From contig JAAEOK010000052.1 of assembly GCA_024244705.1 (NCBI GenBank), positions 62,001-126,000 of the forward strand: DNA of 64,000 bases. The letters run 5' to 3'. A program made the position numbers and the translations under genes. This stretch comes from Alphaproteobacteria bacterium. GTDB lineage: Bacteria > Pseudomonadota > Alphaproteobacteria > JAAEOK01. The notes below the pieces were generated by a model that did not search any database, was not told the DNA's origin, and saw nothing but the letters and a program-made list of their open reading frames with translations. This document shows positions 1 to 64,000 of the stretch, piece by piece (the stretch's first letter is position 1; every line of letters begins with the position of its first letter).

Positions 1-930
1 TTCCTGCAACCCGATGGCCAGGCACTCCATGTCGCGGCCTGACAGGCCGCCATAGGTCGGGAAGCCCTCGGTCATGATCAGACGCGTGCGGGCCCGCTCA
101 GCCCACTCGTCGTTGTTGAGTGCCAGCCAGCCGCCCATGTTGGAAAAGGTGTCCTTCTTGGCGCTCATGGTCATGCCGTCGGCATAGGAAAACATTTCAC
201 GCACGATTTCCTTGACCGGTTTGTCCTGGTAGCCCTCCTCGCGCAGCTTGATGAAGTAGGCGTTTTCCGCGAAGCGTGCGCTGTCGATAATCAGCGGCTT
301 GTCGTACTTGTCGCAGATAGCCTTCGCGCCGCGGATATTGGCCATGGAGACCGGCTGCCCCCCGCCCGCGTTGTTGGTGATGGTTATCTCGATCATCGGG
401 ACGCGGTCCGCCTCGGCCGCCAGCAGGCGTTCCAGCCTGTCGAGATCCATGTTGCCCTTGAACGGATGTTCCAGCCCCGGATCCAGCCCTTCTTCGATCA
501 CGAGATCCCGCGCGTCAATGCCGGCATCCTCGAAATTGGCCCGCGTGGTGTCGAAATGCGTATTATTGGGAACGATCTTTCCCTCGCCGTGCCCCTCGGC
601 GATGATGGAGGTAAGAATATGCTCGGCGGCCCGTCCCTGGTGGGTCGGGATCACGTGCTTGAACGGCATCAGATCCTTTACCGCTGCTTCGAAGCGGTAG
701 TACGACGGTGATCCCGCGTAGGACTCGTCACCCCGCATCAGCGCCGACCATTGCATGGTACTCATTGCCGAGGTCCCTGAATCGGTAAGCAGATCGATCA
801 GAACGTCCTCGGACTTCAGGGAGAACAGGTTGTAGTCCGCTTTCCGGATGAGTTTCCTGCGCTCCTCGACCGTGGTCATCCTTATCGGCTCGACGGTCTT
901 GATCCGGAACGGTTCGATTATGGTCTTCAT
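1..930 (-). CDS. tnaA: Tryptophanase (beta-eliminating lyase), 5' two thirds; cut by the window edge
   Basis: The visible 310 residues match the tryptophanase/tyrosine phenol-lyase family of PLP-dependent beta-eliminating lyases, which split tryptophan to indole, pyruvate and ammonia (or tyrosine to phenol). The PLP motif MSAKKD is present, with the presumed Schiff-base lysine at about residue 259, close to its position in the family. It is followed by GFPTYGGLSGRDME. The stretch NNTHFDTTRAN favours tryptophanase over tyrosine phenol-lyase, but the substrate-deciding C-terminus lies outside the window. I chose the ATG at 928-930 because GAGGAG sits just upstream; an in-frame ATG at 973-975 would add 15 residues but lacks a good ribosome site. 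The divergent NSS transporter at 1722 supports a role in tryptophan use. Confidence 0.85.
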   Translation of the reverse strand, partial: MKTIIEPFRIKTVEPIRMTTVEERRKLIRKADYNLFSLKSEDVLIDLLTDSGTSAMSTMQWSALMRGDESYAGSPSYYRFEAAVKDLMPFKHVIPTHQGRAAEHILTSIIAEGHGEGKIVPNNTHFDTTRANFEDAGIDARDLVIEEGLDPGLEHPFKGNMDLDRLERLLAAEADRVPMIEITITNNAGGGQPVSMANIRGAKAICDKYDKPLIIDSARFAENAYFIKLREEGYQDKPVKEIVREMFSYADGMTMSAKKDTFSNMGGWLALNNDEWAERARTRLIMTEGFPTYGGLSGRDMECLAIGLQE

Positions 931-1093
931 TGCATGCTCCTCTGAAAATGCAACGGTATTTCGCACGCTTTTCATGTAAACGGCGGTGACAAATTAGTCC
1001 ACGGAAGTGGCGGGAGCTGGCCAGCCGCGGGCCGAGTAAGACTCTGCCACCTATAGCCTTCACTCCTCTTGGGGATGGTGATCTGCCCCCACG

Positions 1094-1393
1094 TTAAGTC
1101 CCACTCACTAGTTTAGACCAGTCCCGGTTATAGAACAGGTGGTGGGCGACCAAATCCGCCGGCAGCGGGATATCGATCAGAATGTTGCCGAAATTGTCGG
1201 ATTGCGGATCGACGTTGATAATGGCGATCCCTTCGCGGCGCGGCTGGGGGACGATCGCGTTCTTGAGCGCCTTCAGCGATTCCGGCGATTTGGTTTCGTA
1301 GTTCATCATTGCGAGTATCTCGGCGTCCGAAGTCGCAGACAGCGTCAGACCCGCGGCGCATGTCGCGACGCCGAGAAATCTAGTGATATTCAT
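1094..1393 (-). CDS. Small secreted protein, possibly the N-terminal remnant of a beta-propeller protein
   Basis: A 99-residue protein starts at an ATG preceded by GGAGGAATT, a strong ribosome site. The first 22 or so residues (MNITRFLGVATCAAG...) look like a Sec signal peptide. The mature part contains IAIINVDPQSDNFG and DLVAHHLFYNRDWSK, which remind me of the opening of secreted YVTN/selenium-binding-type beta-propeller proteins. Those are several hundred residues long, so this may be a truncated remnant ended by the TAA at 1094. It lies 163 bases upstream of tnaA on the same strand. Function is unknown; the remnant reading is an inference. Confidence 0.5.
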   Translation of the reverse strand: MNITRFLGVATCAAGLTLSATSDAEILAMMNYETKSPESLKALKNAIVPQPRREGIAIINVDPQSDNFGNILIDIPLPADLVAHHLFYNRDWSKLVSGT

Positions 1394-1721
1394 AATTCCT
1401 CCAAGTCTTCGATTGAACCAATCCGCCACAACTCATGCGATGAATGCGGCGGCATTCTCCGTGGCCGACCCTCCATTTAGGCATAGCGCCTAGAAAACCG
1501 GCTCTCAATGCGTCCTGCTCATCGGCTTCGCTTGGTGGGATGTCCCGCCGCACCCGCTGATTTGGGCTCAAATGCTTGCATGTGGGTGAGCCTAACGGAT
1601 GACGCCCTAGGCTGAATCGACATTCAACGCATTCATAGCATTGCCATAGCTCACTGTGGGCTGCTAGCCTCGTTGCGGGGAACGCGTGGATGTGACGCCG
1701 TATAATACAGGGAGACGAGCT
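1394..1721. other. Intergenic region without a gene between divergent genes
   Basis: This 328-base stretch separates the leftward small secreted gene from the rightward NSS transporter and must hold both promoters. I see no convincing coding frame, RNA fold or clean sigma-70 box pair. A TATAAT at 1701-1706 lies only about 15 bases before the transporter start and has no -35 partner at a normal distance. Confidence 0.5.
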
Positions 1722-3053
1722 ATGGCGGCACGACGCGAACATTTCGGCTCACGGCTCGGCTTCATACTCGCCGCCGCGGGGTCCGCGGTCGGCTTGGGCA
1801 ATATCTGGAAATTCCCTTACACGACCGGCGCCAATGGCGGCGCCGCATTTCTCGTTCTCTACCTCGCCCTCACCTTTTCGATCGGCCTCAGCATCATGCT
1901 CGCCGAATTCGCCGTCGGCCGGGCGGCCGAGCGCAATCCGGTCGGTGCCTTCGCCAAACTCAAGGGCGGCGCCTGGCCGGTCGTCGGCTATCTCGGGGTC
2001 GCCGCGGGATTCATCATCCTCTCTTTCTATGGCGTGGTCGCCGGGTGGACCATCGCCTATATCGTCAAGACAATCACCGGCGAGCTCAGCTCGAGCGATC
2101 CCGAGCATCTCGGCAATATCTTCGGCGGGTTCATCTCCAACCCGCTGGAACCGGTGGTCTACCAGGCAATTTTCATGGCGCTGACCGTGGGCGTGGTGCT
2201 CGGCGGCGTGCATGGCGGCATCGAACGCTGGTGCAAGGTCCTGATGCCCTTGCTGTTCATCTTGCTGCTCGTTCTGATCGTGCGTTCGCTGACCCTGCCG
2301 GGTGCGGCGGCTGGGCTTTCCTTCTATCTCGAGCCCGACCTCAGCGAGATCACGGCAGAGACGTTCAACGCCGCCTTGGCGCAGGCCTTCTTCTCGCTAT
2401 CGCTCGGCATGGGTGCGATGATCACCTACGCGTCCTATCTGTCGCACAAGGAGAACCTGCCCGGATCGGCGATTTGGGTAACATCGCTCGACGCCACCGT
2501 GGCGATCTTGGCGGGCCTCCTGATCATGCCGGCCGTCTTCGCCTTCGGCTACGATCCCGGAGCCGGGCCGGGACTCACCTTCATCACCCTGCCGGCGGTC
2601 TTTGCCCACATGCCCTTGGGCGAAATGTTCGCGGTGCTATTCTTCTTGCTGCTGACCGTCGCCGCACTGACGTCGTCGGTCTCGCTGCTGCAGGTCGTCG
2701 TCGCCTATTTCGTCGACGAGCGCGGCGTCGAGCGCCATCGCGCGGCGATAATATTCGGCGTCATAATCTTCGCCATCGGTGTGCCGTCCTCGTTGTCGCT
2801 CGGCGTTTGGAGCGAGTTCACGATCGGCGGCAAGGCGTTCCTCGACCTGATGGACTATGTGTCATCGAATCTGATGCTTCCCATCGGCGGCTTTTTCATA
2901 TCCATCTTCGTCGGCTGGGTCGTCTACCCGAAGATTCTCGCGGAGGCCACGAACCAGGGCGAGAAACCATTCCCATTAGCGCCGCTCTGGGCCTTCATCT
3001 GCCGCTTCGTCGCGCCGGTGGCGATCGCCTGGATCTTGATCAGCGGATTGTAG
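1722..3053 (+). CDS. Neurotransmitter:sodium symporter (NSS/SLC6) family amino-acid transporter
   Basis: A 443-residue polytopic membrane protein of the Na+-coupled LeuT/TnaT/MhsT family. The diagnostic first helix is clear: GSAVGLGNIWKFPY at about residues 20-33, with the unwound glycine-rich substrate and sodium site, followed by ENGG-like GANGGAAF. The length and about 11 hydrophobic segments fit bacterial NSS members. The ATG at 1722 follows GGAGACGAGC; an upstream in-frame start at 1686 lacks this. Tryptophan transporters of this family (TnaT) are known to be encoded beside tryptophanase, so tryptophan or another aromatic amino acid is the likely substrate. That assignment is inferred from neighbourhood. 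Confidence 0.88.
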   Translation: MAARREHFGSRLGFILAAAGSAVGLGNIWKFPYTTGANGGAAFLVLYLALTFSIGLSIMLAEFAVGRAAERNPVGAFAKLKGGAWPVVGYLGVAAGFIILSFYGVVAGWTIAYIVKTITGELSSSDPEHLGNIFGGFISNPLEPVVYQAIFMALTVGVVLGGVHGGIERWCKVLMPLLFILLLVLIVRSLTLPGAAAGLSFYLEPDLSEITAETFNAALAQAFFSLSLGMGAMITYASYLSHKENLPGSAIWVTSLDATVAILAGLLIMPAVFAFGYDPGAGPGLTFITLPAVFAHMPLGEMFAVLFFLLLTVAALTSSVSLLQVVVAYFVDERGVERHRAAIIFGVIIFAIGVPSSLSLGVWSEFTIGGKAFLDLMDYVSSNLMLPIGGFFISIFVGWVVYPKILAEATNQGEKPFPLAPLWAFICRFVAPVAIAWILISGL

Positions 3054-3068
3054 AAGGGCGCGTCAGCC

Positions 3069-3842
3069 TCAGCGGATTTCCAGGCTCGAAGTCTCGTTCC
3101 GCCGCCGCGCTTCGACCTGGAATAGGTCGAGTGGATAGAGACGCTCGATAATCGCCGATGTCGACAATGGCTCGGTGATCAAGATCGTGTCAGGGTCCTC
3201 GCGCGACACGTTCGCAAGGATGTTGCGCGGCGGGCGCAACGGCGCGTCGATCCAATTGGGATCGAATGAAATGTAAACTGTCCGCGACGGCGGCAGTTCG
3301 AGCTCGATCCATTCGCGATAGCCGGACAGCGCGAGGCGCCGCGACGGCGGCACGTCGACGCCGACCCATTCCCGATAGCCGGAAAGCGTGAGACGCCGCA
3401 GTGGCGGCGCCACGACCTCGACCCATTGGCGATGGCCGGACAGTACGATGCGCCGGACACTCGGCATCGCGACATCGACCCAATGTCGAAGACCCGACAG
3501 CGCGATCGACTGCGGATCCCGCAGCGGGCGATCGGCGGGTAGGCTGCGCCGTGGGCCAACGGTGATCTTGAGCCCGTCAATGACGGCGATTTCACCTCTT
3601 TCGACCGGTCGAGCGCTAACCCTGATGCGCCTGCCCACGGGAAGATCCAGCGGCGGTGGCGTCAGCACGCCAACCACCTCGCTGGGCGCGGCGCGCACCG
3701 ACTCTCCACCGGCAATCGACGACTGGGCCGCCGCGATAGACGCGGCAGTCGTCACCAATAGAACGATGGCTACGGACAATAGCCCTGTTTCGAGGCGGCG
3801 CTGCATTACCGCATCAACCCTCGTTTCCGAACTGTCCGACAT
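3069..3842 (-). CDS. Secreted or membrane-anchored protein with five 19-residue repeats, unknown function
   Basis: The N-terminus has a hydrophobic segment (LLSVAIVLLVTTAASIAAA) typical of a signal peptide or anchor. A proline-rich linker follows (VLTPPPLDLPVG). The second half holds five copies of a 19-20-residue unit with consensus RRLxLSGYREWVxVxxPPS. The C-terminal 50 residues are unrelated to the repeat. I do not recognise a family. The start is uncertain: a GTG at 3863, the ATG at 3842 or the ATG at 3806 are all possible, and none has an ideal ribosome site. The gene converges on the NSS transporter with only 15 bases between the stop codons. Confidence 0.6.
   Translation of the reverse strand: MSDSSETRVDAVMQRRLETGLLSVAIVLLVTTAASIAAAQSSIAGGESVRAAPSEVVGVLTPPPLDLPVGRRIRVSARPVERGEIAVIDGLKITVGPRRSLPADRPLRDPQSIALSGLRHWVDVAMPSVRRIVLSGHRQWVEVVAPPLRRLTLSGYREWVGVDVPPSRRLALSGYREWIELELPPSRTVYISFDPNWIDAPLRPPRNILANVSREDPDTILITEPLSTSAIIERLYPLDLFQVEARRRNETSSLEIR
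3228..3515 (-). repeat. Tandem 57-base repeat encoding the 19-residue LSGYREW unit
   Basis: About five tandem units of 57-60 bases. The encoded copies carry the cores IALSGLRHWVDV, IVLSGHRQWVEV, LTLSGYREWVGV, LALSGYREWIEL and VYISFDPNWIDA, each ending in a Pro-rich turn. The middle three are exactly 19 codons apart. The last copy is the most diverged. Confidence 0.8.
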
Positions 3843-4106
3843 GCTCCGGCGCGCGACACCCACCGCACCGCTACAAGCTTGCCGCGCTGGTCAAATGGTT
3901 GCGTTAACCAAGGCAGATGACAATCCACCGGCAAGGCTATCGAAATTCGAAACCAAACGAAACCCCGCAGCGTCCGTTCACAGCCTTGTCATATTCTTGT
4001 CCCCGATCGCTCACCGGCACCTTACAAGCGCCAAGCCAATGCTCGGGCCTCGGGTGTCCGATCACCATTCCCGTCGATATGGTTCATCGGCGATCGGTTC
4101 GGTGGG

Positions 4107-5057
4107 CTATGCGATGCCGTCGGACCCGGCTCCGCAGACCACCGCGGCGACGACCGCGTCATCCGGAAGCACAACCTTGCCCGATTGCAGCGCCGCCACC
4201 GCGGCCGCACCCGAAAGCTCGGCGGCGATGCCCATCTCGAACCACAGCCAGCGGGCCGCCGCGCGCATCTCGTCGTCGTCGACGAGGACGATCTCGTCGA
4301 CATAGGATCGTATGATGTCGAGATTGATTTCCGCGCTCCGCCGCGGCGCGAGCGTTCCGGCCTCGGTCTCGATTTGCGACAGGGTCGTGAGCGCGCCCTT
4401 ATCGACGCTGGTCTTGAGAGTGGGCGCGCCCACCGGCTCGATGCCGATGATCTTGATACCCGGCTTGATCGCCTTGGCGGCGATGGCGATCCCCGAGATC
4501 AAACCGCCGCCGCCGATCGCCACCAGCATGACATCGATATGCGCCGATTGTTTGAGCATTTCCCGTCCGACCGTGCCCTGACCGGCAATCACCGTGGGGT
4601 CGGCGAAGGGATGGATATAGGTCAGGCCGTCACGCTCGGCGCGGACCAGCGCGGCTTGCTGGGCATCGTCCCAAACCGCGCCTTCGATGACCACTTCGGC
4701 GCCCCAGGCGCGCAACTTGTCGATCTTGGCGGCCGGCGTATTGTGCGGCAAATAGATCACCGCCGGGACGCCGGAGGCGTGACCCGCATAGCCGACCGCA
4801 AGACCGTGATTGCCGCCGGAGGCGGTGATGACGCCGCGCCCGAGCGCGCCCTCATCGAGGCTCAGGATCGCGTTGTTCGCGCCCCGCGGCTTGAATGAGC
4901 CCGTCACTTGCAAGCACTCGAGCTTCAACAGCAACTCGCCGGTATGAAGCGGGTTGAGGGCGAACCGGTTGCGCAGACACGGTGTCCGTCGAACGCGATC
5001 CATGATCCGTTCGGCGGCCGCCTCGATATCGTCCAGGGTAATCGTTTCAGCTGCCAT
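4107..5057 (-). CDS. Threonine/serine dehydratase-like PLP enzyme
   Basis: A 316-residue fold-type II PLP enzyme of the catabolic threonine dehydratase group, which deaminates threonine or serine to the 2-oxo acid. The PLP lysine lies in TGSFKPRGA at about residues 52-60, and the phosphate-binding glycine loop is GGGGLISG. The usual SSGNHAQ is here ASGGNHGLA, a variation seen in subgroups with hydroxy-amino-acid or ectoine-related substrates. No C-terminal ACT regulatory domain is present, so feedback control by isoleucine is unlikely. The ATG at 5057 opens MAAETITLDDIEAAAERI, the usual family beginning. It stands alone, 117 bases from the next gene upstream. Confidence 0.82.
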   Translation of the reverse strand: MAAETITLDDIEAAAERIMDRVRRTPCLRNRFALNPLHTGELLLKLECLQVTGSFKPRGANNAILSLDEGALGRGVITASGGNHGLAVGYAGHASGVPAVIYLPHNTPAAKIDKLRAWGAEVVIEGAVWDDAQQAALVRAERDGLTYIHPFADPTVIAGQGTVGREMLKQSAHIDVMLVAIGGGGLISGIAIAAKAIKPGIKIIGIEPVGAPTLKTSVDKGALTTLSQIETEAGTLAPRRSAEINLDIIRSYVDEIVLVDDDEMRAAARWLWFEMGIAAELSGAAAVAALQSGKVVLPDDAVVAAVVCGAGSDGIA

Positions 5058-5174
5058 CGTTTGAGCCGCGCTCCAGCGTGATCTTGTTCGATTTAGCGAT
5101 CGCTGTTTCTGCCACGGAGCCCGGCCGCAGCCAAGGACCGATTCTCAATTGTCGCGGGAGATGGCTGGCGTTGG

Positions 5175-6068
5175 CTATCCCGGGGCCTCGGCCGCACCGA
5201 CTTCGCGCAAGATATCGCGGCGGCGGGGGCGCCACCCGAGCTCGCCCTGCGCCTTCGCGCCGGACACTTGCTGATCCAAGGCGTAGCCTGCGGCCCAGCC
5301 GCCCTTTTCGCGAACGAATTCGGCGGTCGATCGAACCGCCACATCATTGGTCAAACCGAAACGGCCGGCGATCGATCGCGCGATGTCGACGACCGCGACC
5401 GCCGGCTCCGCGACGCCCAGGTAATCATGACCGGCACGGCCGCGCTCGAGCGCCAACCGGTAGAGGACGGCGAGGTCGTCGCGGTGCACCATCGGCCAGC
5501 GGACACCCTCTGTGCCGACGATCCGGATCGGTCCACCCGCTCGCGCATCTTCGAGAAACATCGAGATCACGCCGCCGTCCCGGTCATAGACCATGGCCGG
5601 GTGAACGATTACGGCGTCAACGCCGGCGCTCGCGACAAGAAGGTTGCGATGTTCCACCATCCAGGCGAAATCGCGGAGGGGCTCGAATGGCGATGTTTCG
5701 TTGATGACCTCCGCGCCATCGGCACCGTAGAGCCAGACGCCGCCGGTATAGAGGATGCGGGGGCCGGGAGCCCCGCGACCGAAGTGTTCGAGAAGGCTAT
5801 CGACCAGCCGGCGGTCGGCCGCGGCCATCTCGGAATCGAACGTCGCCGCCGTGTGGACGACCGCGCCGACGGCACCGACCCGCGGCAACCAAGCGGCCGG
5901 TTGTCGCATGTCGCCGCGAACGATTGTACATCCCTGCCGCTCCAACCTCGTCGCCGCGGCGGCGCTACGCGCCAGCGCAACGACGGCATGGCCATGGGCT
6001 TTGAATTCTGCGACTACCGCCGCGCCGATATAGCCGGTTCCGCCCAAGACGAGAATGCGCATCGCCAT
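5175..6068 (-). CDS. NAD(P)-dependent epimerase/dehydratase (extended SDR)
   Basis: About 297 residues with the Rossmann motif LVLGGTGYIGAAV right at the N-terminus. The Tyr-x-x-x-Lys pair of classical SDRs is not obvious, so this may be an atypical NmrA-like or epimerase-like member. The ATG at 6066-6068 overlaps the stop of the upstream DUF547 gene as TGATG, which suggests translational coupling; a second ATG two codons later is equally possible. It is the last gene of the GT2-DUF547-SDR operon. Its substrate cannot be read from the sequence; a sugar or lipid intermediate would fit the neighbours. Confidence 0.75.
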   Translation of the reverse strand: MAMRILVLGGTGYIGAAVVAEFKAHGHAVVALARSAAAATRLERQGCTIVRGDMRQPAAWLPRVGAVGAVVHTAATFDSEMAAADRRLVDSLLEHFGRGAPGPRILYTGGVWLYGADGAEVINETSPFEPLRDFAWMVEHRNLLVASAGVDAVIVHPAMVYDRDGGVISMFLEDARAGGPIRIVGTEGVRWPMVHRDDLAVLYRLALERGRAGHDYLGVAEPAVAVVDIARSIAGRFGLTNDVAVRSTAEFVREKGGWAAGYALDQQVSGAKAQGELGWRPRRRDILREVGAAEAPG

Positions 6069-6943
6069 CAGTTCGCCGCGTCGTTCAGGTCCCAATCATA
6101 TTCGTGACCGTCGATGTCATCGTAGCGTGAGAGGGCAACGCCAAGCTCGGGTGTGGCATAGGTCGCGAGGTGCGCGATGATTTCGGCGTTGTCACGGCCA
6201 AAGTCCTCGGCGAACCAGACATAAATACTCGAGACCACCAATTCCCCGTCCTGCAAATGCGCCCCGCGCGGCGAATTGACATAGGCGCGCGCACCGTCGT
6301 CGAGCAATTCCTCGGCATTATCCGCGGTAAACGCCCTGCCCTGCAAATTGGGGCAGCCAACCGAGGCGCAATTGAGCGCGTAGTGAATGCGAGGATCGCG
6401 CCAGATCGGTCGCAGGATGCGGTGCTCGATGTCATTGAGGGTCACCGCCTCGCCCTCGATCTTCACCAACGCTTTGTCCCACGGCCCATCCGCCAGCCAC
6501 CCCGGAGATATGTCGATATCGAGGATCGTCGTGACCGGATAATGCTCGAGCACGACACGCACGGTCAGGGCGTTATACAGGTTTATCCAAGAGGCGCGCT
6601 GCTCCGCCCGATTGAGACGACTGACCGGGACGGCGGCCAATTGCCCGACATAATCAGCCACGGCGTCGCGGTCCGATGGGGTGACCGCGCCATAGGCGAA
6701 ACGCGTCAGGCCGTCCTCGGCCGGCCGCGTATAGGTGGCCAAAATTCGACTCCAGGTACTGTGGTCGACGCGCGCCGCCGATGTCCGATCGTGGGCGGTC
6801 CAGCGTTCCCACAAATCGGCATCCGGCGCGAACAGCGCCTCGATCGACGTGAACCCGGCGTGGACCACGAGCAGCGACGCCATGGCGGCCGCGCGTGTCG
6901 CACCGCGTCTCAACGTTCGAAGCATTTGCCGTCGAGCGCTCAC
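6068..6943 (-). CDS. DUF547 domain protein, exported
   Basis: A 291-residue protein with an N-terminal hydrophobic segment after an Arg-rich start (TLRRGATRAAAMASLLVV), which looks like a signal. The DUF547 core is recognisable: RASWINLYNALTVRVVL, the WLADGPWDKALVKI region, LNDIEHRILRP and HYALNCASVGCPNL. The conserved Cys-Ala-Ser-x-Gly-Cys-Pro suggests a thiol catalytic or metal site; the family's biochemical activity is not known to me. Its start overlaps the upstream GT2 gene by four bases and its stop overlaps the SDR gene, so the three are probably translated together. Confidence 0.82.
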   Translation of the reverse strand: MSARRQMLRTLRRGATRAAAMASLLVVHAGFTSIEALFAPDADLWERWTAHDRTSAARVDHSTWSRILATYTRPAEDGLTRFAYGAVTPSDRDAVADYVGQLAAVPVSRLNRAEQRASWINLYNALTVRVVLEHYPVTTILDIDISPGWLADGPWDKALVKIEGEAVTLNDIEHRILRPIWRDPRIHYALNCASVGCPNLQGRAFTADNAEELLDDGARAYVNSPRGAHLQDGELVVSSIYVWFAEDFGRDNAEIIAHLATYATPELGVALSRYDDIDGHEYDWDLNDAAN

Positions 6944-7647
6944 GACACTGGTCCGGCCGACGACCGCCGGCGATCCGAATCATAGATTCGCGCCAGTCGG
7001 TGGGGTGAGACATGGAGGTGGAACAGCGTGTGAATCCACAGCCAGCCGGCGAATATGGCGATCGGATTGCGCCCGGCGAAGCGCCGTGAAGACGTCACCA
7101 ATGGCGGCGAATCGATACAGCAAGTCGGGCCCGCGCGCTCGAGGCGGCGTACGAGGTCATAGTCCTCCATCAGCGCGATTGGCCGGATACCGCCAATCGC
7201 ATCATAAACCCGCCGCCGCAGGAAGATCGCCGAATCGCCATAGTAGATGCCGTGGCGTCGGATCCACCCATAGAAGCCGGTGAGCCAACGGCTGAACCGT
7301 TCGTCGCCATCGAACTCGAGTCGGAAATTTCCGCCAACAAGGTCCGGGTCGGTGGCGAGGGCTGCCGCGACTTGGGCCAGGCCGCCACGGGGAAATCGGG
7401 AATCGGCGTGCAGAAGCAGCAGGATATCACCGCGCGCGGTCCCAACGCCGAGGCGGAGTTGCTGGCCTCGGCCGGCCGGGCACCGCAGCACTGTCGCGCC
7501 GTGGCGGCGAGCGACCCCGGCCGTGTCATCGTCGCTGCCGCCGTCGACGACGATGATCTCGTGGGGTTCCGTTTGTCCACCGAGCGACGGAAGCAGGTGG
7601 CGCAGGTTCGCGGCCTCGTTGAGGGTGGGAATGACGATTGAAATCAT
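6940..7647 (-). CDS. Family 2 glycosyltransferase, selenodomain-associated transferase 2 type
   Basis: A 235-residue soluble GT2 enzyme. The nucleotide-sugar site shows as SIVIPTLNEAANL and IIVVDGGSDDDT, followed by CPAGRGQQLRLG and LLLLHADSRFP with the metal-binding Asp. The PAGRGxQ and LHAD signatures are those of the small family usually labelled rSAM/selenodomain-associated transferase 2. No selenium or radical-SAM gene is visible nearby, so the label is one of similarity only. It is the first gene of a three-gene operon with DUF547 and SDR proteins. Confidence 0.82.
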   Translation of the reverse strand: MISIVIPTLNEAANLRHLLPSLGGQTEPHEIIVVDGGSDDDTAGVARRHGATVLRCPAGRGQQLRLGVGTARGDILLLLHADSRFPRGGLAQVAAALATDPDLVGGNFRLEFDGDERFSRWLTGFYGWIRRHGIYYGDSAIFLRRRVYDAIGGIRPIALMEDYDLVRRLERAGPTCCIDSPPLVTSSRRFAGRNPIAIFAGWLWIHTLFHLHVSPHRLARIYDSDRRRSSAGPVS

Positions 7648-7680
7648 CGTGTCCGAACCTGCTCGTGCAATCGCCTGATC

Positions 7681-8451
7681 CTATATGAAGACACGCTTGT
7701 CTTCCGCTGCGATCAGGCCGATTTCGATCAAAGTTTCGACCTGTCGTGTCCAGCGTTCGGTCAAATAGTCACGCGCGAGGTAGCGGCCAAGCCGCCACCG
7801 ACCGAATACGGCAGAAGCGCAATCCCACCATAGGGAATGCACCCAAAGAAAGATTTCAAGGCGTTCGGTCCGCGCCAGATCCAACAGGCGATGGCGGAGA
7901 TAAATCCTGCCGAAGGCCACGTGCCGGGCCTCGTCGCGGGTGATCCGGGCCGCGATTTGCGAGAACAGCGGACAGCAAAACGCAGCGCACAACTCGCGCT
8001 GCATTTGCAGCGCTTCGCCCTCGACGACGATATGAAAGGCGACGATCGGGCCCAACCAGTTGCCCTCCCAATTGCGGCTTCGATTCAATACTTCGGCGAC
8101 TGCGGGATCGGTCGCCGCAATATCGCCGAGGCGTTGCAGGTACGATTCATAGACGCTGGCGTGGCGACGCTCATCGCCGATTTGAAGCATGAGCAATTGG
8201 CGCGCGACCGGTTCCGCCATATGCGATTGCAGGCCGCGGCAGATCTCGATCGTGGCGCGCTCCCCATCGAGGAAATGGCTGATGACGGCGGCATAGTGTT
8301 TGCGCGCCAGCCAAGAAGGCGGTTGCACGGGCAGATCCCAATCGATATCCGCATCCGGCCGCCACTGACCGTTGCGCGCATTGATCAGAAGCCGATCCGC
8401 GACCGATGATTTCGCTCCCGGCACAAAGGGGACGTCGGCGCCGACCGCCAC
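7681..8451 (-). CDS. Ferritin-like diiron protein, probable oxygenase or oxidase
   Basis: About 256 residues, mostly helical. The four-helix diiron ligand set can be read directly: Glu64 in DGERATIE, Glu94-x-x-His97 in GDERRHAS, Glu144 in VVEGEAL and Glu174-x-x-His177 in RDEARHVAF. This spacing fits ferritin-like oxygenases and desaturase/N-oxygenase relatives rather than storage ferritin. I start it at the GTG at 8449-8451, four bases after the stop of the DUF3047 gene, because the longer frame would run far into that gene. The pair is therefore probably co-translated. Substrate unknown. Confidence 0.75.
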   Translation of the reverse strand: MAVGADVPFVPGAKSSVADRLLINARNGQWRPDADIDWDLPVQPPSWLARKHYAAVISHFLDGERATIEICRGLQSHMAEPVARQLLMLQIGDERRHASVYESYLQRLGDIAATDPAVAEVLNRSRNWEGNWLGPIVAFHIVVEGEALQMQRELCAAFCCPLFSQIAARITRDEARHVAFGRIYLRHRLLDLARTERLEIFLWVHSLWWDCASAVFGRWRLGRYLARDYLTERWTRQVETLIEIGLIAAEDKRVFI

Positions 8452-8455
8452 GGCG

Positions 8456-9160
8456 TCAGCGGTCCGCGAAGACGATGTCGACGACCGACCCGCGCGACCG
8501 CCCACCCAAATCGTCGGTATCCGCAGACAACGCAATGAATTGGGCGGCGGGTACCCGAATACCGAACGCCATTTCGAAATCGGCGGCAATATCGACCTGT
8601 TCGGCCAGCCAGCGGCCGCCCGGCGCTTCCGGGCCACGCAGCACGACCATCATACCCTCCGGACCGGTATGAGGATTAACCAACTTGCGCCCCGCTCCGC
8701 CGTTGCCGCCCCAAACATAGGTGAGGACCCTACCGGCGAGGGGAACGCCAAAGATCTCCGACTGAACCCCGAGCAGAAGGCGATCGAACAAATTCGTATC
8801 GTCCGGTTCCGGCCCAAACCAGACATGAAGCGCCAGCGGCCGGTCGTCCGCGCCTTTCGCCGACAGGTCCGAAAGGCCCGCATTCTCGTCTACCCGCCAG
8901 CGCCAACTCAAGTAGCGCCGCGTTGCGTCCTCCGAAGAAATCGCGCGGTAAAGGAGCGCGCTGCTATTCTCGGCGACCAATTCGATACCCTGCGCGCTAC
9001 GGCCCACGAAACGCGACGCGGGAATGCCGGGAAACGTCAGCACCTGCCACCCGCTGCTCCTCAAATCGGATCCGCTCGGCAGCGTGCCGGCGACGACGCC
9101 TGCGCCGAATGAGAGACCGGCAACGAACGCCAAGCCGGCCGCGGTCAATCTCCGTGTCAT
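8456..9160 (-). CDS. DUF3047 family exported protein
   Basis: A 234-residue protein with a signal-like N-terminus (TRRLTAAGLAFVAGLSFGAGVVAG). The core contains YLSWRWRVDE, ALHVWFG, LTYVWGG and an acidic C-terminal VDIVFADR, the pattern of DUF3047 proteins, predicted beta-rich periplasmic domains of unknown role. It is directly followed by the diiron ferritin-like gene with four bases between stop and start. An AAGG element lies upstream of the ATG. Confidence 0.75.
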   Translation of the reverse strand: MTRRLTAAGLAFVAGLSFGAGVVAGTLPSGSDLRSSGWQVLTFPGIPASRFVGRSAQGIELVAENSSALLYRAISSEDATRRYLSWRWRVDENAGLSDLSAKGADDRPLALHVWFGPEPDDTNLFDRLLLGVQSEIFGVPLAGRVLTYVWGGNGGAGRKLVNPHTGPEGMMVVLRGPEAPGGRWLAEQVDIAADFEMAFGIRVPAAQFIALSADTDDLGGRSRGSVVDIVFADR

Positions 9161-9428
9161 GGCGCGCCTTTTCTCGATTGTCGGGAGCCTCGATATATGG
9201 TTGCGTGCCGCAGATCGTAGTCACTTCTGCTTCACATTCCTGCGAGAGGCCGAGTGGCGAATTGCCGAGATTTCTAGCAACAGGCGTTTACGCCTCCCGC
9301 TATACTCACCGTGACCGCCGCGGACGAACACGATATGACGATTTCCGATCTTCAGTTTAGAACTCCTGCCAGTGCCGATTTGCCAATGGCTAGCGACGGC
9401 GGCGACCGTCACCGAGGGCCGTGACCCG

Positions 9429-10070
9429 ATGCGTAAATTGACGCCACTGCTCCTGCTGTTGGTGTTCGCGGTGGTGCCTTCGCGGCTCGTCGTCGCGACG
9501 CCATATACGGAGAATTTCACGCTCTATATCCATTTTGGCGAGACGCCCGTGGGTACCGTCGAATTTCAATTCGAGCAGCAGGCCGGACAGCTGACCGTCC
9601 ATTCGAAATTGAGCATCCTAGAATCGAAGGGCGACGAGGTGGTCTATGAACGAACCGAACGACGGCGTGAAATTTGGCAGGACGGCAAAGTGCTCGCGTT
9701 CACCAACGATATCGTCGAAAACGGTACCGCCAGTCAGGTTACCGCCATCCGCATCGGGTCGCGGGTCGCGATTACCGGCCCCAACGGAACCGCCTTCGCG
9801 CCGGCCAATAGTGTACCGGCGACATTCTGGTCGATCGATACGGTCAACCGGTTTTCAGTCTATGACGTTCAAACAGGCGACGTGTTACTCGCCGAAACGA
9901 TAAGAATGCCCGCCGCCAGTCAGCGCATCCGCGGCCAGAACGTGAAAATGCAACAATTCCTCGTGACCGGTGATCTGACGCGAAACCTGTTCTATACGCC
10001 GGACAATCAGTGGGCCGGGATGCGTTATCTCGGCCGCGACGCGCGCCTGGTAAACTATTTGCTCCAATAG
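9429..10070 (+). CDS. Exported protein of the DUF6134-like group
   Basis: About 213 residues from the ATG at 9429 (MRKLTPLLLLLVFAVVPSRL...), a clear Sec signal peptide. The mature part opens TPYTENFTLYIHFGETPVGTVEF and has a long beta-strand pattern ending LVNYLLQ. I recall this organisation from small secreted proteins filed under DUF6134; I am not certain of the number. The longer frame from 9372 is rejected because it would put 19 polar residues in front of the signal. It is divergent from the DUF3047 gene across 268 bases in which I see no other gene. Confidence 0.6.
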   Translation: MRKLTPLLLLLVFAVVPSRLVVATPYTENFTLYIHFGETPVGTVEFQFEQQAGQLTVHSKLSILESKGDEVVYERTERRREIWQDGKVLAFTNDIVENGTASQVTAIRIGSRVAITGPNGTAFAPANSVPATFWSIDTVNRFSVYDVQTGDVLLAETIRMPAASQRIRGQNVKMQQFLVTGDLTRNLFYTPDNQWAGMRYLGRDARLVNYLLQ

Positions 10071-10105
10071 TCGCCGTCCCGGCCGCGGGCGGCCCAACGC
10101 AGGCG

Positions 10106-10855
10106 TCAGGTCCGCCGCCCGCCTTGGAAGGGTGAGAAACGCACCGGCAGAACTTTGCGGCGGGTCACGTTTCCCGCCTTATCCTTCGACAAGACGGTGA
10201 GGTGCTGTTGACCGTCCGGCGGTCCGATCGGCACCACCATTCGACCGCCCGGCTTCAGTTGCGCGATCAGGCTTGGCGGCACATCGACCACCGATTCCTT
10301 GATTAGCATGGCATCGAAAGGAGCCGCCTCGGACCAGCCGTCATAGCCGTCGGCAATTCGAATATCCACATCGTCATAACCGAGATCCAGCAGAACATTG
10401 GCCGCGCGTTCGGCCAACGCACCGACGATCTCGACGCTGAACACCTCGGCGCCGAGCTCCGCCAGCAGCGCCGCATGGTAGCCGGCGCCGGTACCGGTCT
10501 CGAAGACCCGATCCCCCGGTTGCACCTCGGCGAGCTCGGTCATCAATGCGATGATATAGGGCTGTGCGATGTTTTGCTGATGTCCGACCGGTAAGGGCGT
10601 GTCGAGATAGGCCAACGGCGCCAGATCTTCCGGCACGAATCGGTGGCGCTCGACCCGCTGCATCGCCTCGAGCACACGCTCCCCCGGTGGCTCGACCCCG
10701 GCCTCGCCGTTGACCACGGCGGCGTGCATCTCGATGATCGCCACCATACGCTCCCTGAGGTCGCCGTAATCCAAGTCGGCCTGCGCGGATAGCGGTCCGG
10801 AAACCCCGCATACCAATGCCCCGGCAACAAAGACAGCCTTCGCCAAGTGCCGCAA
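10106..10855 (-). CDS. Protein-L-isoaspartate O-methyltransferase-like enzyme with a Sec signal
   Basis: A PCMT family methyltransferase that would use SAM to repair isoaspartyl residues. Family features are RFVPEDLAPLAYLDTPLPVG, the IAQPYIIALMTELAEV motif and the SAM loop VFETGTGAGYHAALLAEL. I choose a TTG start at 10853-10855 because TTTGGGAGGG lies seven bases upstream; it gives 249 residues beginning with an export-type sequence (AKAVFVAGALVCGVSGPLSAQ). A periplasmic location is then implied, which is odd for an enzyme needing SAM. The long frame reaching 11020 has no support. Confidence 0.8.
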   Translation of the reverse strand: MRHLAKAVFVAGALVCGVSGPLSAQADLDYGDLRERMVAIIEMHAAVVNGEAGVEPPGERVLEAMQRVERHRFVPEDLAPLAYLDTPLPVGHQQNIAQPYIIALMTELAEVQPGDRVFETGTGAGYHAALLAELGAEVFSVEIVGALAERAANVLLDLGYDDVDIRIADGYDGWSEAAPFDAMLIKESVVDVPPSLIAQLKPGGRMVVPIGPPDGQQHLTVLSKDKAGNVTRRKVLPVRFSPFQGGRRT

Positions 10856-11047
10856 TTCGGCCCTCCCAAAGTCGCAACATCGAAAAACGACATGGTTACA
10901 CAGGGCTATTAATTCCACACCGAATCCGGTCAAACAAGGCTTTCGCTCGACAACGACGAGAGGGGTATGGAACGGCGGCTTGCGAACGTGTAGAACGCGG
11001 ACGCCGGGGATCGTCGGCACTTTTCCCTGTACGCCTTGGAGACAGAT

Positions 11048-13699
11048 TTGTACGACCGCGCCGAGAGGCTAATAGCCGCATTGCTGACCCGCTGGGTTGG
11101 GCTGGTTATTCGATTCCCCTGGCCGGTCGTGGTGCTGTGCCTTGCGACGACGATCGGTTGCGCGGTCTATACGGCGAATAATTTCGGCGTCAATACCGAC
11201 CCCACCGACATGATTTCCGAGGAACTGCCGTTCCGGCAGAACCACAAGATCTATCGCGAGGCGTTCGACCAATTCAGCAACCCGATCACCGTCGTGATCG
11301 ATGGCGCGACGCCGGACTTGGCGGATTTGGCCGCGTCGAGGTTGGCCGCCCGGCTGGAGGCCGATACGACCAATTTCGTGGCCGTCGATCAGGCCGGCGG
11401 CGACCCCTTCTTCGCCCGCAACGGGCTGCTCTATCTCGACGAGGAGGAACTCTACGATCTCGGCGACCGGCTGACCGCCGCTCAGCCGCTGCTCGCGGAA
11501 TTGACCACCGATATGAGCCTTCGTGGCCTGTTCGATATTCTGACCGAGGCGGCCGATCGTATCGTCGACGGCGACGTCGAATCGGCCGACGGTCTCGGCC
11601 CGATCATGGACGAATTGACGACCGCCATCGACGGAAAATTGGACGGTGATACCGTCTATTTCTCATGGCAAGACGTGATGTCCGGGAAAACGGAAAAGAC
11701 CAGCGATCGGCGCCGTTTCATACTCGTCGAGCCGGTGCAGGATTTCGGTCAATTGCGCCCCGCCAGCGCGGCGATCCGGGAAGTGCGGAGACTGGCGCAA
11801 GACCTCGATCTGACCGCCGAACACGGCGTCACCGTTCGCCTGACCGGATCGACGGTCCTCGGCGACGAGGAGTTGAAGGGGATTTCGAAGGATGCCGCGC
11901 TCGCCGGGATGATCTCTTTCGTGCTTGTCGGGCTGATCCTGTTCGGCGGGCTGCGATCGCCCAAGATCGCGCTGGCGTCGCTGATTACGATCTTCGTCGG
12001 TTTGGTTTGGACGGCGGCATTCGCCGTCGTGGCGGTCGGCGACTTCAACATGATCTCGATCGCATTCGCCGTGCTCTTTATCGGTCTTAGTGTCGATTTC
12101 AACATCCACTTCGGCTTGCGCTATCGCGAGGGACTGGTCGAAGAACGCGCGCCGAGCGCCGCCTTGGTCAAGACCGCCGGCGACGTCGGCACGGCGGTGA
12201 CCGTCGGCGCCGTCACCACGGCGATCGCGTTTTACGCTTTCATCCCCACCGACTACACCGGCGTATCCGAACTCGGCGTGATCTCCGGCTCCGGCATGAT
12301 CATCGCTCTGTTCGCCACCATGACGCTGTTGCCGGCGCTGCTGGCGATCATGCCGACGCGCCCCTCGACCGCCGAGCGCTCGGCGCCTCGCGGCGAGGGC
12401 TTGAACCGGACGCTGGTGCGCTTTTCGGGCCCGATCTTGATCGTCGCTCTCATATTGTTTGCCGGCGCTGTCATCGAATCGACGCGGGTCAGGTTCGATT
12501 TCGATCCGATAAACCTCCGCGACCCGAATACAGAATCGGTCCAAACCTTCCGCGATCTGCAAATGGAATCGGCCTCGTCGACCTATACCATAAAGGTTCT
12601 CGAGCCGGATCTCGAAACCGCCGAGAAACTGGTTGGTCCGCTCGAGACGCTGCCGACGGTGAAGGATGTTGTAACCTTGGCCAGCTTCGTCCCCCGTGAT
12701 CAGGACGAGAAGTTGGACATCATCGATGGCATCTACCTTGCCTTGCTGCCGGTCCTGAGCCCCCAGATCGCGCCGAAGTCCGCCCCGACCGCCACCGAGC
12801 AAATCACCGCGGCCGCCGATTTGAGGACTGCGCTCGAGGGTCTGGCCGGATCCGGCGAGGCGGGCGACTTGGCGGCACCGGCGCAGCATTTGGCGACGGC
12901 GCTCGGTCGGTTGGTGCAACGGGCGGAAGCCACGCCGACTGTGATCACCGACTTGGATGCGACGATCCTCGCCACTTTGCCGTCACAACTCGATCGCCTG
13001 CGGGATTCGATGCGCGCTGCGCCGGTCACCTCCGACGATTTGCCCGATTCGATCCGTGACGCTTATCTCGCCGCCGACGGACGGGCGCGGATTCAGATCT
13101 TCCCGACCGCGAACGCCGCCGAACCCGAGGCATTGGAGGAATTCGTCAGGGAAGTCTTGGTCGTTGCGCCGAACGCGACCGGCGGTCCGGTCCTCATCGT
13201 CGAATCGGGAAAGGCCGTTATCGACGCGTTCATCCTGGCGTCTGTTGTCGCCACCATTCTGATCTGCTGTCTTCTGCTCGTGCTGTTGCGCAGCCTGGCC
13301 GATACGGTGCTGGTACTGATGCCACTGGTGTTGGCTGGATTTCTGACGCTGGGAACGGCGGCGCTCCTCGACATGCCGTTCAATTTTGCCAACGTCATCG
13401 TGCTGCCGCTGCTGCTCGGACTTACTGTCGATGGCGGAATTCACATGGTGATGCGGCGGAAGGGGCTCAATGTCGGCCAAGCGCTGATGCAAACGAGCAC
13501 GCCACGCGCGGTCGGACTCAGCGCCCTGACGACGATATGTTCGTTCGGCAGCTTGGCGATATCTTCGCACCAAGGGACTGCCAGCATGGGCAAGCTCTTG
13601 ACCATCTCTCTCACCTACACGCTGATCGCGACCCTGATCGTCCTGCCGGCACTGCTCGCCTTACGGGAACGATTGCGCAGCCGGGCGGTCTCAGCGTAG
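11048..13699 (+). CDS. hpnN: RND/MMPL-family exporter, HpnN-like (hopanoid transport)
   Basis: An 883-residue inner-membrane protein with the twofold RND layout: one helix, a large periplasmic loop, a five-helix block at about 290-430, a second loop, and a second block at about 740-870. Typical motifs are NTDPTDMISEELPFRQ after the first helix, FIGLSVDFNIHFGLRYRE and LPLLLGLTVDGGIHMVMR. HpnN proteins move hopanoids to the outer membrane. The TTG start at 11048 has GGAG six bases upstream; an earlier TTG at 11036 lies inside that region. It converges on hpnA with the stops overlapping by nine bases, which supports the hopanoid reading. Confidence 0.8.
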   Translation: MYDRAERLIAALLTRWVGLVIRFPWPVVVLCLATTIGCAVYTANNFGVNTDPTDMISEELPFRQNHKIYREAFDQFSNPITVVIDGATPDLADLAASRLAARLEADTTNFVAVDQAGGDPFFARNGLLYLDEEELYDLGDRLTAAQPLLAELTTDMSLRGLFDILTEAADRIVDGDVESADGLGPIMDELTTAIDGKLDGDTVYFSWQDVMSGKTEKTSDRRRFILVEPVQDFGQLRPASAAIREVRRLAQDLDLTAEHGVTVRLTGSTVLGDEELKGISKDAALAGMISFVLVGLILFGGLRSPKIALASLITIFVGLVWTAAFAVVAVGDFNMISIAFAVLFIGLSVDFNIHFGLRYREGLVEERAPSAALVKTAGDVGTAVTVGAVTTAIAFYAFIPTDYTGVSELGVISGSGMIIALFATMTLLPALLAIMPTRPSTAERSAPRGEGLNRTLVRFSGPILIVALILFAGAVIESTRVRFDFDPINLRDPNTESVQTFRDLQMESASSTYTIKVLEPDLETAEKLVGPLETLPTVKDVVTLASFVPRDQDEKLDIIDGIYLALLPVLSPQIAPKSAPTATEQITAAADLRTALEGLAGSGEAGDLAAPAQHLATALGRLVQRAEATPTVITDLDATILATLPSQLDRLRDSMRAAPVTSDDLPDSIRDAYLAADGRARIQIFPTANAAEPEALEEFVREVLVVAPNATGGPVLIVESGKAVIDAFILASVVATILICCLLLVLLRSLADTVLVLMPLVLAGFLTLGTAALLDMPFNFANVIVLPLLLGLTVDGGIHMVMRRKGLNVGQALMQTSTPRAVGLSALTTICSFGSLAISSHQGTASMGKLLTISLTYTLIATLIVLPALLALRERLRSRAVSA

Positions 13700-14683
13700 A
13701 TAGCCGTTGGAGCGAAACCAATCGATGGCGTCGCGCAACGCCAAATCGGCCGCGCGCGGCCGATAGCCCAAGACTTCGGTCGCCTTGTGCGATGAAAAGA
13801 ACATGCGATGGCGAGCCATGCGGGCGCTGTCGATGGTAACCAAAGGTTCCCCCGTCCGAAACAATCGGGCGGCGGTCTCGGAGCAATAGGCGACCATCAT
13901 GACGAAGCCGTGAGGTAGCTTGATTCGCGGCGGCGCCCGCCCCGTGAGCGCGGCAATGCGCTCGAGGATTTCGCGCAACAGCAGGTTTTCTCCGCCGAGG
14001 ACGTAATTCTCGCCGATTTCCCCCGTCTTCATCGCCAGGACGTGGCCATCGGCCACATCGTCGACATGGACCACATTGAGGCCGGTATCGGTATAGGCCG
14101 GCATCCGACCGGCGGCCGCGTCGACGATCATTTTCCCGGTCGGGGTCGGTTTGATATCGCGCGGGCCGACCGGGGCCGAAGGGTTAACGATGACCGCCGG
14201 CACGCCCTGTTCTTCGACCAGCGACTTCACCGCGGCCTCGGCGACGAACTTGGACCGTTTGTAGTGGCCGATCATATCGTCGATCGATACCGGCGTCGCT
14301 TCGTCGGCCGGCGACCCGTCGGCGGTATGTCCGAGCGTCGCCACGCTGCTGGTATAGACGATGCGCTCGGCACCGGCTTCGGCGGCCGCCAGCAATAGGT
14401 TGCGCGTACCGTCGACATTGATGGCGTATATCCGGTCCGGGTCGGGTACCCACAGGCGATAGTCGGCGGCGACATGGTAGAGGCGGCGGCAGCCCTCGAC
14501 CGCATTCTTGAGCGATCCCGGATCGCCCAAATCGCCGATGACGGGTTCGACATCGAGGCCATCGGTATTCCGCGTGTCGCTCTGCGGCCGCACGAGAACG
14601 CGCACGCTTTCACCGTCCGCCAAAAGCCGCCGCACGACTGCGGAACCGACAAATCCGGTCGCTCCTGTAACGAGGCTGGTCAT
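13691..14683 (-). CDS. hpnA: Hopanoid-associated sugar epimerase HpnA
   Basis: A 330-residue extended SDR enzyme. The NAD-binding motif SLVTGATGFVGSAV is at residue 3, and the active-site region includes YTSSVATLG and HYKRSKFVAE with the Tyr-x-x-x-Lys pair. LYHVAADYRLW, NVDGTRNLL and GENYVLGGENLLLREIL are typical of HpnA, an enzyme linked to the modified sugar side chains of hopanoids. It overlaps the 3' end of hpnN in convergent orientation. Squalene-hopene cyclase is not in this window. Confidence 0.87.
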   Translation of the reverse strand: MTSLVTGATGFVGSAVVRRLLADGESVRVLVRPQSDTRNTDGLDVEPVIGDLGDPGSLKNAVEGCRRLYHVAADYRLWVPDPDRIYAINVDGTRNLLLAAAEAGAERIVYTSSVATLGHTADGSPADEATPVSIDDMIGHYKRSKFVAEAAVKSLVEEQGVPAVIVNPSAPVGPRDIKPTPTGKMIVDAAAGRMPAYTDTGLNVVHVDDVADGHVLAMKTGEIGENYVLGGENLLLREILERIAALTGRAPPRIKLPHGFVMMVAYCSETAARLFRTGEPLVTIDSARMARHRMFFSSHKATEVLGYRPRAADLALRDAIDWFRSNGYLR

Positions 14684-14723
14684 GGCGTATACATAGCGAT
14701 TCCGCGATCGCCGCGAAATGCCT

Positions 14724-16493
14724 TCATCGTCGAACCTGCTCGCGCATACAGGTCGCGTCGACCAGCAACATGGTGCCATCGCGCGCCGCCAAACAGAGCG
14801 GCGCCAGCACCGCCATTATCGGCGCCGATCCGGCGGCGGTGCGCCGCATGGCCGCTTGATGAGCCCTCGGGAATTGCTCCGCCCACCATGCCGATTCGAG
14901 TTGCGCGATGTCGAAAGCGCCCTGATCGATAAGCCAGTAATCGACCGGGTAGTCGCGGAAGAAGCGCCGCAGGAGGGCGGGATTGGCCGCGTATTGTGTT
15001 TCGGCGATGCGTCGGCCCTTTTCCCGAAGCGACGAATAGTACCCGAGGTGATAGGGAATCCCGTATTCCGGTCCGAACAGAATGGCGCGCGAGGCGAACG
15101 GCGGCACGTTGTCGACGGCGGCTTCGAGTGAGGCCACGGTGGTCCCTTTTTCGGTCTGCGACAGGAACTCGTAAAGCGCATGGTGGCGGCCGGTGATGTA
15201 GAGCCGCTGGCCCATTTTCATCGCCACATAGGGCATGGTCAGGATCACGGCGATTGTGGCGGCGATTGCGAGTCCGCCCAGGCACCGTTCCATCCATTGC
15301 CGGCCCCGCGCCCAGTCGACGGATTTCAACAGGAGCAGGTAAACGCAGGCGCCGAACGCTATGTCGAAGGCAATGCGCAGACTGTGTTGGGTATAGCGAT
15401 TGGGCAGGTGGAGCTGGAATAGAACGATGTGCGCGGCGGCGAAAAGGATCAGCGAAACCAAAACAAGGCGCGGCAACACATAGATATCCGTACCGATCCG
15501 TTGCGCGACCTGGCCGCTGCCGGAGGCCCGTAGGTAGAGCGGCAGCGCCAAGACGATCAGAAACACCAATATCGGGGCCACAGTCGCCGAAACACCGAGA
15601 AGTTGGCGATCCTTGAGTTGGCACCATTCGATCGGGAACAACCCGGCGCGGAGACCGCAGGTCCAGAATCGCCAGCGATCGGGATCGAAGAACTCGGCCC
15701 TGCCGCCGACCCAGAACTCGGGCAGGTCGCGCGCCGCGGCCGCGCTGATGACCGGACCATAGACGGCACTCTGCAGCGCATAGGGCGCCAGCACGACCAC
15801 CGCGGCAGCGACGCCGAAGGCCGCGACCCGTCCCTTCGATAGATCCCGGGTGAGCCGCGGCACGCCGCGCCGGAAATCGATCAGCGCGAAGGCCGCGAGC
15901 CCGGCCGCAATCAACGCCATCTGCGGGTAGAACAAGCCGAGCAACAGAACGGTCACGGCGACGCCCCACCCCGACTTCTTCAAGAAGTAAAACAGGAAAG
16001 CCGCAAAAATCGGGTAGAGGAATGCGCGCGGTGTCGCGCTCGACAGATTATCCATCAACCAGGCGTTCTGGGACAGGGTCCAGGAAATCAGAAACCCCGC
16101 CGCGGGCACCGGAATCAAACGGCAGCCGAGGCCGAACCCGTAACCGGCGAAGACCAGCCCGAGCACCATCGGCAGCACCTTGGAGACCACGATCGAGTCA
16201 AATCCGGCCGCGGCCGCCGCGCGATAGACCCAGGTATAACCAACCGGCGCCACCGACCGGAAATAGTCGGCGATGGGATCGATCGGAAACAACTCGGGAT
16301 CGCTAAACCGCAGCGCCCAGACCACGTGTTGTCGGGCATCGTCCTGGATGACAAAAGGGGCGGAGAAGGCCTCGGTCATGGCCACGCCGCCGCCGACTGC
16401 GGCGACAGCAAGACTCAGTGCGAACCAAACCGTGTAGCCGGTCCGGTCGGTCCGCGCCATCCAATAACCGACGGCGTCACGCATACCGCTCAC
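14724..16493 (-). CDS. Large polytopic membrane protein, possible GT-C glycosyltransferase
   Basis: A 589-residue protein with about 10-12 hydrophobic segments up to residue 410 and a soluble C-terminal domain of about 160 residues. The first extracytoplasmic loop contains VIQDDARQHVVW; an acidic pair there is typical of GT-C enzymes that use lipid-linked sugars. The loop DLPEFWVGGRAEFFDPDRW is unusual. I do not recognise a named family. It follows the flippase-like gene by 18 bases and is the last gene of the glycan operon. Calling it a GT-C enzyme is an inference from topology and neighbours. Confidence 0.7.
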   Translation of the reverse strand: MSGMRDAVGYWMARTDRTGYTVWFALSLAVAAVGGGVAMTEAFSAPFVIQDDARQHVVWALRFSDPELFPIDPIADYFRSVAPVGYTWVYRAAAAAGFDSIVVSKVLPMVLGLVFAGYGFGLGCRLIPVPAAGFLISWTLSQNAWLMDNLSSATPRAFLYPIFAAFLFYFLKKSGWGVAVTVLLLGLFYPQMALIAAGLAAFALIDFRRGVPRLTRDLSKGRVAAFGVAAAVVVLAPYALQSAVYGPVISAAAARDLPEFWVGGRAEFFDPDRWRFWTCGLRAGLFPIEWCQLKDRQLLGVSATVAPILVFLIVLALPLYLRASGSGQVAQRIGTDIYVLPRLVLVSLILFAAAHIVLFQLHLPNRYTQHSLRIAFDIAFGACVYLLLLKSVDWARGRQWMERCLGGLAIAATIAVILTMPYVAMKMGQRLYITGRHHALYEFLSQTEKGTTVASLEAAVDNVPPFASRAILFGPEYGIPYHLGYYSSLREKGRRIAETQYAANPALLRRFFRDYPVDYWLIDQGAFDIAQLESAWWAEQFPRAHQAAMRRTAAGSAPIMAVLAPLCLAARDGTMLLVDATCMREQVRR

Positions 16494-16511
16494 GGATGCC
16501 TCCCTATCCCG

Positions 16512-17480
16512 CTAATGTCCACCGGCTCCGGACGTGCCCGATTTATGGGCGCGCAGGATGGCGAGATAGGCGCCAAGAAACGGCAGGCCGGCGATCGCCG
16601 GCAGGACATAGCGCAGGGTACAAAGCACACCGAGAGCGGCCGCCACCGGCGCCGCCATGAAGGGTGCGAAGAAGAAGATCAGCGCGGCGTCGCGGGTACC
16701 GATGCCGGCGAAAGTCAGCGGCAGCAGGCCGGCGAGGATGGCGAGGGGGGCCAGGGCCAGATTGTCGAGGAAGGGGACGGCGGCGTTGAGGGCCAGGATG
16801 AGCAACCATATCTGCCCCAAATGCATGAACCAAATGACCAGGGAGACGGCGGCGATCAACGCGACCCGGCGCCGGTCGCTCCAGAAATAGGCATGCATGG
16901 CCTCCCAATCCTCGGCCAAGCCGGCGGCGGCGCGGCCGATCGGCGCCGGTGCCTTGGCGCTTACGATGAGGAAGAAGCCGGCCGTGATCCGGCTCGACGC
17001 CAGCAGCGTGAGGCCAAGTGCCAGACCGCCGGCGACTCCGACGGTCATGACCCAGAAAAGGGCGTCCTTGTCGGCATAGAGCAACAACCCGAAAACGCAC
17101 CACACCAGCAGCGCCAGCATGTCGCAGGTCTTCTCGAACACGACCAGGGCCACGGCCAGCGAGCCGGTCATGTGTCCGCGGTCGCGGATAAACCAGGCCT
17201 TCGCCAAATCGCCCATCTTCGATGGCAAGACGAGGTTGAGCGAGCTCGCGGCGAGGGTCAGGCGCACCGCCTCGGCGAGATCGATGTGCGCGCTATCGGG
17301 AACCAGGCGGGTGAATCGCCAGGCCGTCACCGCCGTAATCGGCGCCAGCGCCAAGAGGCCCGCCGCCAGCCAAAGCAGGTCACTGGCAACGAGCGAGGCA
17401 ACCAGCGCAGCGAAATCGATGCGCCAGTATATGATCCCGAGAATCGCCACGCTGACGGCAATGGAGATCAGCCGTTTCAT
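16512..17480 (-). CDS. Lysylphosphatidylglycerol-synthase TM-like (UPF0104/flippase-like) membrane protein
   Basis: A 322-residue integral membrane protein with about 8 helices. Signature elements of the LPG_synthase_TM/AglD family are RFTRLVPDS, SSLNLVLPSKMGDLAKAW, VVFEKTCDM and LPLTFAGIGTRDAALIFF. Such proteins, without the catalytic lysyltransferase domain, are often next to glycosyltransferases and are thought to move or modify glycolipids. Its ATG directly abuts the TAG of the toroid-like gene (TAGATG), showing tight coupling. Confidence 0.82.
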   Translation of the reverse strand: MKRLISIAVSVAILGIIYWRIDFAALVASLVASDLLWLAAGLLALAPITAVTAWRFTRLVPDSAHIDLAEAVRLTLAASSLNLVLPSKMGDLAKAWFIRDRGHMTGSLAVALVVFEKTCDMLALLVWCVFGLLLYADKDALFWVMTVGVAGGLALGLTLLASSRITAGFFLIVSAKAPAPIGRAAAGLAEDWEAMHAYFWSDRRRVALIAAVSLVIWFMHLGQIWLLILALNAAVPFLDNLALAPLAILAGLLPLTFAGIGTRDAALIFFFAPFMAAPVAAALGVLCTLRYVLPAIAGLPFLGAYLAILRAHKSGTSGAGGH

Positions 17481-19064
17481 CTAGAAGCTCCGCTCGACGA
17501 CCAGGGTCTCGCCGGCGCCCAGGCCGCGCACCTGATCGGTAAGGTCGCGCCATGGTTCGAGCTGTCCGGCCTGGTAGATGCGACTCATCACGACGTGGAT
17601 CGAGGTCTGGTGGCCGCCGATCCCGGCGGCGACAATCGGCGTCCAATCCTGGACCGAAACCTCGTCGCGGACGGTCAGCCGATCCTCGCGCCAAGTGAGT
17701 ACGCGGCGGAACGACATCGGCGCCGCGCGTCGGCCGGTAATCAGCAGGCGTTGCAATAGACGGCGCACGCCATCGGGATGAACTCGGCCGACGGTTACCA
17801 TGAGAAGTCGCAGCACCATGAGCTTGAAAATCGTCATTCGCGGCTGCTTCGCCCACGCGAACCGGCCCGATATTTCGATAGAGTCGGTGTCCAGCAAGGT
17901 TTCGTAGTTATCCACCATGTGGGCAACCGCGGTCGCGCCTCCATCGAACTGCAGCGAGATCTGGGTGTCGCTGGCGACCAATTGACCGTCGCGGAAATAC
18001 TTGAAGACACCGCCCTTGTTGAGCGCCAGGAACAACGCCGAGGAGCCGCGGCGCTCGGCCATCAGGCCGGCATCGGGAAAATGCCGGCGGCCTTCCGCCG
18101 GTGCGCCAGGAACCGGGCGCTGGTCCACGAAGTCGCGCCAGGCCAAAAGGAAGTTCCAGCAATGATGGCCGATAATGTGATCGTCGGCGAAGCATGCCTG
18201 GCGGCCGGCCTCCAGCCCGGCGAGAAAGCGGTCGTTGACGGCCAGTGCCTCGGGCATCCAGCGACCCGCCAGTTCGAACCCGTGGGGAAAGAAATTGTAG
18301 GTATTTCGGCTGCCGTATTCGCCACCGAAGGACCCGTCGGGATGGATCCAGGTGGCCGCGAAAGCGACCGCCTTTTCAATCGCCGAACGAACGTCGCCGC
18401 GGGGCGCCAGCTCGTGGATACGCGCGAGCACGGATATCGTCAGCGTCAGATATCCCGGGTCGCAACCGTCGTACTCATGGAACCACCCTTCGTCATCCTG
18501 CCACGAAAGGAGCCGTGCCAATCGTGCCTCGAAGGGCGCGTTCCAGCGGTCGTCCCCGGTCAGATTACCGAGCAGCGCCAAATTGAGGGCGATCAAGGCC
18601 TCATGGTTGCTCAGGCGGCCGCTCTCCCGGTGTTTCGCCAGCCAAGCTCCGCGGCGGCGGAAGAAGCTCTGGAGTTCGTCATTGCGAAGGTCGAGCAGTC
18701 GATAGGATTCCACCGCGGCGAGCAGCGAAAACGCCGTCGCGCCGGCAGCGCGTTCATAGGGGTAATAGTCGTCACAGGAGCCATCGGCGTGGGCATGGCG
18801 GGCGGCGAAGCGAAGGCCGGCGACGGCCCAATCGCGCACGGATTCGTTCTGGTAGTAGGCGTTGTTCGGGACCGCCGTATCCCAGGCCAAGGCCAGCGGA
18901 TAGATGAATTCCTGTGCCATCCCGCTGGGGAAGTCGATGATCTTGTATTGCCAGTAGTTGCGATCGAAACAGCCGTAGGTCGGACTATGCGGATTGCGAT
19001 CCTGGAGGGTCAGGATTTTGGGAATATCCGCGAGCGCGGCCGCGGCGAACGAGTCACGGCTCAT
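17481..19064 (-). CDS. Alpha/alpha-toroid-like protein, possible polysaccharide lyase or glycan-acting enzyme
   Basis: About 527 residues beginning MSRDSFAAAALADIPKILTL. No signal peptide is seen. The first 300 residues read as repeated helical hairpins rich in aromatic residues (NYWQYKIIDFPSGMAQEF, DDYYPYERAAGATAF, LLSWQDDEGWFHEYDGCDPG, YNFFPHGFELAGRWMPEAL), as in alpha/alpha-toroid enzymes. The remainder looks beta-rich, like the C-terminal half of heparinase/alginate-lyase proteins. I cannot identify the substrate. The ATG overlaps the stop of the GT2 gene as ATGA, and the gene abuts the flippase-like gene. Confidence 0.65.
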   Translation of the reverse strand: MSRDSFAAAALADIPKILTLQDRNPHSPTYGCFDRNYWQYKIIDFPSGMAQEFIYPLALAWDTAVPNNAYYQNESVRDWAVAGLRFAARHAHADGSCDDYYPYERAAGATAFSLLAAVESYRLLDLRNDELQSFFRRRGAWLAKHRESGRLSNHEALIALNLALLGNLTGDDRWNAPFEARLARLLSWQDDEGWFHEYDGCDPGYLTLTISVLARIHELAPRGDVRSAIEKAVAFAATWIHPDGSFGGEYGSRNTYNFFPHGFELAGRWMPEALAVNDRFLAGLEAGRQACFADDHIIGHHCWNFLLAWRDFVDQRPVPGAPAEGRRHFPDAGLMAERRGSSALFLALNKGGVFKYFRDGQLVASDTQISLQFDGGATAVAHMVDNYETLLDTDSIEISGRFAWAKQPRMTIFKLMVLRLLMVTVGRVHPDGVRRLLQRLLITGRRAAPMSFRRVLTWREDRLTVRDEVSVQDWTPIVAAGIGGHQTSIHVVMSRIYQAGQLEPWRDLTDQVRGLGAGETLVVERSF

Positions 19065-20035
19065 CGTGCGGCATCTTCCTCGTCTGCCGCCTCGTCGGCC
19101 AATTCGGTGCGGCGGCCGCGCAGTTGGATGTCCTCGAGTAGACTCCGGTTGACCGACATCACGTCGGCGATAAGACCGAGAATCCACAGTGAAAAGCCCA
19201 TCGTCAGAAGAATCGCGGCGAGCACCAAGCTCGGTGTATGCGCCCGTTCGGTGCCGCCGATCAACAACACCAGATAGCGCAGTCCGATCAGGAAGCCGAG
19301 GCAGAACGGAACGCTGCCAAAAGCGAAGAAAAAACGCATCGGTTTGTAGATCATGAAGATCCGCACGATGATCATCATCGATCGCGCGACGTAACTCGGA
19401 ATGCTGCTGAACAACCGCGACGGTCTCAGATCGGCGTTGGTGCGGACCGGCACCGAGACAATTTCCATCCCCCGCTGGCCGGCCTGAATGATTGTTTCCA
19501 GGGTATAAGTGTAATTATTGAAGACGTTCACCCGGAGCGCCGCTTCGCGGCTGTAGGCACGGAAACCGCTCGGCGCATCGGCGATGTCGGTATTGCTGAC
19601 CATCCTCACGACCCAGCTGCCGAGGCGCTGCAGCCGTTTCTTCAGCACCGAGAAATGCTCGATGTCGTCGATCGGCCGCGCGCCGACCACGATGTCGGCG
19701 TCCCCGTCCAGGATCGGTTTGACCAGTTTCTCGATATCAGCCGCGCGGTATTGGTTGTCGGCGTCGGTATTGACGATGATATCGGCCCCGGACCGCAGCG
19801 ACGCGTGCAGCCCGGTCATGAAAGCCCGCGCCAAGCCCTGATTGCGGCCAAGATCGACGATGTGGTCGGCGCCATGCTGCCGTGCGACCTCGACCGTCCG
19901 GTCGGTACTGCCGTCGTTGACAACCAGCCACTCGACTGAATCGACCCCGGGTACCGCGCGCGGCAAATCGTCGAGGGTCACGCCAAGCGTGGCTTCCTCG
20001 TTGTAGCAGGGAACCTGAATGACGAGTTTCGTCAT
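19061..20035 (-). CDS. Family 2 glycosyltransferase with C-terminal membrane helices (polyprenyl-phosphate type)
   Basis: A 324-residue enzyme. The GT-A domain covers residues 1-230: VIQVPCYNEEATL, LVVNDGSTDRT, NTDADNQYRAADI with the DxD metal site, and APSGFRAYSREA. Two hydrophobic segments follow at about 235-300, the arrangement of DPM/ArnC-like enzymes that load a sugar onto a polyprenyl phosphate. It is the first gene of a four-gene set continuing with the toroid-like, flippase-like and polytopic genes, with overlaps or near-zero spacing, so a lipid-linked glycan route is likely. Confidence 0.85.
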   Translation of the reverse strand: MTKLVIQVPCYNEEATLGVTLDDLPRAVPGVDSVEWLVVNDGSTDRTVEVARQHGADHIVDLGRNQGLARAFMTGLHASLRSGADIIVNTDADNQYRAADIEKLVKPILDGDADIVVGARPIDDIEHFSVLKKRLQRLGSWVVRMVSNTDIADAPSGFRAYSREAALRVNVFNNYTYTLETIIQAGQRGMEIVSVPVRTNADLRPSRLFSSIPSYVARSMMIIVRIFMIYKPMRFFFAFGSVPFCLGFLIGLRYLVLLIGGTERAHTPSLVLAAILLTMGFSLWILGLIADVMSVNRSLLEDIQLRGRRTELADEAADEEDAAR

Positions 20036-20142
20036 GGGGCCATCAAATTCATCGCGGGCTCGGGAATCATGGCTACGGAACGGCGACGGGTCGTCTGGTT
20101 TTTAGCATGGCGCCCGCGGCGGATCGAGCCGCCACGTCCCGA

Positions 20143-20568
20143 CTACTCGGCGGACAATTTGGTTCGGACATCGCCCGGTATCGGCGCCGAGCGTATGCCG
20201 GCTTCGCGGTCCGCCGCGCGCACCACCCAGATTCGGGTCTCCCGGCCTTCGACCGCCAATCGGCCGTTATTGTGAATTCGGTGCAACACCGTGAAAACCT
20301 TCTCCCGCCAGTCGTCGACCCAGGTTTCGATCTCGATGTGATCGCCCATCTTGCAGGGCGACTTGAAGTCGGCCGAGGCGTCGAGCAAGGGAACGCCGGC
20401 GAACCCGCCGTCATGCGCCTCGAACGTGGTTTCCCAAGGCATTCCGGCGAGGCGGAACATGTTTTCCGTCGCCTGATCGAACCAGATGAAATAGCGGGGA
20501 TAGAAGACGATCTGGGCCGGATCGCAGTCGCTGAAATGGACATGTCGGGATAGGAAGGCGCGAAACAT
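20143..20568 (-). CDS. Hotdog-fold acyl-CoA thioesterase (4-hydroxybenzoyl-CoA thioesterase type)
   Basis: A 141-residue single hotdog domain. The catalytic stretch DCDPAQIVFYPRYFIWFDQA at about residues 14-33 closely follows the 4HBT pattern, with the nucleophilic or base Asp in DPAQIVFY. It would hydrolyse an aromatic or medium acyl-CoA thioester. Its length is normal. It stands alone between the GT2 operon and the divergent rhodanese gene, so no pathway can be inferred. Confidence 0.85.
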   Translation of the reverse strand: MFRAFLSRHVHFSDCDPAQIVFYPRYFIWFDQATENMFRLAGMPWETTFEAHDGGFAGVPLLDASADFKSPCKMGDHIEIETWVDDWREKVFTVLHRIHNNGRLAVEGRETRIWVVRAADREAGIRSAPIPGDVRTKLSAE

Positions 20569-20704
20569 GGGCCGCTCGCAAGGACTTGGGGTTTTCTGAG
20601 AAATCCGGTCGATCGCCTTCTATCACAGCTGCCGGGCAATCACCAATCGGTGATGGCGCGGATGTTCCCGGCCGCTTGACAGTGTGCCAAGCGGGCAACA
20701 CTCT

Positions 20705-21163
20705 ATGCCGATGGTAAATACGATGCGCATGGCGCACTGGTTTCTTGCCGTCACTGCGGCGCTGGTGCTGTTTACCTCGGCCGCCGCTGCCGCGGAGCCA
20801 AAATTGAGCGCCCCGGACGCCCAAAAACTCGCCGACACGGGGGCGATCACGATTGTCGACGTGCGCTCTCCCGTCGAATGGCGCCAGACCGGGATTCCGG
20901 CCGGTGCCCTGGCGGTGACCATTCACGATCCGCGCGGCGAGGCCGGCTTCGTCGAAGCGATCCTGACCGCCGTGGGCGGCGATCGAAAGTACCCGATCGC
21001 GTTGATTTGTGCCTCCGGCGTCCGGTCGCACCGAGCTCGGCAATGGCTCGTGGCGGAGGGATTCACGAACATATCGGATGTCAGCGAGGGGATGCTGGGC
21101 CGCGGCGACGAGCCTGGATGGTTGCGACGCGGACTGCCGACCGAACCGTGTCCTGTTTGCTAG
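20705..21163 (+). CDS. Exported rhodanese-like sulfurtransferase
   Basis: About 152 residues. A signal peptide (MAHWFLAVTAALVLFTSAAAAA) is followed by one rhodanese domain: ITIVDVRSPVEWRQTGIP and the active-site loop LICASGVRSHRA with the catalytic Cys. A periplasmic sulfur or thiol-carrying role is implied. The C-terminal PCPVC adds a CxxC pair, possibly redox or metal active. Candidate starts are the ATGs at 20705 and 20726; neither has a strong ribosome site. Confidence 0.82.
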   Translation: MPMVNTMRMAHWFLAVTAALVLFTSAAAAAEPKLSAPDAQKLADTGAITIVDVRSPVEWRQTGIPAGALAVTIHDPRGEAGFVEAILTAVGGDRKYPIALICASGVRSHRARQWLVAEGFTNISDVSEGMLGRGDEPGWLRRGLPTEPCPVC

Positions 21164-21337
21164 GATCGATTTTCCATTGTAGTAAACGGATCCGATGGCG
21201 ATCCAATTCCGCCCCCAAGCCGGTGGGTAGACTCTAATTAGCGCCGAATCACTGCCAACCGTCCTGTCGCCGCAGCCTTGGCGATGACGTTGGCCCATTC
21301 AACCGGCCCCGCTGACCCGAGAGGACGGCGCCTGATC

Positions 21338-22258
21338 ATGTCCACTCCCCCTCGCCCGTTGATAGGTTGGCTTGCCGCATGCGGCTTGCTCCTGATTTGG
21401 TCGGGCTGGGTCGTGATCTCGCGGCTGGGCGTCACGCAAACACTTACGATCTATGACATGGCGATGCTGCGCTTCGCGGTCGCCGCGATCGCGGTCGCTC
21501 CTTTCCTGGTGCACTATTGGCCGCGAAATCTCGTCTGGTGGAAGATCGGGGTACTGAGCTGCGGCCCCGGCATCCCCTATGTCCTGTTCGCCTTTGCCGG
21601 AATGAAATTCGCCCCGGCCAGTCATGCCGGCGTCCTGATGAACGGGACGTTGCCGATCTTGGCCGCGATCGTCGGCCTGCTGTGGCTGAATGAACGGCCT
21701 GGTCATTGGAAGATCATCGGCATGATCATCATCCTGTCCGGCTGTCTCCTTATCGGATGGGACCGCAGTTCCGTCGGCATCGAACCGGATGCCTGGATCG
21801 GTCACCTGTTCTTCGTCGGCTCCGCACTCATGCTGGCCGGCTACATGATCGCCACCAAGGCGTGGCACGTGACAGCGATGCAGGCGCTGGTCGTGATTCC
21901 GGTCGTCAACGCCGTCTTTTACGGCCCGATCTACCTGGCTTTTCTGCCCACGACGATCGGGGCCGCGTCATGGGCGGAGATCCTGCTTCAAGGACTCTAT
22001 CAGGGCTTGGGGCCGAGCATCCTCGGTGTCGTGTTCTTCACCACCGCGATCCGCGCGATCGGCCCGACACCGACCGCGGCCGTAATGGCCGGCGTACCCG
22101 GATTGGCGGCTTTGATGGCGATCCCGGTGCTCGGCGAGTGGCCGAGCCTGTTCGCCTGGATCGGCCTCGGTCTCGCATCCGTGGGTATCCTGCTGACCGC
22201 CGGTTGGCACCCGGCTCGACGGACACGAGCGCGTGTAGTCGAACCGATTTCACGTTGA
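21338..22258 (+). CDS. EamA/DMT-superfamily transporter
   Basis: A 306-residue membrane protein with ten predicted helices in two EamA repeats. Diagnostic pieces are LLLIWSGWVVISRLGVTQTL in helix 1, APASHAGVLMNGTLPILAAI, LNERPGHWKIIGMIIILSG and, in the second half, AIGPTPTAAVMAGVPGLAAL with PVLGEWPS. It probably exports small metabolites or amino acids. The ATG at 21338 matches a normal DMT start; a longer frame from 21278 would add 20 unlikely residues. It is 174 bases downstream of the rhodanese gene. Confidence 0.82.
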   Translation: MSTPPRPLIGWLAACGLLLIWSGWVVISRLGVTQTLTIYDMAMLRFAVAAIAVAPFLVHYWPRNLVWWKIGVLSCGPGIPYVLFAFAGMKFAPASHAGVLMNGTLPILAAIVGLLWLNERPGHWKIIGMIIILSGCLLIGWDRSSVGIEPDAWIGHLFFVGSALMLAGYMIATKAWHVTAMQALVVIPVVNAVFYGPIYLAFLPTTIGAASWAEILLQGLYQGLGPSILGVVFFTTAIRAIGPTPTAAVMAGVPGLAALMAIPVLGEWPSLFAWIGLGLASVGILLTAGWHPARRTRARVVEPISR

Positions 22259-22330
22259 ATCGCAGGAATATGAGTGCGAGCCCGGCACGACATCGCGCCG
22301 GCGCCGGCATTCGGGACCGGCGGCGGGTGC

Positions 22331-23104
22331 CTATTTCGTCTTCAAGGCCGCGGTCACCGCATGGACCTGAGCGTCGATCGATACCGCGGTCTTCGACGTG
22401 ATTTCCAGGGTCCGATCCTCATAGACCGATTTCTTCGGATCCTTCGGGGTCCACGCTGCCACCGCGGCGTCGCGCTGGCGCACCAGGTCGGCGATTTGGG
22501 GCCGGAAGAGTTGGACCATCCCGGTAAGCCAGCAATTGACCGGCCATGTTCCCGGATTGACGAGATCGATTTCGAAGCAGTCAAGCAGACGAGTGACGTC
22601 GCTGGCGGTATACCAAATTTCGCCGGTCACCCAGCGGTTGGTGGTGAAGAGCGAGATCGGCAGGCCGTAATTGTTCATCGATATGGCGATCAGATGGCTG
22701 AGTGCATCGTTGGCATCCTCCGGCGCCTCGAAATCGGGAACCATCGCCGGCTTGATGTCGTCGGGCATGCCCTTCGGTCGTATGAACGTGTGGAAGTGGC
22801 CGTGCTCGCCCGGACGCTCCTCGGGCGGATGGGAGTGGTAGTAGTACTGCGATGCGGAATCGCGGTCGTAGACGTCCCCCGGCGGATAGTGGTCCCACTG
22901 CAGGAACTCACCCTCGTGGCGTAAGAGTTCGCCGACGATATTGTCGCCGCTCTTGGCCAGGACGCGGATGCAATCGACCACTTCCTCGCCCGCCACGGCC
23001 ATGCGTTCCAACTCCGCCTTGCCGAGGTGGCTGAAATCGAGGTTGTCAATCACAGCCGGGGTCGCTGGCTCCGATGGATCCAGTTCGTTTGCTGTCGTGC
23101 TCAT
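22331..23104 (-). CDS. Conserved His-rich protein of unknown function
   Basis: About 257 residues with no signal peptide. The central region has HYPPGDVYDRDSASQYYYHS and EHGHFHTFIRPKGMPDDI, a dense set of histidines and acidic residues that could bind a metal. Later elements are HLIAISMNNYGLPI, LFTTNRWVTGE and FRPQIADLVRQRDAAV. I believe this family has only a DUF label (possibly DUF6969), but I am not sure. It follows the SUMF1-like gene by four bases and is thus in an operon with it. Confidence 0.6.
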   Translation of the reverse strand: MSTTANELDPSEPATPAVIDNLDFSHLGKAELERMAVAGEEVVDCIRVLAKSGDNIVGELLRHEGEFLQWDHYPPGDVYDRDSASQYYYHSHPPEERPGEHGHFHTFIRPKGMPDDIKPAMVPDFEAPEDANDALSHLIAISMNNYGLPISLFTTNRWVTGEIWYTASDVTRLLDCFEIDLVNPGTWPVNCWLTGMVQLFRPQIADLVRQRDAAVAAWTPKDPKKSVYEDRTLEITSKTAVSIDAQVHAVTAALKTK

Positions 23105-23108
23105 ATCG

Positions 23109-24008
23109 CTATTGTGCCGAATGACCGGCATCCAAGACAAGTCGGAAACCAACCAAGATATGCTTGATATCCGTTGGACGGGAATGGCGACCCGCCGGGC
23201 GGCAAACGCCGCACCCCTTGTCGTCCCAGGATCCACCCTTGACGATGTAGCGGCGATCGCCCTTGGGGGTCGCGGTCCATTCATAGACCTGGCCCGCGGA
23301 ATCGAGGACGCCATAGGGACTGACACCCGCCGGAAAGGACCCGACCGGCATCGTGTCGAACGGGCCGAGATCATGGCTGTTCAGGCGATCGGGCTCGAAA
23401 GTATTGCCCCACGGGAAATACCGTCCGTCGGTGCCGCGCGCCGCTTTCTCCCACTCGGCCTCGGTCGGCAATCGCCATTGCATGCCTGTCTTGGCCGAAA
23501 GCCAGTCGGCGAAGGCCACCGCATCGGCATGGGAAACCATCACTACCGGGTGGTCCGCACGCCCCGGCGGGGGCGCCGGGCCGGTCCAGGCATGACGGCG
23601 GGTTCGCTCGTAGGGATGGATGAGCCTATAGCCGCGCCAGGTATCGGCGTCGACATTTGGCCAATTGTGGCCGGTATCGCGGACGAAAGCGGCGTACTGG
23701 GCATTGGTGACCGGCGTTTCGGTGATGCGGTAGGCGCCCGTATCCGCCGTGCCTAATGGTTCGTTTTCGTACCACTTGCGCTCCCGCGTGACACGATGGC
23801 CGTAGGCCGCTTCATCAAGCAAATAGGCGCTTTCGCGCTCGGCCCGGTCGGAGCCGTAGACGAATGGCCCGGCCGGCACCGCCACCGTCGCCGGCACCGG
23901 TGGTTCGGCCACCGGGGCCCGAACCGGGGCGAACGCCACGACCACGAGCGTAGCGGCCGCCAGCATTGATCGGCGCCATTTCGGCGCTGGCATTGGGATT
24001 CGAGGCAT
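23109..24008 (-). CDS. Exported SUMF1/FGE-like (formylglycine-generating enzyme superfamily) protein
   Basis: About 299 residues with a hydrophobic signal (RRSMLAAATLVVVAFAPVRA). The sulfatase-modifying-factor fold is evident: ITETPVTNAQYAAFVRDTG, HPVVMVSHADAVAFADWLS, WRLPTEAEWEKAARG, YFPWGN, and the end GGSWDDKGCGVCRPAGRHSR...GFRLV. The copper-binding active-site cysteines of true FGE are not in their usual places; instead a GCGVC pair sits in the late region. It may be a structural relative or use another substrate. The gene is divergent from the CNPC-repeat gene across 171 bases. Confidence 0.8.
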   Translation of the reverse strand: MPRIPMPAPKWRRSMLAAATLVVVAFAPVRAPVAEPPVPATVAVPAGPFVYGSDRAERESAYLLDEAAYGHRVTRERKWYENEPLGTADTGAYRITETPVTNAQYAAFVRDTGHNWPNVDADTWRGYRLIHPYERTRRHAWTGPAPPPGRADHPVVMVSHADAVAFADWLSAKTGMQWRLPTEAEWEKAARGTDGRYFPWGNTFEPDRLNSHDLGPFDTMPVGSFPAGVSPYGVLDSAGQVYEWTATPKGDRRYIVKGGSWDDKGCGVCRPAGRHSRPTDIKHILVGFRLVLDAGHSAQ

Positions 24009-24179
24009 AATCCTACAATCGGACCTTCGATGTGGGTTTTCCACTCAACTAGATGTGAGCGAACGTGAAAACACCTGACCACAAGATCGCCCTACTATTC
24101 GAATGTCTTGAATCGCCCTTGGGACCGGATCGAGGTTTAACCGCGGCCGAGCCGGGTGCGTCACAACCGGGAGGTAGAG

Positions 24180-25313
24180 GTGAAGGATTACAAACACAGC
24201 CTGCTTTCATCGACCAAGCTGCCGGTGCTGGCCGGTGCCGGCGCCCTTATCATCACAGTGACGGCCCTCGCGGTGATGGCGCCGCTGCCGGCGGCAAAGG
24301 CCAACCCGGCCGCGTTACCGGTGCAGATAGCGTCGTGCAATCCCTGCAACCCCTGCGCAGCCAATAAATGCAATCCGTGCAACCCTTGTAATCCGTGCAA
24401 TCCCTGCGCTGCGGCGAAATGCAATCCATGCAACCCTTGCAATCCGTGCAACCCATGTGCAGCGGCAAAATGCAATCCATGCAACCCTTGTAATCCGTGC
24501 AACCCCTGTAATCCCTGCGCAGCCGGCGGCGCGAAATCGGCGTGTGTGGTGCCGCGGCTGGCGGCGAACCCCTGCGCAGCGGCAAATCCGTGCAATCCTT
24601 GTAACCCGTGCAATCCGTGCGCGGCGAAATGCAATCCGTGCAACCCTTGCAATCCGTGCGCGGCAGCGAAATGCAATCCGTGTAATCCATGCAACCCGTG
24701 CGCCGCGGCGAAGTGCAATCCTTGTAATCCATGCAATCCGTGCAACCCCTGCGCAGCGTCAAATCCGTGCAATCCATGCAATCCTTGCAACCCCTGCGGC
24801 GGCGCCGCCGTCGGCGCGGAGATCACCGACGAAGAGGCCGTCGCCGTTTACGATTGCCTGCGCAAGGAATTAAAGGCGTCCTATGCCAAATCCGGCGTCG
24901 CCGCGGCGAAGACCTATCAATTGTGGCCGTCATACAATACCGCGCCCTACGTATCGGACACCCATGGCGGACGCTACGTGAACAATTACGGCAGCCCCGA
25001 CGCGCCGGTCTATGCCGAGTACGAAGGCTTGGTCGAGATGCCGGTCGGCGCCGAGTTGGCCAAGGATAGCTTCTCGGTCGCCGGCGACGGCAGCGTCAGC
25101 ATGGGGCCGCTGTTCCTGATGGAAAAAATGCCCGCCGGCTTCAACGCCGAGTCTCAGGATTGGAAATACACGATGATCATGCCGGGCGGCGCGATCTTCG
25201 GTGTCACCAACGGCAACAATTCGGCTGGCATGACGTTCTGTTTCGAGTGTCACATCGTGGCCGAGGATCACGATTCGATGATGTTTCTTCCCGAAGAATA
25301 CCGGAAGAAATAG
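24180..25313 (+). CDS. Exported cytochrome P460-like protein with a Cys-rich CNPC-repeat domain
   Basis: About 377 residues starting at a GTG, with GGGAGGT five bases upstream. Residues 1-45 contain an uncleaved or cleavable hydrophobic segment ([20 protein letters not shown]). Residues 53-206 are a low-complexity block of 34 Asn-Pro-Cys triplets in clusters separated by AAAK-type spacers; it holds 42 cysteines. Residues 207-377 resemble cytochrome P460: [57 protein letters not shown] and the c-heme motif FCFECH (CxxCH) near the C-terminus. The repeat cysteines lack the following His, so they should not hold c-type haem; metal binding, thiol chemistry or structural crosslinking is my inference. 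It is followed by a strong terminator. Confidence 0.85.
24336..24797 (+). repeat. NPC-triplet repeat, 154 codons
   Basis: Nine-base Asn-Pro-Cys units in runs of two to five, separated by spacers such as AANK, AAAK, AAK and AAS. A longer spacer with GGAKSAC and VVPRLAA divides it into two halves. Asn (aat/aac), Pro (ccg/cct/ccc/cca) and Cys (tgc/tgt) codons vary from unit to unit, so the protein pattern is kept while DNA identity is lost. Confidence 0.95.
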
Positions 25314-25342
25314 TCAGCCCGAACCTTACCTCCAGGTGACTT

Positions 25343-25370
25343 GGGCGAACCTCGGTTCGCCCATTTTTTT
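25343..25370 (+). terminator. Rho-independent terminator after the CNPC gene
   Basis: GGGCGAAC (25343-25350) pairs with GTTCGCCC (25355-25362) around a CTCG loop and is followed by A and seven T. It lies 30 bases after the stop codon. The opposite strand has no T-run after the stem, so it serves rightward transcription. Confidence 0.9.
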
Positions 25371-25416
25371 GTCACCTAGAGCAGTTTCAAAGAACTCGGA
25401 GGTTGGTCGAACGGTA

Positions 25417-25854
25417 CTAATGGCCCTCGCCGCGGATGATCATGACCGAGCAATCGGCATGGCGGGCGACCTTCTCCGCATTGGGACCGATAAGGTAGTC
25501 CCTGAGCTCCGGGCGGTGAGACCGCATCACGATAAGATCGGCGTTGACCTTCTCGGCGGTCTCGACGATCTCGTGGTAGATGTTGCCGTCGGCGATGATG
25601 CACTGGACCTGGATATCGTCGGGCACGGCTTCCTTGACCAACGCATGGAGGTGTTCGTCGGCCTGCGCGGCCATCTTGTCCTCGTAGCCCTCCGGGAAGT
25701 ACTGGCCAACCATGGCCAGGCCGAAATCGGGAACCACATTCAGCACATGCAGTCGGGCGCCGAATGTGCGGCACAGTTCGGCGGCCACCGGCAGCGTGCG
25801 TTGCCCCGCCTTTTCGGAATTGAGGTCGAGCGGAACCAGAATATCCTTGAACAT
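25417..25854 (-). CDS. Universal stress protein (UspA family)
   Basis: A 145-residue single Usp domain: MFKDILVPLDLNSEKAG at the start and VNADLIVMRSHRPELRDYLIGPNAEKVARHADCSVMII at the end. The ATP-loop pattern G-x2-G-x9-G is altered (the SHRP...GPNAEKV region lacks the classical GxxGxG), so it may not bind ATP. It directly follows the fused TRAP permease gene. In Halomonas, a Usp protein (TeaD) encoded beside TRAP genes regulates that transporter, so a similar task is likely. Confidence 0.85.
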   Translation of the reverse strand: MFKDILVPLDLNSEKAGQRTLPVAAELCRTFGARLHVLNVVPDFGLAMVGQYFPEGYEDKMAAQADEHLHALVKEAVPDDIQVQCIIADGNIYHEIVETAEKVNADLIVMRSHRPELRDYLIGPNAEKVARHADCSVMIIRGEGH

Positions 25855-25865
25855 GCCTAATCTCC

Positions 25866-28466
25866 CTATGCCGTGGCCGTTTCGGCAGGTTCTTTGCGGC
25901 GCCGGCCGCGTTGCATCAAGACAATGAGGACCAGAACGATAAAGGCCGGAATGTACATCCACTCCTTGGCCATCCGGTCGCTTGCCACCAGCACACCGGT
26001 GATGGCGAAGTCCCACTCGACGCCGGCCTTTTCCGCCGGGCTGCCGAAGCCGATATTGTCGACCAGAATCTGACCGTCCTCGTCGAGCAACTCGAGCCCG
26101 GCGAACATCAAGCGCTCCTCGCCGGTCCCGGGCGGGCCAAGAGGCAGGATGACCTGCTTTCTGACGCGAACGCCGTCAGCATTTTCCCCTTCGATGTCGA
26201 GGCGGATATCCGCGTTCGGCGGCTGATCCTCGGCAATCTCAATGACGTCGGTCGGCGGGACCGTGGTGAACGGCGGCTGGATCATATCCATCCAGAAACC
26301 GGGTCGGAACAAGGTGAACGCGATCACAAGCAGTATCACGGATTCGTAGATTCGACTGCGCGCTATGAAGAAGCCTTGAGTCGCGGCCGCGAATATGAGC
26401 ATCGCCAGTGTCGCCGTTATCACGGTGAGGACGAGGTCGAAGGGCCCATCGATACCGATCAGCAGCAGCTTCGTGTTGAAGATGAACAGGAACGGCAGCG
26501 CCGCGGTGCGCAAGCTATAGAAGAAGGCGGTAAACCCAGTCTTCATGGGATCGCCCCCCGACACCGCCGCCGCGGCGAACGACGCCAGCCCCACCGGCGG
26601 CGTCACGTCGGCCATGATACCGAAATAGAACACGAACATGTGAACGGCGATCAGCGGTACGATCAACCCCGACTGCGACCCGAGCTCGACCACGACGCCA
26701 GCCATCAACGACGACACGACGATGTAGTTGGCCGTCGTCGGCAGACCCATGCCGAGGATCAGGCTGATGATTGCGACGAAGAAGAGCATCAGGATCAGGC
26801 TGCCGCCGGAGATAAACTCGACGAATTCCGCCATCACCAGGCCGACGCCAGTCAGCGTCACTGTGCCGACGATGATACCGGCGGCGGCGGTCGCAATGGC
26901 GATGCCGATCATGTTGCGGGCGCCGGCGATCATGCCTTCCCAAAAGTCATTGACGCCTTCTCGAAACGCGGCCGCGGCGTTACCGGCCTTACGGAACATC
27001 ACCTTCAGTGGCTTCTGGGTCAGCAAGATGAAAATCATGAAACAGGTCGCCCAGAACGCGGACAGCCCAGGCGAATAGCGTTCGATCATCAGGAACCAAA
27101 TCAGGATGATGACCGGCAATAGGTAATGCAGCCCGGAGCGAATCGTTGGGCCCGCCTCGGGCAGCTTGACCACCGGCGAATTCGGATCGTCGAGCTCGAG
27201 TTCGGGAAAACGGGCGCCATACCACAACAGGCCGATGTAAGCGACGAACACGCCGATCGTCACGATCAGCGCCGCGCTGTCGGGCGCGAAATCCTTGATC
27301 CAGCCGATCGTGTAATAGACCGCGAACGACAGGATGATGATGCTGCAGACCGAGATTCCGGCCGATATCAGGCCTTGGACTACAGTTCTCTGAATCGGCT
27401 TCTCGAGCGCCTGCATGTTCGCTTTCACCGCCTCGAGATGGACGATGTAGACAAGTGCGATATAGGAGATCACCGCCGGAAGAATGGCGTGCTTGACGAC
27501 CTCGATATAGGGAATGCCGACATACTCGACCATGAGGAACGCCGCGGCGCCCATGACCGGCGGCATGATCTGGCCGTTGACCGAAGACGCGACCTCGACC
27601 GCGCCCGCCTTTTCGGACGTGAACCCGACTCGCTTCATAAGCGGAATCGTGAATGTCCCGGTCGTCACCACGTTGGCGATCGAGGACCCCGAGATCAACC
27701 CGGTCATGCCGGAGGCGACGACCGCCGCTTTTGCCGGCCCGCCCCGCAAGTGGCCGAGCAGGGCGAAGGCGACCTTGATGAAATAGTTGCCGGCGCCCGC
27801 CTTGTCCAACAGCGCGCCGAACAGGACGAACAAGAAGACGAAGTCGGTCGACACGCCGAGCGCGATACCGAAGACGCCTTCGGTCGTCAGCCACAAATGG
27901 TTCATTGCCTTGGTGATCGATGCGCCCTTCCAAGCGATCACCTCCGGCCCCAAGTGGCCAAAGAAGATGTAGGCCAAGAAGACAAGGGCAACGACCATCA
28001 GCGGCGGGCCGAGCGCGCGACGGGTCGCCTCGAGCAGCAGGACGATGCCAACTGCGGAGACGATCAAATCGAGCTCGGTCGGCTGGCCGGGCCGGGCCGA
28101 GATCTGGACGTAGAAGATGTAGAGGTAGGCCGAGGTGAACGCGCCGACCAGCGCCATGCCCCAATCCTGGATCGGAATGTAGCCGCGCGGCGACCGCTTC
28201 AACGCCGGATAGGCGGCAAAGGCGAGGAACAGGGCCAGGGCGAGGTGGATGTAACGCGCCTGGTTCGAATTGAAGATGCCGAAATTGAACATGAACGGCA
28301 GCGGCGAGGCGATCCATAGCTGAAAAATCGACCACGCGAAGGCGACCCATAGCAGAAGCTTGCCGACGGCCCCTGCCGGCGATCGGGCGCCGGTGTCGGT
28401 TTGAGCGATAAGGTCTTGAAGTTCCTCGTCTGAGGCTTGACGGCCGGTCGTATTGTCGTCGCTCAT
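25866..28466 (-). CDS. TRAP transporter permease, fused small and large subunits (TAXI type)
   Basis: An 866-residue inner-membrane protein. The N-terminal part carries the 4-helix DctQ-like module (about 30-190) and the rest the 12-helix DctM module, with TGLISGSSIANVVTTGTFTIPLMKRVGF and GMGLPTTANYIVVSSL. The last 150 residues include a PDZ-like region of the DUF3394 type (DNIGFGSPAEKAGVEWDFAITG) and a final helix. Fused 4TM/12TM permeases work with TAXI binding proteins, two of which lie upstream. GGGAGA precedes the ATG. Confidence 0.93.
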   Translation of the reverse strand: MSDDNTTGRQASDEELQDLIAQTDTGARSPAGAVGKLLLWVAFAWSIFQLWIASPLPFMFNFGIFNSNQARYIHLALALFLAFAAYPALKRSPRGYIPIQDWGMALVGAFTSAYLYIFYVQISARPGQPTELDLIVSAVGIVLLLEATRRALGPPLMVVALVFLAYIFFGHLGPEVIAWKGASITKAMNHLWLTTEGVFGIALGVSTDFVFLFVLFGALLDKAGAGNYFIKVAFALLGHLRGGPAKAAVVASGMTGLISGSSIANVVTTGTFTIPLMKRVGFTSEKAGAVEVASSVNGQIMPPVMGAAAFLMVEYVGIPYIEVVKHAILPAVISYIALVYIVHLEAVKANMQALEKPIQRTVVQGLISAGISVCSIIILSFAVYYTIGWIKDFAPDSAALIVTIGVFVAYIGLLWYGARFPELELDDPNSPVVKLPEAGPTIRSGLHYLLPVIILIWFLMIERYSPGLSAFWATCFMIFILLTQKPLKVMFRKAGNAAAAFREGVNDFWEGMIAGARNMIGIAIATAAAGIIVGTVTLTGVGLVMAEFVEFISGGSLILMLFFVAIISLILGMGLPTTANYIVVSSLMAGVVVELGSQSGLIVPLIAVHMFVFYFGIMADVTPPVGLASFAAAAVSGGDPMKTGFTAFFYSLRTAALPFLFIFNTKLLLIGIDGPFDLVLTVITATLAMLIFAAATQGFFIARSRIYESVILLVIAFTLFRPGFWMDMIQPPFTTVPPTDVIEIAEDQPPNADIRLDIEGENADGVRVRKQVILPLGPPGTGEERLMFAGLELLDEDGQILVDNIGFGSPAEKAGVEWDFAITGVLVASDRMAKEWMYIPAFIVLVLIVLMQRGRRRKEPAETATA

Positions 28467-28557
28467 GATGTCTCCCTGTTTCCCCTATGCGGCGGGTGTT
28501 CCTGCCGTCTTGCTTCGTTCACCTCGTCGGCCAGTATAGTGCCTCGATCCGAGTTCG

Positions 28558-29526
28558 TCACATCAGTCCTGCTTCGCGGAAATAGCGTGCCGCCCCCGGG
28601 TGCAGCGGCGCCGACAACCCGTCGACCGTCATTGCCCGTGCCTCCAGGGCGGCGAACGCCGGATGCAGGCTCTTGAAGGCGTCCAGGTTGGCGAACACCG
28701 TTTCAACTATCGCGTAAGCCACGTCGTCGGGCAAATCGGCCGATGTCACGACAGTCGCCTTGACTCCGAAAGTCGTCGTTGGGTCCGGATTACCGGGATA
28801 AAGACCACCCGGGACCGTGGTGTAGGCATAATACGGGTTCTCCGCGACCAACTTGTCGATGACCGCGTCCTTGACCTCGACGATGACGGCATCGCAGAGT
28901 TCGGCCGCCTTGCCCACGGCGCCATTCGGATGGCCGACCGTGTAAACCATGGCCTGGATGCGGTCGTGGCACAGCGCCATCGACATCTGAAAGGCGCCAA
29001 GGGCGTCGGCCATGCTGAACGTGTCCGCGGTCCAACCCTTCGCGGCCATCACCACTTCCATCGTCGCACGCTGCCCGGACCCGGGATTGCCCATGTTGAC
29101 CCGTTTGCCGGACAGGTCGTCGAGCTTGGCGATCCCGGCGTCTCGGCGCGCGACCAACGTAAGTGGCTCGCCGTGGACCGAAAACAGAGCCCTGAGGCCG
29201 TTATCCGGTCCCGCCTCGGCGAATGGCCCGGTCCCGTAGAGCGCATGGAACTGCCAATCGGATTGGGCCACGCCAATCTGGAGGTTGCCGGCGCGCAGGT
29301 TTCTGAGGTTAGAGATCGATCCGGCGGTCGGCGGCGATTCGCATGCGATTTGCCGCGCCGCCGTGAATTTGCCGAGCATATGGCAGATTGCTCGTCCGAC
29401 CTGAAAATAGACACCGGCCGTACTGCCGGTGCCGATCTTGATCGATTCGGCGGACGCGGGCGCGGACCCCAAGGCCAGACCGGCCAGAAGAATTATGATT
29501 GCGGTAAGTCTTAGCGCGGCAGTCAT
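28558..29526 (-). CDS. TAXI-family TRAP solute-binding protein
   Basis: A 322-residue periplasmic protein with signal peptide (TAAALRLTAI... to APASAES). The TAXI motif KIGTGSTAGVYFQVGRAICHML is near the N-terminus. NMGNPGSGQRATMEVVMAAKGW and VYTVGHPNGAVGKA correspond to the substrate pocket segments of the family. AAGGAG lies ahead of the ATG. It sits 91 bases upstream of the permease. Its ligand is unknown; glutamate-like or carboxylate ligands are usual for TAXI proteins. Confidence 0.92.
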   Translation of the reverse strand: MTAALRLTAIIILLAGLALGSAPASAESIKIGTGSTAGVYFQVGRAICHMLGKFTAARQIACESPPTAGSISNLRNLRAGNLQIGVAQSDWQFHALYGTGPFAEAGPDNGLRALFSVHGEPLTLVARRDAGIAKLDDLSGKRVNMGNPGSGQRATMEVVMAAKGWTADTFSMADALGAFQMSMALCHDRIQAMVYTVGHPNGAVGKAAELCDAVIVEVKDAVIDKLVAENPYYAYTTVPGGLYPGNPDPTTTFGVKATVVTSADLPDDVAYAIVETVFANLDAFKSLHPAFAALEARAMTVDGLSAPLHPGAARYFREAGLM

Positions 29527-29619
29527 GACGGTTGCTCCTTACGGCAAGGACATCCGATACGACCCCAAATAGCGCCGACCATCTTGGTACAATGGCCGGC
29601 GGCGGTCTCAATACAGTTC

Positions 29620-29655
29620 AAAAAACGCAGGCGGGACGGCGCCTGGCCGTCCCGC
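29620..29655 (-). terminator. Rho-independent terminator between the two binding-protein genes
   Basis: On the minus strand GCGGGACGGC pairs with GCCGTCCCGC around a five-base loop, and six T follow after a short GC spacer. It lies just after the stop of the upstream TAXI gene at 29668 and may cut or weaken transcription into the second one. Confidence 0.85.
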
Positions 29656-29667
29656 CCAAAAGAGTGG

Positions 29668-30645
29668 TTACATCATTCCCTTTTCATCGAAGTACTTGGC
29701 CGCACCGTCATGGGTCGGCGCAGAGTTGCCATCGCGAACCATGTCGTTGGGTTGCAAGTGCTGGAATGCCGGGTGCAATTTCCGGAAGTCATCGAAGTTC
29801 TCGAAAACCGCCTTGACCACCTCGTAGACCACCGCGTCCGGCACGTCGGTCGAGCTGACGAAGGTCGCCTTCACACCATAGGTCGGCGTGTCGTAATCGA
29901 GGCTGTAGGCGGCGCCCGGAATCGTCGCCTTGGCATAGTACGAATTTTCCTCTGCCAACTTGTCGACTTCGGGGCCTTCGATCGGCACCAGTACCGAATC
30001 GCAGGAACTCAACGCCTCGGAGATCGAACCGCTGGGATGGCCGACCGGGTAGAAAAAGGCGTCGATCTTATTGTCGCAGAGAGCCTGAGACTGTTCGGAA
30101 GCCTTGAGTTCCGAAGCCAGCTGCAGATCATCCATGGTCCAACCCATGGCGTCGAACAGGACTTCGACCGTGGCCCGTGTGCCCGACCCAGGGTTGCCGA
30201 CATTGACCCGCTTGCCTTTCAAATCACCGAGCGACTTGACGCCGGAATCGGCGCGCGCCACCAGTGTCATCGGCTCGGGATGGACTGAAAACACCGACCG
30301 CAACTTCTCGTTGGGGCCTTGATCTTCGAATTTGCTGGTCCCGTTGGTGGCGTGGTATTGCCAATCGGACTGGGCTACGCCCATCTCCAACTCACCGCCG
30401 CGGATCGCGTTGAGATTGAACACCGATCCGCCGGTGCTCTCGACCGAGCAACGGATGTTGTGTTCCTTGCGGCCCTTGTTGACGAGGCGGCAGATGGCGC
30501 CGCCGGTCGGGTAATAAACGCCGGTTACACCGCCGGTGCCGATGGTAACGAATGTTTGCTGCGCCGAAGCGCCGGTGACGCCGCCGATGGCGGTCGCACC
30601 GGCGACCAGGGCTGCGGCGAATGTCGTGGTTAGCAACTTGTTCAT
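29668..30645 (-). CDS. TAXI-family TRAP solute-binding protein, second copy
   Basis: A 325-residue paralogue of the protein encoded at 28558-29526. A signal peptide ends at GASAQQT, then [27 protein letters not shown] shows the TAXI signature. [22 protein letters not shown] and [18 protein letters not shown] mirror the first copy. It has its own terminator, suggesting it is made in excess, as is usual for binding proteins. Two genes for one permease point to two ligand specificities or a recent duplication. Confidence 0.92.
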
Positions 30646-30756
30646 AGTAAAGGGTCCTCCCTAACTTCCTCACCTCGAAAATATCGACGCCGGTGTGGCG
30701 CCATGTGCTCCCTCAAAAGATCGCTCGGGCGTCTCTCGAAGGTATTTGCCTCCCTA

Positions 30757-31608
30757 TCAGGCGGCAACCGTGAAACTCTCGCGGATGAATTTCGCATCGG
30801 CGATAGGACGCCCGATGAGTTCCGCACCCTGACGGTCCTGAGCGACGAGCGCCGAATTGTCCGGTGCAAACGATCCGTCCGCCATATAAAGATTGTTCTC
30901 AAAGCCGACGCGACTATGCCCGCCAAGCGTTGCCGCCGTCAACGCACAAGCGTTTTCGCGGGCGCCAAAGGCGCACACCGCCCAGTCGCCCTCGCCGGGC
31001 CAGGCGGCAAGAAACGGCAACAGATCCGCTGGGTTCGACTGCTGTTCGCGGCTGTATCGGCCGAGGACGAAAAGCACGAAATGCCGGGCACCGGGGATGA
31101 TTCCGCGTCGCCGGAGATCGAGGAACCGCATCACGTCGTCGCTCGAATAGAGGATGAATTGCGGCATCACCGCCTCGCTTACCAACCAGGCAAAGAATTC
31201 GGCAGCCGTGCCTTCGGCGTCCGCGTCGGCGACCAACTCGCGGATTGCGATCGACGCCGCCTCCGGCCGCACGTCCCGGACCACGGCCATTTGTTGCGCC
31301 GGCGCGAAGCGGCCGACCGCCTCGGTCGTGATTTGCACCACCAATCCGTCTCCCACCTCCCGCCGGATCGCCGCCGTCGCCGTGCGATAGGCATCGGCAT
31401 CGAGCGCATGGTCGCCGTTTGCGTCGCGGATGTGGAGGTGGATCATGGCCGCACCCTGGTCACGGCAGGCCGCGGCCGTCGCCGCGATCTCGTCAGGCGT
31501 CATCGGGAGCCGCGGATGGTCAGACTTGGTCCGGCGCGCCCCGTTCGGCGCGACCGCGATGATGAAGGGAGACCACCTCCCCTCCGAATGGTCGCGGTGC
31601 TCGGTCAT
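30757..31608 (-). CDS. Beta-keto acid cleavage enzyme (BKACE/DUF849) family
   Basis: A 283-residue TIM-barrel enzyme. The zinc ligands show in MIHLHIRD, and the C-terminal part has LGGHSRVGFENNLYMADG, the typical BKACE signature. Family members convert a beta-keto acid plus acetyl-CoA to a CoA ester and acetoacetate, as in lysine fermentation. The ATG overlaps the stop of the class III aminotransferase (ATGA), so the aminotransferase product may be the substrate. Specificity is unknown. Confidence 0.85.
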   Translation of the reverse strand: MTEHRDHSEGRWSPFIIAVAPNGARRTKSDHPRLPMTPDEIAATAAACRDQGAAMIHLHIRDANGDHALDADAYRTATAAIRREVGDGLVVQITTEAVGRFAPAQQMAVVRDVRPEAASIAIRELVADADAEGTAAEFFAWLVSEAVMPQFILYSSDDVMRFLDLRRRGIIPGARHFVLFVLGRYSREQQSNPADLLPFLAAWPGEGDWAVCAFGARENACALTAATLGGHSRVGFENNLYMADGSFAPDNSALVAQDRQGAELIGRPIADAKFIRESFTVAA

Positions 31609-32942
31609 GAACCGGCGCTCGCAATAGCCGCATCGATCGAGTCGCCGAGTTTTTCGGCGATTTCGTCGACATGGGTCCGGTCGATGATGAACGGCGGCGC
31701 CAACAGGATATGGTCGCCGGAGGTGCCGTCCACGGTGCCGCCGGCCGGGTAGCACATCAAGCCCCGGTCCATGGCTTCACGCTTGACCCGGGCATGGAGC
31801 TTGAGCGCCGGGTCGAAGGGCTGCTTGGTGGCCCGATCGGCGACCAACTCGACACCACGAAACAAACCGCGGCCGCGAATGTCGCCGACATGATGGTGGT
31901 TGCCGAGGCGGGCGGTCAATGCGTCGACCAGCGCGTCACCCTGAAGCCGCACATTGCTGAGCAAATCATCCCTGTCGATCACTCTCTGAACCGCCAGCGC
32001 CGCGGCGCATGCCGTCGCATGGGCCATATAGGTATGGCCGTGATGGAAAAAGCCCGAACCATGATAGAAGGCATCCGCGAACCGCTGATCGAGGAGGACC
32101 GCGCCAATGGGCTGATAACCGGCGCCCAAACCCTTCGCGCAGGTCACCAAATCGGGCACCACGCCATCCTGTTCGAATGCGAACAGCGTGCCCGTCCGGC
32201 CCATACCGCACATCACTTCATCGAGGATCAGCAGGACGCCGTATTCGTCGCATATCTCACGAATCCGCTTGAAGTAGCCAGGCACCGATGGGACCACGCC
32301 CGCCGTCGCGCCAACGACCGGCTCGGCGATAAAGGCAGCCACCGTGTCGGGGCCGAGGCGCTCGATCTCAGCCTTCAATTCGTCGGCGACGCGGAGCCCG
32401 TAATCCTCGCTACTCTCCACCGTCGTACGATAACGGTATTCGAAGCAGGGCGAGATATGCGATGCGAAATCGCCGAGAATCGGCAGGAACATCTCTCGTC
32501 GCCCAAGGTTTCCACCGGTTGCAAGCGCGCCGAGCGTATTGCCGTGATAGCTCTGCCAACGCGCGATGACCCGGCGCCTCTGAGGCTCGCCGATTTCGAC
32601 AAAATATTGCCGCGCCATCTTGAGCGCGGCCTCGACCGCTTCCGACCCGCCGGAAACGAAATAGACTTTGCCCAAACTGTCGGGCGCCTTTTCGATCAGC
32701 AGATCGGCCAGATCCTCCGCCGGTCGGTTGGCGAAAAATGATGTATGGGCATAGGACAGAACGTCGACCTGATCCTTGATCGCGCGGATGATGTCGGGAT
32801 GGCTATGGCCGAGGCAGGACACCGCGGCACCGCCCGACGCGTCGAGATATTTTGCGCCGTCGACGTCATAGACGTATGGACCCTCGCCACGGGCAGCGAC
32901 CCGCGGCACGACATGGGAGTGGCGGTGGAGAATATTGGTCAT
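31605..32942 (-). CDS. Class III (omega) aminotransferase
   Basis: A 445-residue PLP enzyme of the acetylornithine/GABA/beta-alanine:pyruvate aminotransferase type. It shows VYFVSGGSEAVEAALKMAR, the cofactor motif LLILDEVMCGMGRTG, and the lysine site VTCAKGLGAGYQPIGAVLL. The product of an omega- or beta-amino acid would be a semialdehyde or beta-keto acid. It overlaps the RpiR regulator gene by four bases upstream and the BKACE gene downstream. The substrate is not identifiable by eye. Confidence 0.88.
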   Translation of the reverse strand: MTNILHRHSHVVPRVAARGEGPYVYDVDGAKYLDASGGAAVSCLGHSHPDIIRAIKDQVDVLSYAHTSFFANRPAEDLADLLIEKAPDSLGKVYFVSGGSEAVEAALKMARQYFVEIGEPQRRRVIARWQSYHGNTLGALATGGNLGRREMFLPILGDFASHISPCFEYRYRTTVESSEDYGLRVADELKAEIERLGPDTVAAFIAEPVVGATAGVVPSVPGYFKRIREICDEYGVLLILDEVMCGMGRTGTLFAFEQDGVVPDLVTCAKGLGAGYQPIGAVLLDQRFADAFYHGSGFFHHGHTYMAHATACAAALAVQRVIDRDDLLSNVRLQGDALVDALTARLGNHHHVGDIRGRGLFRGVELVADRATKQPFDPALKLHARVKREAMDRGLMCYPAGGTVDGTSGDHILLAPPFIIDRTHVDEIAEKLGDSIDAAIASAGS

Positions 32943-33820
32943 TGCGCGCCGATCCGCGACGGCACGTCGTCCCAATAAGCGTCGAAACTGGCGAGTTGAC
33001 GTTCGCGCTGTGCCAATTTGTTCAGCGCCTTATCACCACCGCCGGCGATCACCAAAGCGACAAGCGCCTGCACCACCGATTGGGCGGCGCTGATCGATTG
33101 GAAAAAAGACGGGCTGTCACAGCGGACCAGCAAGGTCTCGGTTGACGGCCCGTTCAGCGGCGATAACCGGCCATCGGTGATCGCGATGATGCGTGCGCGA
33201 CGGGCGGCGGCGTAGTTTACGACGTTCACCGTTTCGCGGGTGTAGGGGGAAAAGCTGATCGCCACCAGGACATCGCTGCCTTCGATATCGCGCAATCCGT
33301 CGGCCAGGGTTCCGCCGACTCCGTCAATGAGGACGACGTCGTCGCGAAACATCGATAGCGAATAGTGCAGATAGAACGCGATCGGAAAGCACCCGCGCAG
33401 CCCGACCAGATAGATGCGACGGGCCGAATCGAGAAGCCGCGCGCACCGTTCCAGGTCCGCGCCGCGGGCCTCGCCGAACGAGTCGGCGACATTCTCGATC
33501 TCGGTCTTCGCGATATCTTCGAGTATCTTTCGGCTTTGCTGCGTTTGCAGGTCACGAGCCTGATGGCTGTAACGCGCGTGGATGCCGCTGAGGCGATCCC
33601 GGTAGATGTCACGCAAGGCATCGAAGCCTGGATAGTCCAGGCGACGGGCCAGCCGCACCATGGTCGTCGGATGAACGCCGGCGCGCGCGGCGAGGCGACG
33701 CATCGTGTAGAGCGCGACATCGTCGGGCCGATCCAGGACATAGCGCGCCGCGCGCCGCAATTGCGGGCTCAATGTACTGTAGATCGCTTCGAGTTCGCGG
33801 TTGACCGCTTGATAGGACAT
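32939..33820 (-). CDS. RpiR/MurR-family transcriptional regulator
   Basis: A 293-residue regulator. Residues 1-75 form the RpiR helix-turn-helix (LRRAARYVLDRPDDVALYTMRRLAARAGVHPTTMVRLARRL), and residues about 120-255 form a sugar-isomerase (SIS) ligand domain with VGLRGCFPIAFYLHYSL and DVLVAISFSPYTRETVN. It is the first gene of the aminotransferase-BKACE operon and probably controls it. Ligands are usually sugar phosphates, but regulators of this family also sit on amino-acid operons. Confidence 0.9.
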   Translation of the reverse strand: MSYQAVNRELEAIYSTLSPQLRRAARYVLDRPDDVALYTMRRLAARAGVHPTTMVRLARRLDYPGFDALRDIYRDRLSGIHARYSHQARDLQTQQSRKILEDIAKTEIENVADSFGEARGADLERCARLLDSARRIYLVGLRGCFPIAFYLHYSLSMFRDDVVLIDGVGGTLADGLRDIEGSDVLVAISFSPYTRETVNVVNYAAARRARIIAITDGRLSPLNGPSTETLLVRCDSPSFFQSISAAQSVVQALVALVIAGGGDKALNKLAQRERQLASFDAYWDDVPSRIGAQ

Positions 33821-33897
33821 TGCGGTTCGTGTGCCTACTCCCTGGTGACGGCAAGCCTATAACAGGAAAATCCGTCGATGCAACGTTTGTCTCATAA

Positions 33898-33915
33898 TTG
33901 TTACAAGTGTTGCAA
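33898..33915. promoter_or_regulatory. Candidate operator: direct repeat TTGTTACAA / GTGTTGCAA
   Basis: Two adjacent nine-base elements share TGTTnCAA and are followed by another TTG; a reversed GTTGCA half-site lies about 25 bases upstream (TGCAAC around 33880). The site is in the 209-base gap between the divergent rpiR-type and apt genes. It is a candidate site for the RpiR protein; there is no independent support. Confidence 0.4.
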
Positions 33916-34029
33916 TTGTGGTTCGGCGCCAGAGGAGACAACCGACGATTCGGCGTCGATCGCAGGCTGGCTGAATGCGGGCGAACTTGATATGACGATG
34001 CGGTAGCGGATCCCTGGGAGGCGACCGAA

Positions 34030-34545
34030 ATGGACTTGAAGGCCCACATTCGCGGCATTCCGGATTTTCCGAAGCCCGGGATCCTGTTTTACGATATTTC
34101 GACGCTTTTGGCCGAGCCGCGCGCCTGGACCTATACGGTCGAACGCCTTGGCGACGAGATCGGCCCCTATCGCGCCGACCTATTGATGGGGATCGAATCG
34201 CGCGGATTTCTCGTCGCCGCGCCCTTGGCGCTGCGCCTCGGTTGCGGGTTTGCGATGATACGGAAACAGGGCAAATTGCCAGGCGAGACGATTTCGCACA
34301 CCTATGACCTCGAATATGGCACCGATACCATCGAGATTCAGGCCGACGCCGTCCGCCCGGGCCAGCGGATCGTTATTATCGATGACTTGATGGCGACCGG
34401 CGGAACGGCGAACGCGGCGGTTTCGCTCATTCGCAAGGTTGGCGGCGATCCCGCCGCGGTGGCCACGATTATCGAGCTCACCTTTCTCAACGGTCGCGAC
34501 GCTCTCGATATCCCGCTACACACCCTGATCACCTATGACCATTGA
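34030..34545 (+). CDS. apt: Adenine phosphoribosyltransferase
   Basis: A 171-residue purine salvage enzyme that joins adenine and PRPP to AMP. It begins [20 protein letters not shown], carries [33 protein letters not shown] and the PRPP loop [16 protein letters not shown]. The length is normal. GGGAGGCGACCGAA lies before the ATG. It is divergent from the RpiR gene and 30 bases upstream of the GT41 gene. Confidence 0.95.
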
Positions 34546-34575
34546 CATCCTTGCGGCGAACGCCGCCGGATCCGC

Positions 34576-36678
34576 TTGAGCGACGCCAAGACGCACATGG
34601 CCGAGGGCGTGCGGCTGCGCCGGGAGGGGGATTTGGACGCGGCTGCGGCGCGCTTCGAATTGGTGCTCCAGGATAATCCCGACGATGTCGCCGCCCACAA
34701 TTTGCTCGGCGTTGTTGCCGTGCAAAAGAAGAACCTGGGCGAAGCGCGTCGATACTTCGCGCGGGCCGCCGAATTGGCGCCCGACGATCACGGCATCCGT
34801 CTCAACCTCGCGATGGCGTTGTGTCAGGACGGCGATCTCGATTCGTCGATCCATGAGCTTGGCCGGCTCACAGGCCCCGACTCGGGTGCCGCCAACCTCT
34901 ATTTCACGCTGAGTCGTGAATTCGACGCGCACCACCGTCCCGAAGACGCTGTGAGATGCCGAGAGAAACTTATCGAGATACCGGCAACGCCGCCTCGGCT
35001 GCTCCATGACACCGTCCTCGACGCGATTGGCCAAGGTCAGCACGACACCGCCACCCGCGCTTCGGAACGGTTGGTCGAGGACGGATTTCGTAATGCCGGT
35101 GTCTATTGCAACTACGGGGCCGCGTTGAACGGCGCGGGCCGCACCGAGGATGCGTTGGCGGCATTCCAATCCGCGGCCCGCCTTGATGCCACCTTGTACG
35201 AAGCACCGGCAAATCTGGGCCCGCTCTATTATGGCCTTGGACGGTACCGGGAAGCGATCGCCGCATTCCAGACGGCGCTGCGGTTGCGACCGGACGACGC
35301 CAATGCGCGGGCGCGGCTGGCCCATACGAGACTGGCCATTTGCGACTGGACCGATTGGGCGGAGTCCGCGCGGTTCTTCGAGGGATTGGCGGAGCTCGAC
35401 GATTCCGGCGTATCGCCCTTCACGGCAATATTCTGGCCCATGGCGGAGCAGGATCGACTGAAAATAGCCACCCGATACGCCGAACGTCTTGAGCGCGAGG
35501 CAAAGCACCTGACCGCGATCGTGGCGACACCGATACGGAAGACGACCAACGATAAGATTCGGATTGGCTACATGTCGGCCGGATTCGGCGACCATGCGAC
35601 GGCGCATCTGACACGCACAATGTTCCACCACCATGACCGGAATCGATTTCATATCACCGGATTCCCGATGGTGCCCGATGACGGCAGCCAATACCGCAAG
35701 GACATCGCCGCCGGTTGCGATTCCTTCCACGATCTCGCGGGCTTGTCCGACCACGACGCGGTGCGACGAATCGCGGCCGCCGATATCGACATCCTGGTTG
35801 ATCTCAACGGCTATACGCGCAACGCACGGCCGCGCCTTCTCGTCGCGCCGCTGGCGCCGATAAAGGTCAGCTACCTCGGCTTTCCGGGAACCATGGGGGC
35901 TCGGTTCATCGACTATCTGATCGGAGACCCAATCGTAACCCCGGCATCGAAGGCCGCCGCCTTCGCGGAGAAACTCGTCCTCCTGCCCCATACCTATCAG
36001 GTCAATGACGACCGTCAGCCGGTGGCGGATTCACCATCGACCCGGGCCGAGGTCGGGCTTCCCGACGGTGGCGTGGTCTTCGCCACATTCAACAGCCCGC
36101 GCAAGATCGAGCCGGCCATCTTCGGCCTGTGGGTGCGTATCCTGAAGTCAGTCCCGGGCAGCGTGCTTTGGGTCTATCGCCCGGCGCCGGACGTCGAGGC
36201 GTGCCTGCGCCGAGAAGCCGAAAAGTCGGGCGTCGGGCCGGAGCGGCTCGTCTTCGCGCCGCCGCTGCCGAAGCCGCAGCACCTTGCCCGTCTCCGGCTC
36301 GCGGATCTGTTCCTCGACACCCACTTCTACAGCGGGCACACGACCGCCAGCGATGCCCTGTCGGTAGGACTGCCGGTGCTCGCCTACCCGTCCGACAGCT
36401 TCGCCGGACGGGTCGCCGCCAGTCTTCTTCATGCCATCGGCCGGCCCGATCTCATTGCCGAAACCGCTGATGACTATGTCGACCTGGCAGTCCGCCTGGC
36501 GCGGTCGCCCAACGCATTGGCGGAAATGCGGGCAGACCTGTTGGCGCGAAAGGGTGACGCTCCGCTCTTCGATACCGCGCGCTTTGTCCGTAATCTCGAA
36601 CGCGCCTACGAGGAAATATGGCGTATCCACCGCGCCAGCGAAGAGCCGCGACAGATCGTCATCGAGGATGGCGGCTAG
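34576..36678 (+). CDS. Soluble TPR glycosyltransferase, O-GlcNAc transferase (GT41/SPINDLY) type
   Basis: A 700-residue protein. The N-terminal 300 residues hold TPR motifs (for example AAARFELVLQDNPDDVAAHN and AIAAFQTALRLRPDDANAR). The catalytic half has GYMSAGFGDHATAHLTR, VDLNGYTRNARPRLLVAPLAP, VSYLGFPGTMGARFIDYLIGD, FNSPRKIEPAIFGLWVRIL and LDTHFYSGHTTASDAL, the hallmarks of bacterial OGT/SPINDLY proteins that glycosylate protein targets. The start is a TTG at 34576 or the ATG at 34597; neither has a clear ribosome site. A UDP-GlcNAc or GDP-fucose donor is likely. Confidence 0.88.
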   Translation: MSDAKTHMAEGVRLRREGDLDAAAARFELVLQDNPDDVAAHNLLGVVAVQKKNLGEARRYFARAAELAPDDHGIRLNLAMALCQDGDLDSSIHELGRLTGPDSGAANLYFTLSREFDAHHRPEDAVRCREKLIEIPATPPRLLHDTVLDAIGQGQHDTATRASERLVEDGFRNAGVYCNYGAALNGAGRTEDALAAFQSAARLDATLYEAPANLGPLYYGLGRYREAIAAFQTALRLRPDDANARARLAHTRLAICDWTDWAESARFFEGLAELDDSGVSPFTAIFWPMAEQDRLKIATRYAERLEREAKHLTAIVATPIRKTTNDKIRIGYMSAGFGDHATAHLTRTMFHHHDRNRFHITGFPMVPDDGSQYRKDIAAGCDSFHDLAGLSDHDAVRRIAAADIDILVDLNGYTRNARPRLLVAPLAPIKVSYLGFPGTMGARFIDYLIGDPIVTPASKAAAFAEKLVLLPHTYQVNDDRQPVADSPSTRAEVGLPDGGVVFATFNSPRKIEPAIFGLWVRILKSVPGSVLWVYRPAPDVEACLRREAEKSGVGPERLVFAPPLPKPQHLARLRLADLFLDTHFYSGHTTASDALSVGLPVLAYPSDSFAGRVAASLLHAIGRPDLIAETADDYVDLAVRLARSPNALAEMRADLLARKGDAPLFDTARFVRNLERAYEEIWRIHRASEEPRQIVIEDGG

Positions 36679-36701
36679 GTGGAATGGTTCGGCCCTCCCG
36701 G

Positions 36702-37502
36702 CTAGGTAGTCTTCAGAACCGAACCCGGGTCTATGCGGTCGACCTCGTTCAGGACGGCGAGGAACTGCCGCGCCGCATCCTCGATCAAGGCATGTCCCCG
36801 TTTGGCGTCGGCATCCGCGGCGTCACCCACCGCCCCGGCCGGGTTTACGTCCTGGATCTCCCACGCGAAAGCGGCCTTGCCATCCGCCACCAACGCCGAA
36901 TGATCGTCGCCCATCGTCGCCAGCGTGGATTCGAAGCGCCTGGCCGCCGCCATGTCGACGTGCTCCGGATCGAGGGCCAGCATGATCGAGGTTTCGATGG
37001 CTCCGCCGTGAATGCCTTCGCGACGCTCAGACTCGTCGAAATGGGGACTTTCGCGCCATATCCGATAGCAATGGTGCGACACGACGAATAGGCCATGGGC
37101 GCTGCGCAATTCCTGTGCCACCAATGCGGTCAAATTCGATTGTCCGCCATGGCTGTTGAACAATACCATTTTGCGGACCCCGGTTCGGGCGACCGCCTCA
37201 CCGATCTCGACCCACAGGCGCAAGAGTGTCTCGGCCGATCCGCTCAAAGTCCCGGGATAGCCGCCGTGTTCGATACTGAGGCCGACGGGTAGCGTCGGCA
37301 GTATCAAAACAGGCAATCTTTCGGGCGCCAACTCCAGGGTCCGGTTGATCACCCCATCGGCGATCTTACGGTCGGTCGACAGCGGCAAATGAGGGCCGTG
37401 CTGCTCGATCGCGCCAAGGGGCAAGACAGCGATCTGGCGCGCGAGGTCCAGGGCCGCGAAATCCGCCGTCGTCAAATCCTGCCAATAATGCGTTGCCGTC
37501 AT
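36702..37502 (-). CDS. Creatininase-family amidohydrolase
   Basis: A 266-residue metalloenzyme. The metal site is seen in LPLGAIEQHGPHLPLSTD, FNSHGGQSNL and REGIHGGAIETSIML. The family includes creatininase and 3-dehydro-scyllo-inosose or mycofactocin-type hydrolases, so the substrate is open. The ATG overlaps the EamA gene's stop (ATGA). The pair may take up or export and hydrolyse the same compound. Confidence 0.88.
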   Translation of the reverse strand: MTATHYWQDLTTADFAALDLARQIAVLPLGAIEQHGPHLPLSTDRKIADGVINRTLELAPERLPVLILPTLPVGLSIEHGGYPGTLSGSAETLLRLWVEIGEAVARTGVRKMVLFNSHGGQSNLTALVAQELRSAHGLFVVSHHCYRIWRESPHFDESERREGIHGGAIETSIMLALDPEHVDMAAARRFESTLATMGDDHSALVADGKAAFAWEIQDVNPAGAVGDAADADAKRGHALIEDAARQFLAVLNEVDRIDPGSVLKTT

Positions 37503-38446
37503 GCCGTCGCCTTGCCGCCCCTGCGGTTGGTCCAGACCCATTCCAATGCCACCGATCCGCAGATCACGCAAATGGCCAATATCTGGGCAATGGTCAATAG
37601 CGTGCCCAGGAACACGACGGCCAGGAACGACGCAATGACGGGCTTCATGAAAAACAGGTAGCTGCCACGGGTGATATCCGGCACCGCTGCCAGCCCGCCG
37701 ATCCACAGGAATTGGGTGATCGTCGTGTTCCACACCGCGATCGTGATCAACGCGACAGCGTCACCGGCCGGACGGTCGAACAAGGTCGTCGGATCGACCC
37801 AGGTGCCGAAGACCGCGCCGACAATCAGCCACAGGCCGAGGGCGCCGATCATCATCGTCAACGCGGTCAGCCGCAAGGCGCCGAACTCCCTGATCAGCGG
37901 GCGGACCAGTACGGTGTAAGCGGCGACCAGAGCGGCGCAGGTCATGGCCAGGAAGATGCCGACCAGATTGCCCGACGAGCCGGCCAATTTAGCCAGGTAG
38001 CCATCCGTCATCAGCAACGCGATGCCGACGATCGCAGCCGCGCCGCTGATGATCTTGGGCGCGGTGATCGGCTGGCGGTTGACCCACGAATTGACCAGCG
38101 CGACGAAGATCGGGATCGTGGTGACGATGGTCGCGACCGCCGGCACGGTGGCGAAGTCGAGCGACCAGTGAAACACCAGATAGCCGGCGGTGATGCCGAG
38201 CAACGACAACCCTGCTATGCGCAGGCCATGCTCGCGCAATGGTGCCAGAAGATCACGGGCCGACGGCAAAGCCAGCGCAACGACCACCAACCCGGCGCCG
38301 CCGAGAAGGAATCGCCAAACCGACAGTTCGGGCCCGGCGACGTGAGTCAGTTTCTGAACGAATTCGGTCGAGGCGTGCCCGCAAACGCCGACGAACACGG
38401 CGCCATAGGCGACCGCCGCATGACGATGCCACAGCGACGTGCCCAA
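37499..38446 (-). CDS. EamA/DMT-superfamily transporter
   Basis: A 315-residue membrane protein with ten hydrophobic segments: GAVFVGVCGHASTEFVQKLT in helix 1, AGYLVFHWSLDFATVPAVAT, IFVALVNSWVNRQPITAPKI and, in the second half, WIGGLAAVPDITRGSYLFFM. The annotated start at 38446 is a TTG (reading MGTSLWHRHAAV...) without a clear ribosome site, and no upstream in-frame ATG exists. It overlaps the creatininase-family gene by four bases. Confidence 0.8.
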   Translation of the reverse strand: MGTSLWHRHAAVAYGAVFVGVCGHASTEFVQKLTHVAGPELSVWRFLLGGAGLVVVALALPSARDLLAPLREHGLRIAGLSLLGITAGYLVFHWSLDFATVPAVATIVTTIPIFVALVNSWVNRQPITAPKIISGAAAIVGIALLMTDGYLAKLAGSSGNLVGIFLAMTCAALVAAYTVLVRPLIREFGALRLTALTMMIGALGLWLIVGAVFGTWVDPTTLFDRPAGDAVALITIAVWNTTITQFLWIGGLAAVPDITRGSYLFFMKPVIASFLAVVFLGTLLTIAQILAICVICGSVALEWVWTNRRGGKATA

Positions 38447-38500
38447 ATCCGGTGGCCGTTACCTACGCGTCAACGCCCGGCCGGACGGCCGATGCGGCAC

Positions 38501-40762
38501 CTAATCGCCGCCGAACAGGCCCTTTATCACCTTCGAGGTATCGTCAACGACATTGGGGGCCGGTGCCGCACCGGAGCCCTCGGTCGTCGCCGCCTCCGGC
38601 GTTGCCGTAGCCGGTGCGGTCGTCGCCGTCTCCGGGGTTGCGGCAGCCGGCGCCGGCGCCTCAGTGGTGCCGCCACCAAGCAGTCCCTTGACAACGTCTC
38701 CGGCGCTCGGTGCCGCGCCTTCGGTGGCTTCGCCTTCACCTCCGAGCAAGCCCTTCACGACGTCGCCGGCTTCCGGAGTGGCACCGGTGCCCTCTCCATC
38801 GCCTCCGAGCAAACCCTTTACGACGTCGCCGCCGACGGCCCCGGCGCCACCTTCGAGTACGCCCTCGAGCCCGGCACCGCCTTCGAGGGATCCGCCCAAG
38901 GCGCCGAGGGCACCCTTGGCCAACTCCTCGGGATCGCCGATCGCGCCCAAGATGTCCGGGGTATAGCTCAGGTCGCTCCACGGACCGCTGATGATCACCG
39001 GAACCGCGACTCCCTTTAGGTCCGTCGCTCCGCCCTGGCCTTCGGTCGACGCGACCAGCTTCGGCGTCACTTTGTAATTCACCGTCCGCGCCGGAAGATC
39101 GGCGGTGCCGGCACCATCAACCCGGAACAAGGGCGACGACATGTTGAGATCGTCGTTAGTCAACATGCCATTGACGATGACGAAGGTCGCCGACAACTCG
39201 GAGAAGTCGGTCTTCTGTTCCTCCTGGGCGCCGGCGTCGAGAAACGCCGAGGTTACATTGCGCACCATGGCGCCAAGGTTGAATCCCTTGATCGCGCCAT
39301 CGCGGAAATCGAATGCCCCGTTGCCGTCCAGGTTCTTGACCATCTGGCGCTGAGATATGCCATTGGCATCGAGGGCAAAACTCAAATTGCCCGATCCGCT
39401 GAGACTGTCATTGCCCATGGCGTCGGACAACAACGGTTCGGCCTGGATCCCGCTCATGGCAAAGACCTTGTGCACGGCGGGGACGTCGCCCGATGCGTCG
39501 AGGACGAATTTGCCCTGTCCCTGACCGCCATAGAGCGCCAATTCGGTCAAATCGCCGGTCATCTTGCCGCCCGCATTCGTCAAGGTGAGAGCGCTTTTCC
39601 CGATCGTGATGTTCTGCGCCTTTATGCCCTTGGCGGTGAGGGTGAAATTTGCGTTGAAGGCTTTCAGCGCACTGAAATCCAGCGGCTCGTCGCTCCAATC
39701 CGCGGCCGCTCCCGACGAGTCGCTCGCCGCCGCCTCGTCGCCTGAGCTCGGCGGCATATAGGGATTGAGATCGAGCTCTTCGAGATCGAGCCGGCCCTCG
39801 ATGCTCGGCACGGCTCCGCTCGCGTCGATGGCCAGCTGGCCGGTGCCCTTGATCTCGTCGAAGGCGATCGACGCATCGCTAAACGAGGCCTTGGCGGCGG
39901 ACGCAGCCATCTTGCCCTTGATATCAAGGAGACCGAAGCCGGACCCTTCCGGCATCGGGTTGCCGACCCAGCCCATCAGTTTGCGCACCGACGGGACGTT
40001 GAGACTGACATCGCCGGCCGCGCCGGCTTGGTCACCGGCGGTAATGGTGCCTTGGTAGTCCAATTTCACCGGCGCCGCGGCAACCGCCAGCTTGGCATTG
40101 GTCGAACCACCTTGCATGATCGAGTTCAAGGAATCGGCGTTCAAGGTGATGTCGATCTTCTCGCCCTGCCATACCATCGAGCCGTCAACCGAGAAGGGTG
40201 CGTTGATGTTATCGAGTTCAACGGTCACGTTGACGTCGGACAACACCTGTTCGGTGCCGGTCTTGGCGTCGAAGTAGCTGACCTGTCCATTCTCCAAACG
40301 CACGTCGCCGAGGCGGATTTGATCCAAACCCGGCGCGCCGGCGCCGCCTGAACTATCGGCGCCCGCCGCCGACGGTGGGACGATTTGCCAGTTCGGCGTG
40401 CCGTCGGGCAGCACTTCGAGATTGATGACCGGATCGATCAGGATGAATCGATTGATGTCCAACTCGCCACTGATCAAGGGGAACAGCTTGACGTCGATCT
40501 GCAGCTGCTTGAGCGATGCCATTTCCGAAGTTCGCGCGCCTTTCGCGTTACCGAAAGTCACGTCATTCACCTCGAGCGCGACATTGGGCAGCAGCGACAC
40601 GCTCACCTCGCCATTGATGGCGAATTCGCGGCCGGTTCGTTCCCGGACCTGATTGGCGATTTCATCCTTGTAGGTATCGATCGGAATGAAACTCGGGATG
40701 ATCAAGACAGCCGCGATCAAAAGGACGATGATGACGCCCAATGCGATCAGTAGTTTTTTCAC
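38501..40762 (-). CDS. AsmA-family inner-membrane/periplasmic protein with a repeated C-terminal tail
   Basis: A 753-residue protein. One N-terminal helix (LLIALGVIIVLLIAAVLIIP) anchors it, followed by the AsmA start FAINGEVSVSLLPNVALEV and the C-terminal AsmA region VPVIISGPWSDLSYTPDILG. AsmA proteins are bridge-like or lipid-transport related proteins linked to outer-membrane assembly. The last 110 residues are unusual: Gly/Ala/Glu/Pro-rich with repeated GDVVKGLLGG. The ATG at 40762 opens MKKLLIALG. It lies alone, 233 bases from the divergent protease gene. Confidence 0.85.
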   Translation of the reverse strand: MKKLLIALGVIIVLLIAAVLIIPSFIPIDTYKDEIANQVRERTGREFAINGEVSVSLLPNVALEVNDVTFGNAKGARTSEMASLKQLQIDVKLFPLISGELDINRFILIDPVINLEVLPDGTPNWQIVPPSAAGADSSGGAGAPGLDQIRLGDVRLENGQVSYFDAKTGTEQVLSDVNVTVELDNINAPFSVDGSMVWQGEKIDITLNADSLNSIMQGGSTNAKLAVAAAPVKLDYQGTITAGDQAGAAGDVSLNVPSVRKLMGWVGNPMPEGSGFGLLDIKGKMAASAAKASFSDASIAFDEIKGTGQLAIDASGAVPSIEGRLDLEELDLNPYMPPSSGDEAAASDSSGAAADWSDEPLDFSALKAFNANFTLTAKGIKAQNITIGKSALTLTNAGGKMTGDLTELALYGGQGQGKFVLDASGDVPAVHKVFAMSGIQAEPLLSDAMGNDSLSGSGNLSFALDANGISQRQMVKNLDGNGAFDFRDGAIKGFNLGAMVRNVTSAFLDAGAQEEQKTDFSELSATFVIVNGMLTNDDLNMSSPLFRVDGAGTADLPARTVNYKVTPKLVASTEGQGGATDLKGVAVPVIISGPWSDLSYTPDILGAIGDPEELAKGALGALGGSLEGGAGLEGVLEGGAGAVGGDVVKGLLGGDGEGTGATPEAGDVVKGLLGGEGEATEGAAPSAGDVVKGLLGGGTTEAPAPAAATPETATTAPATATPEAATTEGSGAAPAPNVVDDTSKVIKGLFGGD
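38505..38840 (-). repeat. Repeated GDVVKGLLGG units in the AsmA C-terminal tail
   Basis: Three near-identical GDVVKGLLGG units, spaced about 20 residues apart by linkers rich in Glu, Thr, Ala and Pro, and a last degenerate copy (SKVIKGLFGGD) at the very C-terminus. The amphipathic units could be short helices or peptide ligands. Confidence 0.8.
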
Positions 40763-40996
40763 TTCCGCCTCCGTTGGGGGGTGTAGGAATTTGGCGGCAT
40801 GCTAGCATTTAATATGCGGCGCGGTGTCGAATTTGTCGGCCCGAAAATGTGACAAGTTTATAGCCTGTGGGCCGCAGAAATCGGCGCCTAACTGTCCAAA
40901 GGCTCTTGATTACAAAGGCTTGCGGTAGTAACCCTCACCGGCTCCAATGGTGCCGCGGCGCCGTGACGCACCGGCGAAATGGGTCAAGGGGGGCCG

Positions 40997-41833
40997 ATGT
41001 CCGCGCCTGAACGAAATGGATACCGGCGCAGCTTCAAGCCGACCCTCAGGGTGCTCGCGGCCATTCTGTCGGTTCTCGCCGGGATGGCGCTTGCCGGCTG
41101 CAACGGCGGCGCGTCGAAATCGAGCGACCGGGCGGCGCCGGTCACGCTCGCCTATCCCTATGGCGAAGGCGGTACATATCTATTTGCCGGCTATGACCGC
41201 ATCACCGCCGAGGCAGCGCGCAGCTTCGTCACGATCACCATCCTCGCCGACCGTGCAACCGTAGATCAGACCGGCAGCGAACTTGTCAGCTCGGCGAGCG
41301 GGACCATCGTCGATGCCGGCGGTTTGATCGTCACCGCGGCGCATATTGCGACGAATTCCAAATACCGCGCTCGGGTCACGACAATCGACGGCACGGTGAT
41401 GGAGGGTCGTGTTATCGCCCTCGATCGCGACCGCGAGCTCGCGGTCATCAAGGTCCCGCCGAACCCGGGTTTGACGGCGGCGACCTTTGCCGATTCGTCG
41501 ACCCTGGCGCGGCGCGACCATGCTGTCGCGATCGGTGCCCCGAGACGGCACACCGGCGCCGTTTCGCTTGGCATTGTCCGCGAACCGCAACTCGACTATC
41601 CGTTGGAATACAACGGTTACACTCTGCCCAACGCGATCGTCATCTCGATGGAAGTCGAACCGGGCCATTCCGGCGGGCCGGTGTTCGATAAGAACGGTGC
41701 GCTGATCGGCATGATCGCCAGTTTCGCCCTCGGCGATACGCGCAAGGTTCCCTACCAATCGCCGCGTATCGCCTTCGCGGTGCCGTCCAACGACATCGCG
41801 GCCTATGTCGAATCGGTTGCGGGTGGGCAATAG
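40997..41833 (+). CDS. Trypsin-like serine protease lipoprotein
   Basis: A 278-residue protein with a lipobox at LAGMALAGC, so it should be a membrane-anchored lipoprotein. The catalytic triad is readable: His in VTAAHIATNS, Asp in DRDRELAVIKV and Ser in PGHSGGPVFD. There is no PDZ domain, unlike DegP or HtrA. The ATG at 40997 follows GGGGGG at a good distance. It may process envelope proteins under stress, an inference from family. Confidence 0.85.
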   Translation: MSAPERNGYRRSFKPTLRVLAAILSVLAGMALAGCNGGASKSSDRAAPVTLAYPYGEGGTYLFAGYDRITAEAARSFVTITILADRATVDQTGSELVSSASGTIVDAGGLIVTAAHIATNSKYRARVTTIDGTVMEGRVIALDRDRELAVIKVPPNPGLTAATFADSSTLARRDHAVAIGAPRRHTGAVSLGIVREPQLDYPLEYNGYTLPNAIVISMEVEPGHSGGPVFDKNGALIGMIASFALGDTRKVPYQSPRIAFAVPSNDIAAYVESVAGGQ

Positions 41834-41845
41834 TAGAGGGTCGCG

Positions 41846-41877
41846 GGCCGCCGGGCCGTGTCCTCGGCCCGACGGCC
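41846..41877 (+). terminator. GC hairpin after the protease gene, terminator-like
   Basis: GGCCGCCGGGCC pairs with GGCCCGACGGCC with one mismatch around an eight-base loop, 12 bases after the stop codon. There is no T-run, so it may act with Rho or just stabilise the RNA. Confidence 0.4.
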
Positions 41878-42024
41878 GCCGGATCGTGTCCGCTCCTGAG
41901 CGTGATCGAGATTCATAATTCGATACTCCGCATATCGCGGGCGGGCGACAAGTGAACGTGGCGGATTTCGCACAAGGCCCGAAGCGGCGCGGTCGTGTTC
42001 CGTCTCAATGAACCAAAATCGGCG

Positions 42025-42055
42025 TTGACATTGCGTTTTTAGGTGTATATACACC
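42025..42055 (+). promoter_or_regulatory. Promoter with overlapping operator palindrome
   Basis: TTGACA (42025-42030), a 17-base spacer and TATACA (42048-42053) form a near-consensus sigma-70 promoter. The perfect palindrome GGTGTATATACACC (42042-42055) overlaps the -10 box, so a repressor would block RNA polymerase. The surrounding 399-base gap (41834-42232) holds otherwise only the hairpin, a possible short reading frame and the second operator. It serves the hydrolase and NrtS-like genes downstream. Confidence 0.65.
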
Positions 42056-42089
42056 AATAGTGATTTGCGCGATAGAAAGGCCTTTGGTG

Positions 42090-42167
42090 ATGGACCTAGC
42101 GACACCGACCGATTGCACACGCGCCTGCCTCGGCAAGGCGGCTCAAAGGCAAACTCGTGTGGCATAG
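42090..42167 (+). CDS. Possible short leader peptide (25 residues), doubtful
   Basis: ATG to TAG between the promoter and the hydrolase gene, encoding 25 residues (MDLATPTDCTRACLGKAA...). A weak GAAAGG element lies 12 bases ahead. No stem-loop attenuator is evident, so it may be chance. Confidence 0.2.
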   Translation: MDLATPTDCTRACLGKAAQRQTRVA

Positions 42168-42185
42168 ATTCTTTTACCGCTAAAC

Positions 42186-42197
42186 GTGTAAATACAC
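42186..42197 (+). promoter_or_regulatory. Second operator-like palindrome GTGTAAATACAC
   Basis: It repeats the GTGTA-n2-TACAC arms of the palindrome at 42042-42055, 144 bases downstream and 36 bases before the hydrolase start. The matched pair suggests a dimeric, perhaps TetR-like, regulator whose gene is not in this window. Confidence 0.5.
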
Positions 42198-42232
42198 TCA
42201 AATTAACTCAGCGCTTTCAAGGAGATCCGACG

Positions 42233-43318
42233 ATGCGAACCCTGAACACGTCCACCGCAGTTGAAACCCCGGAAGCGACCATTGTTGGAACCCCCACTCT
42301 TGATCGCTCACTCGAAAGCCAAACGGTCATGACCGATTCATCCGCGGTAACGGCCCGAGAGTGGTTCGCGCTCGGAACAAGAATCCCATATGATCGCCGG
42401 GCCAAAAAATTCTTGCGGCCGGGCGACGCGACGGCCTCGCCGGATGTCGTCCATGTATTTCGGCGCACCGCACAAAACGCAACGCCGAATAAAGACACGA
42501 TTTGGACATCCTTCCTTCCCGGCTGGCCCGATGGTTCGTTCGGATGGGTGAAAGTCGACCGGCACCTGACCGGTACGCGGCCCGGGCCGAGGCTTTACGT
42601 CGAATATGTTGGACACGGTGAATCCGATAAGCCAAACGACTATCCCTATGGCACGATGGAGCGCGCCGATTTGGTCGAGGCGTCGTGGGAATCCGAGGGG
42701 ATCAAGTCGACATTCATCGTCAGCTTCGACTACTCCTCCATTGTTGCGCTCGAGCTCCTCAGCCGCCAACAGGATCGCCTCGAACGAGGCGTTGACCCGG
42801 CCACCAGAATAGAAGGCGTTCTGCTGATCAATGGCGGACTGTTCGCCGAGGCGCACACCCACCCCTGGTTCACGACACCGGTGCTCAAATCGCCCCTCGG
42901 CGGGCTTGCGACATCGATGGCGCAACATTCGAAGCTCGCGTTCGGTGAGCTCATGAAGCCATTGTGGTCGAAGGACTACGGTGTGAAGCCCGACGAAATC
43001 AACGAATTGTATGACGCAATCGGACGGCGCAATGGCGTTTCCGCGTTGAGCAAATCCGCCGATTTTGTCGATCAGCATAAGCGCAATGCAAAGCGGTGGA
43101 ACCTGGAACGCCTATTCCATGCGCTTCGCGGCACCGTGTCGTTCCATGTTGCCGGCAGCGAGGATGATCCATTCGAGTGGCGGCAGGCGGTGGTCGCGCG
43201 CGACCGTCTAAGCGCACACGGCCTCGACGTGCGGACCTTGCCGGGCGGGCATCTCACGACCTCCGAGCACCCCGAGCTCCTGGCGCAAATCATCCGCGAG
43301 GTGGGTCCGCGACCCTAG
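42233..43318 (+). CDS. Alpha/beta hydrolase with an Asp at the nucleophile position
   Basis: A 361-residue protein. FLPGWPDGSFGW resembles the oxyanion-hole strand, YVEYVGHGESDKP the HGxS loop, and SFDYSS at about residues 164-169 the nucleophile elbow. In that elbow the nucleophile is Asp166 rather than Ser, as in haloalkane dehalogenases and epoxide hydrolases. VAGSEDDPF probably supplies the acid and PGGHLTTSEHPEL the His. The residue after Asp is Tyr, not the Trp usual in those groups. AAGGAGATCC precedes the ATG at 42233. It is probably co-transcribed with the NrtS-like gene from the operator-controlled promoter. Confidence 0.75.
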   Translation: MRTLNTSTAVETPEATIVGTPTLDRSLESQTVMTDSSAVTAREWFALGTRIPYDRRAKKFLRPGDATASPDVVHVFRRTAQNATPNKDTIWTSFLPGWPDGSFGWVKVDRHLTGTRPGPRLYVEYVGHGESDKPNDYPYGTMERADLVEASWESEGIKSTFIVSFDYSSIVALELLSRQQDRLERGVDPATRIEGVLLINGGLFAEAHTHPWFTTPVLKSPLGGLATSMAQHSKLAFGELMKPLWSKDYGVKPDEINELYDAIGRRNGVSALSKSADFVDQHKRNAKRWNLERLFHALRGTVSFHVAGSEDDPFEWRQAVVARDRLSAHGLDVRTLPGGHLTTSEHPELLAQIIREVGPRP

Positions 43319-43436
43319 CCGTTGGTGCCCATTTCCGCGCCCGCCGGGCACCGAACTCATATGGCGCGACCAACGGCCGCCACAGACCGCCGTGATCGGG
43401 ACCTCAGATCAACAAGAATCAGAAGGAACATTCGCC

Positions 43437-43955
43437 ATGGAGAATCGAATGCAACGCGGGCCGCGCACCGTCTCGTTTTCGCGACAAGTGCTCTCCCGGG
43501 CGGCGATCATCGCGATCATATTTGGAACCGCCCTGGCACTGTTCAATCAAACGGAGGTGATTTTCGGCGCCGCTGAAATTCAGTGGCTTCCATTGATCCT
43601 CGGGTATCTGACACCGTTCTTGGTTGTGAGCGTGTCGCAGGTCCTTGGCATTAGAGCGGCGCGAGCGGCATCGATCTGGATCGTGGAAATTCGTGAAAGT
43701 TTCCCCAAGACTCTCATTTCGCACGGAATACCTGGGCGCGCGCTTGCCCTAAGCCTTGCCGTGGGCGGGATCAATACCGCCATCATTGTGAGCGAAATCG
43801 TGCTGGCGGGACGCGGTTACGATCAATTGCCGGTCGCGTTGATCCTTCAGGCTCTGATTCTGCCTCTGGCGTTCGGCGCCTTGTCCCAGGCCGTCGCCTA
43901 CCGGCGCGCCGTCCGACAGCCGGACCGATTTGCCGCACTCGGCATTTCTCACTGA
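43437..43955 (+). CDS. NrtS-like membrane protein with two internal repeats
   Basis: A 172-residue protein with four hydrophobic segments. The first pair (RAAIIAIIFGTALALFNQ; WLPLILGYLTPFLVVSVSQV) resembles the small nitrate/nitrite transporter NrtS. The second pair (RALALSLAVGGINTAIIVSE; LPVALILQALILPLAFGALS) repeats the same layout. In cyanobacteria NrtS works as two separate small subunits, so this looks like the fused form. The ATG at 43437 follows AGAAGGAACATT. It may import or export nitrate or another anion; I am only moderately sure of the family. Confidence 0.6.
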   Translation: MENRMQRGPRTVSFSRQVLSRAAIIAIIFGTALALFNQTEVIFGAAEIQWLPLILGYLTPFLVVSVSQVLGIRAARAASIWIVEIRESFPKTLISHGIPGRALALSLAVGGINTAIIVSEIVLAGRGYDQLPVALILQALILPLAFGALSQAVAYRRAVRQPDRFAALGISH

Positions 43956-44101
43956 GAACGCACGATCAAACGGGCGCCCCTTCCAGCCCCGACCGATCCG
44001 GCCAGATTTCGGCCGCCGCGCAAGCAATCGCGAAGCCGGTTGACCTCGGAACCCGGACCAAAACTTGCCGCCGCCTGCGCGTTGACGGGTCGCCGACCGG
44101 C

Positions 44102-44596
44102 TCAGACCGGGGTGCGGACCACCTCGGGCGGCGCGGCGAGAAGTTGGCGAATGACATACGACAGGTCCGCCAACTCGACATTCCAGGAGTGGACCGCATT
44201 CATGAAAACGCGCGGCGCGTGGGATTCGCGTGCCTCCGCCTGGCCGATCAAGCGGCTCAATCGCTGGGTCATCAACTCGGTGATGTCCCGTTCCGCTTTC
44301 TCGAAGTTTCGCGCCCGGCGCGGCCCAATGTCGACAATAACGAAGGTGCTGGCATCCAATTGCAGGTACAGCCGCGCCGCGCCGGCCGCCTCGGCGCACA
44401 GCAATCGCGCCTCCTGCGCATCGACCCCTTCGAAGCGCACCAAAATAAACGTCGTGCGAACGCGGGTGGCTCCCAGACGCTTGAGAAACCGTCCAAGAAC
44501 CGCCACCGCACGCGCCGGATTCAGGTCGCTATAATCATTGTCCGATGGACAGGCATCGTCGCCGGCATAGGTCCCGGTCAGGGCTTGGGCACACAT
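44102..44596 (-). CDS. Conserved hypothetical cytoplasmic protein
   Basis: A 164-residue protein with no signal peptide. The central part (TTFILVRFEGVDAQEARLL, LYLQLDASTFVIVDIGPRRA) and the helical C-terminus (DITELMTQRLSRLIGQAEAR) look like a real fold rather than a shadow frame. I do not recognise a family. It lies downstream of the histidine kinase gene on the same strand, 110 bases away, and has no clear ribosome site. Confidence 0.5.
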   Translation of the reverse strand: MCAQALTGTYAGDDACPSDNDYSDLNPARAVAVLGRFLKRLGATRVRTTFILVRFEGVDAQEARLLCAEAAGAARLYLQLDASTFVIVDIGPRRARNFEKAERDITELMTQRLSRLIGQAEARESHAPRVFMNAVHSWNVELADLSYVIRQLLAAPPEVVRTPV

Positions 44597-44706
44597 AATG
44601 TTTGCATCTAGGTTTAATTGTTCAACTTAAACCCTAGCGGCAAAGGCGTAATTCGAGCTGAATCAAAAAAATGACACGGTCGTATCCGTGGCCTGGCCAA
44701 ACCCGG

Positions 44707-46320
44707 TCAGCGAACGGCGAGAAAGCGCACGGTGACGCGCAAACCGCCGCCTTCGATGTTTTCGGCGCTGACTGTTCCCCCGACGGCAGTGACGTTTCGT
44801 TGCACGATCCACAGGCCAATGCCGTAATGCTGGTCGAGCAATTCGCCCTCCGCGGTGTGCTCATCCTCGGTCGAATCTGACCGGCTCGAATAATAGCGTT
44901 CGAAGATTCGGTGCAAGTTGGACGTTTTGATGCCCGGGCCCTGGTCTTCGATCACCAGTTCGACCATGCCGGCGCTGCGATGAAGCGAGACCTTCAGTTC
45001 CGAATCCAAGGGCGCAAAACTGATCGCGTTGTCGAGAATGTTTTCGACCACGGTTTCCAGCAAATCGGTACCGGCACGAACCACGACCCCATCGTCGATG
45101 GCGAGTGAAAGCGCCAGTCCGCGGCTGCTCAAGACCTCGCCATAGCCGCCCAGAATGCGGTTCAGCAGGGAGGACAAGTCGATCTCATCGCGCGGCGGAT
45201 CGACCAAATCGGCGGCCGCCTCATCCATCCGGCGGGCCGATGAGACCAATGCGTCGAGCCGATCGACGGACTTTTCGATCATCGCAATCGCCCGCCGCTC
45301 GCGTTCCGCGGTCTCGCCGATGCTGCGCCGTAGGGGTTCGGTGCACTGGCGAATGATCGCAATCGGGGTCTTGAGCGCGTGCGCGTTCTCCTCCGCGGCG
45401 CGACGAATGTTGCGCCCCGAATCCTGGAGCGCCGAGACCAGTCGATCGAAATCCTCGGCCACGCCATTCAATTCGGGCACGCGGTTCTGATCGGCAAATC
45501 GGGTCCCGCTCACGCCTTCGCGGCGGATTTCGCGGGCCAGCCGACCGAACCGGTTGATGCTTCGCCATACGGCGATCAAGATCGTCAGCGTTACGACCAC
45601 CAGAACCAAATAAATGGCCGCCGCCAATCGCACCTCGGGGCGGGTCCAATAGGGCTTGCCGATCGATTCGCCGAGAAACGCCGACGCTGAATGCGAGGTC
45701 AGGACCGCCCAGCAGCCGCGGGTCGTATTTACCGGCGTGATCGAAGTCAGGAACTCCTCGCCGCGCTCGGGCGTGGCGTAGCGCAACGCCAACGGCTCGC
45801 CGCCGCTGCAGCTTTCGGAAAGCCGGCCCAGCACGCCCTGCTCGAGCAGTTTGTCGCGCTCGTGCGTTAGCTCGGGGTTCGAAACCGTCGGATGGGTCGC
45901 GACATAATAGAACCCTTCCGCCGCCGAGCTGTCCGCCGGTCGAAACAGCACGGTGACGTTGGCGTGCTCGCCGGCGACGCGGCGCAACTCCTGTCTCAAC
46001 TGATCGAGCGGAAGGTTGCCGTCAGGGCTCGACAACAAAGGCAGCAGCGCCTGACCGACAAGCCGTCCTTGCTCCTGCACCGACTGCAGGAGGAGATTCT
46101 GCTTTTCCCGGTCGGCATCGAGAAACTGCGCATAGATGATGATCGGCACCGATACCAGAATGATCAGGAGACCGGCGAGCTTGCCGCCTAGCGAACGGGG
46201 CGGCAGCACCAGATCGCGCAAGCGCCGCCGTTGTCGCGCGGTGCGTCCCGGCGGCTCAGTCCGGGACGCGCCAGCGATACCCGAAACCGGGATAGTTCTC
46301 GATTTCTGAGAAATCGTCAT
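44707..46320 (-). CDS. Sensor histidine kinase, ChvG-like
   Basis: A membrane-bound sensor kinase of about 537 residues. A helix (LAGLLIILVSVPIIIYAQFL), a periplasmic domain of about 180 residues and a second helix (VRLAAAIYLVLVVVTLTILI) come first, followed by HAMP, the H-box HALKTPIAI, the N-box DNAISFAP and the G-box EDQGPGI. The H-box has LKT in place of the usual LRT. The start is unclear: the ATG at 46320 overlaps the response-regulator gene by 65 bases, and a TTG near 46221 is also possible. It forms a pair with the regulator just upstream. Confidence 0.88.
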   Translation of the reverse strand: MTISQKSRTIPVSGIAGASRTEPPGRTARQRRRLRDLVLPPRSLGGKLAGLLIILVSVPIIIYAQFLDADREKQNLLLQSVQEQGRLVGQALLPLLSSPDGNLPLDQLRQELRRVAGEHANVTVLFRPADSSAAEGFYYVATHPTVSNPELTHERDKLLEQGVLGRLSESCSGGEPLALRYATPERGEEFLTSITPVNTTRGCWAVLTSHSASAFLGESIGKPYWTRPEVRLAAAIYLVLVVVTLTILIAVWRSINRFGRLAREIRREGVSGTRFADQNRVPELNGVAEDFDRLVSALQDSGRNIRRAAEENAHALKTPIAIIRQCTEPLRRSIGETAERERRAIAMIEKSVDRLDALVSSARRMDEAAADLVDPPRDEIDLSSLLNRILGGYGEVLSSRGLALSLAIDDGVVVRAGTDLLETVVENILDNAISFAPLDSELKVSLHRSAGMVELVIEDQGPGIKTSNLHRIFERYYSSRSDSTEDEHTAEGELLDQHYGIGLWIVQRNVTAVGGTVSAENIEGGGLRVTVRFLAVR

Positions 46321-46990
46321 CCAGTTCCCTGAACTTTTGCCGAATGCGCTTGATGAAAGTCCGGACATTGGCCCGGAACCCCTCGGTCCCGTAGCCGGCT
46401 ATAAAACCGCGCCCATGAACCAAGTCGTAGATTTGGCGGTAAGAGATATCCTTACCGGGCTCGCCGGCAAGCAACCGAACGATGGCGAATTCGGTCAGCG
46501 TCAGATTGACCTGGTTGCCCTGCCAGTAGGCGCGGCGAATATCGTAACGCAGCTCGAGCGGGCCGGCGCGAAGGCTTTCCTCGGCCTCGCCGCCGGTAGC
46601 CTCGCGACGAACGATGGGTTTGGCTCCATCGGTGATCAGCTGGATTCGTCTCAACAGGATCGAAAGACTGCGTGATTTTTCGACGAAATCGACGGCCCCG
46701 CCGGACAACGCGGCCTCCTCATAGACTTCGTCGCTCAGAACGGTAAGGAACACGACTGGGACCTGAATGTCGGCACGACGCAGGCGGCGCAGCACTTCGA
46801 GCCCGTCCATGCCCGGCATTTTCCAATCGAGCAATACGATATCGGCGCTTCTTTCCTCGGCAAAAAAATCGAGGACCGCCCGGCCGTCGGAAAAATCGAT
46901 GACCTCGAACCCCTCATCGACCAGATTGGCGCCGAGCGACTCTCGGAACAGATCATCGTCGTCGACGACCACGACGCACCGGTTATCCAT
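46256..46990 (-). CDS. OmpR-family response regulator, ChvI-like
   Basis: A 244-residue regulator. The receiver domain has VVVDDDDLF, the phosphoacceptor in VLLDWKMPGMDG, the Thr in VVFLTVLS and the Lys in VEKSRSL. The winged-helix domain covers about 150-244 (TLTEFAIVRLLAGEPG to NYPGFGYRWRV). I choose the ATG at 46988-46990 because GAGGA is six bases upstream; an ATG two codons earlier is too close to it. The cognate kinase gene follows. Targets are unknown; envelope or host-response genes are typical for ChvI. Confidence 0.9.
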   Translation of the reverse strand: MDNRCVVVVDDDDLFRESLGANLVDEGFEVIDFSDGRAVLDFFAEERSADIVLLDWKMPGMDGLEVLRRLRRADIQVPVVFLTVLSDEVYEEAALSGGAVDFVEKSRSLSILLRRIQLITDGAKPIVRREATGGEAEESLRAGPLELRYDIRRAYWQGNQVNLTLTEFAIVRLLAGEPGKDISYRQIYDLVHGRGFIAGYGTEGFRANVRTFIKRIRQKFRELDDDFSEIENYPGFGYRWRVPD

Positions 46991-46999
46991 TTGCATTCC

Positions 47000-47590
47000 T
47001 CAACCTTCCCTTTTTTGGGGTTGGCGCCGGCTTGCGACCAGCATGGCATAGCACTCGCGTCCCTCGATCGCCGAACGCGGCCGTTCAACGATCTCGTACC
47101 GCAGGGCCTGGAAAACCTGGCTTTCCAGATTGAGATAGAAATAGACGCTGATGACGCAATCGTCTTCCGAGTAGTGCCAAATCTTAGCCGGCGGCACGTC
47201 CCGCTGCGCGGCCGGCGTTCCGAGCGTGGCCTTGACCTGCCGTTCGTTCCTGCCGATCAGTTCCTCGGGATCGGCGCCGTAAGCGTCATCGGCGGAAAAC
47301 GCATCGGGACCTTGGGTAATCCCGAGATCGGGTCTCGGTTTCGGCACGATCGAAGGCGGCGGCGTCTCTTTCAACTCCTCCGGGTGGCGGTCGGCGAGCT
47401 CCGACGAATTGTCTTCATCTCCGCCATAGGCCACGATCGAACGAATATCCTCCTTCCAGCCCTCGCACCCCGCAAGCAACAGGATGGCGGCGACGGCGAC
47501 GGCATGTTTCGCCGTGCCTCGCCCGCCGAACCGAGAGGTACATTCAGTGGAGTGCCGGTTGACGTTCACGAGGTTTCCATACCGCTGCAC
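47000..47590 (-). CDS. Outer-membrane-assembly-type lipoprotein (SmpA/BamE-like domain)
   Basis: About 196 residues. A lipobox LLLAGC precedes a region of low complexity (HPEELKETPPPSIVPKPRPD), then LIGRNERQVKATLGTPAAQR and IWHYSEDDCVISVYFY, the pattern of SmpA/OmlA-like domains. About 40 residues precede the lipobox in the longest frame; the true start could be a GTG at 47569. It is nine bases ahead of the response-regulator gene, so the lipoprotein may be part of the same operon. Confidence 0.7.
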   Translation of the reverse strand: MQRYGNLVNVNRHSTECTSRFGGRGTAKHAVAVAAILLLAGCEGWKEDIRSIVAYGGDEDNSSELADRHPEELKETPPPSIVPKPRPDLGITQGPDAFSADDAYGADPEELIGRNERQVKATLGTPAAQRDVPPAKIWHYSEDDCVISVYFYLNLESQVFQALRYEIVERPRSAIEGRECYAMLVASRRQPQKREG

Positions 47591-47747
47591 GAATGACTTG
47601 TCCGCATAAAACTTCCCTTAACCGAGACCGGCTATTCTATCGCTCTCGGCGATCTCCGCCAGAGGATATACGCGGGCTTCAGAAGCCCCATGTGGCGACT
47701 CGTGTTGAGTGTAGAAATGTTAAGAAATATCAGGGCCTGCCACAGTT

Positions 47748-47870
47748 TTGACACACACGACACGAACTCGATTTGGTTACGTTAGCGCACCCCATGAGCG
47801 GAGCAATCCAACCCTTCGACCCCACTTCGGCCCCGCATTACCTACCCGGTAATGCGGGGTCTTTTCTTTT
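47748..47870 (+). ncRNA. Candidate small RNA ending in a strong terminator
   Basis: The gap 47591-47918 contains a TTGACA at 47748-47753 but no good -10. About 90 bases downstream comes a perfect 12-base hairpin and a T-rich tail. No convincing reading frame lies between. A small transcript of 80-90 bases is therefore possible. The first 60 bases (near ACCCCATGAGCGG and CCAACCCTTCGACCCC) do not match any RNA family I know. Confidence 0.35.
47831..47870 (+). terminator. Rho-independent terminator
   Basis: CCCCGCATTACC (47831-47842) pairs perfectly with GGTAATGCGGGG (47848-47859) around a five-base loop, followed by TCTTTTCTTTT. It does not follow any annotated gene on this strand. Confidence 0.9.
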
Positions 47871-47918
47871 CCCCGACGGTGCGAATCTGCGTCACCCAAG
47901 AACGATGGACCCTGAGCC

Positions 47919-48233
47919 ATGGATATACAAATCGGCCACCGGTTCCAAAGCAAATCACCGCCCAATTATCTTTGGCAAGTGGATGGGCTCAGAACTGACT
48001 ACCGTGGGCTCGCCCACGCCCGACTGATCCGCGTCGACGATCCACTCGATTCGCGTGTGATTTCCGCCGCCGCCTTGCAGAGCGACGACCTTTATGTCGC
48101 CCTCGACGCGATTCAACGCGAAGATGTCCACTCGCAGCCTGTTACACCTCTGCTGCGATTGTTCGGAACTTTCCTGCGATCGGATCTTATCCTCGCCTTG
48201 GCTAAGAAACCGCATGTCGAACCGCGTCTATGA
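47919..48233 (+). CDS. Small conserved-looking protein of unknown function
   Basis: A 104-residue frame beginning MDIQIGHRFQSKSPPNYLWQ and containing LAHARLIRVDDPLDSRVISA, which resembles small alphaproteobacterial hypotheticals with an RFRSK start. The 3' end overlaps the DegT gene by 32 bases. No signal peptide. No clear ribosome site. Confidence 0.45.
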   Translation: MDIQIGHRFQSKSPPNYLWQVDGLRTDYRGLAHARLIRVDDPLDSRVISAAALQSDDLYVALDAIQREDVHSQPVTPLLRLFGTFLRSDLILALAKKPHVEPRL

Positions 48234-49347
48234 CGCGGTCCTGGGCATAGGAATCCAGATAGGGGTGCATCGGCAGGCTGAGAACCTCGCCGGCCAAGGA
48301 ATCCGAAACGATAAGTTGATCATCGGCCCTCGGGAAGTCTTTGTAGGCCCGCTGCCGGTGGACCGGCGTCGCATAGTAGACGGCGGTTGGAATTCCGTGC
48401 GCGGCCAGATGTTGCACGATTTCCTCGCGACGAGACGAGCGAACGGTATATTGGGCCCAAACCGACATTACATCGTCGGGACAGCGCGGCACGCGCACGA
48501 CATTATCGAGGCCCGATCGATACCTCTCCGCGATACGGTTGCGCGCCGCCAGTTCGTCATCGAAGATGGTCAGCTTCTGTAGCAATATCGCGGCCTGGAT
48601 CGTATCGATCCTGCCGTTGATTCCGATCCGCGCGTAATCCCGTTGACCGCGATCCAGCCCGTGAACCGACAGCGATCTAATCTTGTCGGCGAGTTCGGCG
48701 TCCTGAGTGAAGACGGCGCCGGCATCGCCATAACACCCGAGCGGTTTTGCCGGATAGAAGCTGGTCGCGGTTATTTCCGCCAAGGTGCCGACCCGTTGAC
48801 CGTGATAGGTCGCGCCAAAGCTTTGCGCCCCGTCGGCGATTATGTGGGCGCCGCAGGCCGCCGCGACCTTCCGCAGCGTGGCGTAATCCGCTGGCAGTCC
48901 GAACAGATCGACCGGAACGATCGCGGCCGGTCGCAAGCCCGCCGCCTCGGCCCGAACGATGCCACGTTCCAAGCTCTCGGCATCGATATTGAAATCCATA
49001 TCCAAGACGTCGACGAAAACCGGCGTGGCACCGACCAAGGCCACCGCCTCCGCCGACGCAACGAATGTGAAGCTGGGCACGAAGACCGCATCGCCGGGTC
49101 CAATATCGAGGGCCATCAATGCCAGCACCAACGCATCGGTGCCGCTCGAACAGAGGATGCAATGGTCGATCCCGGCGCTGTCCATGAGCCGCCGCTCGAG
49201 CTCCGCCACTTCCGGCCCCAGTATGAATTGACCGTGGTCGACCACACGCTGGATCGCCGCCTCGATCTGTCCATTCAGACGGCGCTTCTGGGCTTGAAGG
49301 TCGATAAACGGCATCGGAGCCGTACGGAGCGGCGAAATATCGTTCAT
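48202..49347 (-). CDS. DegT/DnrJ/EryC1 sugar aminotransferase
   Basis: A 381-residue PLP enzyme. It shows MPFIDLQAQKRRLNGQIEAA, SSGTDALVLALMALDIGPGDAV, ADGAQSFGATYHGQR and the PLP lysine region TSFYPAKPLGCYGDAGA. These enzymes aminate nucleotide-linked keto sugars for glycan synthesis. The ATG at 49347 is a plausible start; the ATG at 49314 is closer to the family start. A divergent GNAT/cNMP gene begins 231 bases upstream. Confidence 0.88.
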   Translation of the reverse strand: MNDISPLRTAPMPFIDLQAQKRRLNGQIEAAIQRVVDHGQFILGPEVAELERRLMDSAGIDHCILCSSGTDALVLALMALDIGPGDAVFVPSFTFVASAEAVALVGATPVFVDVLDMDFNIDAESLERGIVRAEAAGLRPAAIVPVDLFGLPADYATLRKVAAACGAHIIADGAQSFGATYHGQRVGTLAEITATSFYPAKPLGCYGDAGAVFTQDAELADKIRSLSVHGLDRGQRDYARIGINGRIDTIQAAILLQKLTIFDDELAARNRIAERYRSGLDNVVRVPRCPDDVMSVWAQYTVRSSRREEIVQHLAAHGIPTAVYYATPVHRQRAYKDFPRADDQLIVSDSLAGEVLSLPMHPYLDSYAQDRVIDAVRHAVS

Positions 49348-49578
49348 GTGGATTGGTTTCAAATGACGCAAACGCCCGATTCCTATAGCACTTTCCAAGC
49401 ATGAACAAGCCATTAAGCGTGGCATCAACCGGCTGCGCCAAGCCACTGCCTGCGCGACGTGGGATTGCCGAGTGAACGTGTTGTGACTGCCGGCTGAGGC
49501 CGGTCCAATACCCGACTGGGCGCTCGAGGCTTGCCTTTCCGACGCCCGGCGTTTAACAGATTCGCATTCAATCCTGAG

Positions 49579-50736
49579 ATGTCGATGATGGAAGAGGCAC
49601 CGCAGGCGAAAATCCAGGCCGATGGCGTTCCCGCCGAAGGCGGCGTCTATATGGCGACGACGGATTCTGAAAAGCAGGCGGTCTATCAATTTCGCTATGA
49701 CGTTTACGTCAGGGGCATGAACCGGCTTCGCACCGTTGCCGATCACGAGCAGCGGCGATTCCTAGAGGCGGAAGATGCGACGGCGCGCCAATACTATATC
49801 GTCGCCGATGGGCATATCGTTGCAACCCTTCGCCTTAGCAGCGGTGCCGATGCTCCGTTTTCTTCGCGTCAATTGCGGCAATACGACCTTGCACCGATTC
49901 TGAATAGGGTGACAACGGAGCGGCTCGCCATCGGCGAACGATTCATGGTGCGCGAAACCTATCGCGGGCGCGATCTCCTCCTCGAATTCATGACTCCCCT
50001 GTTGCGGTATGTAAATCAGCAGCGCATCCAGTTGGTTGTCTGCGACTGCGAGCCATTCTTGCTGGACCGGTATTTGGGGCTCGGGTTTCGACCCTATACC
50101 TCCAACAACGTGAACAGCCCTGAAATCGGATATCTGGTCCCGCTCGCATTGGTGGTCGAAGATCTCGATTACCTACAATCGATCCAATCGCCCCTGTGCG
50201 ACATCCTTGAGGATTTTGACGATGACGAGTCGTCGTCGACGCGGAAGATCATCGCGACGGACACCACCGTGCTCAGTGAAAAGCTTGTTTCGCGCGGCGA
50301 TTATTGGAAAGAGATCGTGCCGGCGCTGGAGGCATCCGGGAATGACCGGATTACATTCTTCGATGACCTGAGCAAACCGGAGATTGAGAAATGCCTGAAG
50401 CGAAGCACAACGATCGAGTGCCGGCAGGGCGATTACGTCGTTCGGAAGGGGACCACGGCGCGAAACTTGTTTGTCACGCTTTCGGGCACCCTCGAGGTGC
50501 GGGATAAGAACAGATTGGTCAACGTACTCACGACCGGCGACGTTTTCGGCGAGATCGCCTTCCTCCTCGGCGTGCAACGGTCGATGGATGTGCGCGCCGC
50601 AACCGACGACGTGCGTGTCCTATGTCTGAGCGAGAGTGTTTTGAGGTCCCTTATTGAGACCGATCCCGCCGTGGCGGCAAAGCTGGTTCAGAATATCGCC
50701 AAGGTTGTAAGCCTGCGCCTGCTCAGGAAGGGATGA
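49579..50736 (+). CDS. GNAT acyltransferase (FeeM/autoinducer-synthase type) fused to a cyclic-nucleotide-binding domain
   Basis: About 385 residues. The first half has QAVYQFRYDVYVRGMNRLR, VATLRLSSGADAPFSSRQL and RFMVRETYRGRDLLLEFMTP, the layout of N-acyl-amino-acid synthases and LuxI-like GNAT enzymes. Residues about 275-385 form a cyclic-nucleotide-binding domain: GDYVVRKGTTARNLFVTLSG, and the phosphate-binding cassette GDVFGEIAFLLGVQRSMDV with the Glu and Arg that bind the ribose-phosphate. A long linker joins the parts. The start is one of several clustered ATGs from 49579. It converges on a cyclase gene, so cNMP control of acylation is likely. Confidence 0.78.
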   Translation: MSMMEEAPQAKIQADGVPAEGGVYMATTDSEKQAVYQFRYDVYVRGMNRLRTVADHEQRRFLEAEDATARQYYIVADGHIVATLRLSSGADAPFSSRQLRQYDLAPILNRVTTERLAIGERFMVRETYRGRDLLLEFMTPLLRYVNQQRIQLVVCDCEPFLLDRYLGLGFRPYTSNNVNSPEIGYLVPLALVVEDLDYLQSIQSPLCDILEDFDDDESSSTRKIIATDTTVLSEKLVSRGDYWKEIVPALEASGNDRITFFDDLSKPEIEKCLKRSTTIECRQGDYVVRKGTTARNLFVTLSGTLEVRDKNRLVNVLTTGDVFGEIAFLLGVQRSMDVRAATDDVRVLCLSESVLRSLIETDPAVAAKLVQNIAKVVSLRLLRKG

Positions 50737-50808
50737 TAGGGGCCCGCCGAGCGTGGCCCCGGCCGATATCCCTATTCGGGCCGTCAAAATCCTCGTCGTC
50801 GCCACGCA

Positions 50809-53800
50809 CTATACCGACACCCTGAGACCGGAACCAATGGCCCCGATCTCGCGATCGTAGAGCTGGCTTCCGGTGCGTGCGAAAATCGCCCGGGCGGCGT
50901 CCAACTCCGCCGCCGCCCTCCGGTCACCCTCCCGAGAATACAGCCGCGCGCGTGCGAGATGGGCGCGGCCCAGGTTTTGAATAGCGCCGACTTCTTCGAA
51001 CGCCTCCAAGCTCTCGGCCAGACATTTTTCCGCGCGATCCAGGTCCCGAAGGCCCGGCGTTCCATAGATCTCGCCCAAGACCATCGACGTGTAGCCGAAA
51101 TTGAGCCGGCTCGAAAGCCGGGTCGCGACGTCCATTGATTGGCGGCACGCCTCGACGGCTTCTTCGATTCGCTTCGCGCGCAGCAAGTGCTCGCACAGCC
51201 GGGTCAGGCCGAAAGAGATCTCCGGCAAAAATATGCCGCCTTGCGCGCCCAATCGAATGACATCTCGGAGTTCGGCGATCCCGGTATCGTATTTGCCGAG
51301 GTTGGCGGCATAGACCGTATTGAGAATCCGAATCCAAGTCTGAGCCTGAACGTCGCCCACTTTTTCGGCGAGCGTGCTGGCTTTGCCGAACTGATAAGCG
51401 ACTTCATCGAGCGCACCGATCTCCATGTGGCGCCAGCCCAGCATGATGGAAGCCCAGGCGACCCGCCGCTCGTCCTTCATCTGCTCGCCGATTGCCAAGG
51501 CCTTGCGCCCGTAATCGAGTGCTTGATCGAAGCTCCCGGCCCAGAGATGAGCATTGCTCAGCATCGTCAGCACGACCGCGACGCCGCGTTGGTTACCCAA
51601 TTTTTCCGACAGATCCAAAGCATTGCGGTAATTGTGGATCGAATCGGGCAGCCGGCCGGAGGTGATCAGGACGGCGCCTAGGTTCTGGTAGGCGATCGCC
51701 ATCCTGGTCGAATCCTGAATACGGCGGGCACGACCGAGCGCTTGTTCCAATTGGGCGATTGCGCCGGCACTGTCGCCTTGGAGAAAGATCGCGCTGCCGA
51801 TCCGCGTTTCAATTTGAGCGACAGCCATATCGTCGCCATCGCTTTTGGCCAACTCCAAGGCCTCTTTGTAGAGCCTGACGCTCTCCGCGAACTGACCCAA
51901 CAGGGCATGGCTGCCGCCGAGGCGGACTGCCAGTGCCACGCGCGCGCCCCTGTTGTCGGCGGTGTCCGGCAGCCGATTTCGGATTTCAAGCGCGCGCGAA
52001 CACGCGTCCATGGCCTCTTCGTTGGCATAGACCAAGTAGGAACGCTCGGCCTTTTGGGCCAAATAGACGGCGGCCTTATCCCAGACCTCACCCTTTACGG
52101 CGTGGTCGGCCAGCAGCTCGATATGCTCGCCCAGACGATCGGGCTCGAACCGTTCGAGCACCTCGACGATGCGAGCGTGGACCTCGCGCCTCTGCTGCTG
52201 CAGTACGGAGCTGTAAGCTGTCTGGTGTGTGAGCGCGTGCCGGAAGGAGTATTCGAGGTCGGGGAATAACCTTGTCTCGTAGAGAAATGCACCGGCCTGG
52301 AGATTGGCCAATCCGCGGCGGAGATCGCCCTCCTCCATGGAGGCAATGGCCTGCAGAAGGGTGAACGGCACCTCTCGCCCGATAATGGCGGCAGTCTGCA
52401 ACAGATGCTTGTCCGACGTTTCCAATCGGTCGATGCGCGCCGCAAGAATTGCCTGGACCGTGGCCGGCATTTCGATTTCTTCGATCGCGTGAGTCAACCG
52501 GCAGGCGCCCGCCTCACCGGCCAGCGTCCCGGTCTCAATCAGGGTTCGGACGCTTTCCTCGAGGAATAGAGGATTGCCCTCGGTGCGTTCGATCAAGAGC
52601 TGCTTGAGCGGAATCAGATCCGGATCAGGTCCGAGCAGCAAGTCGAGCAATCTGTCCGCGCTTTTCGGCGCCAGCGGCTCGATGACCAATTGCGTATGCT
52701 CGTTTCGATCGCTCCACTCGTTTCGATATTCCGGGCGATAGTTGATGAGTAGTGCCAAGCGTGCGCTCGGCAAGCTATGGACGATGCTGTCGAGAACCGC
52801 CTCGGATTCGGTGTCGATGGAATGCAGGTCCTCCATGACCAACACGACCGGTTGGACCAGGCTCTCACGAATGATCAAGCCCTTGACCGCATCGATGGTC
52901 CGCCGGCGCCGCTGCGCCGGATCCAGAGTTCGCCATTCAGGATCGCTTGGTGTCACATCGAGCAGGGACAACAGGGCGGGACCCGCCGCTCTCAGCGATT
53001 CGTCGAGATTTGCGAGCTTGCCGATGATCTTTTCGGTGACCCGTCCTTCGGCGTCGCGGTCTTCGATCCCGAAATAGTCCCTGAGCAACGCGATCACCGG
53101 TAGATACGGTGTGGATTTGCCATAGGAAACCGCGTTGCCCTGCACCACGAGGCAATCGCGCACGAGGTCCGAGCGGCTGAGTTCGTGAAACAGGCGGGAC
53201 TTGCCGACGCCGGGCTCGCCGACCAGTGAAACGATCTGTCCATGACCTTCCCTGGCACGGTCGAGCGCGGCGCCCAGCGCCTCGAGTTCCAACTTGCGGC
53301 CGACGAAACTCGTCAGTCCCCGCGCGGTCGCGGCCTTGAGGCGGGTCTGCGCATGGCGTCCGCCGACCAGTTCGAAGACCTCGACCGGCGCCGTCATTCC
53401 CTTGACCGGTACTTTGCCGAGGGCCCGGACGTCGACGAATCCCTCGGCCAAACGAAGCGTTTCCGCGGTGATGCGCACGGTTCCCGGCGCGGCAAGTTGT
53501 TCCATGCGCGCGGCCAGGTGCGTCGTTTGTCCGATGGCGTCGTAGTTCAGGTTGAGATCGTTGCCGATCGCCCGAACCACGACCTCACCCGAATGGATCC
53601 CGACCCGGGCCTGGATCTCAAAGCCATGCTGCTCGCGCATGGTCACGCTGAAATGCCCGATGGCCTCCTGGATGGTGAGCGCCGCATAGCAGGCACGAAC
53701 CGCATGATCTTCATTCGCGATCGGTGCGCCGAACAGCGACATGATGCCGTCGCCAAGGACATTGTTTACCGTGCCCTCGTAGCGGTGGACCGCGCCCATC

Positions 53801-54165
53801 ATGGTTTCTACCGCGGCATCCAGAAAGGTGCGCGCCTCCTCGGGGTCGCTGCCGTCGATCAACTCGAGCGAGCCCGTGATATCGGCAAACAGCACCGTGA
53901 CTTGCTTTCGCTCCGCGGCGAGCGCATCGCGCGATTTCAGTATTTTCTCGGCAAGAAAGGGGGGCGTGTAATGACGCGGCGTTTCGAATTTCGAGCCTCC
54001 GTCTGCGCTGGGCGTGTCCACCAATTGGCCGCACGAGCCACAGAATTTGCGGCTCGGAGGACCCATCGCGCCGCAGGACGGGCACGCCAATTCGAGCCGT
54101 CCACCGCATTGCTCGCAGAAGCGGACACCGTCTCTGTTTTCACTGCTGCAGCGTGGACACTTCAT
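50809..54165 (-). CDS. Class III adenylate/guanylate cyclase with zinc ribbons, AAA domain and TPRs
   Basis: A 1118-residue protein. Residues 1-46 form two zinc ribbons (CPRCSSEN...FCEQCGG; CPSCGAMG...FCGSCGQ). Residues 87-270 are the cyclase: VLFADITGSLELI (metal Asp95), VLGDGIMSLFGAP (Asp139) and IGQTTHLAARMEQ. A Walker A motif GEPGVGKS lies at about 316-323 in an AAA16-type ATPase domain, followed by helical TPR repeats to the end. No membrane segment. The His in place of the usual Asn in the AAR motif is common in this architecture. It probably senses an unknown cytoplasmic ligand and makes cAMP or cGMP. Confidence 0.9.
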   Translation of the reverse strand: MKCPRCSSENRDGVRFCEQCGGRLELACPSCGAMGPPSRKFCGSCGQLVDTPSADGGSKFETPRHYTPPFLAEKILKSRDALAAERKQVTVLFADITGSLELIDGSDPEEARTFLDAAVETMMGAVHRYEGTVNNVLGDGIMSLFGAPIANEDHAVRACYAALTIQEAIGHFSVTMREQHGFEIQARVGIHSGEVVVRAIGNDLNLNYDAIGQTTHLAARMEQLAAPGTVRITAETLRLAEGFVDVRALGKVPVKGMTAPVEVFELVGGRHAQTRLKAATARGLTSFVGRKLELEALGAALDRAREGHGQIVSLVGEPGVGKSRLFHELSRSDLVRDCLVVQGNAVSYGKSTPYLPVIALLRDYFGIEDRDAEGRVTEKIIGKLANLDESLRAAGPALLSLLDVTPSDPEWRTLDPAQRRRRTIDAVKGLIIRESLVQPVVLVMEDLHSIDTESEAVLDSIVHSLPSARLALLINYRPEYRNEWSDRNEHTQLVIEPLAPKSADRLLDLLLGPDPDLIPLKQLLIERTEGNPLFLEESVRTLIETGTLAGEAGACRLTHAIEEIEMPATVQAILAARIDRLETSDKHLLQTAAIIGREVPFTLLQAIASMEEGDLRRGLANLQAGAFLYETRLFPDLEYSFRHALTHQTAYSSVLQQQRREVHARIVEVLERFEPDRLGEHIELLADHAVKGEVWDKAAVYLAQKAERSYLVYANEEAMDACSRALEIRNRLPDTADNRGARVALAVRLGGSHALLGQFAESVRLYKEALELAKSDGDDMAVAQIETRIGSAIFLQGDSAGAIAQLEQALGRARRIQDSTRMAIAYQNLGAVLITSGRLPDSIHNYRNALDLSEKLGNQRGVAVVLTMLSNAHLWAGSFDQALDYGRKALAIGEQMKDERRVAWASIMLGWRHMEIGALDEVAYQFGKASTLAEKVGDVQAQTWIRILNTVYAANLGKYDTGIAELRDVIRLGAQGGIFLPEISFGLTRLCEHLLRAKRIEEAVEACRQSMDVATRLSSRLNFGYTSMVLGEIYGTPGLRDLDRAEKCLAESLEAFEEVGAIQNLGRAHLARARLYSREGDRRAAAELDAARAIFARTGSQLYDREIGAIGSGLRVSV

Positions 54166-54355
54166 CGGCCGATGGCCGTCCAGTTACAATTCCAATCCGC
54201 TGTCGCCGGCGATCCCGACATAGAGCGTGGGGAATGGGCTGGTGAGCGAAGGCTTTTCATTGCGCTTCGATTAGCCGTACTGCCGGAGTGTCTTTTCCAC
54301 GCTGGCAATTTCCACGCGATGGCCGGTGAACGGGTTGATCAGGGCGTCGAGCCCA

Positions 54356-55318
54356 TCATAGACGGGCGGGCATCGAAACCATTACCAGGGCGAGCCAATG
54401 CGGTGGCGCGATATACCTCTCTGGAGCATGCCGCAACAAGCCTTCTCGGATCAAAGGCAGCCGTGACGTTCGCATTCCCGGAAACAGGTGATGCTCGACA
54501 TGGTGTCCCGAATGGAAGTGCAACCGGTCGATAATCTTAGGGGTCCTGACGCTGATGGTCGTGCCCAGACTGTCCTTCTCGTAGGTCAGGGGACGGAGCA
54601 TGTGGTTGGTCACGAAATAGGACATGACAATGGTGTTGGCCACGATCATCGGGATGATGATCACGAACAGTGCGGCATAGAGTCCAATCGCAATGCCGAG
54701 GGCGATCCAGAACGCGGCCATCAGCACGCTATCGGTGATCGCCCGCCGCCGGTTGAGACGACTCAGACTCGGCATCGTCAGCGACTGCCGCCACAGCACG
54801 TCGGCGCCCTGCAAGGCGAAGGAGCAGAACATGTAGAACGCGCTCGACCAGTGGCCGGAACCGGGCGCGAACTTGATCAAACGGTGGCTTGTCCGGTTGC
54901 CTTTGTTGAATTGCTCGAGGGTCCCGAAGTTATCCGGATCCTTGCCTGGAATGTTGGTGTTGGGGTGATGGGTCTTGTTGTGCCAAGCCCGCCACAACTC
55001 CGGCGACATGAAAAAGATCGCGAAACAGGGATACAGCAGGGCATTTTGGAGCCGGCGCGAGGCAACGGTGGCGCCGTGAGTGATTTCGTGTCCGAAGAAC
55101 ATCAGGCCCGCATAGGTGTTGCCGAGGGCGAGCGCGATCAGCAGCGCCACGTACCAGGGCAACGGCAGGAATAGGATGGCCGCACTGCCACCCACGACGG
55201 CGACGACTTGCGGCACGATCAAAAGCGCCCGCCATGGATTTCTGGCGAAAGTCTCTGGCGGAAGATCGGCGCGAAGTCTGGCCTTGAGAGACGCTTCGGA
55301 CTCGATGGGAGCGTTCAT
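54356..55318 (-). CDS. Membrane fatty-acid desaturase
   Basis: A 320-residue integral membrane diiron enzyme. The three histidine boxes are HEITHG at about 79-84, HNKTHH at about 112-117 and HHVEHHLFP at about 270-278, with hydrophobic helices between. It would introduce a double bond into an acyl chain. I start it at the ATG at 55318; a TTG four codons upstream is possible. It is divergent from a cyclopropane synthase gene. Confidence 0.87.
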   Translation of the reverse strand: MNAPIESEASLKARLRADLPPETFARNPWRALLIVPQVVAVVGGSAAILFLPLPWYVALLIALALGNTYAGLMFFGHEITHGATVASRRLQNALLYPCFAIFFMSPELWRAWHNKTHHPNTNIPGKDPDNFGTLEQFNKGNRTSHRLIKFAPGSGHWSSAFYMFCSFALQGADVLWRQSLTMPSLSRLNRRRAITDSVLMAAFWIALGIAIGLYAALFVIIIPMIVANTIVMSYFVTNHMLRPLTYEKDSLGTTISVRTPKIIDRLHFHSGHHVEHHLFPGMRTSRLPLIREGLLRHAPERYIAPPHWLALVMVSMPARL

Positions 55319-55456
55319 CCCCGATGTCAATCCCGGTGACCATTATCCATGAGTTCGGGCATTTTGGCCCAACGCCCGACTTCGGTCTAGCATCGATTCA
55401 CCCGAGATTGCCTGATAATGGGCCCTGCAGTAGAGTGCCGCCGAGGTGGGAACGTA

Positions 55457-56590
55457 ATGACCGACAGATACCGCGACATCATCGAACGAACGCTCGGACT
55501 CGCCGGCATCACCATCGATGGATCGGCGCCTTATGATATCCGCGTTCACAACCCCGACCTCTACAAGCGGGTCGCGTCGCGCGGCTCGCTCGGCCTGGGC
55601 GAGGCCTATATGGACGGCTGGTGGGACTGCGACCAGCTCGAAGAGTTCTTCTTTCGCATCCTCAGGGCGCGCGCCAATCAGGGTGTCCAGCTGAGTTGGT
55701 TGGACAAGCTCGGCGTCCTCCGCGCACGGATCCAGAATATGCAGTCCAGCCGCAAGGCGTGGGAGGCGGCGCCGCATTACAATGTCAGCAATGAGTTCTT
55801 CGAAAAACTTCTCGACGCGCGGGTGAACTACTCGTGCGGATATTGGAACGGCGCCAACTCGCTCGACCAGGCGCAGGAGAACAAGCTGGATCTGGTATGC
55901 CGGAAGGTCGGGTTGTCAAAGGGTGACCGGTTGCTCGACATCGGCTGCGGGTGGGGTGCCCTGGTCGAATACGCGTGCCAGAACTATGGCTGCGAGGCCG
56001 TCGGCATCACCATTTCCGAAAGCCAGGCGGAATACGTGCGCGACCGCTGCCAGGGACTTCCGGTCGAGATCATCAAGATCGATTATCGCGACCTCAAGGC
56101 CGCCGATGCGGGGACTTTCGACAAAATCATTTCGATCGGCATGTTCGAGCATGTCGGGCCCAGAAACTATCCGTCATTTATGAACGGCGCCCACGAACTG
56201 CTGAAGGAAGACGGCCTCGTCTTGCTGCACACCATCGGCGACAATGCCTCCAATGTTTCGTGCGATCCGTGGATGGACCGCTACATCTTTCCCAACTCCG
56301 TGATGCCCTCGATTCAACAGATTGGGCAATCGATCGAAGATCTGTTCGTCATGGAGGATTGGCACAATTTCGGCTTCGATTACTATCGCACGCTGATGAG
56401 CTGGCACGACAATCTTGACCGGTGCAAGGATGCGAAGATCGAGACCGAGATGCCACGGGAGATCCTTTTCCGCATGTGGAAATACTATCTCACGTCTTGT
56501 GCCGGTGCTTTCAAGTCGCGCCACCTCCAGTTGTGGCAAATCGTCATGTCCAAGGGCAGCCTGATCGGGAACTACGAAACCGTCCGGTGA
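55457..56590 (+). CDS. cfa: Cyclopropane-fatty-acyl-phospholipid synthase
   Basis: A 377-residue SAM-dependent methyltransferase. It shows GSLGLGEAYMDGWWDCDQLE, HYNVSNEFFEKLLD, SCGYW, the SAM loop LLDIGCGWGALVEYA and FEHVGPRNYPSFM. It adds a methylene group across the double bond of membrane unsaturated fatty acids. GGTGGGAA lies before the ATG at 55457. The divergent desaturase would supply its substrate. Confidence 0.93.
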   Translation: MTDRYRDIIERTLGLAGITIDGSAPYDIRVHNPDLYKRVASRGSLGLGEAYMDGWWDCDQLEEFFFRILRARANQGVQLSWLDKLGVLRARIQNMQSSRKAWEAAPHYNVSNEFFEKLLDARVNYSCGYWNGANSLDQAQENKLDLVCRKVGLSKGDRLLDIGCGWGALVEYACQNYGCEAVGITISESQAEYVRDRCQGLPVEIIKIDYRDLKAADAGTFDKIISIGMFEHVGPRNYPSFMNGAHELLKEDGLVLLHTIGDNASNVSCDPWMDRYIFPNSVMPSIQQIGQSIEDLFVMEDWHNFGFDYYRTLMSWHDNLDRCKDAKIETEMPREILFRMWKYYLTSCAGAFKSRHLQLWQIVMSKGSLIGNYETVR

Positions 56591-56751
56591 TCGGACCTTG
56601 ATTTAGTTCATGCGAATCGCGCGCCGACAACGGCATGATCGGGCCAGGTCGCCGGCAACCTCCCGTCGCTCGCCGACACGGTGCCTTTCCTAGCTCGCCG
56701 TTTGTGATTAGATTCCGCTTCATCCGACATTTGCCGCAAGGACCCATTCAT

Positions 56752-57462
56752 ATGCCCGATACCGATCATGGCACGTCTCGCGACTTCGCGCCGTACCTGG
56801 CGGCAACGCAGTTCGTGGATTCCGATCATCCGGAAGTTATGGACTTTTCAGAGAAAGTGACCGCAGGGGCGGACGATGATGTCGAAAAGGCGGTGCGGCT
56901 TTACTATGCGGTGCGCGATCAGATTCTCTATGACCCCTACACCGTCGACACGGTCGCCGACCACTACCGGGCCAGCACCACGCTTCGGGCCGGTCGTGGT
57001 TTTTGCGTGCCCAAGGCGACATTGCTGGCCGCGGCGGCGCGGGTGGCCGGCATACCGGCACGCGTCGGTTACGCCGATGTGCGCAATCATCTCAGCACCA
57101 AGCGTCTGCTTGACCTGACCGGGACCGATCTCTTCATCTACCATGGCTACGTCGAAATCTGGCTCGACGGCAGATGGGTCAAGTGCACGCCGGCATTCAA
57201 TCTACAATTGTGCGAGAAGTTTCGCGTCATGCCGCTTGAATTCGATGGCCGCACTGATTCGCTCTTCCATCCCTTTAACGCCGATGGCGACCGCCACATG
57301 GAATACGTTCGCGACCGCGGCGCATTCGCCGATGTACCCTTCGACGAGATGAAATCCGAGTTCGAGCGGTTGTATCCGGCGCTGCTGCGTCACAACACCG
57401 AACGCAGGCGGGGGGACTTCGCCAGAGAGGCGGAAGCGGAGAACTTGGTTCGGTCCAGCTAG
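56752..57462 (+). CDS. Transglutaminase-like cysteine protease/peptidase family protein
   Basis: A 236-residue cytoplasmic protein. The triad can be read: Cys in GRGFCVPKATLLAAAAR, His in YHGYVEIWLDGRWVKC and the following Pro-Ala-Phe-Asn in place of the usual Asp. The substituted Asn suggests altered or weak activity. AAGGA precedes the ATG at 56752. It lies 16 bases upstream of kynB and is probably in the same operon. A link to tryptophan metabolism is only contextual. Confidence 0.8.
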   Translation: MPDTDHGTSRDFAPYLAATQFVDSDHPEVMDFSEKVTAGADDDVEKAVRLYYAVRDQILYDPYTVDTVADHYRASTTLRAGRGFCVPKATLLAAAARVAGIPARVGYADVRNHLSTKRLLDLTGTDLFIYHGYVEIWLDGRWVKCTPAFNLQLCEKFRVMPLEFDGRTDSLFHPFNADGDRHMEYVRDRGAFADVPFDEMKSEFERLYPALLRHNTERRRGDFAREAEAENLVRSS

Positions 57463-57478
57463 GAGATCGCGGGCGGCC

Positions 57479-58105
57479 ATGACGGTGTGGGATCTCAGTC
57501 CGCCGATCCGTCCCGGGATCCCGGTGTGGCCTGGGGACACGCCCTATGACGAGGCGCGGACTTGGCACCTGGACGAAACCTGTCCGGTCAATGTGGCCAG
57601 GATCACGATGTCGACCCACACCGGAAGCCACGCCGACGCGCCGCTTCATTACGACCCGGCGGGGGCGCCCATCGGTGGGGTATCGTTGGCACCCTATATC
57701 GGACCCTGCCGCCTGATCGATGCGACGGAAGCCGAGGGCGTGGTGCCGCCCGAAATGGTGCGGCCGTTCCTCGATCCGCCGATCGAGCGCATGCTGCTCC
57801 GAACCATGCGGCACAGTGTCGCCGATCGCTGGGACGAAAATTTCACCGCCGTGGCGCCGGAGACAATCGAACTCATCGCCGAAAGTGGCGGCCTCCTCGT
57901 TGGCATCGATTCACCGTCCATCGACCCGCAAAATTCGAAGTCCCTCGATGCCCACAACATGGTCCGCCGTCATCGCATGGCGATTCTCGAAGGACTGGTC
58001 CTCGCCGACATCCCGACCGGCGACTATGAATTGATCGCCCTGCCGCTGAAGCTCGCCAATGCCGATGCGGCGCCGGTGCGCGCCATCCTGCGCGGCTTGC
58101 GGTGA
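57479..58105 (+). CDS. kynB: Kynurenine formamidase (arylformamidase), KynB type
   Basis: A 208-residue cyclase-family metalloenzyme that hydrolyses N-formylkynurenine to kynurenine. The metal site is STHTGSHADAPLHYD; WDLSPPIRPGIPVWPGDTP at the start and LLVGIDSPSIDPQNSKSLDA are characteristic. Its stop overlaps the GTG start of kynU (GTGA). Confidence 0.94.
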   Translation: MTVWDLSPPIRPGIPVWPGDTPYDEARTWHLDETCPVNVARITMSTHTGSHADAPLHYDPAGAPIGGVSLAPYIGPCRLIDATEAEGVVPPEMVRPFLDPPIERMLLRTMRHSVADRWDENFTAVAPETIELIAESGGLLVGIDSPSIDPQNSKSLDAHNMVRRHRMAILEGLVLADIPTGDYELIALPLKLANADAAPVRAILRGLR

Positions 58106-59367
58106 GCGAGGCGCCGACCCGGGAGGCCCTGGCGGCGCGCGACGGCGAAGACCCGCTGGCGCCGTTCCGCGCCCGGTTCGTCATTCCCGACGACGTCATC
58201 TATTTCTGTGGCAATTCCCTCGGACCGCTGATCGCCGACGTCGCGCCGCGGTTGAACGCCGTCATTCGCGACGAATGGGGCCGAGACCTGGTCAAGAGTT
58301 GGAATGTGCACGATTGGATCGGCCTGCCGGCCCGCCTCGGCGACAAGATCGCCCGGCTCATTGGCGCCGATCCGGGCGAGGTCGCGGTCGCCGATTCGAC
58401 CTCGGTCAATTTGTTCAAGCTGCTGGCGGGGGCGCTGCGGTTGCGCCCGGGCCGCGCGACAATCCTGTCCGAAGAACGCAACTTTCCGACCGATCTCTAT
58501 GTGGCTCAGGGTCTGGCCGGTCTCGTCGGCGACGGCGCTCGCCTGAGGCTGGTCGGCGACGATGGCGCGCACTCCAGCAGCGATCAAATCATCAGGGCGC
58601 TTTCCGACGACGTCGCCGTGGTGATGCTGACCGAGGTCGACTTCAAGACCGGCGAGCGTCACGACATGGCCCGGGTCACCGCGGCCGCCCACGATGCCGG
58701 GGCCTTGATGCTGTGGGATCTCGCCCATAGCGCCGGCGCCTTCCCGGTCGGCCTCAATGCCTGCGGCGCCGATCTCGCGGTCGGCTGCAGCTACAAATAT
58801 CTGAACGGCGGCCCGGGCGCGCCGGCCTTCCTCTATGTCGCGCGATCGCTTCAGAACAACATCCGGCCTGCGCTTTCGGGTTGGATGGGCCATGAATCGC
58901 CGTTCGCGTTCGATATCGACTATCGGCCCGCCGACGATATCACGCGCAATCTCTGCGGAACGCCGGTCGTGCTCGCGCAAGCGGCCTTGGAGGTCGGTCT
59001 CGACGTGATGCTGGAGGCGGACCTCGACGCCATCCGCGCCAAATCGGTCGCCCTCGGCGAGGCCTTCATCGCGCTCGTCGAGGAAAACTGCAGTGAGGAA
59101 GGATTCCGACTTGTCTCACCGCGCGATTCGGCACGCCGCGGCAGCCAGGTCTCGTTCGCCCATCCCCACGCCCATGCGATCATGCAGGCCCTGATCGATC
59201 GCGGTGTGATCGGCGATTTCCGTGCTCCCGATGTCCTCCGCTTCGGCCTCACGCCCCTCTATATGCGCTATGTCGACGTTTGGGACGCCGTCGATATCCT
59301 GCGCACGATCATGGCGACGCGGGCCTGGGACAAACCGGAGTTCCACCGCCGCGCGGCGGTGACCTGA
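58102..59367 (+). CDS. kynU: Kynureninase
   Basis: A 421-residue PLP enzyme that cleaves kynurenine to anthranilate and alanine. It shows VIYFCGNSLGPL, the PLP lysine motif GCSYKYLNGGPGAPAF and HESPFAFDIDYRPADDI. The start is a GTG overlapping the kynB stop. It is the last gene of the transglutaminase-kynB-kynU unit and ends 11 bases from the convergent reductase gene. Confidence 0.95.
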   Translation: MSEAPTREALAARDGEDPLAPFRARFVIPDDVIYFCGNSLGPLIADVAPRLNAVIRDEWGRDLVKSWNVHDWIGLPARLGDKIARLIGADPGEVAVADSTSVNLFKLLAGALRLRPGRATILSEERNFPTDLYVAQGLAGLVGDGARLRLVGDDGAHSSSDQIIRALSDDVAVVMLTEVDFKTGERHDMARVTAAAHDAGALMLWDLAHSAGAFPVGLNACGADLAVGCSYKYLNGGPGAPAFLYVARSLQNNIRPALSGWMGHESPFAFDIDYRPADDITRNLCGTPVVLAQAALEVGLDVMLEADLDAIRAKSVALGEAFIALVEENCSEEGFRLVSPRDSARRGSQVSFAHPHAHAIMQALIDRGVIGDFRAPDVLRFGLTPLYMRYVDVWDAVDILRTIMATRAWDKPEFHRRAAVT

Positions 59368-59378
59368 GCGCCGTCCGC

Positions 59379-60134
59379 CTACGCACCCATATGGCGCAAC
59401 GCGGCGGCGCAGGCTTCCGGCCACGCCTTGAGCCCCCGCTCCTCCGCCATCCGCCGGAATCCGGCCTCGGTGATACCACCCGGTGTGGTCAACCGCTCCA
59501 GCGTTTCATCCAATGGCGTCTCGGGAAAGGCCAGGGCAACGCCGGCGGCGCCCCGCATCATACCGGCGACCAGCTCCCGCGCCTGCTCCGGCGGAACATT
59601 CTGGGCGACCACCCAATCGGTGGCGGCCTTGATCACGCCATAGGTCCAGCCGTGAAACGCGCCCATGACGCTGGCCGCGCCAAAGGACGCCTCGTCGGGC
59701 AAAACGATGACGGTGCCGAGGCGCCGGAACAGGTCGTGGGCGGCGGCGTGATCCGGATAGATCGCGGTCGGGCTCTCGCCGATCGCCGCACAGGAGACCG
59801 GCATCGAGCGCACAATGTCGGCGGGCGCGGCGGCCGCGAGATCGGCCAGGGTCGCCCCGGCGCCCACCGAGATCAGGGACTGATCCTGCCGCCACGGCAA
59901 CCCGGCGACGACCGCCGTCACGTCGGCGGGACGCACCGCGAGGATCACCACATCGGCGGCCTCGACGACGTCGCGATTGCTCGCCGCCACCCGGCAACCG
60001 AAAGCGTCGGCCAGCGCTTGCGCCCGCCCGGCGTTGCGGGGCGACAACACGATGTCGTCGCCGCGCCGATCGCGGCACAGGCCTTCGACCATGTAGGTCG
60101 CCATGTCGCCGACCCCTAGAAATCCGATGGTCAT
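59379..60134 (-). CDS. Pyrroline-5-carboxylate-reductase-like oxidoreductase
   Basis: A 251-residue NAD(P)-dependent enzyme. The Rossmann loop GFLGVGDMATYMVEGL is at the N-terminus, and TTPGGITEAGFRRM replaces the family's TSPGGTT signature near the C-terminus. The usual MPN of the active site is MPV (VRSMPVSCAAIG). These changes suggest an imine or ketone substrate other than P5C. Its ATG overlaps the stop of the cobalamin-binding gene (ATGA), so the two are co-translated. Confidence 0.8.
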   Translation of the reverse strand: MTIGFLGVGDMATYMVEGLCRDRRGDDIVLSPRNAGRAQALADAFGCRVAASNRDVVEAADVVILAVRPADVTAVVAGLPWRQDQSLISVGAGATLADLAAAAPADIVRSMPVSCAAIGESPTAIYPDHAAAHDLFRRLGTVIVLPDEASFGAASVMGAFHGWTYGVIKAATDWVVAQNVPPEQARELVAGMMRGAAGVALAFPETPLDETLERLTTPGGITEAGFRRMAEERGLKAWPEACAAALRHMGA

Positions 60135-61921
60135 TTGCGCTTCAACTCCCTGTTGACGCGATCGCCCGACAACCGGTCGAGATGCAGCAGCATGTCCTCG
60201 GGTTGTGAGCAAACGATTGCACCACGTTCGGCAAGCGCCGCGGAAACGTCGACCGGCAGGCTGGTGTTGGACCCGTCCGGCACCTGATTGAGCTTGCCGC
60301 CGACATAGATCGGGATGTCGAACCCGGCGCCGGCCATCGCCTCGCGCAGGGCCGTAAGATAGGTCAGCGCGACTCCGTTGTAAGTGCTGACGGCGACAAA
60401 ATCGGCGCCGCCGGCCCGGGCCGATTCGACGATGGCCCCGATATCGCCATGGGTACCGCCATCGACGACGGTGACGCCGACCTTCGCCAGTACGGTATCG
60501 ATCAGGATCTTGCCGTATTCGTGGACATCGGTACTGACGACGACGCCGGTGAGCCGCGACGCCGTGAGGCGGTCGCGAAGCGCCGGATCGAGGCGCTCGA
60601 TACGGCCACTGCCGTCGCGTTCGATGTCGGCGATGCTCGGCGCCTGGACCACCGGCTGGCGGCCGCGGCGGCAGGTCGCATCCAAACGCCCGGGCCCGAA
60701 CAGCCGTTCAAGTTGGGCGGCGCCGATGCGGCGGATCGCGAGCAGCAGCTCGGCCGGGTTGGTGATATCGATTGCGGATTCGGCGAGGCCGGCGAGCACG
60801 TTGTCGCGGAATCGCTCGCCGCCGGCGACGATGGCATCGGCGGCCGCTCGCGCAGCGGCGGTGTCGATGGGCGGCTGCAGATGTTCGGCGCGCTCGATCA
60901 ACCGGTTGGCCGCCATGTGAACGGCGATGATCTCGTCGATATCGGGGATCCGCTGCGCTTCCGTCACCGGCACCGGGTTCAGGGCGTGCCCGGTCGGCGC
61001 GATGCGCTGGCCGAGGACGTCGACCAGAAAATAGGCCGCGAGATTGGCCCAGTTCTCGTCTTCGTTGGCGCCATAGCTGGTCGTGTTGCCATAGACCATC
61101 GAGCCGGGAGCGCCGCCGATCTGGTTCAGCGCCAGCAGGAAGGCGAGACGCTTCGGTCCGTCGGCGAAGGTATTGCCATAGCAATGGGTCACCTGGGCGC
61201 CGATCAGGTCCTCGACGATATAGCGTTCGATCAGCACCGCGCCGAGCGAGCAGGCGAGATCGGTGAACAGTGCCGCGAAGCCGTCGTCGAGATTCGAATG
61301 AACCAGGCACTCGACCGGTTGCGCCCCGATCAGCGCGATCGCGGTGACCGTGGCCGTGGTGGTGTCGACATCTTCCGGCCAATTCGGCATACGAAAGGTG
61401 AAATATTGACCGAGATTGCCGATCGTCGTCGCGCCGGCGTGCAGCGCGGCGACCGTGTTTTCGACCGCCGCCGGCAGACCGATCACGAAATCGCCGAAAT
61501 GGGGGGCCACCGGCGCCGCCGCGGTCAGGCGGGCGAATTCGTCAGGGCCGTCGAGGACCAACCCGGTGCCGCGGCCCAGCGCGTCACGGCGAGCGGCGGG
61601 ATAGCCCATCGACCAATCGAGGCAGATTCCATAACGGTGGACGGTGTGGCCGGCGCGGTCGAGCGCGGCATGTATCTCGGCCCAGGCGCGGCGGCTCTTG
61701 TCGGGATCGCGAAAGCCAAACTGTGCGTGCAGCGTGATCGTGCCATCGGCGATCGCCCGGCGTTTGAATCCCGCCTCGCTGGCGACCCGGTAATGGTCGA
61801 GGAATGGGCAGCGCCCGACGGCGGCGGCTTCCGCCAGCCGCCTGCCGGCATCGATACTGGCCTGCCCATCCAGCGATTGCGCACCGGCGAGCAGCGCGTC
61901 ACGGTCGAGCGTCGTCGTCAT
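60131..61921 (-). CDS. Cobalamin-dependent mutase-like protein of unknown substrate
   Basis: A 596-residue protein. The C-terminal domain (about 450-585) is a classical B12-binding domain: DVHEYG (DxHxxG; Asp465, His467, Gly470), VSTYNG and YVGGKL. The long N-terminal part shows a barrel-like pattern with GLPAAVENTVAALHAGATT, YFTFRMP and HSNLDDGFAALFTDL, loosely like glutamate-mutase large subunits. The typical methylmalonyl-CoA mutase motifs are not seen. It probably catalyses an adenosyl-B12 carbon-skeleton or amino-group migration. It is translationally coupled to the reductase and divergent from the PhyH gene across 77 bases; no B12 riboswitch fits there. Confidence 0.72.
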   Translation of the reverse strand: MTTTLDRDALLAGAQSLDGQASIDAGRRLAEAAAVGRCPFLDHYRVASEAGFKRRAIADGTITLHAQFGFRDPDKSRRAWAEIHAALDRAGHTVHRYGICLDWSMGYPAARRDALGRGTGLVLDGPDEFARLTAAAPVAPHFGDFVIGLPAAVENTVAALHAGATTIGNLGQYFTFRMPNWPEDVDTTTATVTAIALIGAQPVECLVHSNLDDGFAALFTDLACSLGAVLIERYIVEDLIGAQVTHCYGNTFADGPKRLAFLLALNQIGGAPGSMVYGNTTSYGANEDENWANLAAYFLVDVLGQRIAPTGHALNPVPVTEAQRIPDIDEIIAVHMAANRLIERAEHLQPPIDTAAARAAADAIVAGGERFRDNVLAGLAESAIDITNPAELLLAIRRIGAAQLERLFGPGRLDATCRRGRQPVVQAPSIADIERDGSGRIERLDPALRDRLTASRLTGVVVSTDVHEYGKILIDTVLAKVGVTVVDGGTHGDIGAIVESARAGGADFVAVSTYNGVALTYLTALREAMAGAGFDIPIYVGGKLNQVPDGSNTSLPVDVSAALAERGAIVCSQPEDMLLHLDRLSGDRVNRELKRK

Positions 61922-61998
61922 CGGCCGATCTTGCGGTGCCGGCAAGGCTGAGGCAAGCTGGCCCTGTCGCCTGCGCCACTATTTCACCCGGTGCCGCC

Positions 61999-62877
61999 AT
62001 GCTCGAGCCGCCACAGATCGACCGCTTTTGGGACGATGGCTATATCGTCGTCGAGGAGGCGATCACGCCCCAGCAGCTAGCCGCCCTGCGCGCCGAGCTC
62101 GACCGCTGGATCGAAGAAAGCCGCGACCATAGCGCCCCCTACGGCCCGCCGACGATCGACGGCCGACCGCGTTTCGATATGGCGGACGGTCATAGCCGCC
62201 TCGCGCCCGCCTTGCGGCGGGTCAACAATCCGTCCGACGTGGCGCCCGCCTTCGACGAGGTCCGTCTCAATTCGGCCATGGTCGACATGGTCGCCGACCT
62301 GATCGGCCCCGACCTCAAGTTCCATCACTGCAAGGTCAATTTGAAACGGCCGGGCGCCGAAACCCGGGTCGGCTATCATCAGGACTTCGCCTATACGCCG
62401 CACACCAACGACGACATCGTCACCGCCCTGGTCATGATCGACGACATGACCGAAAGCAACGGGTGCCTCAAGGTCGTGCGCGGCTCCCACCGCGGGCCAC
62501 GTTATTCGCTGTTCGACGGCGACCGCTTCACCGGCTTCATCGCCCCCGACATCGAAGCCGCACTCAGCGCGGAGGCGGCGGCGGTCACCGGCACCGCGGG
62601 CAGCGTCTGCCTCATGCACACCAATGTCGTCCATGGCTCGGACGCGAATGCCACCGATCGGCCGCGCGGCCTCTACATCTGCGTCTACAGCGCCGCCGAC
62701 GCCATCCCGCTGGCGGCCAACCCGATGCCCAATCCCCATCAGGGCGAGATCGTCCGCGGCAGGCCGTCGCGCTGGGCCCGGTCGCAGGACGGCGAAGTCG
62801 TGGAGCTGCCCGACCAGCCGAAGATGTCGTCGTTCTTCGCGGTCCAGGAGGCCGCCGCCCGCGGGGCGCCGTCTTAG
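61999..62877 (+). CDS. Phytanoyl-CoA dioxygenase (PhyH) family oxygenase
   Basis: A 292-residue Fe(II)/2-oxoglutarate-dependent oxygenase. The iron ligands are His-x-Asp in [10 protein letters not shown] and the distal His in [11 protein letters not shown], with Arg in RPRGLYICV for 2-oxoglutarate. The ATG at 61999 gives a normal length. Its stop overlaps the kynA stop by four bases in convergent orientation. Substrate unknown; a hydroxylation of a pathway intermediate is possible. Confidence 0.9.
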
Positions 62878-63725
62878 AGCGCCGTCCGCACGTTCCAGAT
62901 CTCGGGAAAGAAGCGGTATTCGAGGGCCGACCGCAGATAGGTGACGCCGGCGGTGCCGCCGGTGCCGCGCTTCAGGCCGATGATGCGCTCGACCGTGGTG
63001 ACATGGCGAAAGCGCCAGGTCTGGAACGCGTCCTCGAGGTCGACCAGTTTCTCGGCCAACTCGTAAAGGTCCCAGTAGCGTTCGGTGTCGCGATAGACGG
63101 CGAGCCAGGCCGCACGCACCGAATCGTCCGCCGGCCGCGGTGCCGACCAGTCGCGCTCGGTCTGCGCCGCCGCGACGGCAAATCCCCGCCGCCCCAACAG
63201 CCGGATCGATTCGTCGTAGAGGCTGGGTGCGTTCAATACGGCTTCGACCCCGGCCAGGATGTCGGCGCGGTGGCGGAACGGGTCGACCATCCGCCGGTCC
63301 TTGTTGCCGAGGACAAATTCCAGCATCCGGTACTGGTACGACTGGAACCCGGAGGCGTGACCGAGCGCGTCGCGGAAGGTCAGGTAGTCGGCCGGCGTCA
63401 GCGTCGTCAGCACCGACCACGACTGCACCAGTTGCTCCTGGATCCGCGACACCCGGGCCAGCATCTTGAACGCCGGGCCGAGGTCGTCATCGCGGATCTG
63501 GTGCATGGCGCCGTGGATTTCGTGCAACGCCAGCTTCATCCATAGCTCGCTGGCCTGATGGATGACGATGAACAGCATCTCGTCGTGCCGCTCGGTCAGC
63601 CGCACCTGCGCGCCCAGCACCTGGTCGAGCTTGAGGTAATCGCCATAGCTCATGCGCTGGCTGAAGTCGGTGACCGCGCCGTCGGCGGCGGCCTTGCCGT
63701 CGTGATAGTCGTCGGAAGATGTCAT
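62874..63725 (-). CDS. kynA: Tryptophan 2,3-dioxygenase
   Basis: A 283-residue haem enzyme that opens the indole ring of tryptophan to N-formylkynurenine. Motifs include [42 protein letters not shown] and the proximal haem histidine in [12 protein letters not shown]. The ATG at 63725 gives the typical length; the longer frame is not supported. With kynB and kynU it completes the route to anthranilate. Confidence 0.95.
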
Positions 63726-63933
63726 CGCGCCCCGCTTGGCCGCATCGGGCCGTGCCGTTGAAATCGCAGGTAGTTTTCGTTCAAAATAATTCTCGGGCCG
63801 ACCGAAGCCCCCCTCGCCGCCGCCACGAGCCGGGCCCGTTGCCGTGACAGGCCACTTGACAGTCCTTGGGCGCGGACAGAAAACACCGGTCTCGAACGAC
63901 ATCATCGCCGCGGCCGCTGCAGGGAGAATACAC

Positions 63934-64000
63934 ATGTCCGACCAGATCAAATACCTCCTCGGCGAGGAGGACATCCCCAAGCAGTGGTACAACATCGTCG
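63934..64000 (+). CDS. TrpB-like (TrpB2-type) PLP enzyme, first 22 codons only
   Basis: The window ends 67 bases into this gene. AGGGAGAATACAC precedes the ATG. The residues [17 protein letters not shown] match the opening of TrpB2-type tryptophan synthase beta proteins. Everything else is beyond the edge. It is divergent from kynA across 208 bases. Confidence 0.6.

Follow-up and report, generated by a model that had tools for sequence, protein, structure and literature searches.

The closest known logic to that of the locus described here appears, by analogy, to be that of the bufferins, MNIO (DUF692) RiPPs that are likewise rich in Cys, exported by Sec and served by partner genes of their own. 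Fusions of bufferins to cytochrome c and FGE-sulfatase domains (Cytochrom_C, FGE-sulfatase) are reported but rare (PMC12452194). The Cys-repeat arm of the present protein differs from bufferins in its repeat and in having DUF6969 as a partner, and neither DUF692 nor DUF2063 was seen, by inspection, among the recurrent neighbour clusters of arm genes. Metallothioneins resemble the arm in being very Cys-rich, with no aromatic residues and many CxxC pairs; unlike them, the arm is secreted, is built of a repetitive CNPC unit, is fused to a haem domain and has no Pfam metallothionein match.

Cytochromes c'-beta have no Lys at the position of the P460 cross-link, usually carrying Phe there, and a distal carboxylate (Glu96/Asp102) is required for NH2OH oxidation by cytochrome P460. 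The cross-link position corresponds to Lys70 in Nitrosomonas europaea P460 and to Met79 in NeCP-beta (PMC11928373, a 2025 review). The FGE/SUMF1 family (PF03781) also includes EgtB, OvoA and ToxD, and the canonical Cu-binding Cys pair of FGE has the spacing C-x4-C. FGE oxidises a peptidyl Cys bound to a Cu(I) bis-thiolate and has the substrate consensus CxPxR (PMC12123546). Both the haem fold and the principle of a secreted, Cys-rich client protein are already known. What appears to be undescribed is the combination found here, along with the family of repeats and the partnership with DUF6969, and we found no open-access paper on DUF6969, on CNPCNPC, or on P460 together with formylglycine.

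The window, a 64,000-nucleotide stretch of an alphaproteobacterial contig (JAAEOK010000052.1), contains on its plus strand an ORF (24180..25313) for a protein of 377 aa. Its start codon is GTG at 24180, with a strong upstream ribosome-binding site, preceded by GGAGGTAGAG; an alternative in-frame GTG at 24156 gives a longer ORF but has no comparable ribosome-binding site. Our sequence analysis identifies the product as a secreted c-type haem protein of predicted P460/c'-beta fold bearing a Cys-repeat arm. The Sec-type N-terminus (24180..24305, plus strand), recognized by inspection, includes the letters AAKA and carries an LLSST motif common to armed relatives. It is followed by the arm (24336..24797, plus strand; residues 53-206), in which tandem repeats were found. 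A recount of the ORF gave the 34 NPC triplets and 42 Cys in 154 residues that the first-pass annotation had reported, together with 35 Asn, 35 Pro, 27 Ala and 7 Lys; the binomial chance of at least 42 Cys in the arm, at 1% Cys, is 4e-47. The motif CVVPRL (24543..24560, plus strand) divides the arm into two blocks, and C-x-[VI]-P is found in many P460-armed relatives. At DNA level the 34 NPC units are written with 12 synonymous variants and so are not one copied DNA word. With relatives also keeping the frame, an origin of the arm as a DNA-level artefact or a single copied repeat is ruled out.

The C-terminal domain (24798..25310, plus strand) was characterized by alignment, Pfam, AlphaFold2 and Foldseek. 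Alone, the window protein scores 18-20 bits (E 8e-4) against Pfam Cytochrome_P460, below the cut-off of 27; PF16694 is matched by all 54 aligned relatives at E<=0.01, the best at 5e-12. A PDB profile search with the domain recovered cytochrome c'-beta (7s5o, E 1.7e-4) and P460 (8gar and 2je2, E about 0.03). The AlphaFold2 model of the domain has a pLDDT of 92.8, and its best Foldseek matches are 6hiu, the M. capsulatus P460 (E 7.6e-7), 7ead (8e-6) and 2je2 (5e-5); the sole significant matches are M. capsulatus P460, T. thermophilus c'-beta, and Nitrosomonas P460 and c'-beta. The P460-like identity proposed in the first-pass annotation was thus borne out by the relatives and the predicted fold, the single sequence being sub-threshold, as was its single CxxCH: there is exactly one in the domain (CFECH, within FCFECH, at about 25239..25253, plus strand). 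Invariant positions in the 54-sequence alignment are Y18, H56, R59, Y72, K89, G103, F106, M108, K110, M111, W122, Y124 and the CxxCH. In the profile alignment K89 (25062..25064, plus strand) coincides with the cross-linking Lys of N. europaea P460 (2je2/8gar; PMC11928373) and with the Met of NeCP-beta (7s5o). All 54 sequences have this Lys, so the family does not share the defining c'-beta feature, its absence. Together, the Pfam relatives, the fold matches and the K89 alignment place the domain in the P460/c'-beta superfamily with a P460-type Lys; the Lys-haem bond and hydroxylamine oxidation are putative. E109, nearly invariant, is a candidate distal carboxylate within a loop that is not reliably alignable. 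The domain thus resembles known members of PF16694 in predicted fold, CxxCH and cross-link Lys. It differs in its polycysteine arm, in the conserved neighbours described below and in the invariant THGGR and GPLFLMEKM regions, and has 15-20% identity to the solved structures.

A scan of genome contigs yielded 127 relatives, of which 80 were kept, all from Alphaproteobacteria or Proteobacteria; at least 70 alphaproteobacterial relatives have comparable arms. Six or more Cys precede the P460 domain in 79 of 108 relative ORFs, and the remainder are mostly arm-less paralogues. Cys residues of these arms are separated mainly by two residues (1343 gaps, NP in 1138) and next by five (479), and many arms are divided by C-x-[VI]-P-[RS]. 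Conservation of the repeat as protein holds for its frame and its Cys-[NP/GA]-Cys character and fails for its length, which lies anywhere between some 9 and some 90 Cys. CNPC-type repeats also occur in other genomes, CNPCNPC being present in 34 of 385 alphaproteobacterial genomes. The first-pass statement that no named family has this repeat still stands: NCBIfam gave no match, the arm has no Pfam match, and no CNPCNPC paper was found in the open-access literature. In two genomes the P460 domain is broken by TGA or lies in fragments (L008/L011 in G027, L009 in G034), as decaying copies or sequencing errors.

The arm is not confined to this domain. Stand-alone arm proteins of about 75-160 aa, with hydrophobic N-termini that mark them by inspection as secreted, exist in several genomes, including that of the window. 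In genome G295 a second Cys arm is inserted inside the P460 domain, just past the strand of the cross-link Lys (L184:1808-2710, plus strand), and P460 matches are split at the same point in G096, G205 and G373, of the same family as G295. In G466, from another class of the phylum, Cys-repeat arms flank a secreted SoxA/TsdA-type cytochrome c (L179:4768-5613, minus strand; PF21342, E 6e-10) that adjoins DUF6969 and DUF3179. A leader-like motif, LL[SAT][ST]T, is present in 42 of 67 armed proteins versus 1 of 30 arm-less ones, and so follows the arm, not P460; as a universal signal it was rejected, being absent from several stand-alone arms.

Divergent from the arm gene lies a gene for a secreted, predicted periplasmic FGE-fold protein, here FGE* (23109..24044, minus strand, true start possibly 24008; PF03781, E 4e-45). 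Its PDB profile matches are FGE, EgtB and ToxD, and genome searches set its tight subfamily apart from other FGE-fold proteins at E<=1e-104. FGE* shares the fold domain of the FGE/SUMF1 family and differs in lacking both the canonical Cys-pair spacing and a sulfatase substrate: the Cys pair is replaced by GCGxC (23202..23216, minus strand, from the alignment), within a GGSWDDxGCGxC motif invariant in 24 of 24 sequences. The arm, composed of CNPC[NA] and CVVPRL, contains no CxPxR; it resembles the CxP core of the FGE consensus minus the Arg. CVVPRL as a specific FGE* substrate was rejected for want of a clean link, since Sneathiella has CVVPSV and no FGE*, and other genomes without FGE* keep PRL.

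Four nucleotides past the FGE* stop begins a DUF6969 gene (PF22308; 22331..23104, minus strand). Its product has a His-rich core, YYYHSH...EHGHFH, with H73, H91, H93, H104, H106 and H138 invariant in 33 of 33 sequences, and by inspection no signal peptide. The conserved His cluster suggests that DUF6969 is probably a metalloenzyme. The model is confident (pLDDT 88.6, pTM 0.88) and matches no PDB entry by sequence search or Foldseek (best E 0.59, TM <0.25). A known fold was accordingly rejected, and the fold is apparently unrepresented in the PDB.

The P460-arm gene, FGE* and DUF6969 lie together in the window, and FGE* and DUF6969 recur beside arm genes elsewhere. Co-occurrence was assessed in one set of 385 alphaproteobacterial genomes, collapsed to 173 families for a family-level test. 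DUF6969 was found in 89 genomes, P460 in 55, CNPCNPC in 34 (control 0) and FGE* in 31. Counted as both, first only, second only and neither, DUF6969 and P460 gave 40/49/15/281 (p 1e-17), DUF6969 and CNPC 31/58/3/293 (p 6e-19), and FGE* and DUF6969 29/2/60/294 (p 2e-18), the last pair being adjacent in 26 of 29 genomes; for P460 and CNPC p was 2e-23. All pairings are enriched (p between 1e-16 and 1e-23 overall), and this holds over the 173 families as well (p 6e-11 to 1e-13). Where a P460 locus lacks DUF6969, the gene is found elsewhere in 21 of 24 such genomes, the three exceptions being two Emcibacter, whose NPC arms are of a single-Cys kind, and a Kiloniella that has no arm.

DUF6969 adjoins arm-only proteins where P460 is absent. 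At DUF6969 loci without P460, a Cys-repeat ORF lies within 2.5 kb in 19 of 44 cases, a few of the 44 being short stretches whose P460 may lie past the end, versus 0 of 17 control pieces, a small set cut from the window and hence from one genome; such an ORF is absent within 2.5 kb at the other 25. FGE* is also present at several of the P460-less loci with Cys-repeat ORFs. Among 24 genomes that have the wider P460 family, 9 are without FGE*, as are 60 of the 89 DUF6969 genomes, and FGE* is therefore not obligatory. Phage or plasmid cargo was rejected, the P460 domain and DUF6969 having no PHROGs match and the P460 domain no plasmid match. We are highly confident that the arm gene, FGE* and DUF6969 form a real module. 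The first-pass annotation had missed that the Cys-repeat arm moves from one carrier to another and has a genetic link to DUF6969 and an FGE-like protein.

The palindrome TCACG-N4-CGTGA was found upstream of arm/P460 genes in 11 of 52 regions (at most 2 in shuffles). An extended form, TCACR-N4-YGTGA-N6-KTGA, is usually followed after ~22 nt by TANNNT (dyad examples at L040:3782 and L033:5271) and has only 1-3 copies per genome in 13 genomes 3-6 Mb in size (control 0). The 13 entries were selected for the motif at an arm gene and include one genome twice (L006 and L059), so that what is telling is how few other sites there are. These others lie ahead of an arm-only gene, of DUF3179, and of a secreted cupredoxin-like protein accompanied by a MerA-like flavoprotein; for one more site no target is apparent. 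The dyad is common to P460, arm-only and other genes. The window has only a partial match to the exact dyad.

Next to the arm gene, a universal stress protein and a DctM-DUF3394 TRAP transporter are encoded at 25417-28466 (minus strand); genome G266 has a similar order around an arm gene without P460. A secreted cupredoxin-like protein of about 165-175 aa with no Pfam/NCBIfam match recurs near arm genes (L199:1664-2176, L105:2043-2534). Unlinked arm-only genes adjoin a MerA-like flavoprotein, including in the window's own genome, where the gene of a stand-alone CNPC protein is next to that of a MerA-like FAD disulfide oxidoreductase (L219, G000:C82:103500-111500); the same pairing is seen in G001, G306, G341 and G028. 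At L221 (G094), DUF6969 and an NPC-repeat protein lie near a true MerA (527 bits, cut-off 454) and an HMA-domain (MerP-like) protein. YeeE/YedE sulfur transporters, rhodanese and small cytochromes c occur near other arm or DUF6969 genes, and copper genes were not seen among the recurrent neighbours. These neighbours hint at thiophilic metal or sulfur chemistry, either one.

We favour, at a little under even confidence, a reading in which the arm is a dedicated client of DUF6969/FGE* and an extracytoplasmic soft-metal or thiol sink, with P460 as the attached haem partner; that the arm is modified is suggested by the gene association. Taken separately, the client relationship is rather probable, and a soft-metal or thiol sink is about as probable as all other roles taken together. 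DUF6969, with no signal peptide, would act before Sec export, modifying or protecting the polycysteine protein. FGE*, given its hydrophobic N-terminus, would act on Cys after export, possibly via a Cu(I) bis-thiolate at its CGxC in a chemistry related to that of FGE. The mature arm would then be an extracytoplasmic sink for a thiophilic metal (Cu(I), possibly Hg(II)) or for oxidised or sulfane sulfur, beside which the P460 haem might give or take electrons or handle NO/NH2OH. Points against the favoured reading are the missing CxPxR in the arm and the missing canonical Cys spacing in FGE*, the genomes that have no FGE*, the 25 P460-less DUF6969 loci with no Cys-repeat ORF close by, the want of copper genes as recurrent neighbours, and the partial match to the dyad in the window. 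More tentatively, we speculate that there may be a post-translational system that is new and has no relation to MNIO/bufferin, in which DUF6969, as a new-fold metalloenzyme, works with an FGE-fold oxidase to modify polycysteine proteins of the CNPC type, fused to c-type haem domains, so that they carry soft metal or sulfur.

Alternatively, though we consider it somewhat less likely, the arm could be a thiol-disulfide or sulfane-sulfur relay, its CxPC-like dithiols carrying electrons or sulfur and the covalently attached haem (P460 or SoxA/TsdA cytochrome) passing electrons to a small cytochrome c encoded nearby. The fusion to the SoxA/TsdA-type cytochrome agrees with such a role, as do the arm inserted right behind the cross-link-Lys strand, the mono-haem cytochrome c within 1.5 kb of DUF6969 at 29 of 118 loci, and the recurrence of YeeE/YedE, rhodanese and the MerA/disulfide-reductase-like flavoprotein. 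However, sulfur genes are a minority of the neighbours, the arm is repeated far more than a relay needs, and the flavoprotein has no visible signal peptide and so is probably not in the arm's compartment.

A function centred on P460, detoxifying NO/NH2OH or peroxide with the arm merely tethering or clustering the enzyme, is improbable: the P460 fold and cross-link Lys are conserved and arm-less P460 paralogues carry the promoter dyad too, but DUF6969 and FGE* travel with arms in genomes without this P460, and arms occur stand-alone. A structural scaffold, in the form of a disulfide-cross-linked envelope layer, would fit a repeat length as variable as in structural repeat proteins, but is very improbable: the arms are short and contain Lys, they occur as fusions with haem proteins, and two enzyme-like partners go with them. 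Of the roles raised in the first-pass annotation, metal store and electron relay stay hypothetical, and a passive scaffold is less likely because of the dedicated partner genes.

A haem fold of the nitrogen cycle is now linked to an undescribed polycysteine family and to DUF6969, found in 89 of the 385 sampled alphaproteobacterial genomes, and DUF6969, a widespread family of unknown function, now has a specific client that can be tested. Should the arm prove to be modified, it would stand for a new class of modified Cys proteins exported by Sec, with new enzymes to make them; if it is unmodified, it would still be a new way of joining a thiol-rich metal or sulfur sink to haem.

Follow-up and report, generated by a model that had tools for sequence, protein, structure and literature searches.

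Genes at the locus

The window, the whole stretch of DNA analysed, covers 64,000 nucleotides of an Alphaproteobacteria bacterium genome. It holds two minus-strand genes that overlap: a single-chain B12-dependent mutase-like gene (60131..61921; ATG at 61921, TGA at 60131, 596 aa), identified from its ORF, a PF02310 match, an AlphaFold2 (AF2) model and a glutamate mutase fold match, and a gene for a P5CR-like imine reductase (59379..60134; ATG at 60134, TAG at 59379, 251 aa), identified by PF03807, PF14748 and its placement in a clade apart from ProC. The mutase stop and the reductase start share the bases ATGA (60131..60134, minus strand). A PhyH-type 2-oxoglutarate dioxygenase gene (61999..62877, plus strand; PF05721, 1.1e-27), probably a third member of the module, is divergent from the mutase gene with 77 bases between the two starts; it was absent from an earlier, sequence-only reading of this DNA.

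Three kyn genes form the context outside the module. Those for arylformamidase (kynB, 57479..58105, plus strand; TIGR03035, 282 bits, cut-off 223) and kynureninase (kynU, 58102..59367, plus strand; TIGR01814, 312 bits, cut-off 246) lie on one side, the reductase-mutase pair following the kynU end at a distance of 11 bases. On the other side is the gene for tryptophan 2,3-dioxygenase (kynA, TDO, 62874..63725, minus strand; TIGR03036, 412 bits, cut-off 390.7), whose end overlaps that of the PhyH gene by 4 bases in the gene call. At 0.66-0.69, the GC content of the stretch equals that of the flanking kynU and kynA, and base composition therefore does not hint at a recent acquisition. The sequence-only reading had placed the pair between kynU and kynA, coupled by an ATGA overlap, and had seen a clear DxHxxG motif for B12. 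Each of these points was borne out: NCBIfam calls both kyn genes above cut-off, the overlap reads as described and is kept elsewhere, and the motif lies in a protein whose PF02310 match is above cut-off.

B12-binding domain of the mutase-like protein

A Pfam search of the mutase-like protein matched the B12-binding domain alone (PF02310, E 1.9e-8; 34.6 bits, cut-off 32.1; residues 466-552 as numbered on a longer ORF starting at TTG). In ATG-based numbering the motif reads D465-x-H467-x-x-G470, x41, S512-T-Y, x26, G541-G542, where the consensus spacing is DxHxxG-x41-SxL-x26-28-GG. Its DVHEYG portion (D465-G470; 60512..60529, minus strand) contains the predicted cobalt ligand, H467. The family was aligned in 37 rows (36 distinct, L023 and L031 being one gene) with a mean column identity of 59%; the D and H of DVHEYG are kept in 37/37 rows and the G in 35/37, and spacing is canonical in 36/37 if A is tolerated at G470.

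The closest NCBIfam model for the domain was MutS-type, far below cut-off at 35.5 of 110 bits. A cobalamin adenosyltransferase gene is present in the host genome. MutL (PF13941), a glutamate-mutase-associated protein, is encoded beside a divergent mutase relative in genomes G260 and G337 (1.2e-135 and 5.3e-119); of 16 carrier genomes just 2 had it above cut-off, the host genome not being one of them.

Predicted fold

A profile search against solved structures found the B12 domain and not the barrel, and the kinship of the barrel to mutases is one of predicted fold. The AF2 model has a pLDDT of 90.1 and a pTM of 0.91. The top VIA-align 2 match was glutamate mutase epsilon chain 6h9e_B (Z 27.5; 363 residues aligned at 3.5 A and 11% identity), which spans model residues 15-473; the N-terminal TIM-type barrel region lies at residues ~15-450 (60572..61879, minus strand). 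A second epsilon chain, 1cb7_B, followed (Z 27.3), then lysine 5,6-aminomutase (Z 24.9) and ornithine aminomutase (Z 21.2). The C-terminal B12-binding, Rossmann-type domain at residues ~454-588 (60158..60562, minus strand), which carries the PF02310 match, aligned with glutamate mutase S chain 1i9c_A (Z 15.4, 2.4 A, 128 residues). Foldseek ranked a methylmalonyl-CoA mutase best (E 2e-12), with 6h9e_B at 4.9e-8. Methylmalonyl-CoA mutases likewise have a single chain and a C-terminal B12 domain, but they reach a VIA-align 2 Z of at most 19.0, as against 27.5 for glutamate mutase, and their chains are longer (~700-736 residues). For the model, then, the two programs agree on the class of protein. 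These matches make the B12 mutase class secure as a prediction, with glutamate mutase as the closest barrel, and the modelled fold upholds the earlier suggestion of a mutase-like protein in that the N-terminal part does resemble a B12 mutase barrel.

Pocket residues and the class of B12 enzyme

A corrinoid-dependent methyltransferase, in which the barrel would serve a methyl donor or acceptor, is unlikely. Methionine synthase is the best sequence match of the B12 domain among solved chains, and betaine- or methylamine-type demethylase-like genes lie near some copies of the mutase gene; the whole-chain fold, however, is nearest to mutases. Corrinoid methyltransferases carry a B12-binding cap domain, whereas Pfam reported no helical cap before the B12 domain here, an absent match being weak evidence.

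We think it quite unlikely that the protein is a conventional glutamate mutase whose subunits have fused, converting glutamate to 3-methylaspartate. Glutamate mutase is the best fold match and, through MutS, the nearest (sub-cut-off) NCBIfam model, and it shares the barrel fold and the B12 domain; but the present protein is one fused chain with its B12 domain at the C terminus, at ~11% identity, and its family is not that of PF06368, which had no match in the host genome (E 1e-10) or in the mutase-like protein itself (0.1). Genome G028 encodes a true PF06368 protein alongside a member of the mutase-like family.

Glutamate mutase E330 binds the adenosine part of the cofactor. The best collinear local HMM-HMM alignment to MutE was non-significant (probability 2.8%), global mode was useless, and agreement with the model extends, by our reading, to strand and helix order only; in this weak mapping the invariant E321 lies opposite E330. 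Glutamate mutase binds its substrate through R66, R100, R149 and E171 (PMC10947579); their counterparts in the same non-significant alignment are Q67, ~M105, H141 and L170, so that neither the arginine claw nor E171 is kept in it. Invariant in 37/37 rows of the family are H65, D102, M105, R112, D144, N169, S209, D212, D213 and E321, while H141 and H208 are kept in 35/37, the exceptions being paralogues in tandem arrays. The predicted pocket consists of H65, D102, H141, D144, N169, H208, D212 and D213. Since the three arginines seem to be missing and conserved His, Asp and Asn stand instead, the substrate is probably not glutamate; the apparent loss of glutamate-holding residues beside a nearly invariant His/Asp set points, at the level of the alignment, to a probably new substrate. 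We infer that a pocket rich in Asp and His would suit a cationic or hydroxylated substrate, and it might also hold a metal site.

An aminomutase using AdoCbl with PLP, of the lysine 5,6 or ornithine 4,5 kind, would fit the barrel fold and the next-best structural matches but is very improbable, because the PLP lysine lies 11 residues past the cobalt-ligand His in those enzymes (His133/Lys144 and His618/Lys629; PMC3958899), and at this position 0/37 rows have K and 37/37 have L, M, F or V.

The P5CR-like reductase

The 251-residue partner has both domains of the P5CR superfamily, a Rossmann domain (F420_oxidored, PF03807, 3.8e-17) and a P5CR dimer domain (P5CR_dimer, PF14748, 3.8e-13), each above cut-off. 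Its TPGGIT loop resembles the TSPxGTT of ProC, while the MPNTPA of ProC is MP-x-S-x-AA in the window's reductase. Identity with ProC was ruled out: the protein scored below the ProC cut-offs (TIGR00112, 124.2 of 196.75 bits; NF005063, 155.8 of 254), the clade of 21 reductase relatives is separated from three ProC sequences with support 100/100, and the host genome encodes a separate canonical ProC.

P5CR-like relatives were found without a mutase too, some adjoining genes annotated as ehuABCD and aspartate dehydrogenase. Given ehuABCD as neighbours and the likeness of PhyH to ectoine hydroxylase, a link to ectoine was considered; we make no such claim.

Distribution of the family and coupling of the pair

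Relatives of the mutase-like protein at 46-57% identity occur in Alphaproteobacteria, Chloroflexota, Acidobacteriota (one bin) and Asgard archaea (two); others were found in a Gammaproteobacterium bin and, at 33%, in a Clostridiales bin. Genome contigs supplied 28 loci of relatives. Among related genomes 8 of 142 are carriers, within the class 16 of 385 and in the phylum sample 4 of 398 (all from the same class), with the window's own genome included in each count; these low numbers mark the family as sparse.

Gene-called loci numbered 38; among them are partial contigs and, for three genomes, a second copy (L003/L011, L015/L030, L073/L074); loci L031-L060 repeating others were left out. The duplicate loci WIN and L069 were excluded from the tree, the pair correlation and the PhyH and P5CR counts, except that the tree kept one P5CR gene from L069 that is missing in L006; partial mutases shorter than ~480 residues were also left out of the tree.

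A P5CR-like gene lies immediately downstream of the mutase gene on the same strand in 19 of the 38 loci. The adjacent genes overlap by 4 bases in 16/19 pairs, the window's included, and by 8 bases in two; an 11-base gap separates the remaining pair. Such a gene lies within 2.5 kb of the mutase in 20/38 loci, a count to be read with the fact that many contigs stop close by and that several loci lacking the gene are contigs ending at the mutase gene. Retention of the overlap in other genomes strengthens the earlier view that a mutase-type protein is coupled to a P5CR-like enzyme. Mutase and reductase distances are correlated (r=0.85 over 19 pairs, shared phylogeny included; 0.79 after removal of one near-duplicate), and none of 10000 permutations gave a value as high. 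The clades join different phyla; both trees unite sequences from Asgard archaea with those from the Acidobacteriota bin, and the mutase tree places further rows in this group. The pair is co-inherited, travelling as a unit among Asgard archaea and bacteria. Two genomes contain mutase genes in tandem, four in one array and five in the other.

Relation to kynurenine genes

The sequence-only reading had proposed an additional tryptophan or kynurenine branch, in which the mutase would rearrange a kynurenine-type amino acid and the reductase would use the product. Its support is the position between kynU and kynA in a single genome. The survey of gene neighbours that the same reading called for has now been run, and it finds the pair consistently away from kyn genes, the very outcome which that reading had named as refuting its proposal: kynU, kynB and TDO occur at none of the 37 other gene-called loci (in 20 cases with at least 3 kb of flank to either side), and there is no kyn gene at a further locus, L088, or at five rhizobial plasmid loci with the mutase. 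Among 37 carrier genomes searched (36 distinct, as L029 appears to repeat genome G291), TDO is missing entirely from 26 and has no match over cut-off in 29; it was matched in 11, over cut-off in 8, and adjoins the mutase in the window genome only. In genome G378 the two are 1.0 Mb apart on the same contig. At the seven other above-cut-off TDO loci, kynU is near TDO in four (gaps of ~40, 50, 75 and 690 bases between match ends), and none of the seven stretches has a mutase match. With kyn linkage confined to the window genome, we reject the kynurenine branch as very improbable. On the simplest account, the module, with PhyH, appears to have entered between kynU and kynA in the window's lineage; the kyn genes look incidental, and their position tells nothing about the module's substrate.

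Neighbours in other genomes

A PhyH gene is found no more than 2.5 kb from the mutase in 9 of the 38 loci, and 6 of these have P5CR as well. The closest solved chain to the window's PhyH is the leucine hydroxylase 5nch_A (4.5e-13), which we take to be GriE, with ectoine hydroxylase further down. According to PMC5676206, leucine hydroxylase GriE and reductase GriH help to make 4-methylproline from leucine in griselimycin biosynthesis. The GriE/GriF/GriH route resembles the present module in combining an amino-acid hydroxylase from the 2OG-Fe(II) superfamily with a methyl-pyrroline-carboxylate reductase, but as described in that source it uses a zinc-dependent dehydrogenase and no B12 mutase, and GriH is annotated there as F420-dependent and called unrelated to NosF (PMC5676206). 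By analogy, the parallel suggests amino-acid chemistry and is not evidence for an identical pathway.

Where the P5CR-like gene is not adjacent, other dehydrogenase or reductase families may substitute. Genome G127 has OCD-type genes on both sides of the mutase; in genome G662 an aspartate-dehydrogenase-like gene is two genes upstream and the P5CR-like gene ~7 kb off; and three Chloroflexota loci have SDR genes upstream.

The mutase was matched in 9 of 72,556 records of named plasmids, and 8 of the matches span at least 80% of the protein; none of the viral contigs searched had a match. Plasmid hosts include Shinella, Neorhizobium, Phyllobacterium and Sinorhizobium. The P5CR-like gene is 0.1-7 kb from the mutase in five plasmid loci (Phyllobacterium, Neorhizobium, two Shinella and Sinorhizobium), and four annotated plasmid loci have GntR regulators and Liv-type/branched-chain or other amino-acid ABC transporters nearby. 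A neighbouring flavoenzyme in Shinella resembles pipecolate oxidase (242 of 600 bits). Phyllobacterium has a proline-racemase-family neighbour (best score 323 of 550 bits) and, also nearby, a D-amino-acid-dehydrogenase-like protein, a DapA-like protein and an aldehyde dehydrogenase. Of ten plasmid neighbour proteins scanned, the DapA-like one alone passed its curated threshold (207 of 206.15), and the identities are accordingly given as resemblances. Taken as such, the plasmid neighbours point to the use of an amino or imino acid.

Certain gene types recur near the mutase, but in some clades only: one resembling glycine betaine monooxygenase (309.5 of 670 bits), those for OYE-type and GcvT-fused flavoproteins, those of the proline-racemase type (trans-3-hydroxyproline dehydratase, 445 of 550 bits), and those for amidases. 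On complete contigs, such as those of G028 and G378, the module is surrounded mostly by regulators, transporters and unrelated genes. Neighbours thus vary among clades and do not indicate one pathway, and no single pathway emerged from scans of the neighbour genes chosen.

Proposed function

We regard it as probable that the module serves amino-acid use, pairing an imine reductase with an enzyme that rearranges a small amino or imino acid by means of AdoCbl, often in company with PhyH; the use of AdoCbl, the direction, the amino-acid substrate and the order of steps are all inferred. The large protein would be an AdoCbl radical mutase of glutamate-mutase-type fold that joins the barrel (E) and B12 (S) parts in a single chain. 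Binding of the substrate would lead to breakage of the Co-C bond, the 5'-deoxyadenosyl radical would abstract a hydrogen from the substrate, and a 1,2-shift would rearrange the carbon skeleton before the hydrogen is handed back. A cyclic imine or imino acid arising from the rearranged product would next be taken up by the P5CR-like partner, which would reduce it or, working in reverse, oxidise it.

A more specific proposal, which is possible but rather doubtful, is that these proteins are a further kind of AdoCbl carbon-skeleton mutase whose substrate is a cyclic or branched amino or imino acid, neither a CoA ester nor a dicarboxylate of the glutamate type. An example would be a glycyl shift interconverting a pipecolate- or lysine-type skeleton and a 3-methylproline- or 3-methylornithine-type one. 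On the same proposal, ring opening, closure or reduction would fall to the PhyH hydroxylase and the P5CR-like reductase, and the tandem arrays would be sets of enzymes with altered pockets, each for one substrate or step.

The locus is a caution against inferring function from neighbours in one genome. We found no description of the mutase family in the literature searched, a search that left most subscription journals outside. The family is real and is predicted to be an AdoCbl mutase of the glutamate-mutase type that is not glutamate mutase by family model. To our knowledge, the reactions of AdoCbl carbon-skeleton mutases are few, acting on CoA esters, glutamate and 2-methyleneglutarate. Its presence on named rhizobial plasmids makes the module testable by gene deletion and in vitro. 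A widespread single-chain family that appears to be uncharacterised, has a different conserved pocket and comes with its own reductase would extend these enzymes to another class of substrate and give amino-acid metabolism a further route.

Variation among the mutase copies

The window's copy of the predicted B12-dependent mutase lacks the N-terminal LPExxLPD motif (window 61870-61900) that is present in most of its relatives in the family alignment. On a Rhizobium lentis plasmid, a protein annotated as DUF1349 (hit H9, NZ_CP071455.1 546567-547214) matches the mutase at 40% identity and only over the latter's C-terminal 37%.

Mutase genes are arrayed in tandem at two loci. At L006 (641-10404; the same as L069) there are five, one of them split into two frames, and in L069 the array is followed by two P5CR-like genes (predicted imine reductases); at L009 (1379-8400) a PhyH hydroxylase gene precedes four, the last of which is cut by the contig end. 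Array paralogues in which the alignment shows no H141 and H208, residues otherwise near-invariant, keep the B12 motif.

A divergent mutase subfamily is directly adjoined by MutL (PF13941) in two related genomes (L074 7498-10656, L075 1358-4366), one of which, G260, also has a main-family copy elsewhere.

Genomic neighborhoods

P5CR-like relatives are found without a mutase on Mesorhizobium and Rhizobium plasmids (L104, L105), where their neighbors are genes for an ehuABCD-type transporter, aspartate dehydrogenase, GntR and Xaa-Pro-peptidase-family proteins. A Neorhizobium plasmid and a second genome (L100 10163-24397, L088 1-14327) have in common a large catabolic island that is syntenic between them; it contains genes for a flavoenzyme, a cupin, an AspDH-like protein, a hydrolase, the mutase and an SDR, together with an E1/E2 dehydrogenase, a 3-hydroxyacyl-CoA-dehydrogenase-like protein, a P5CR-like protein and GntR.
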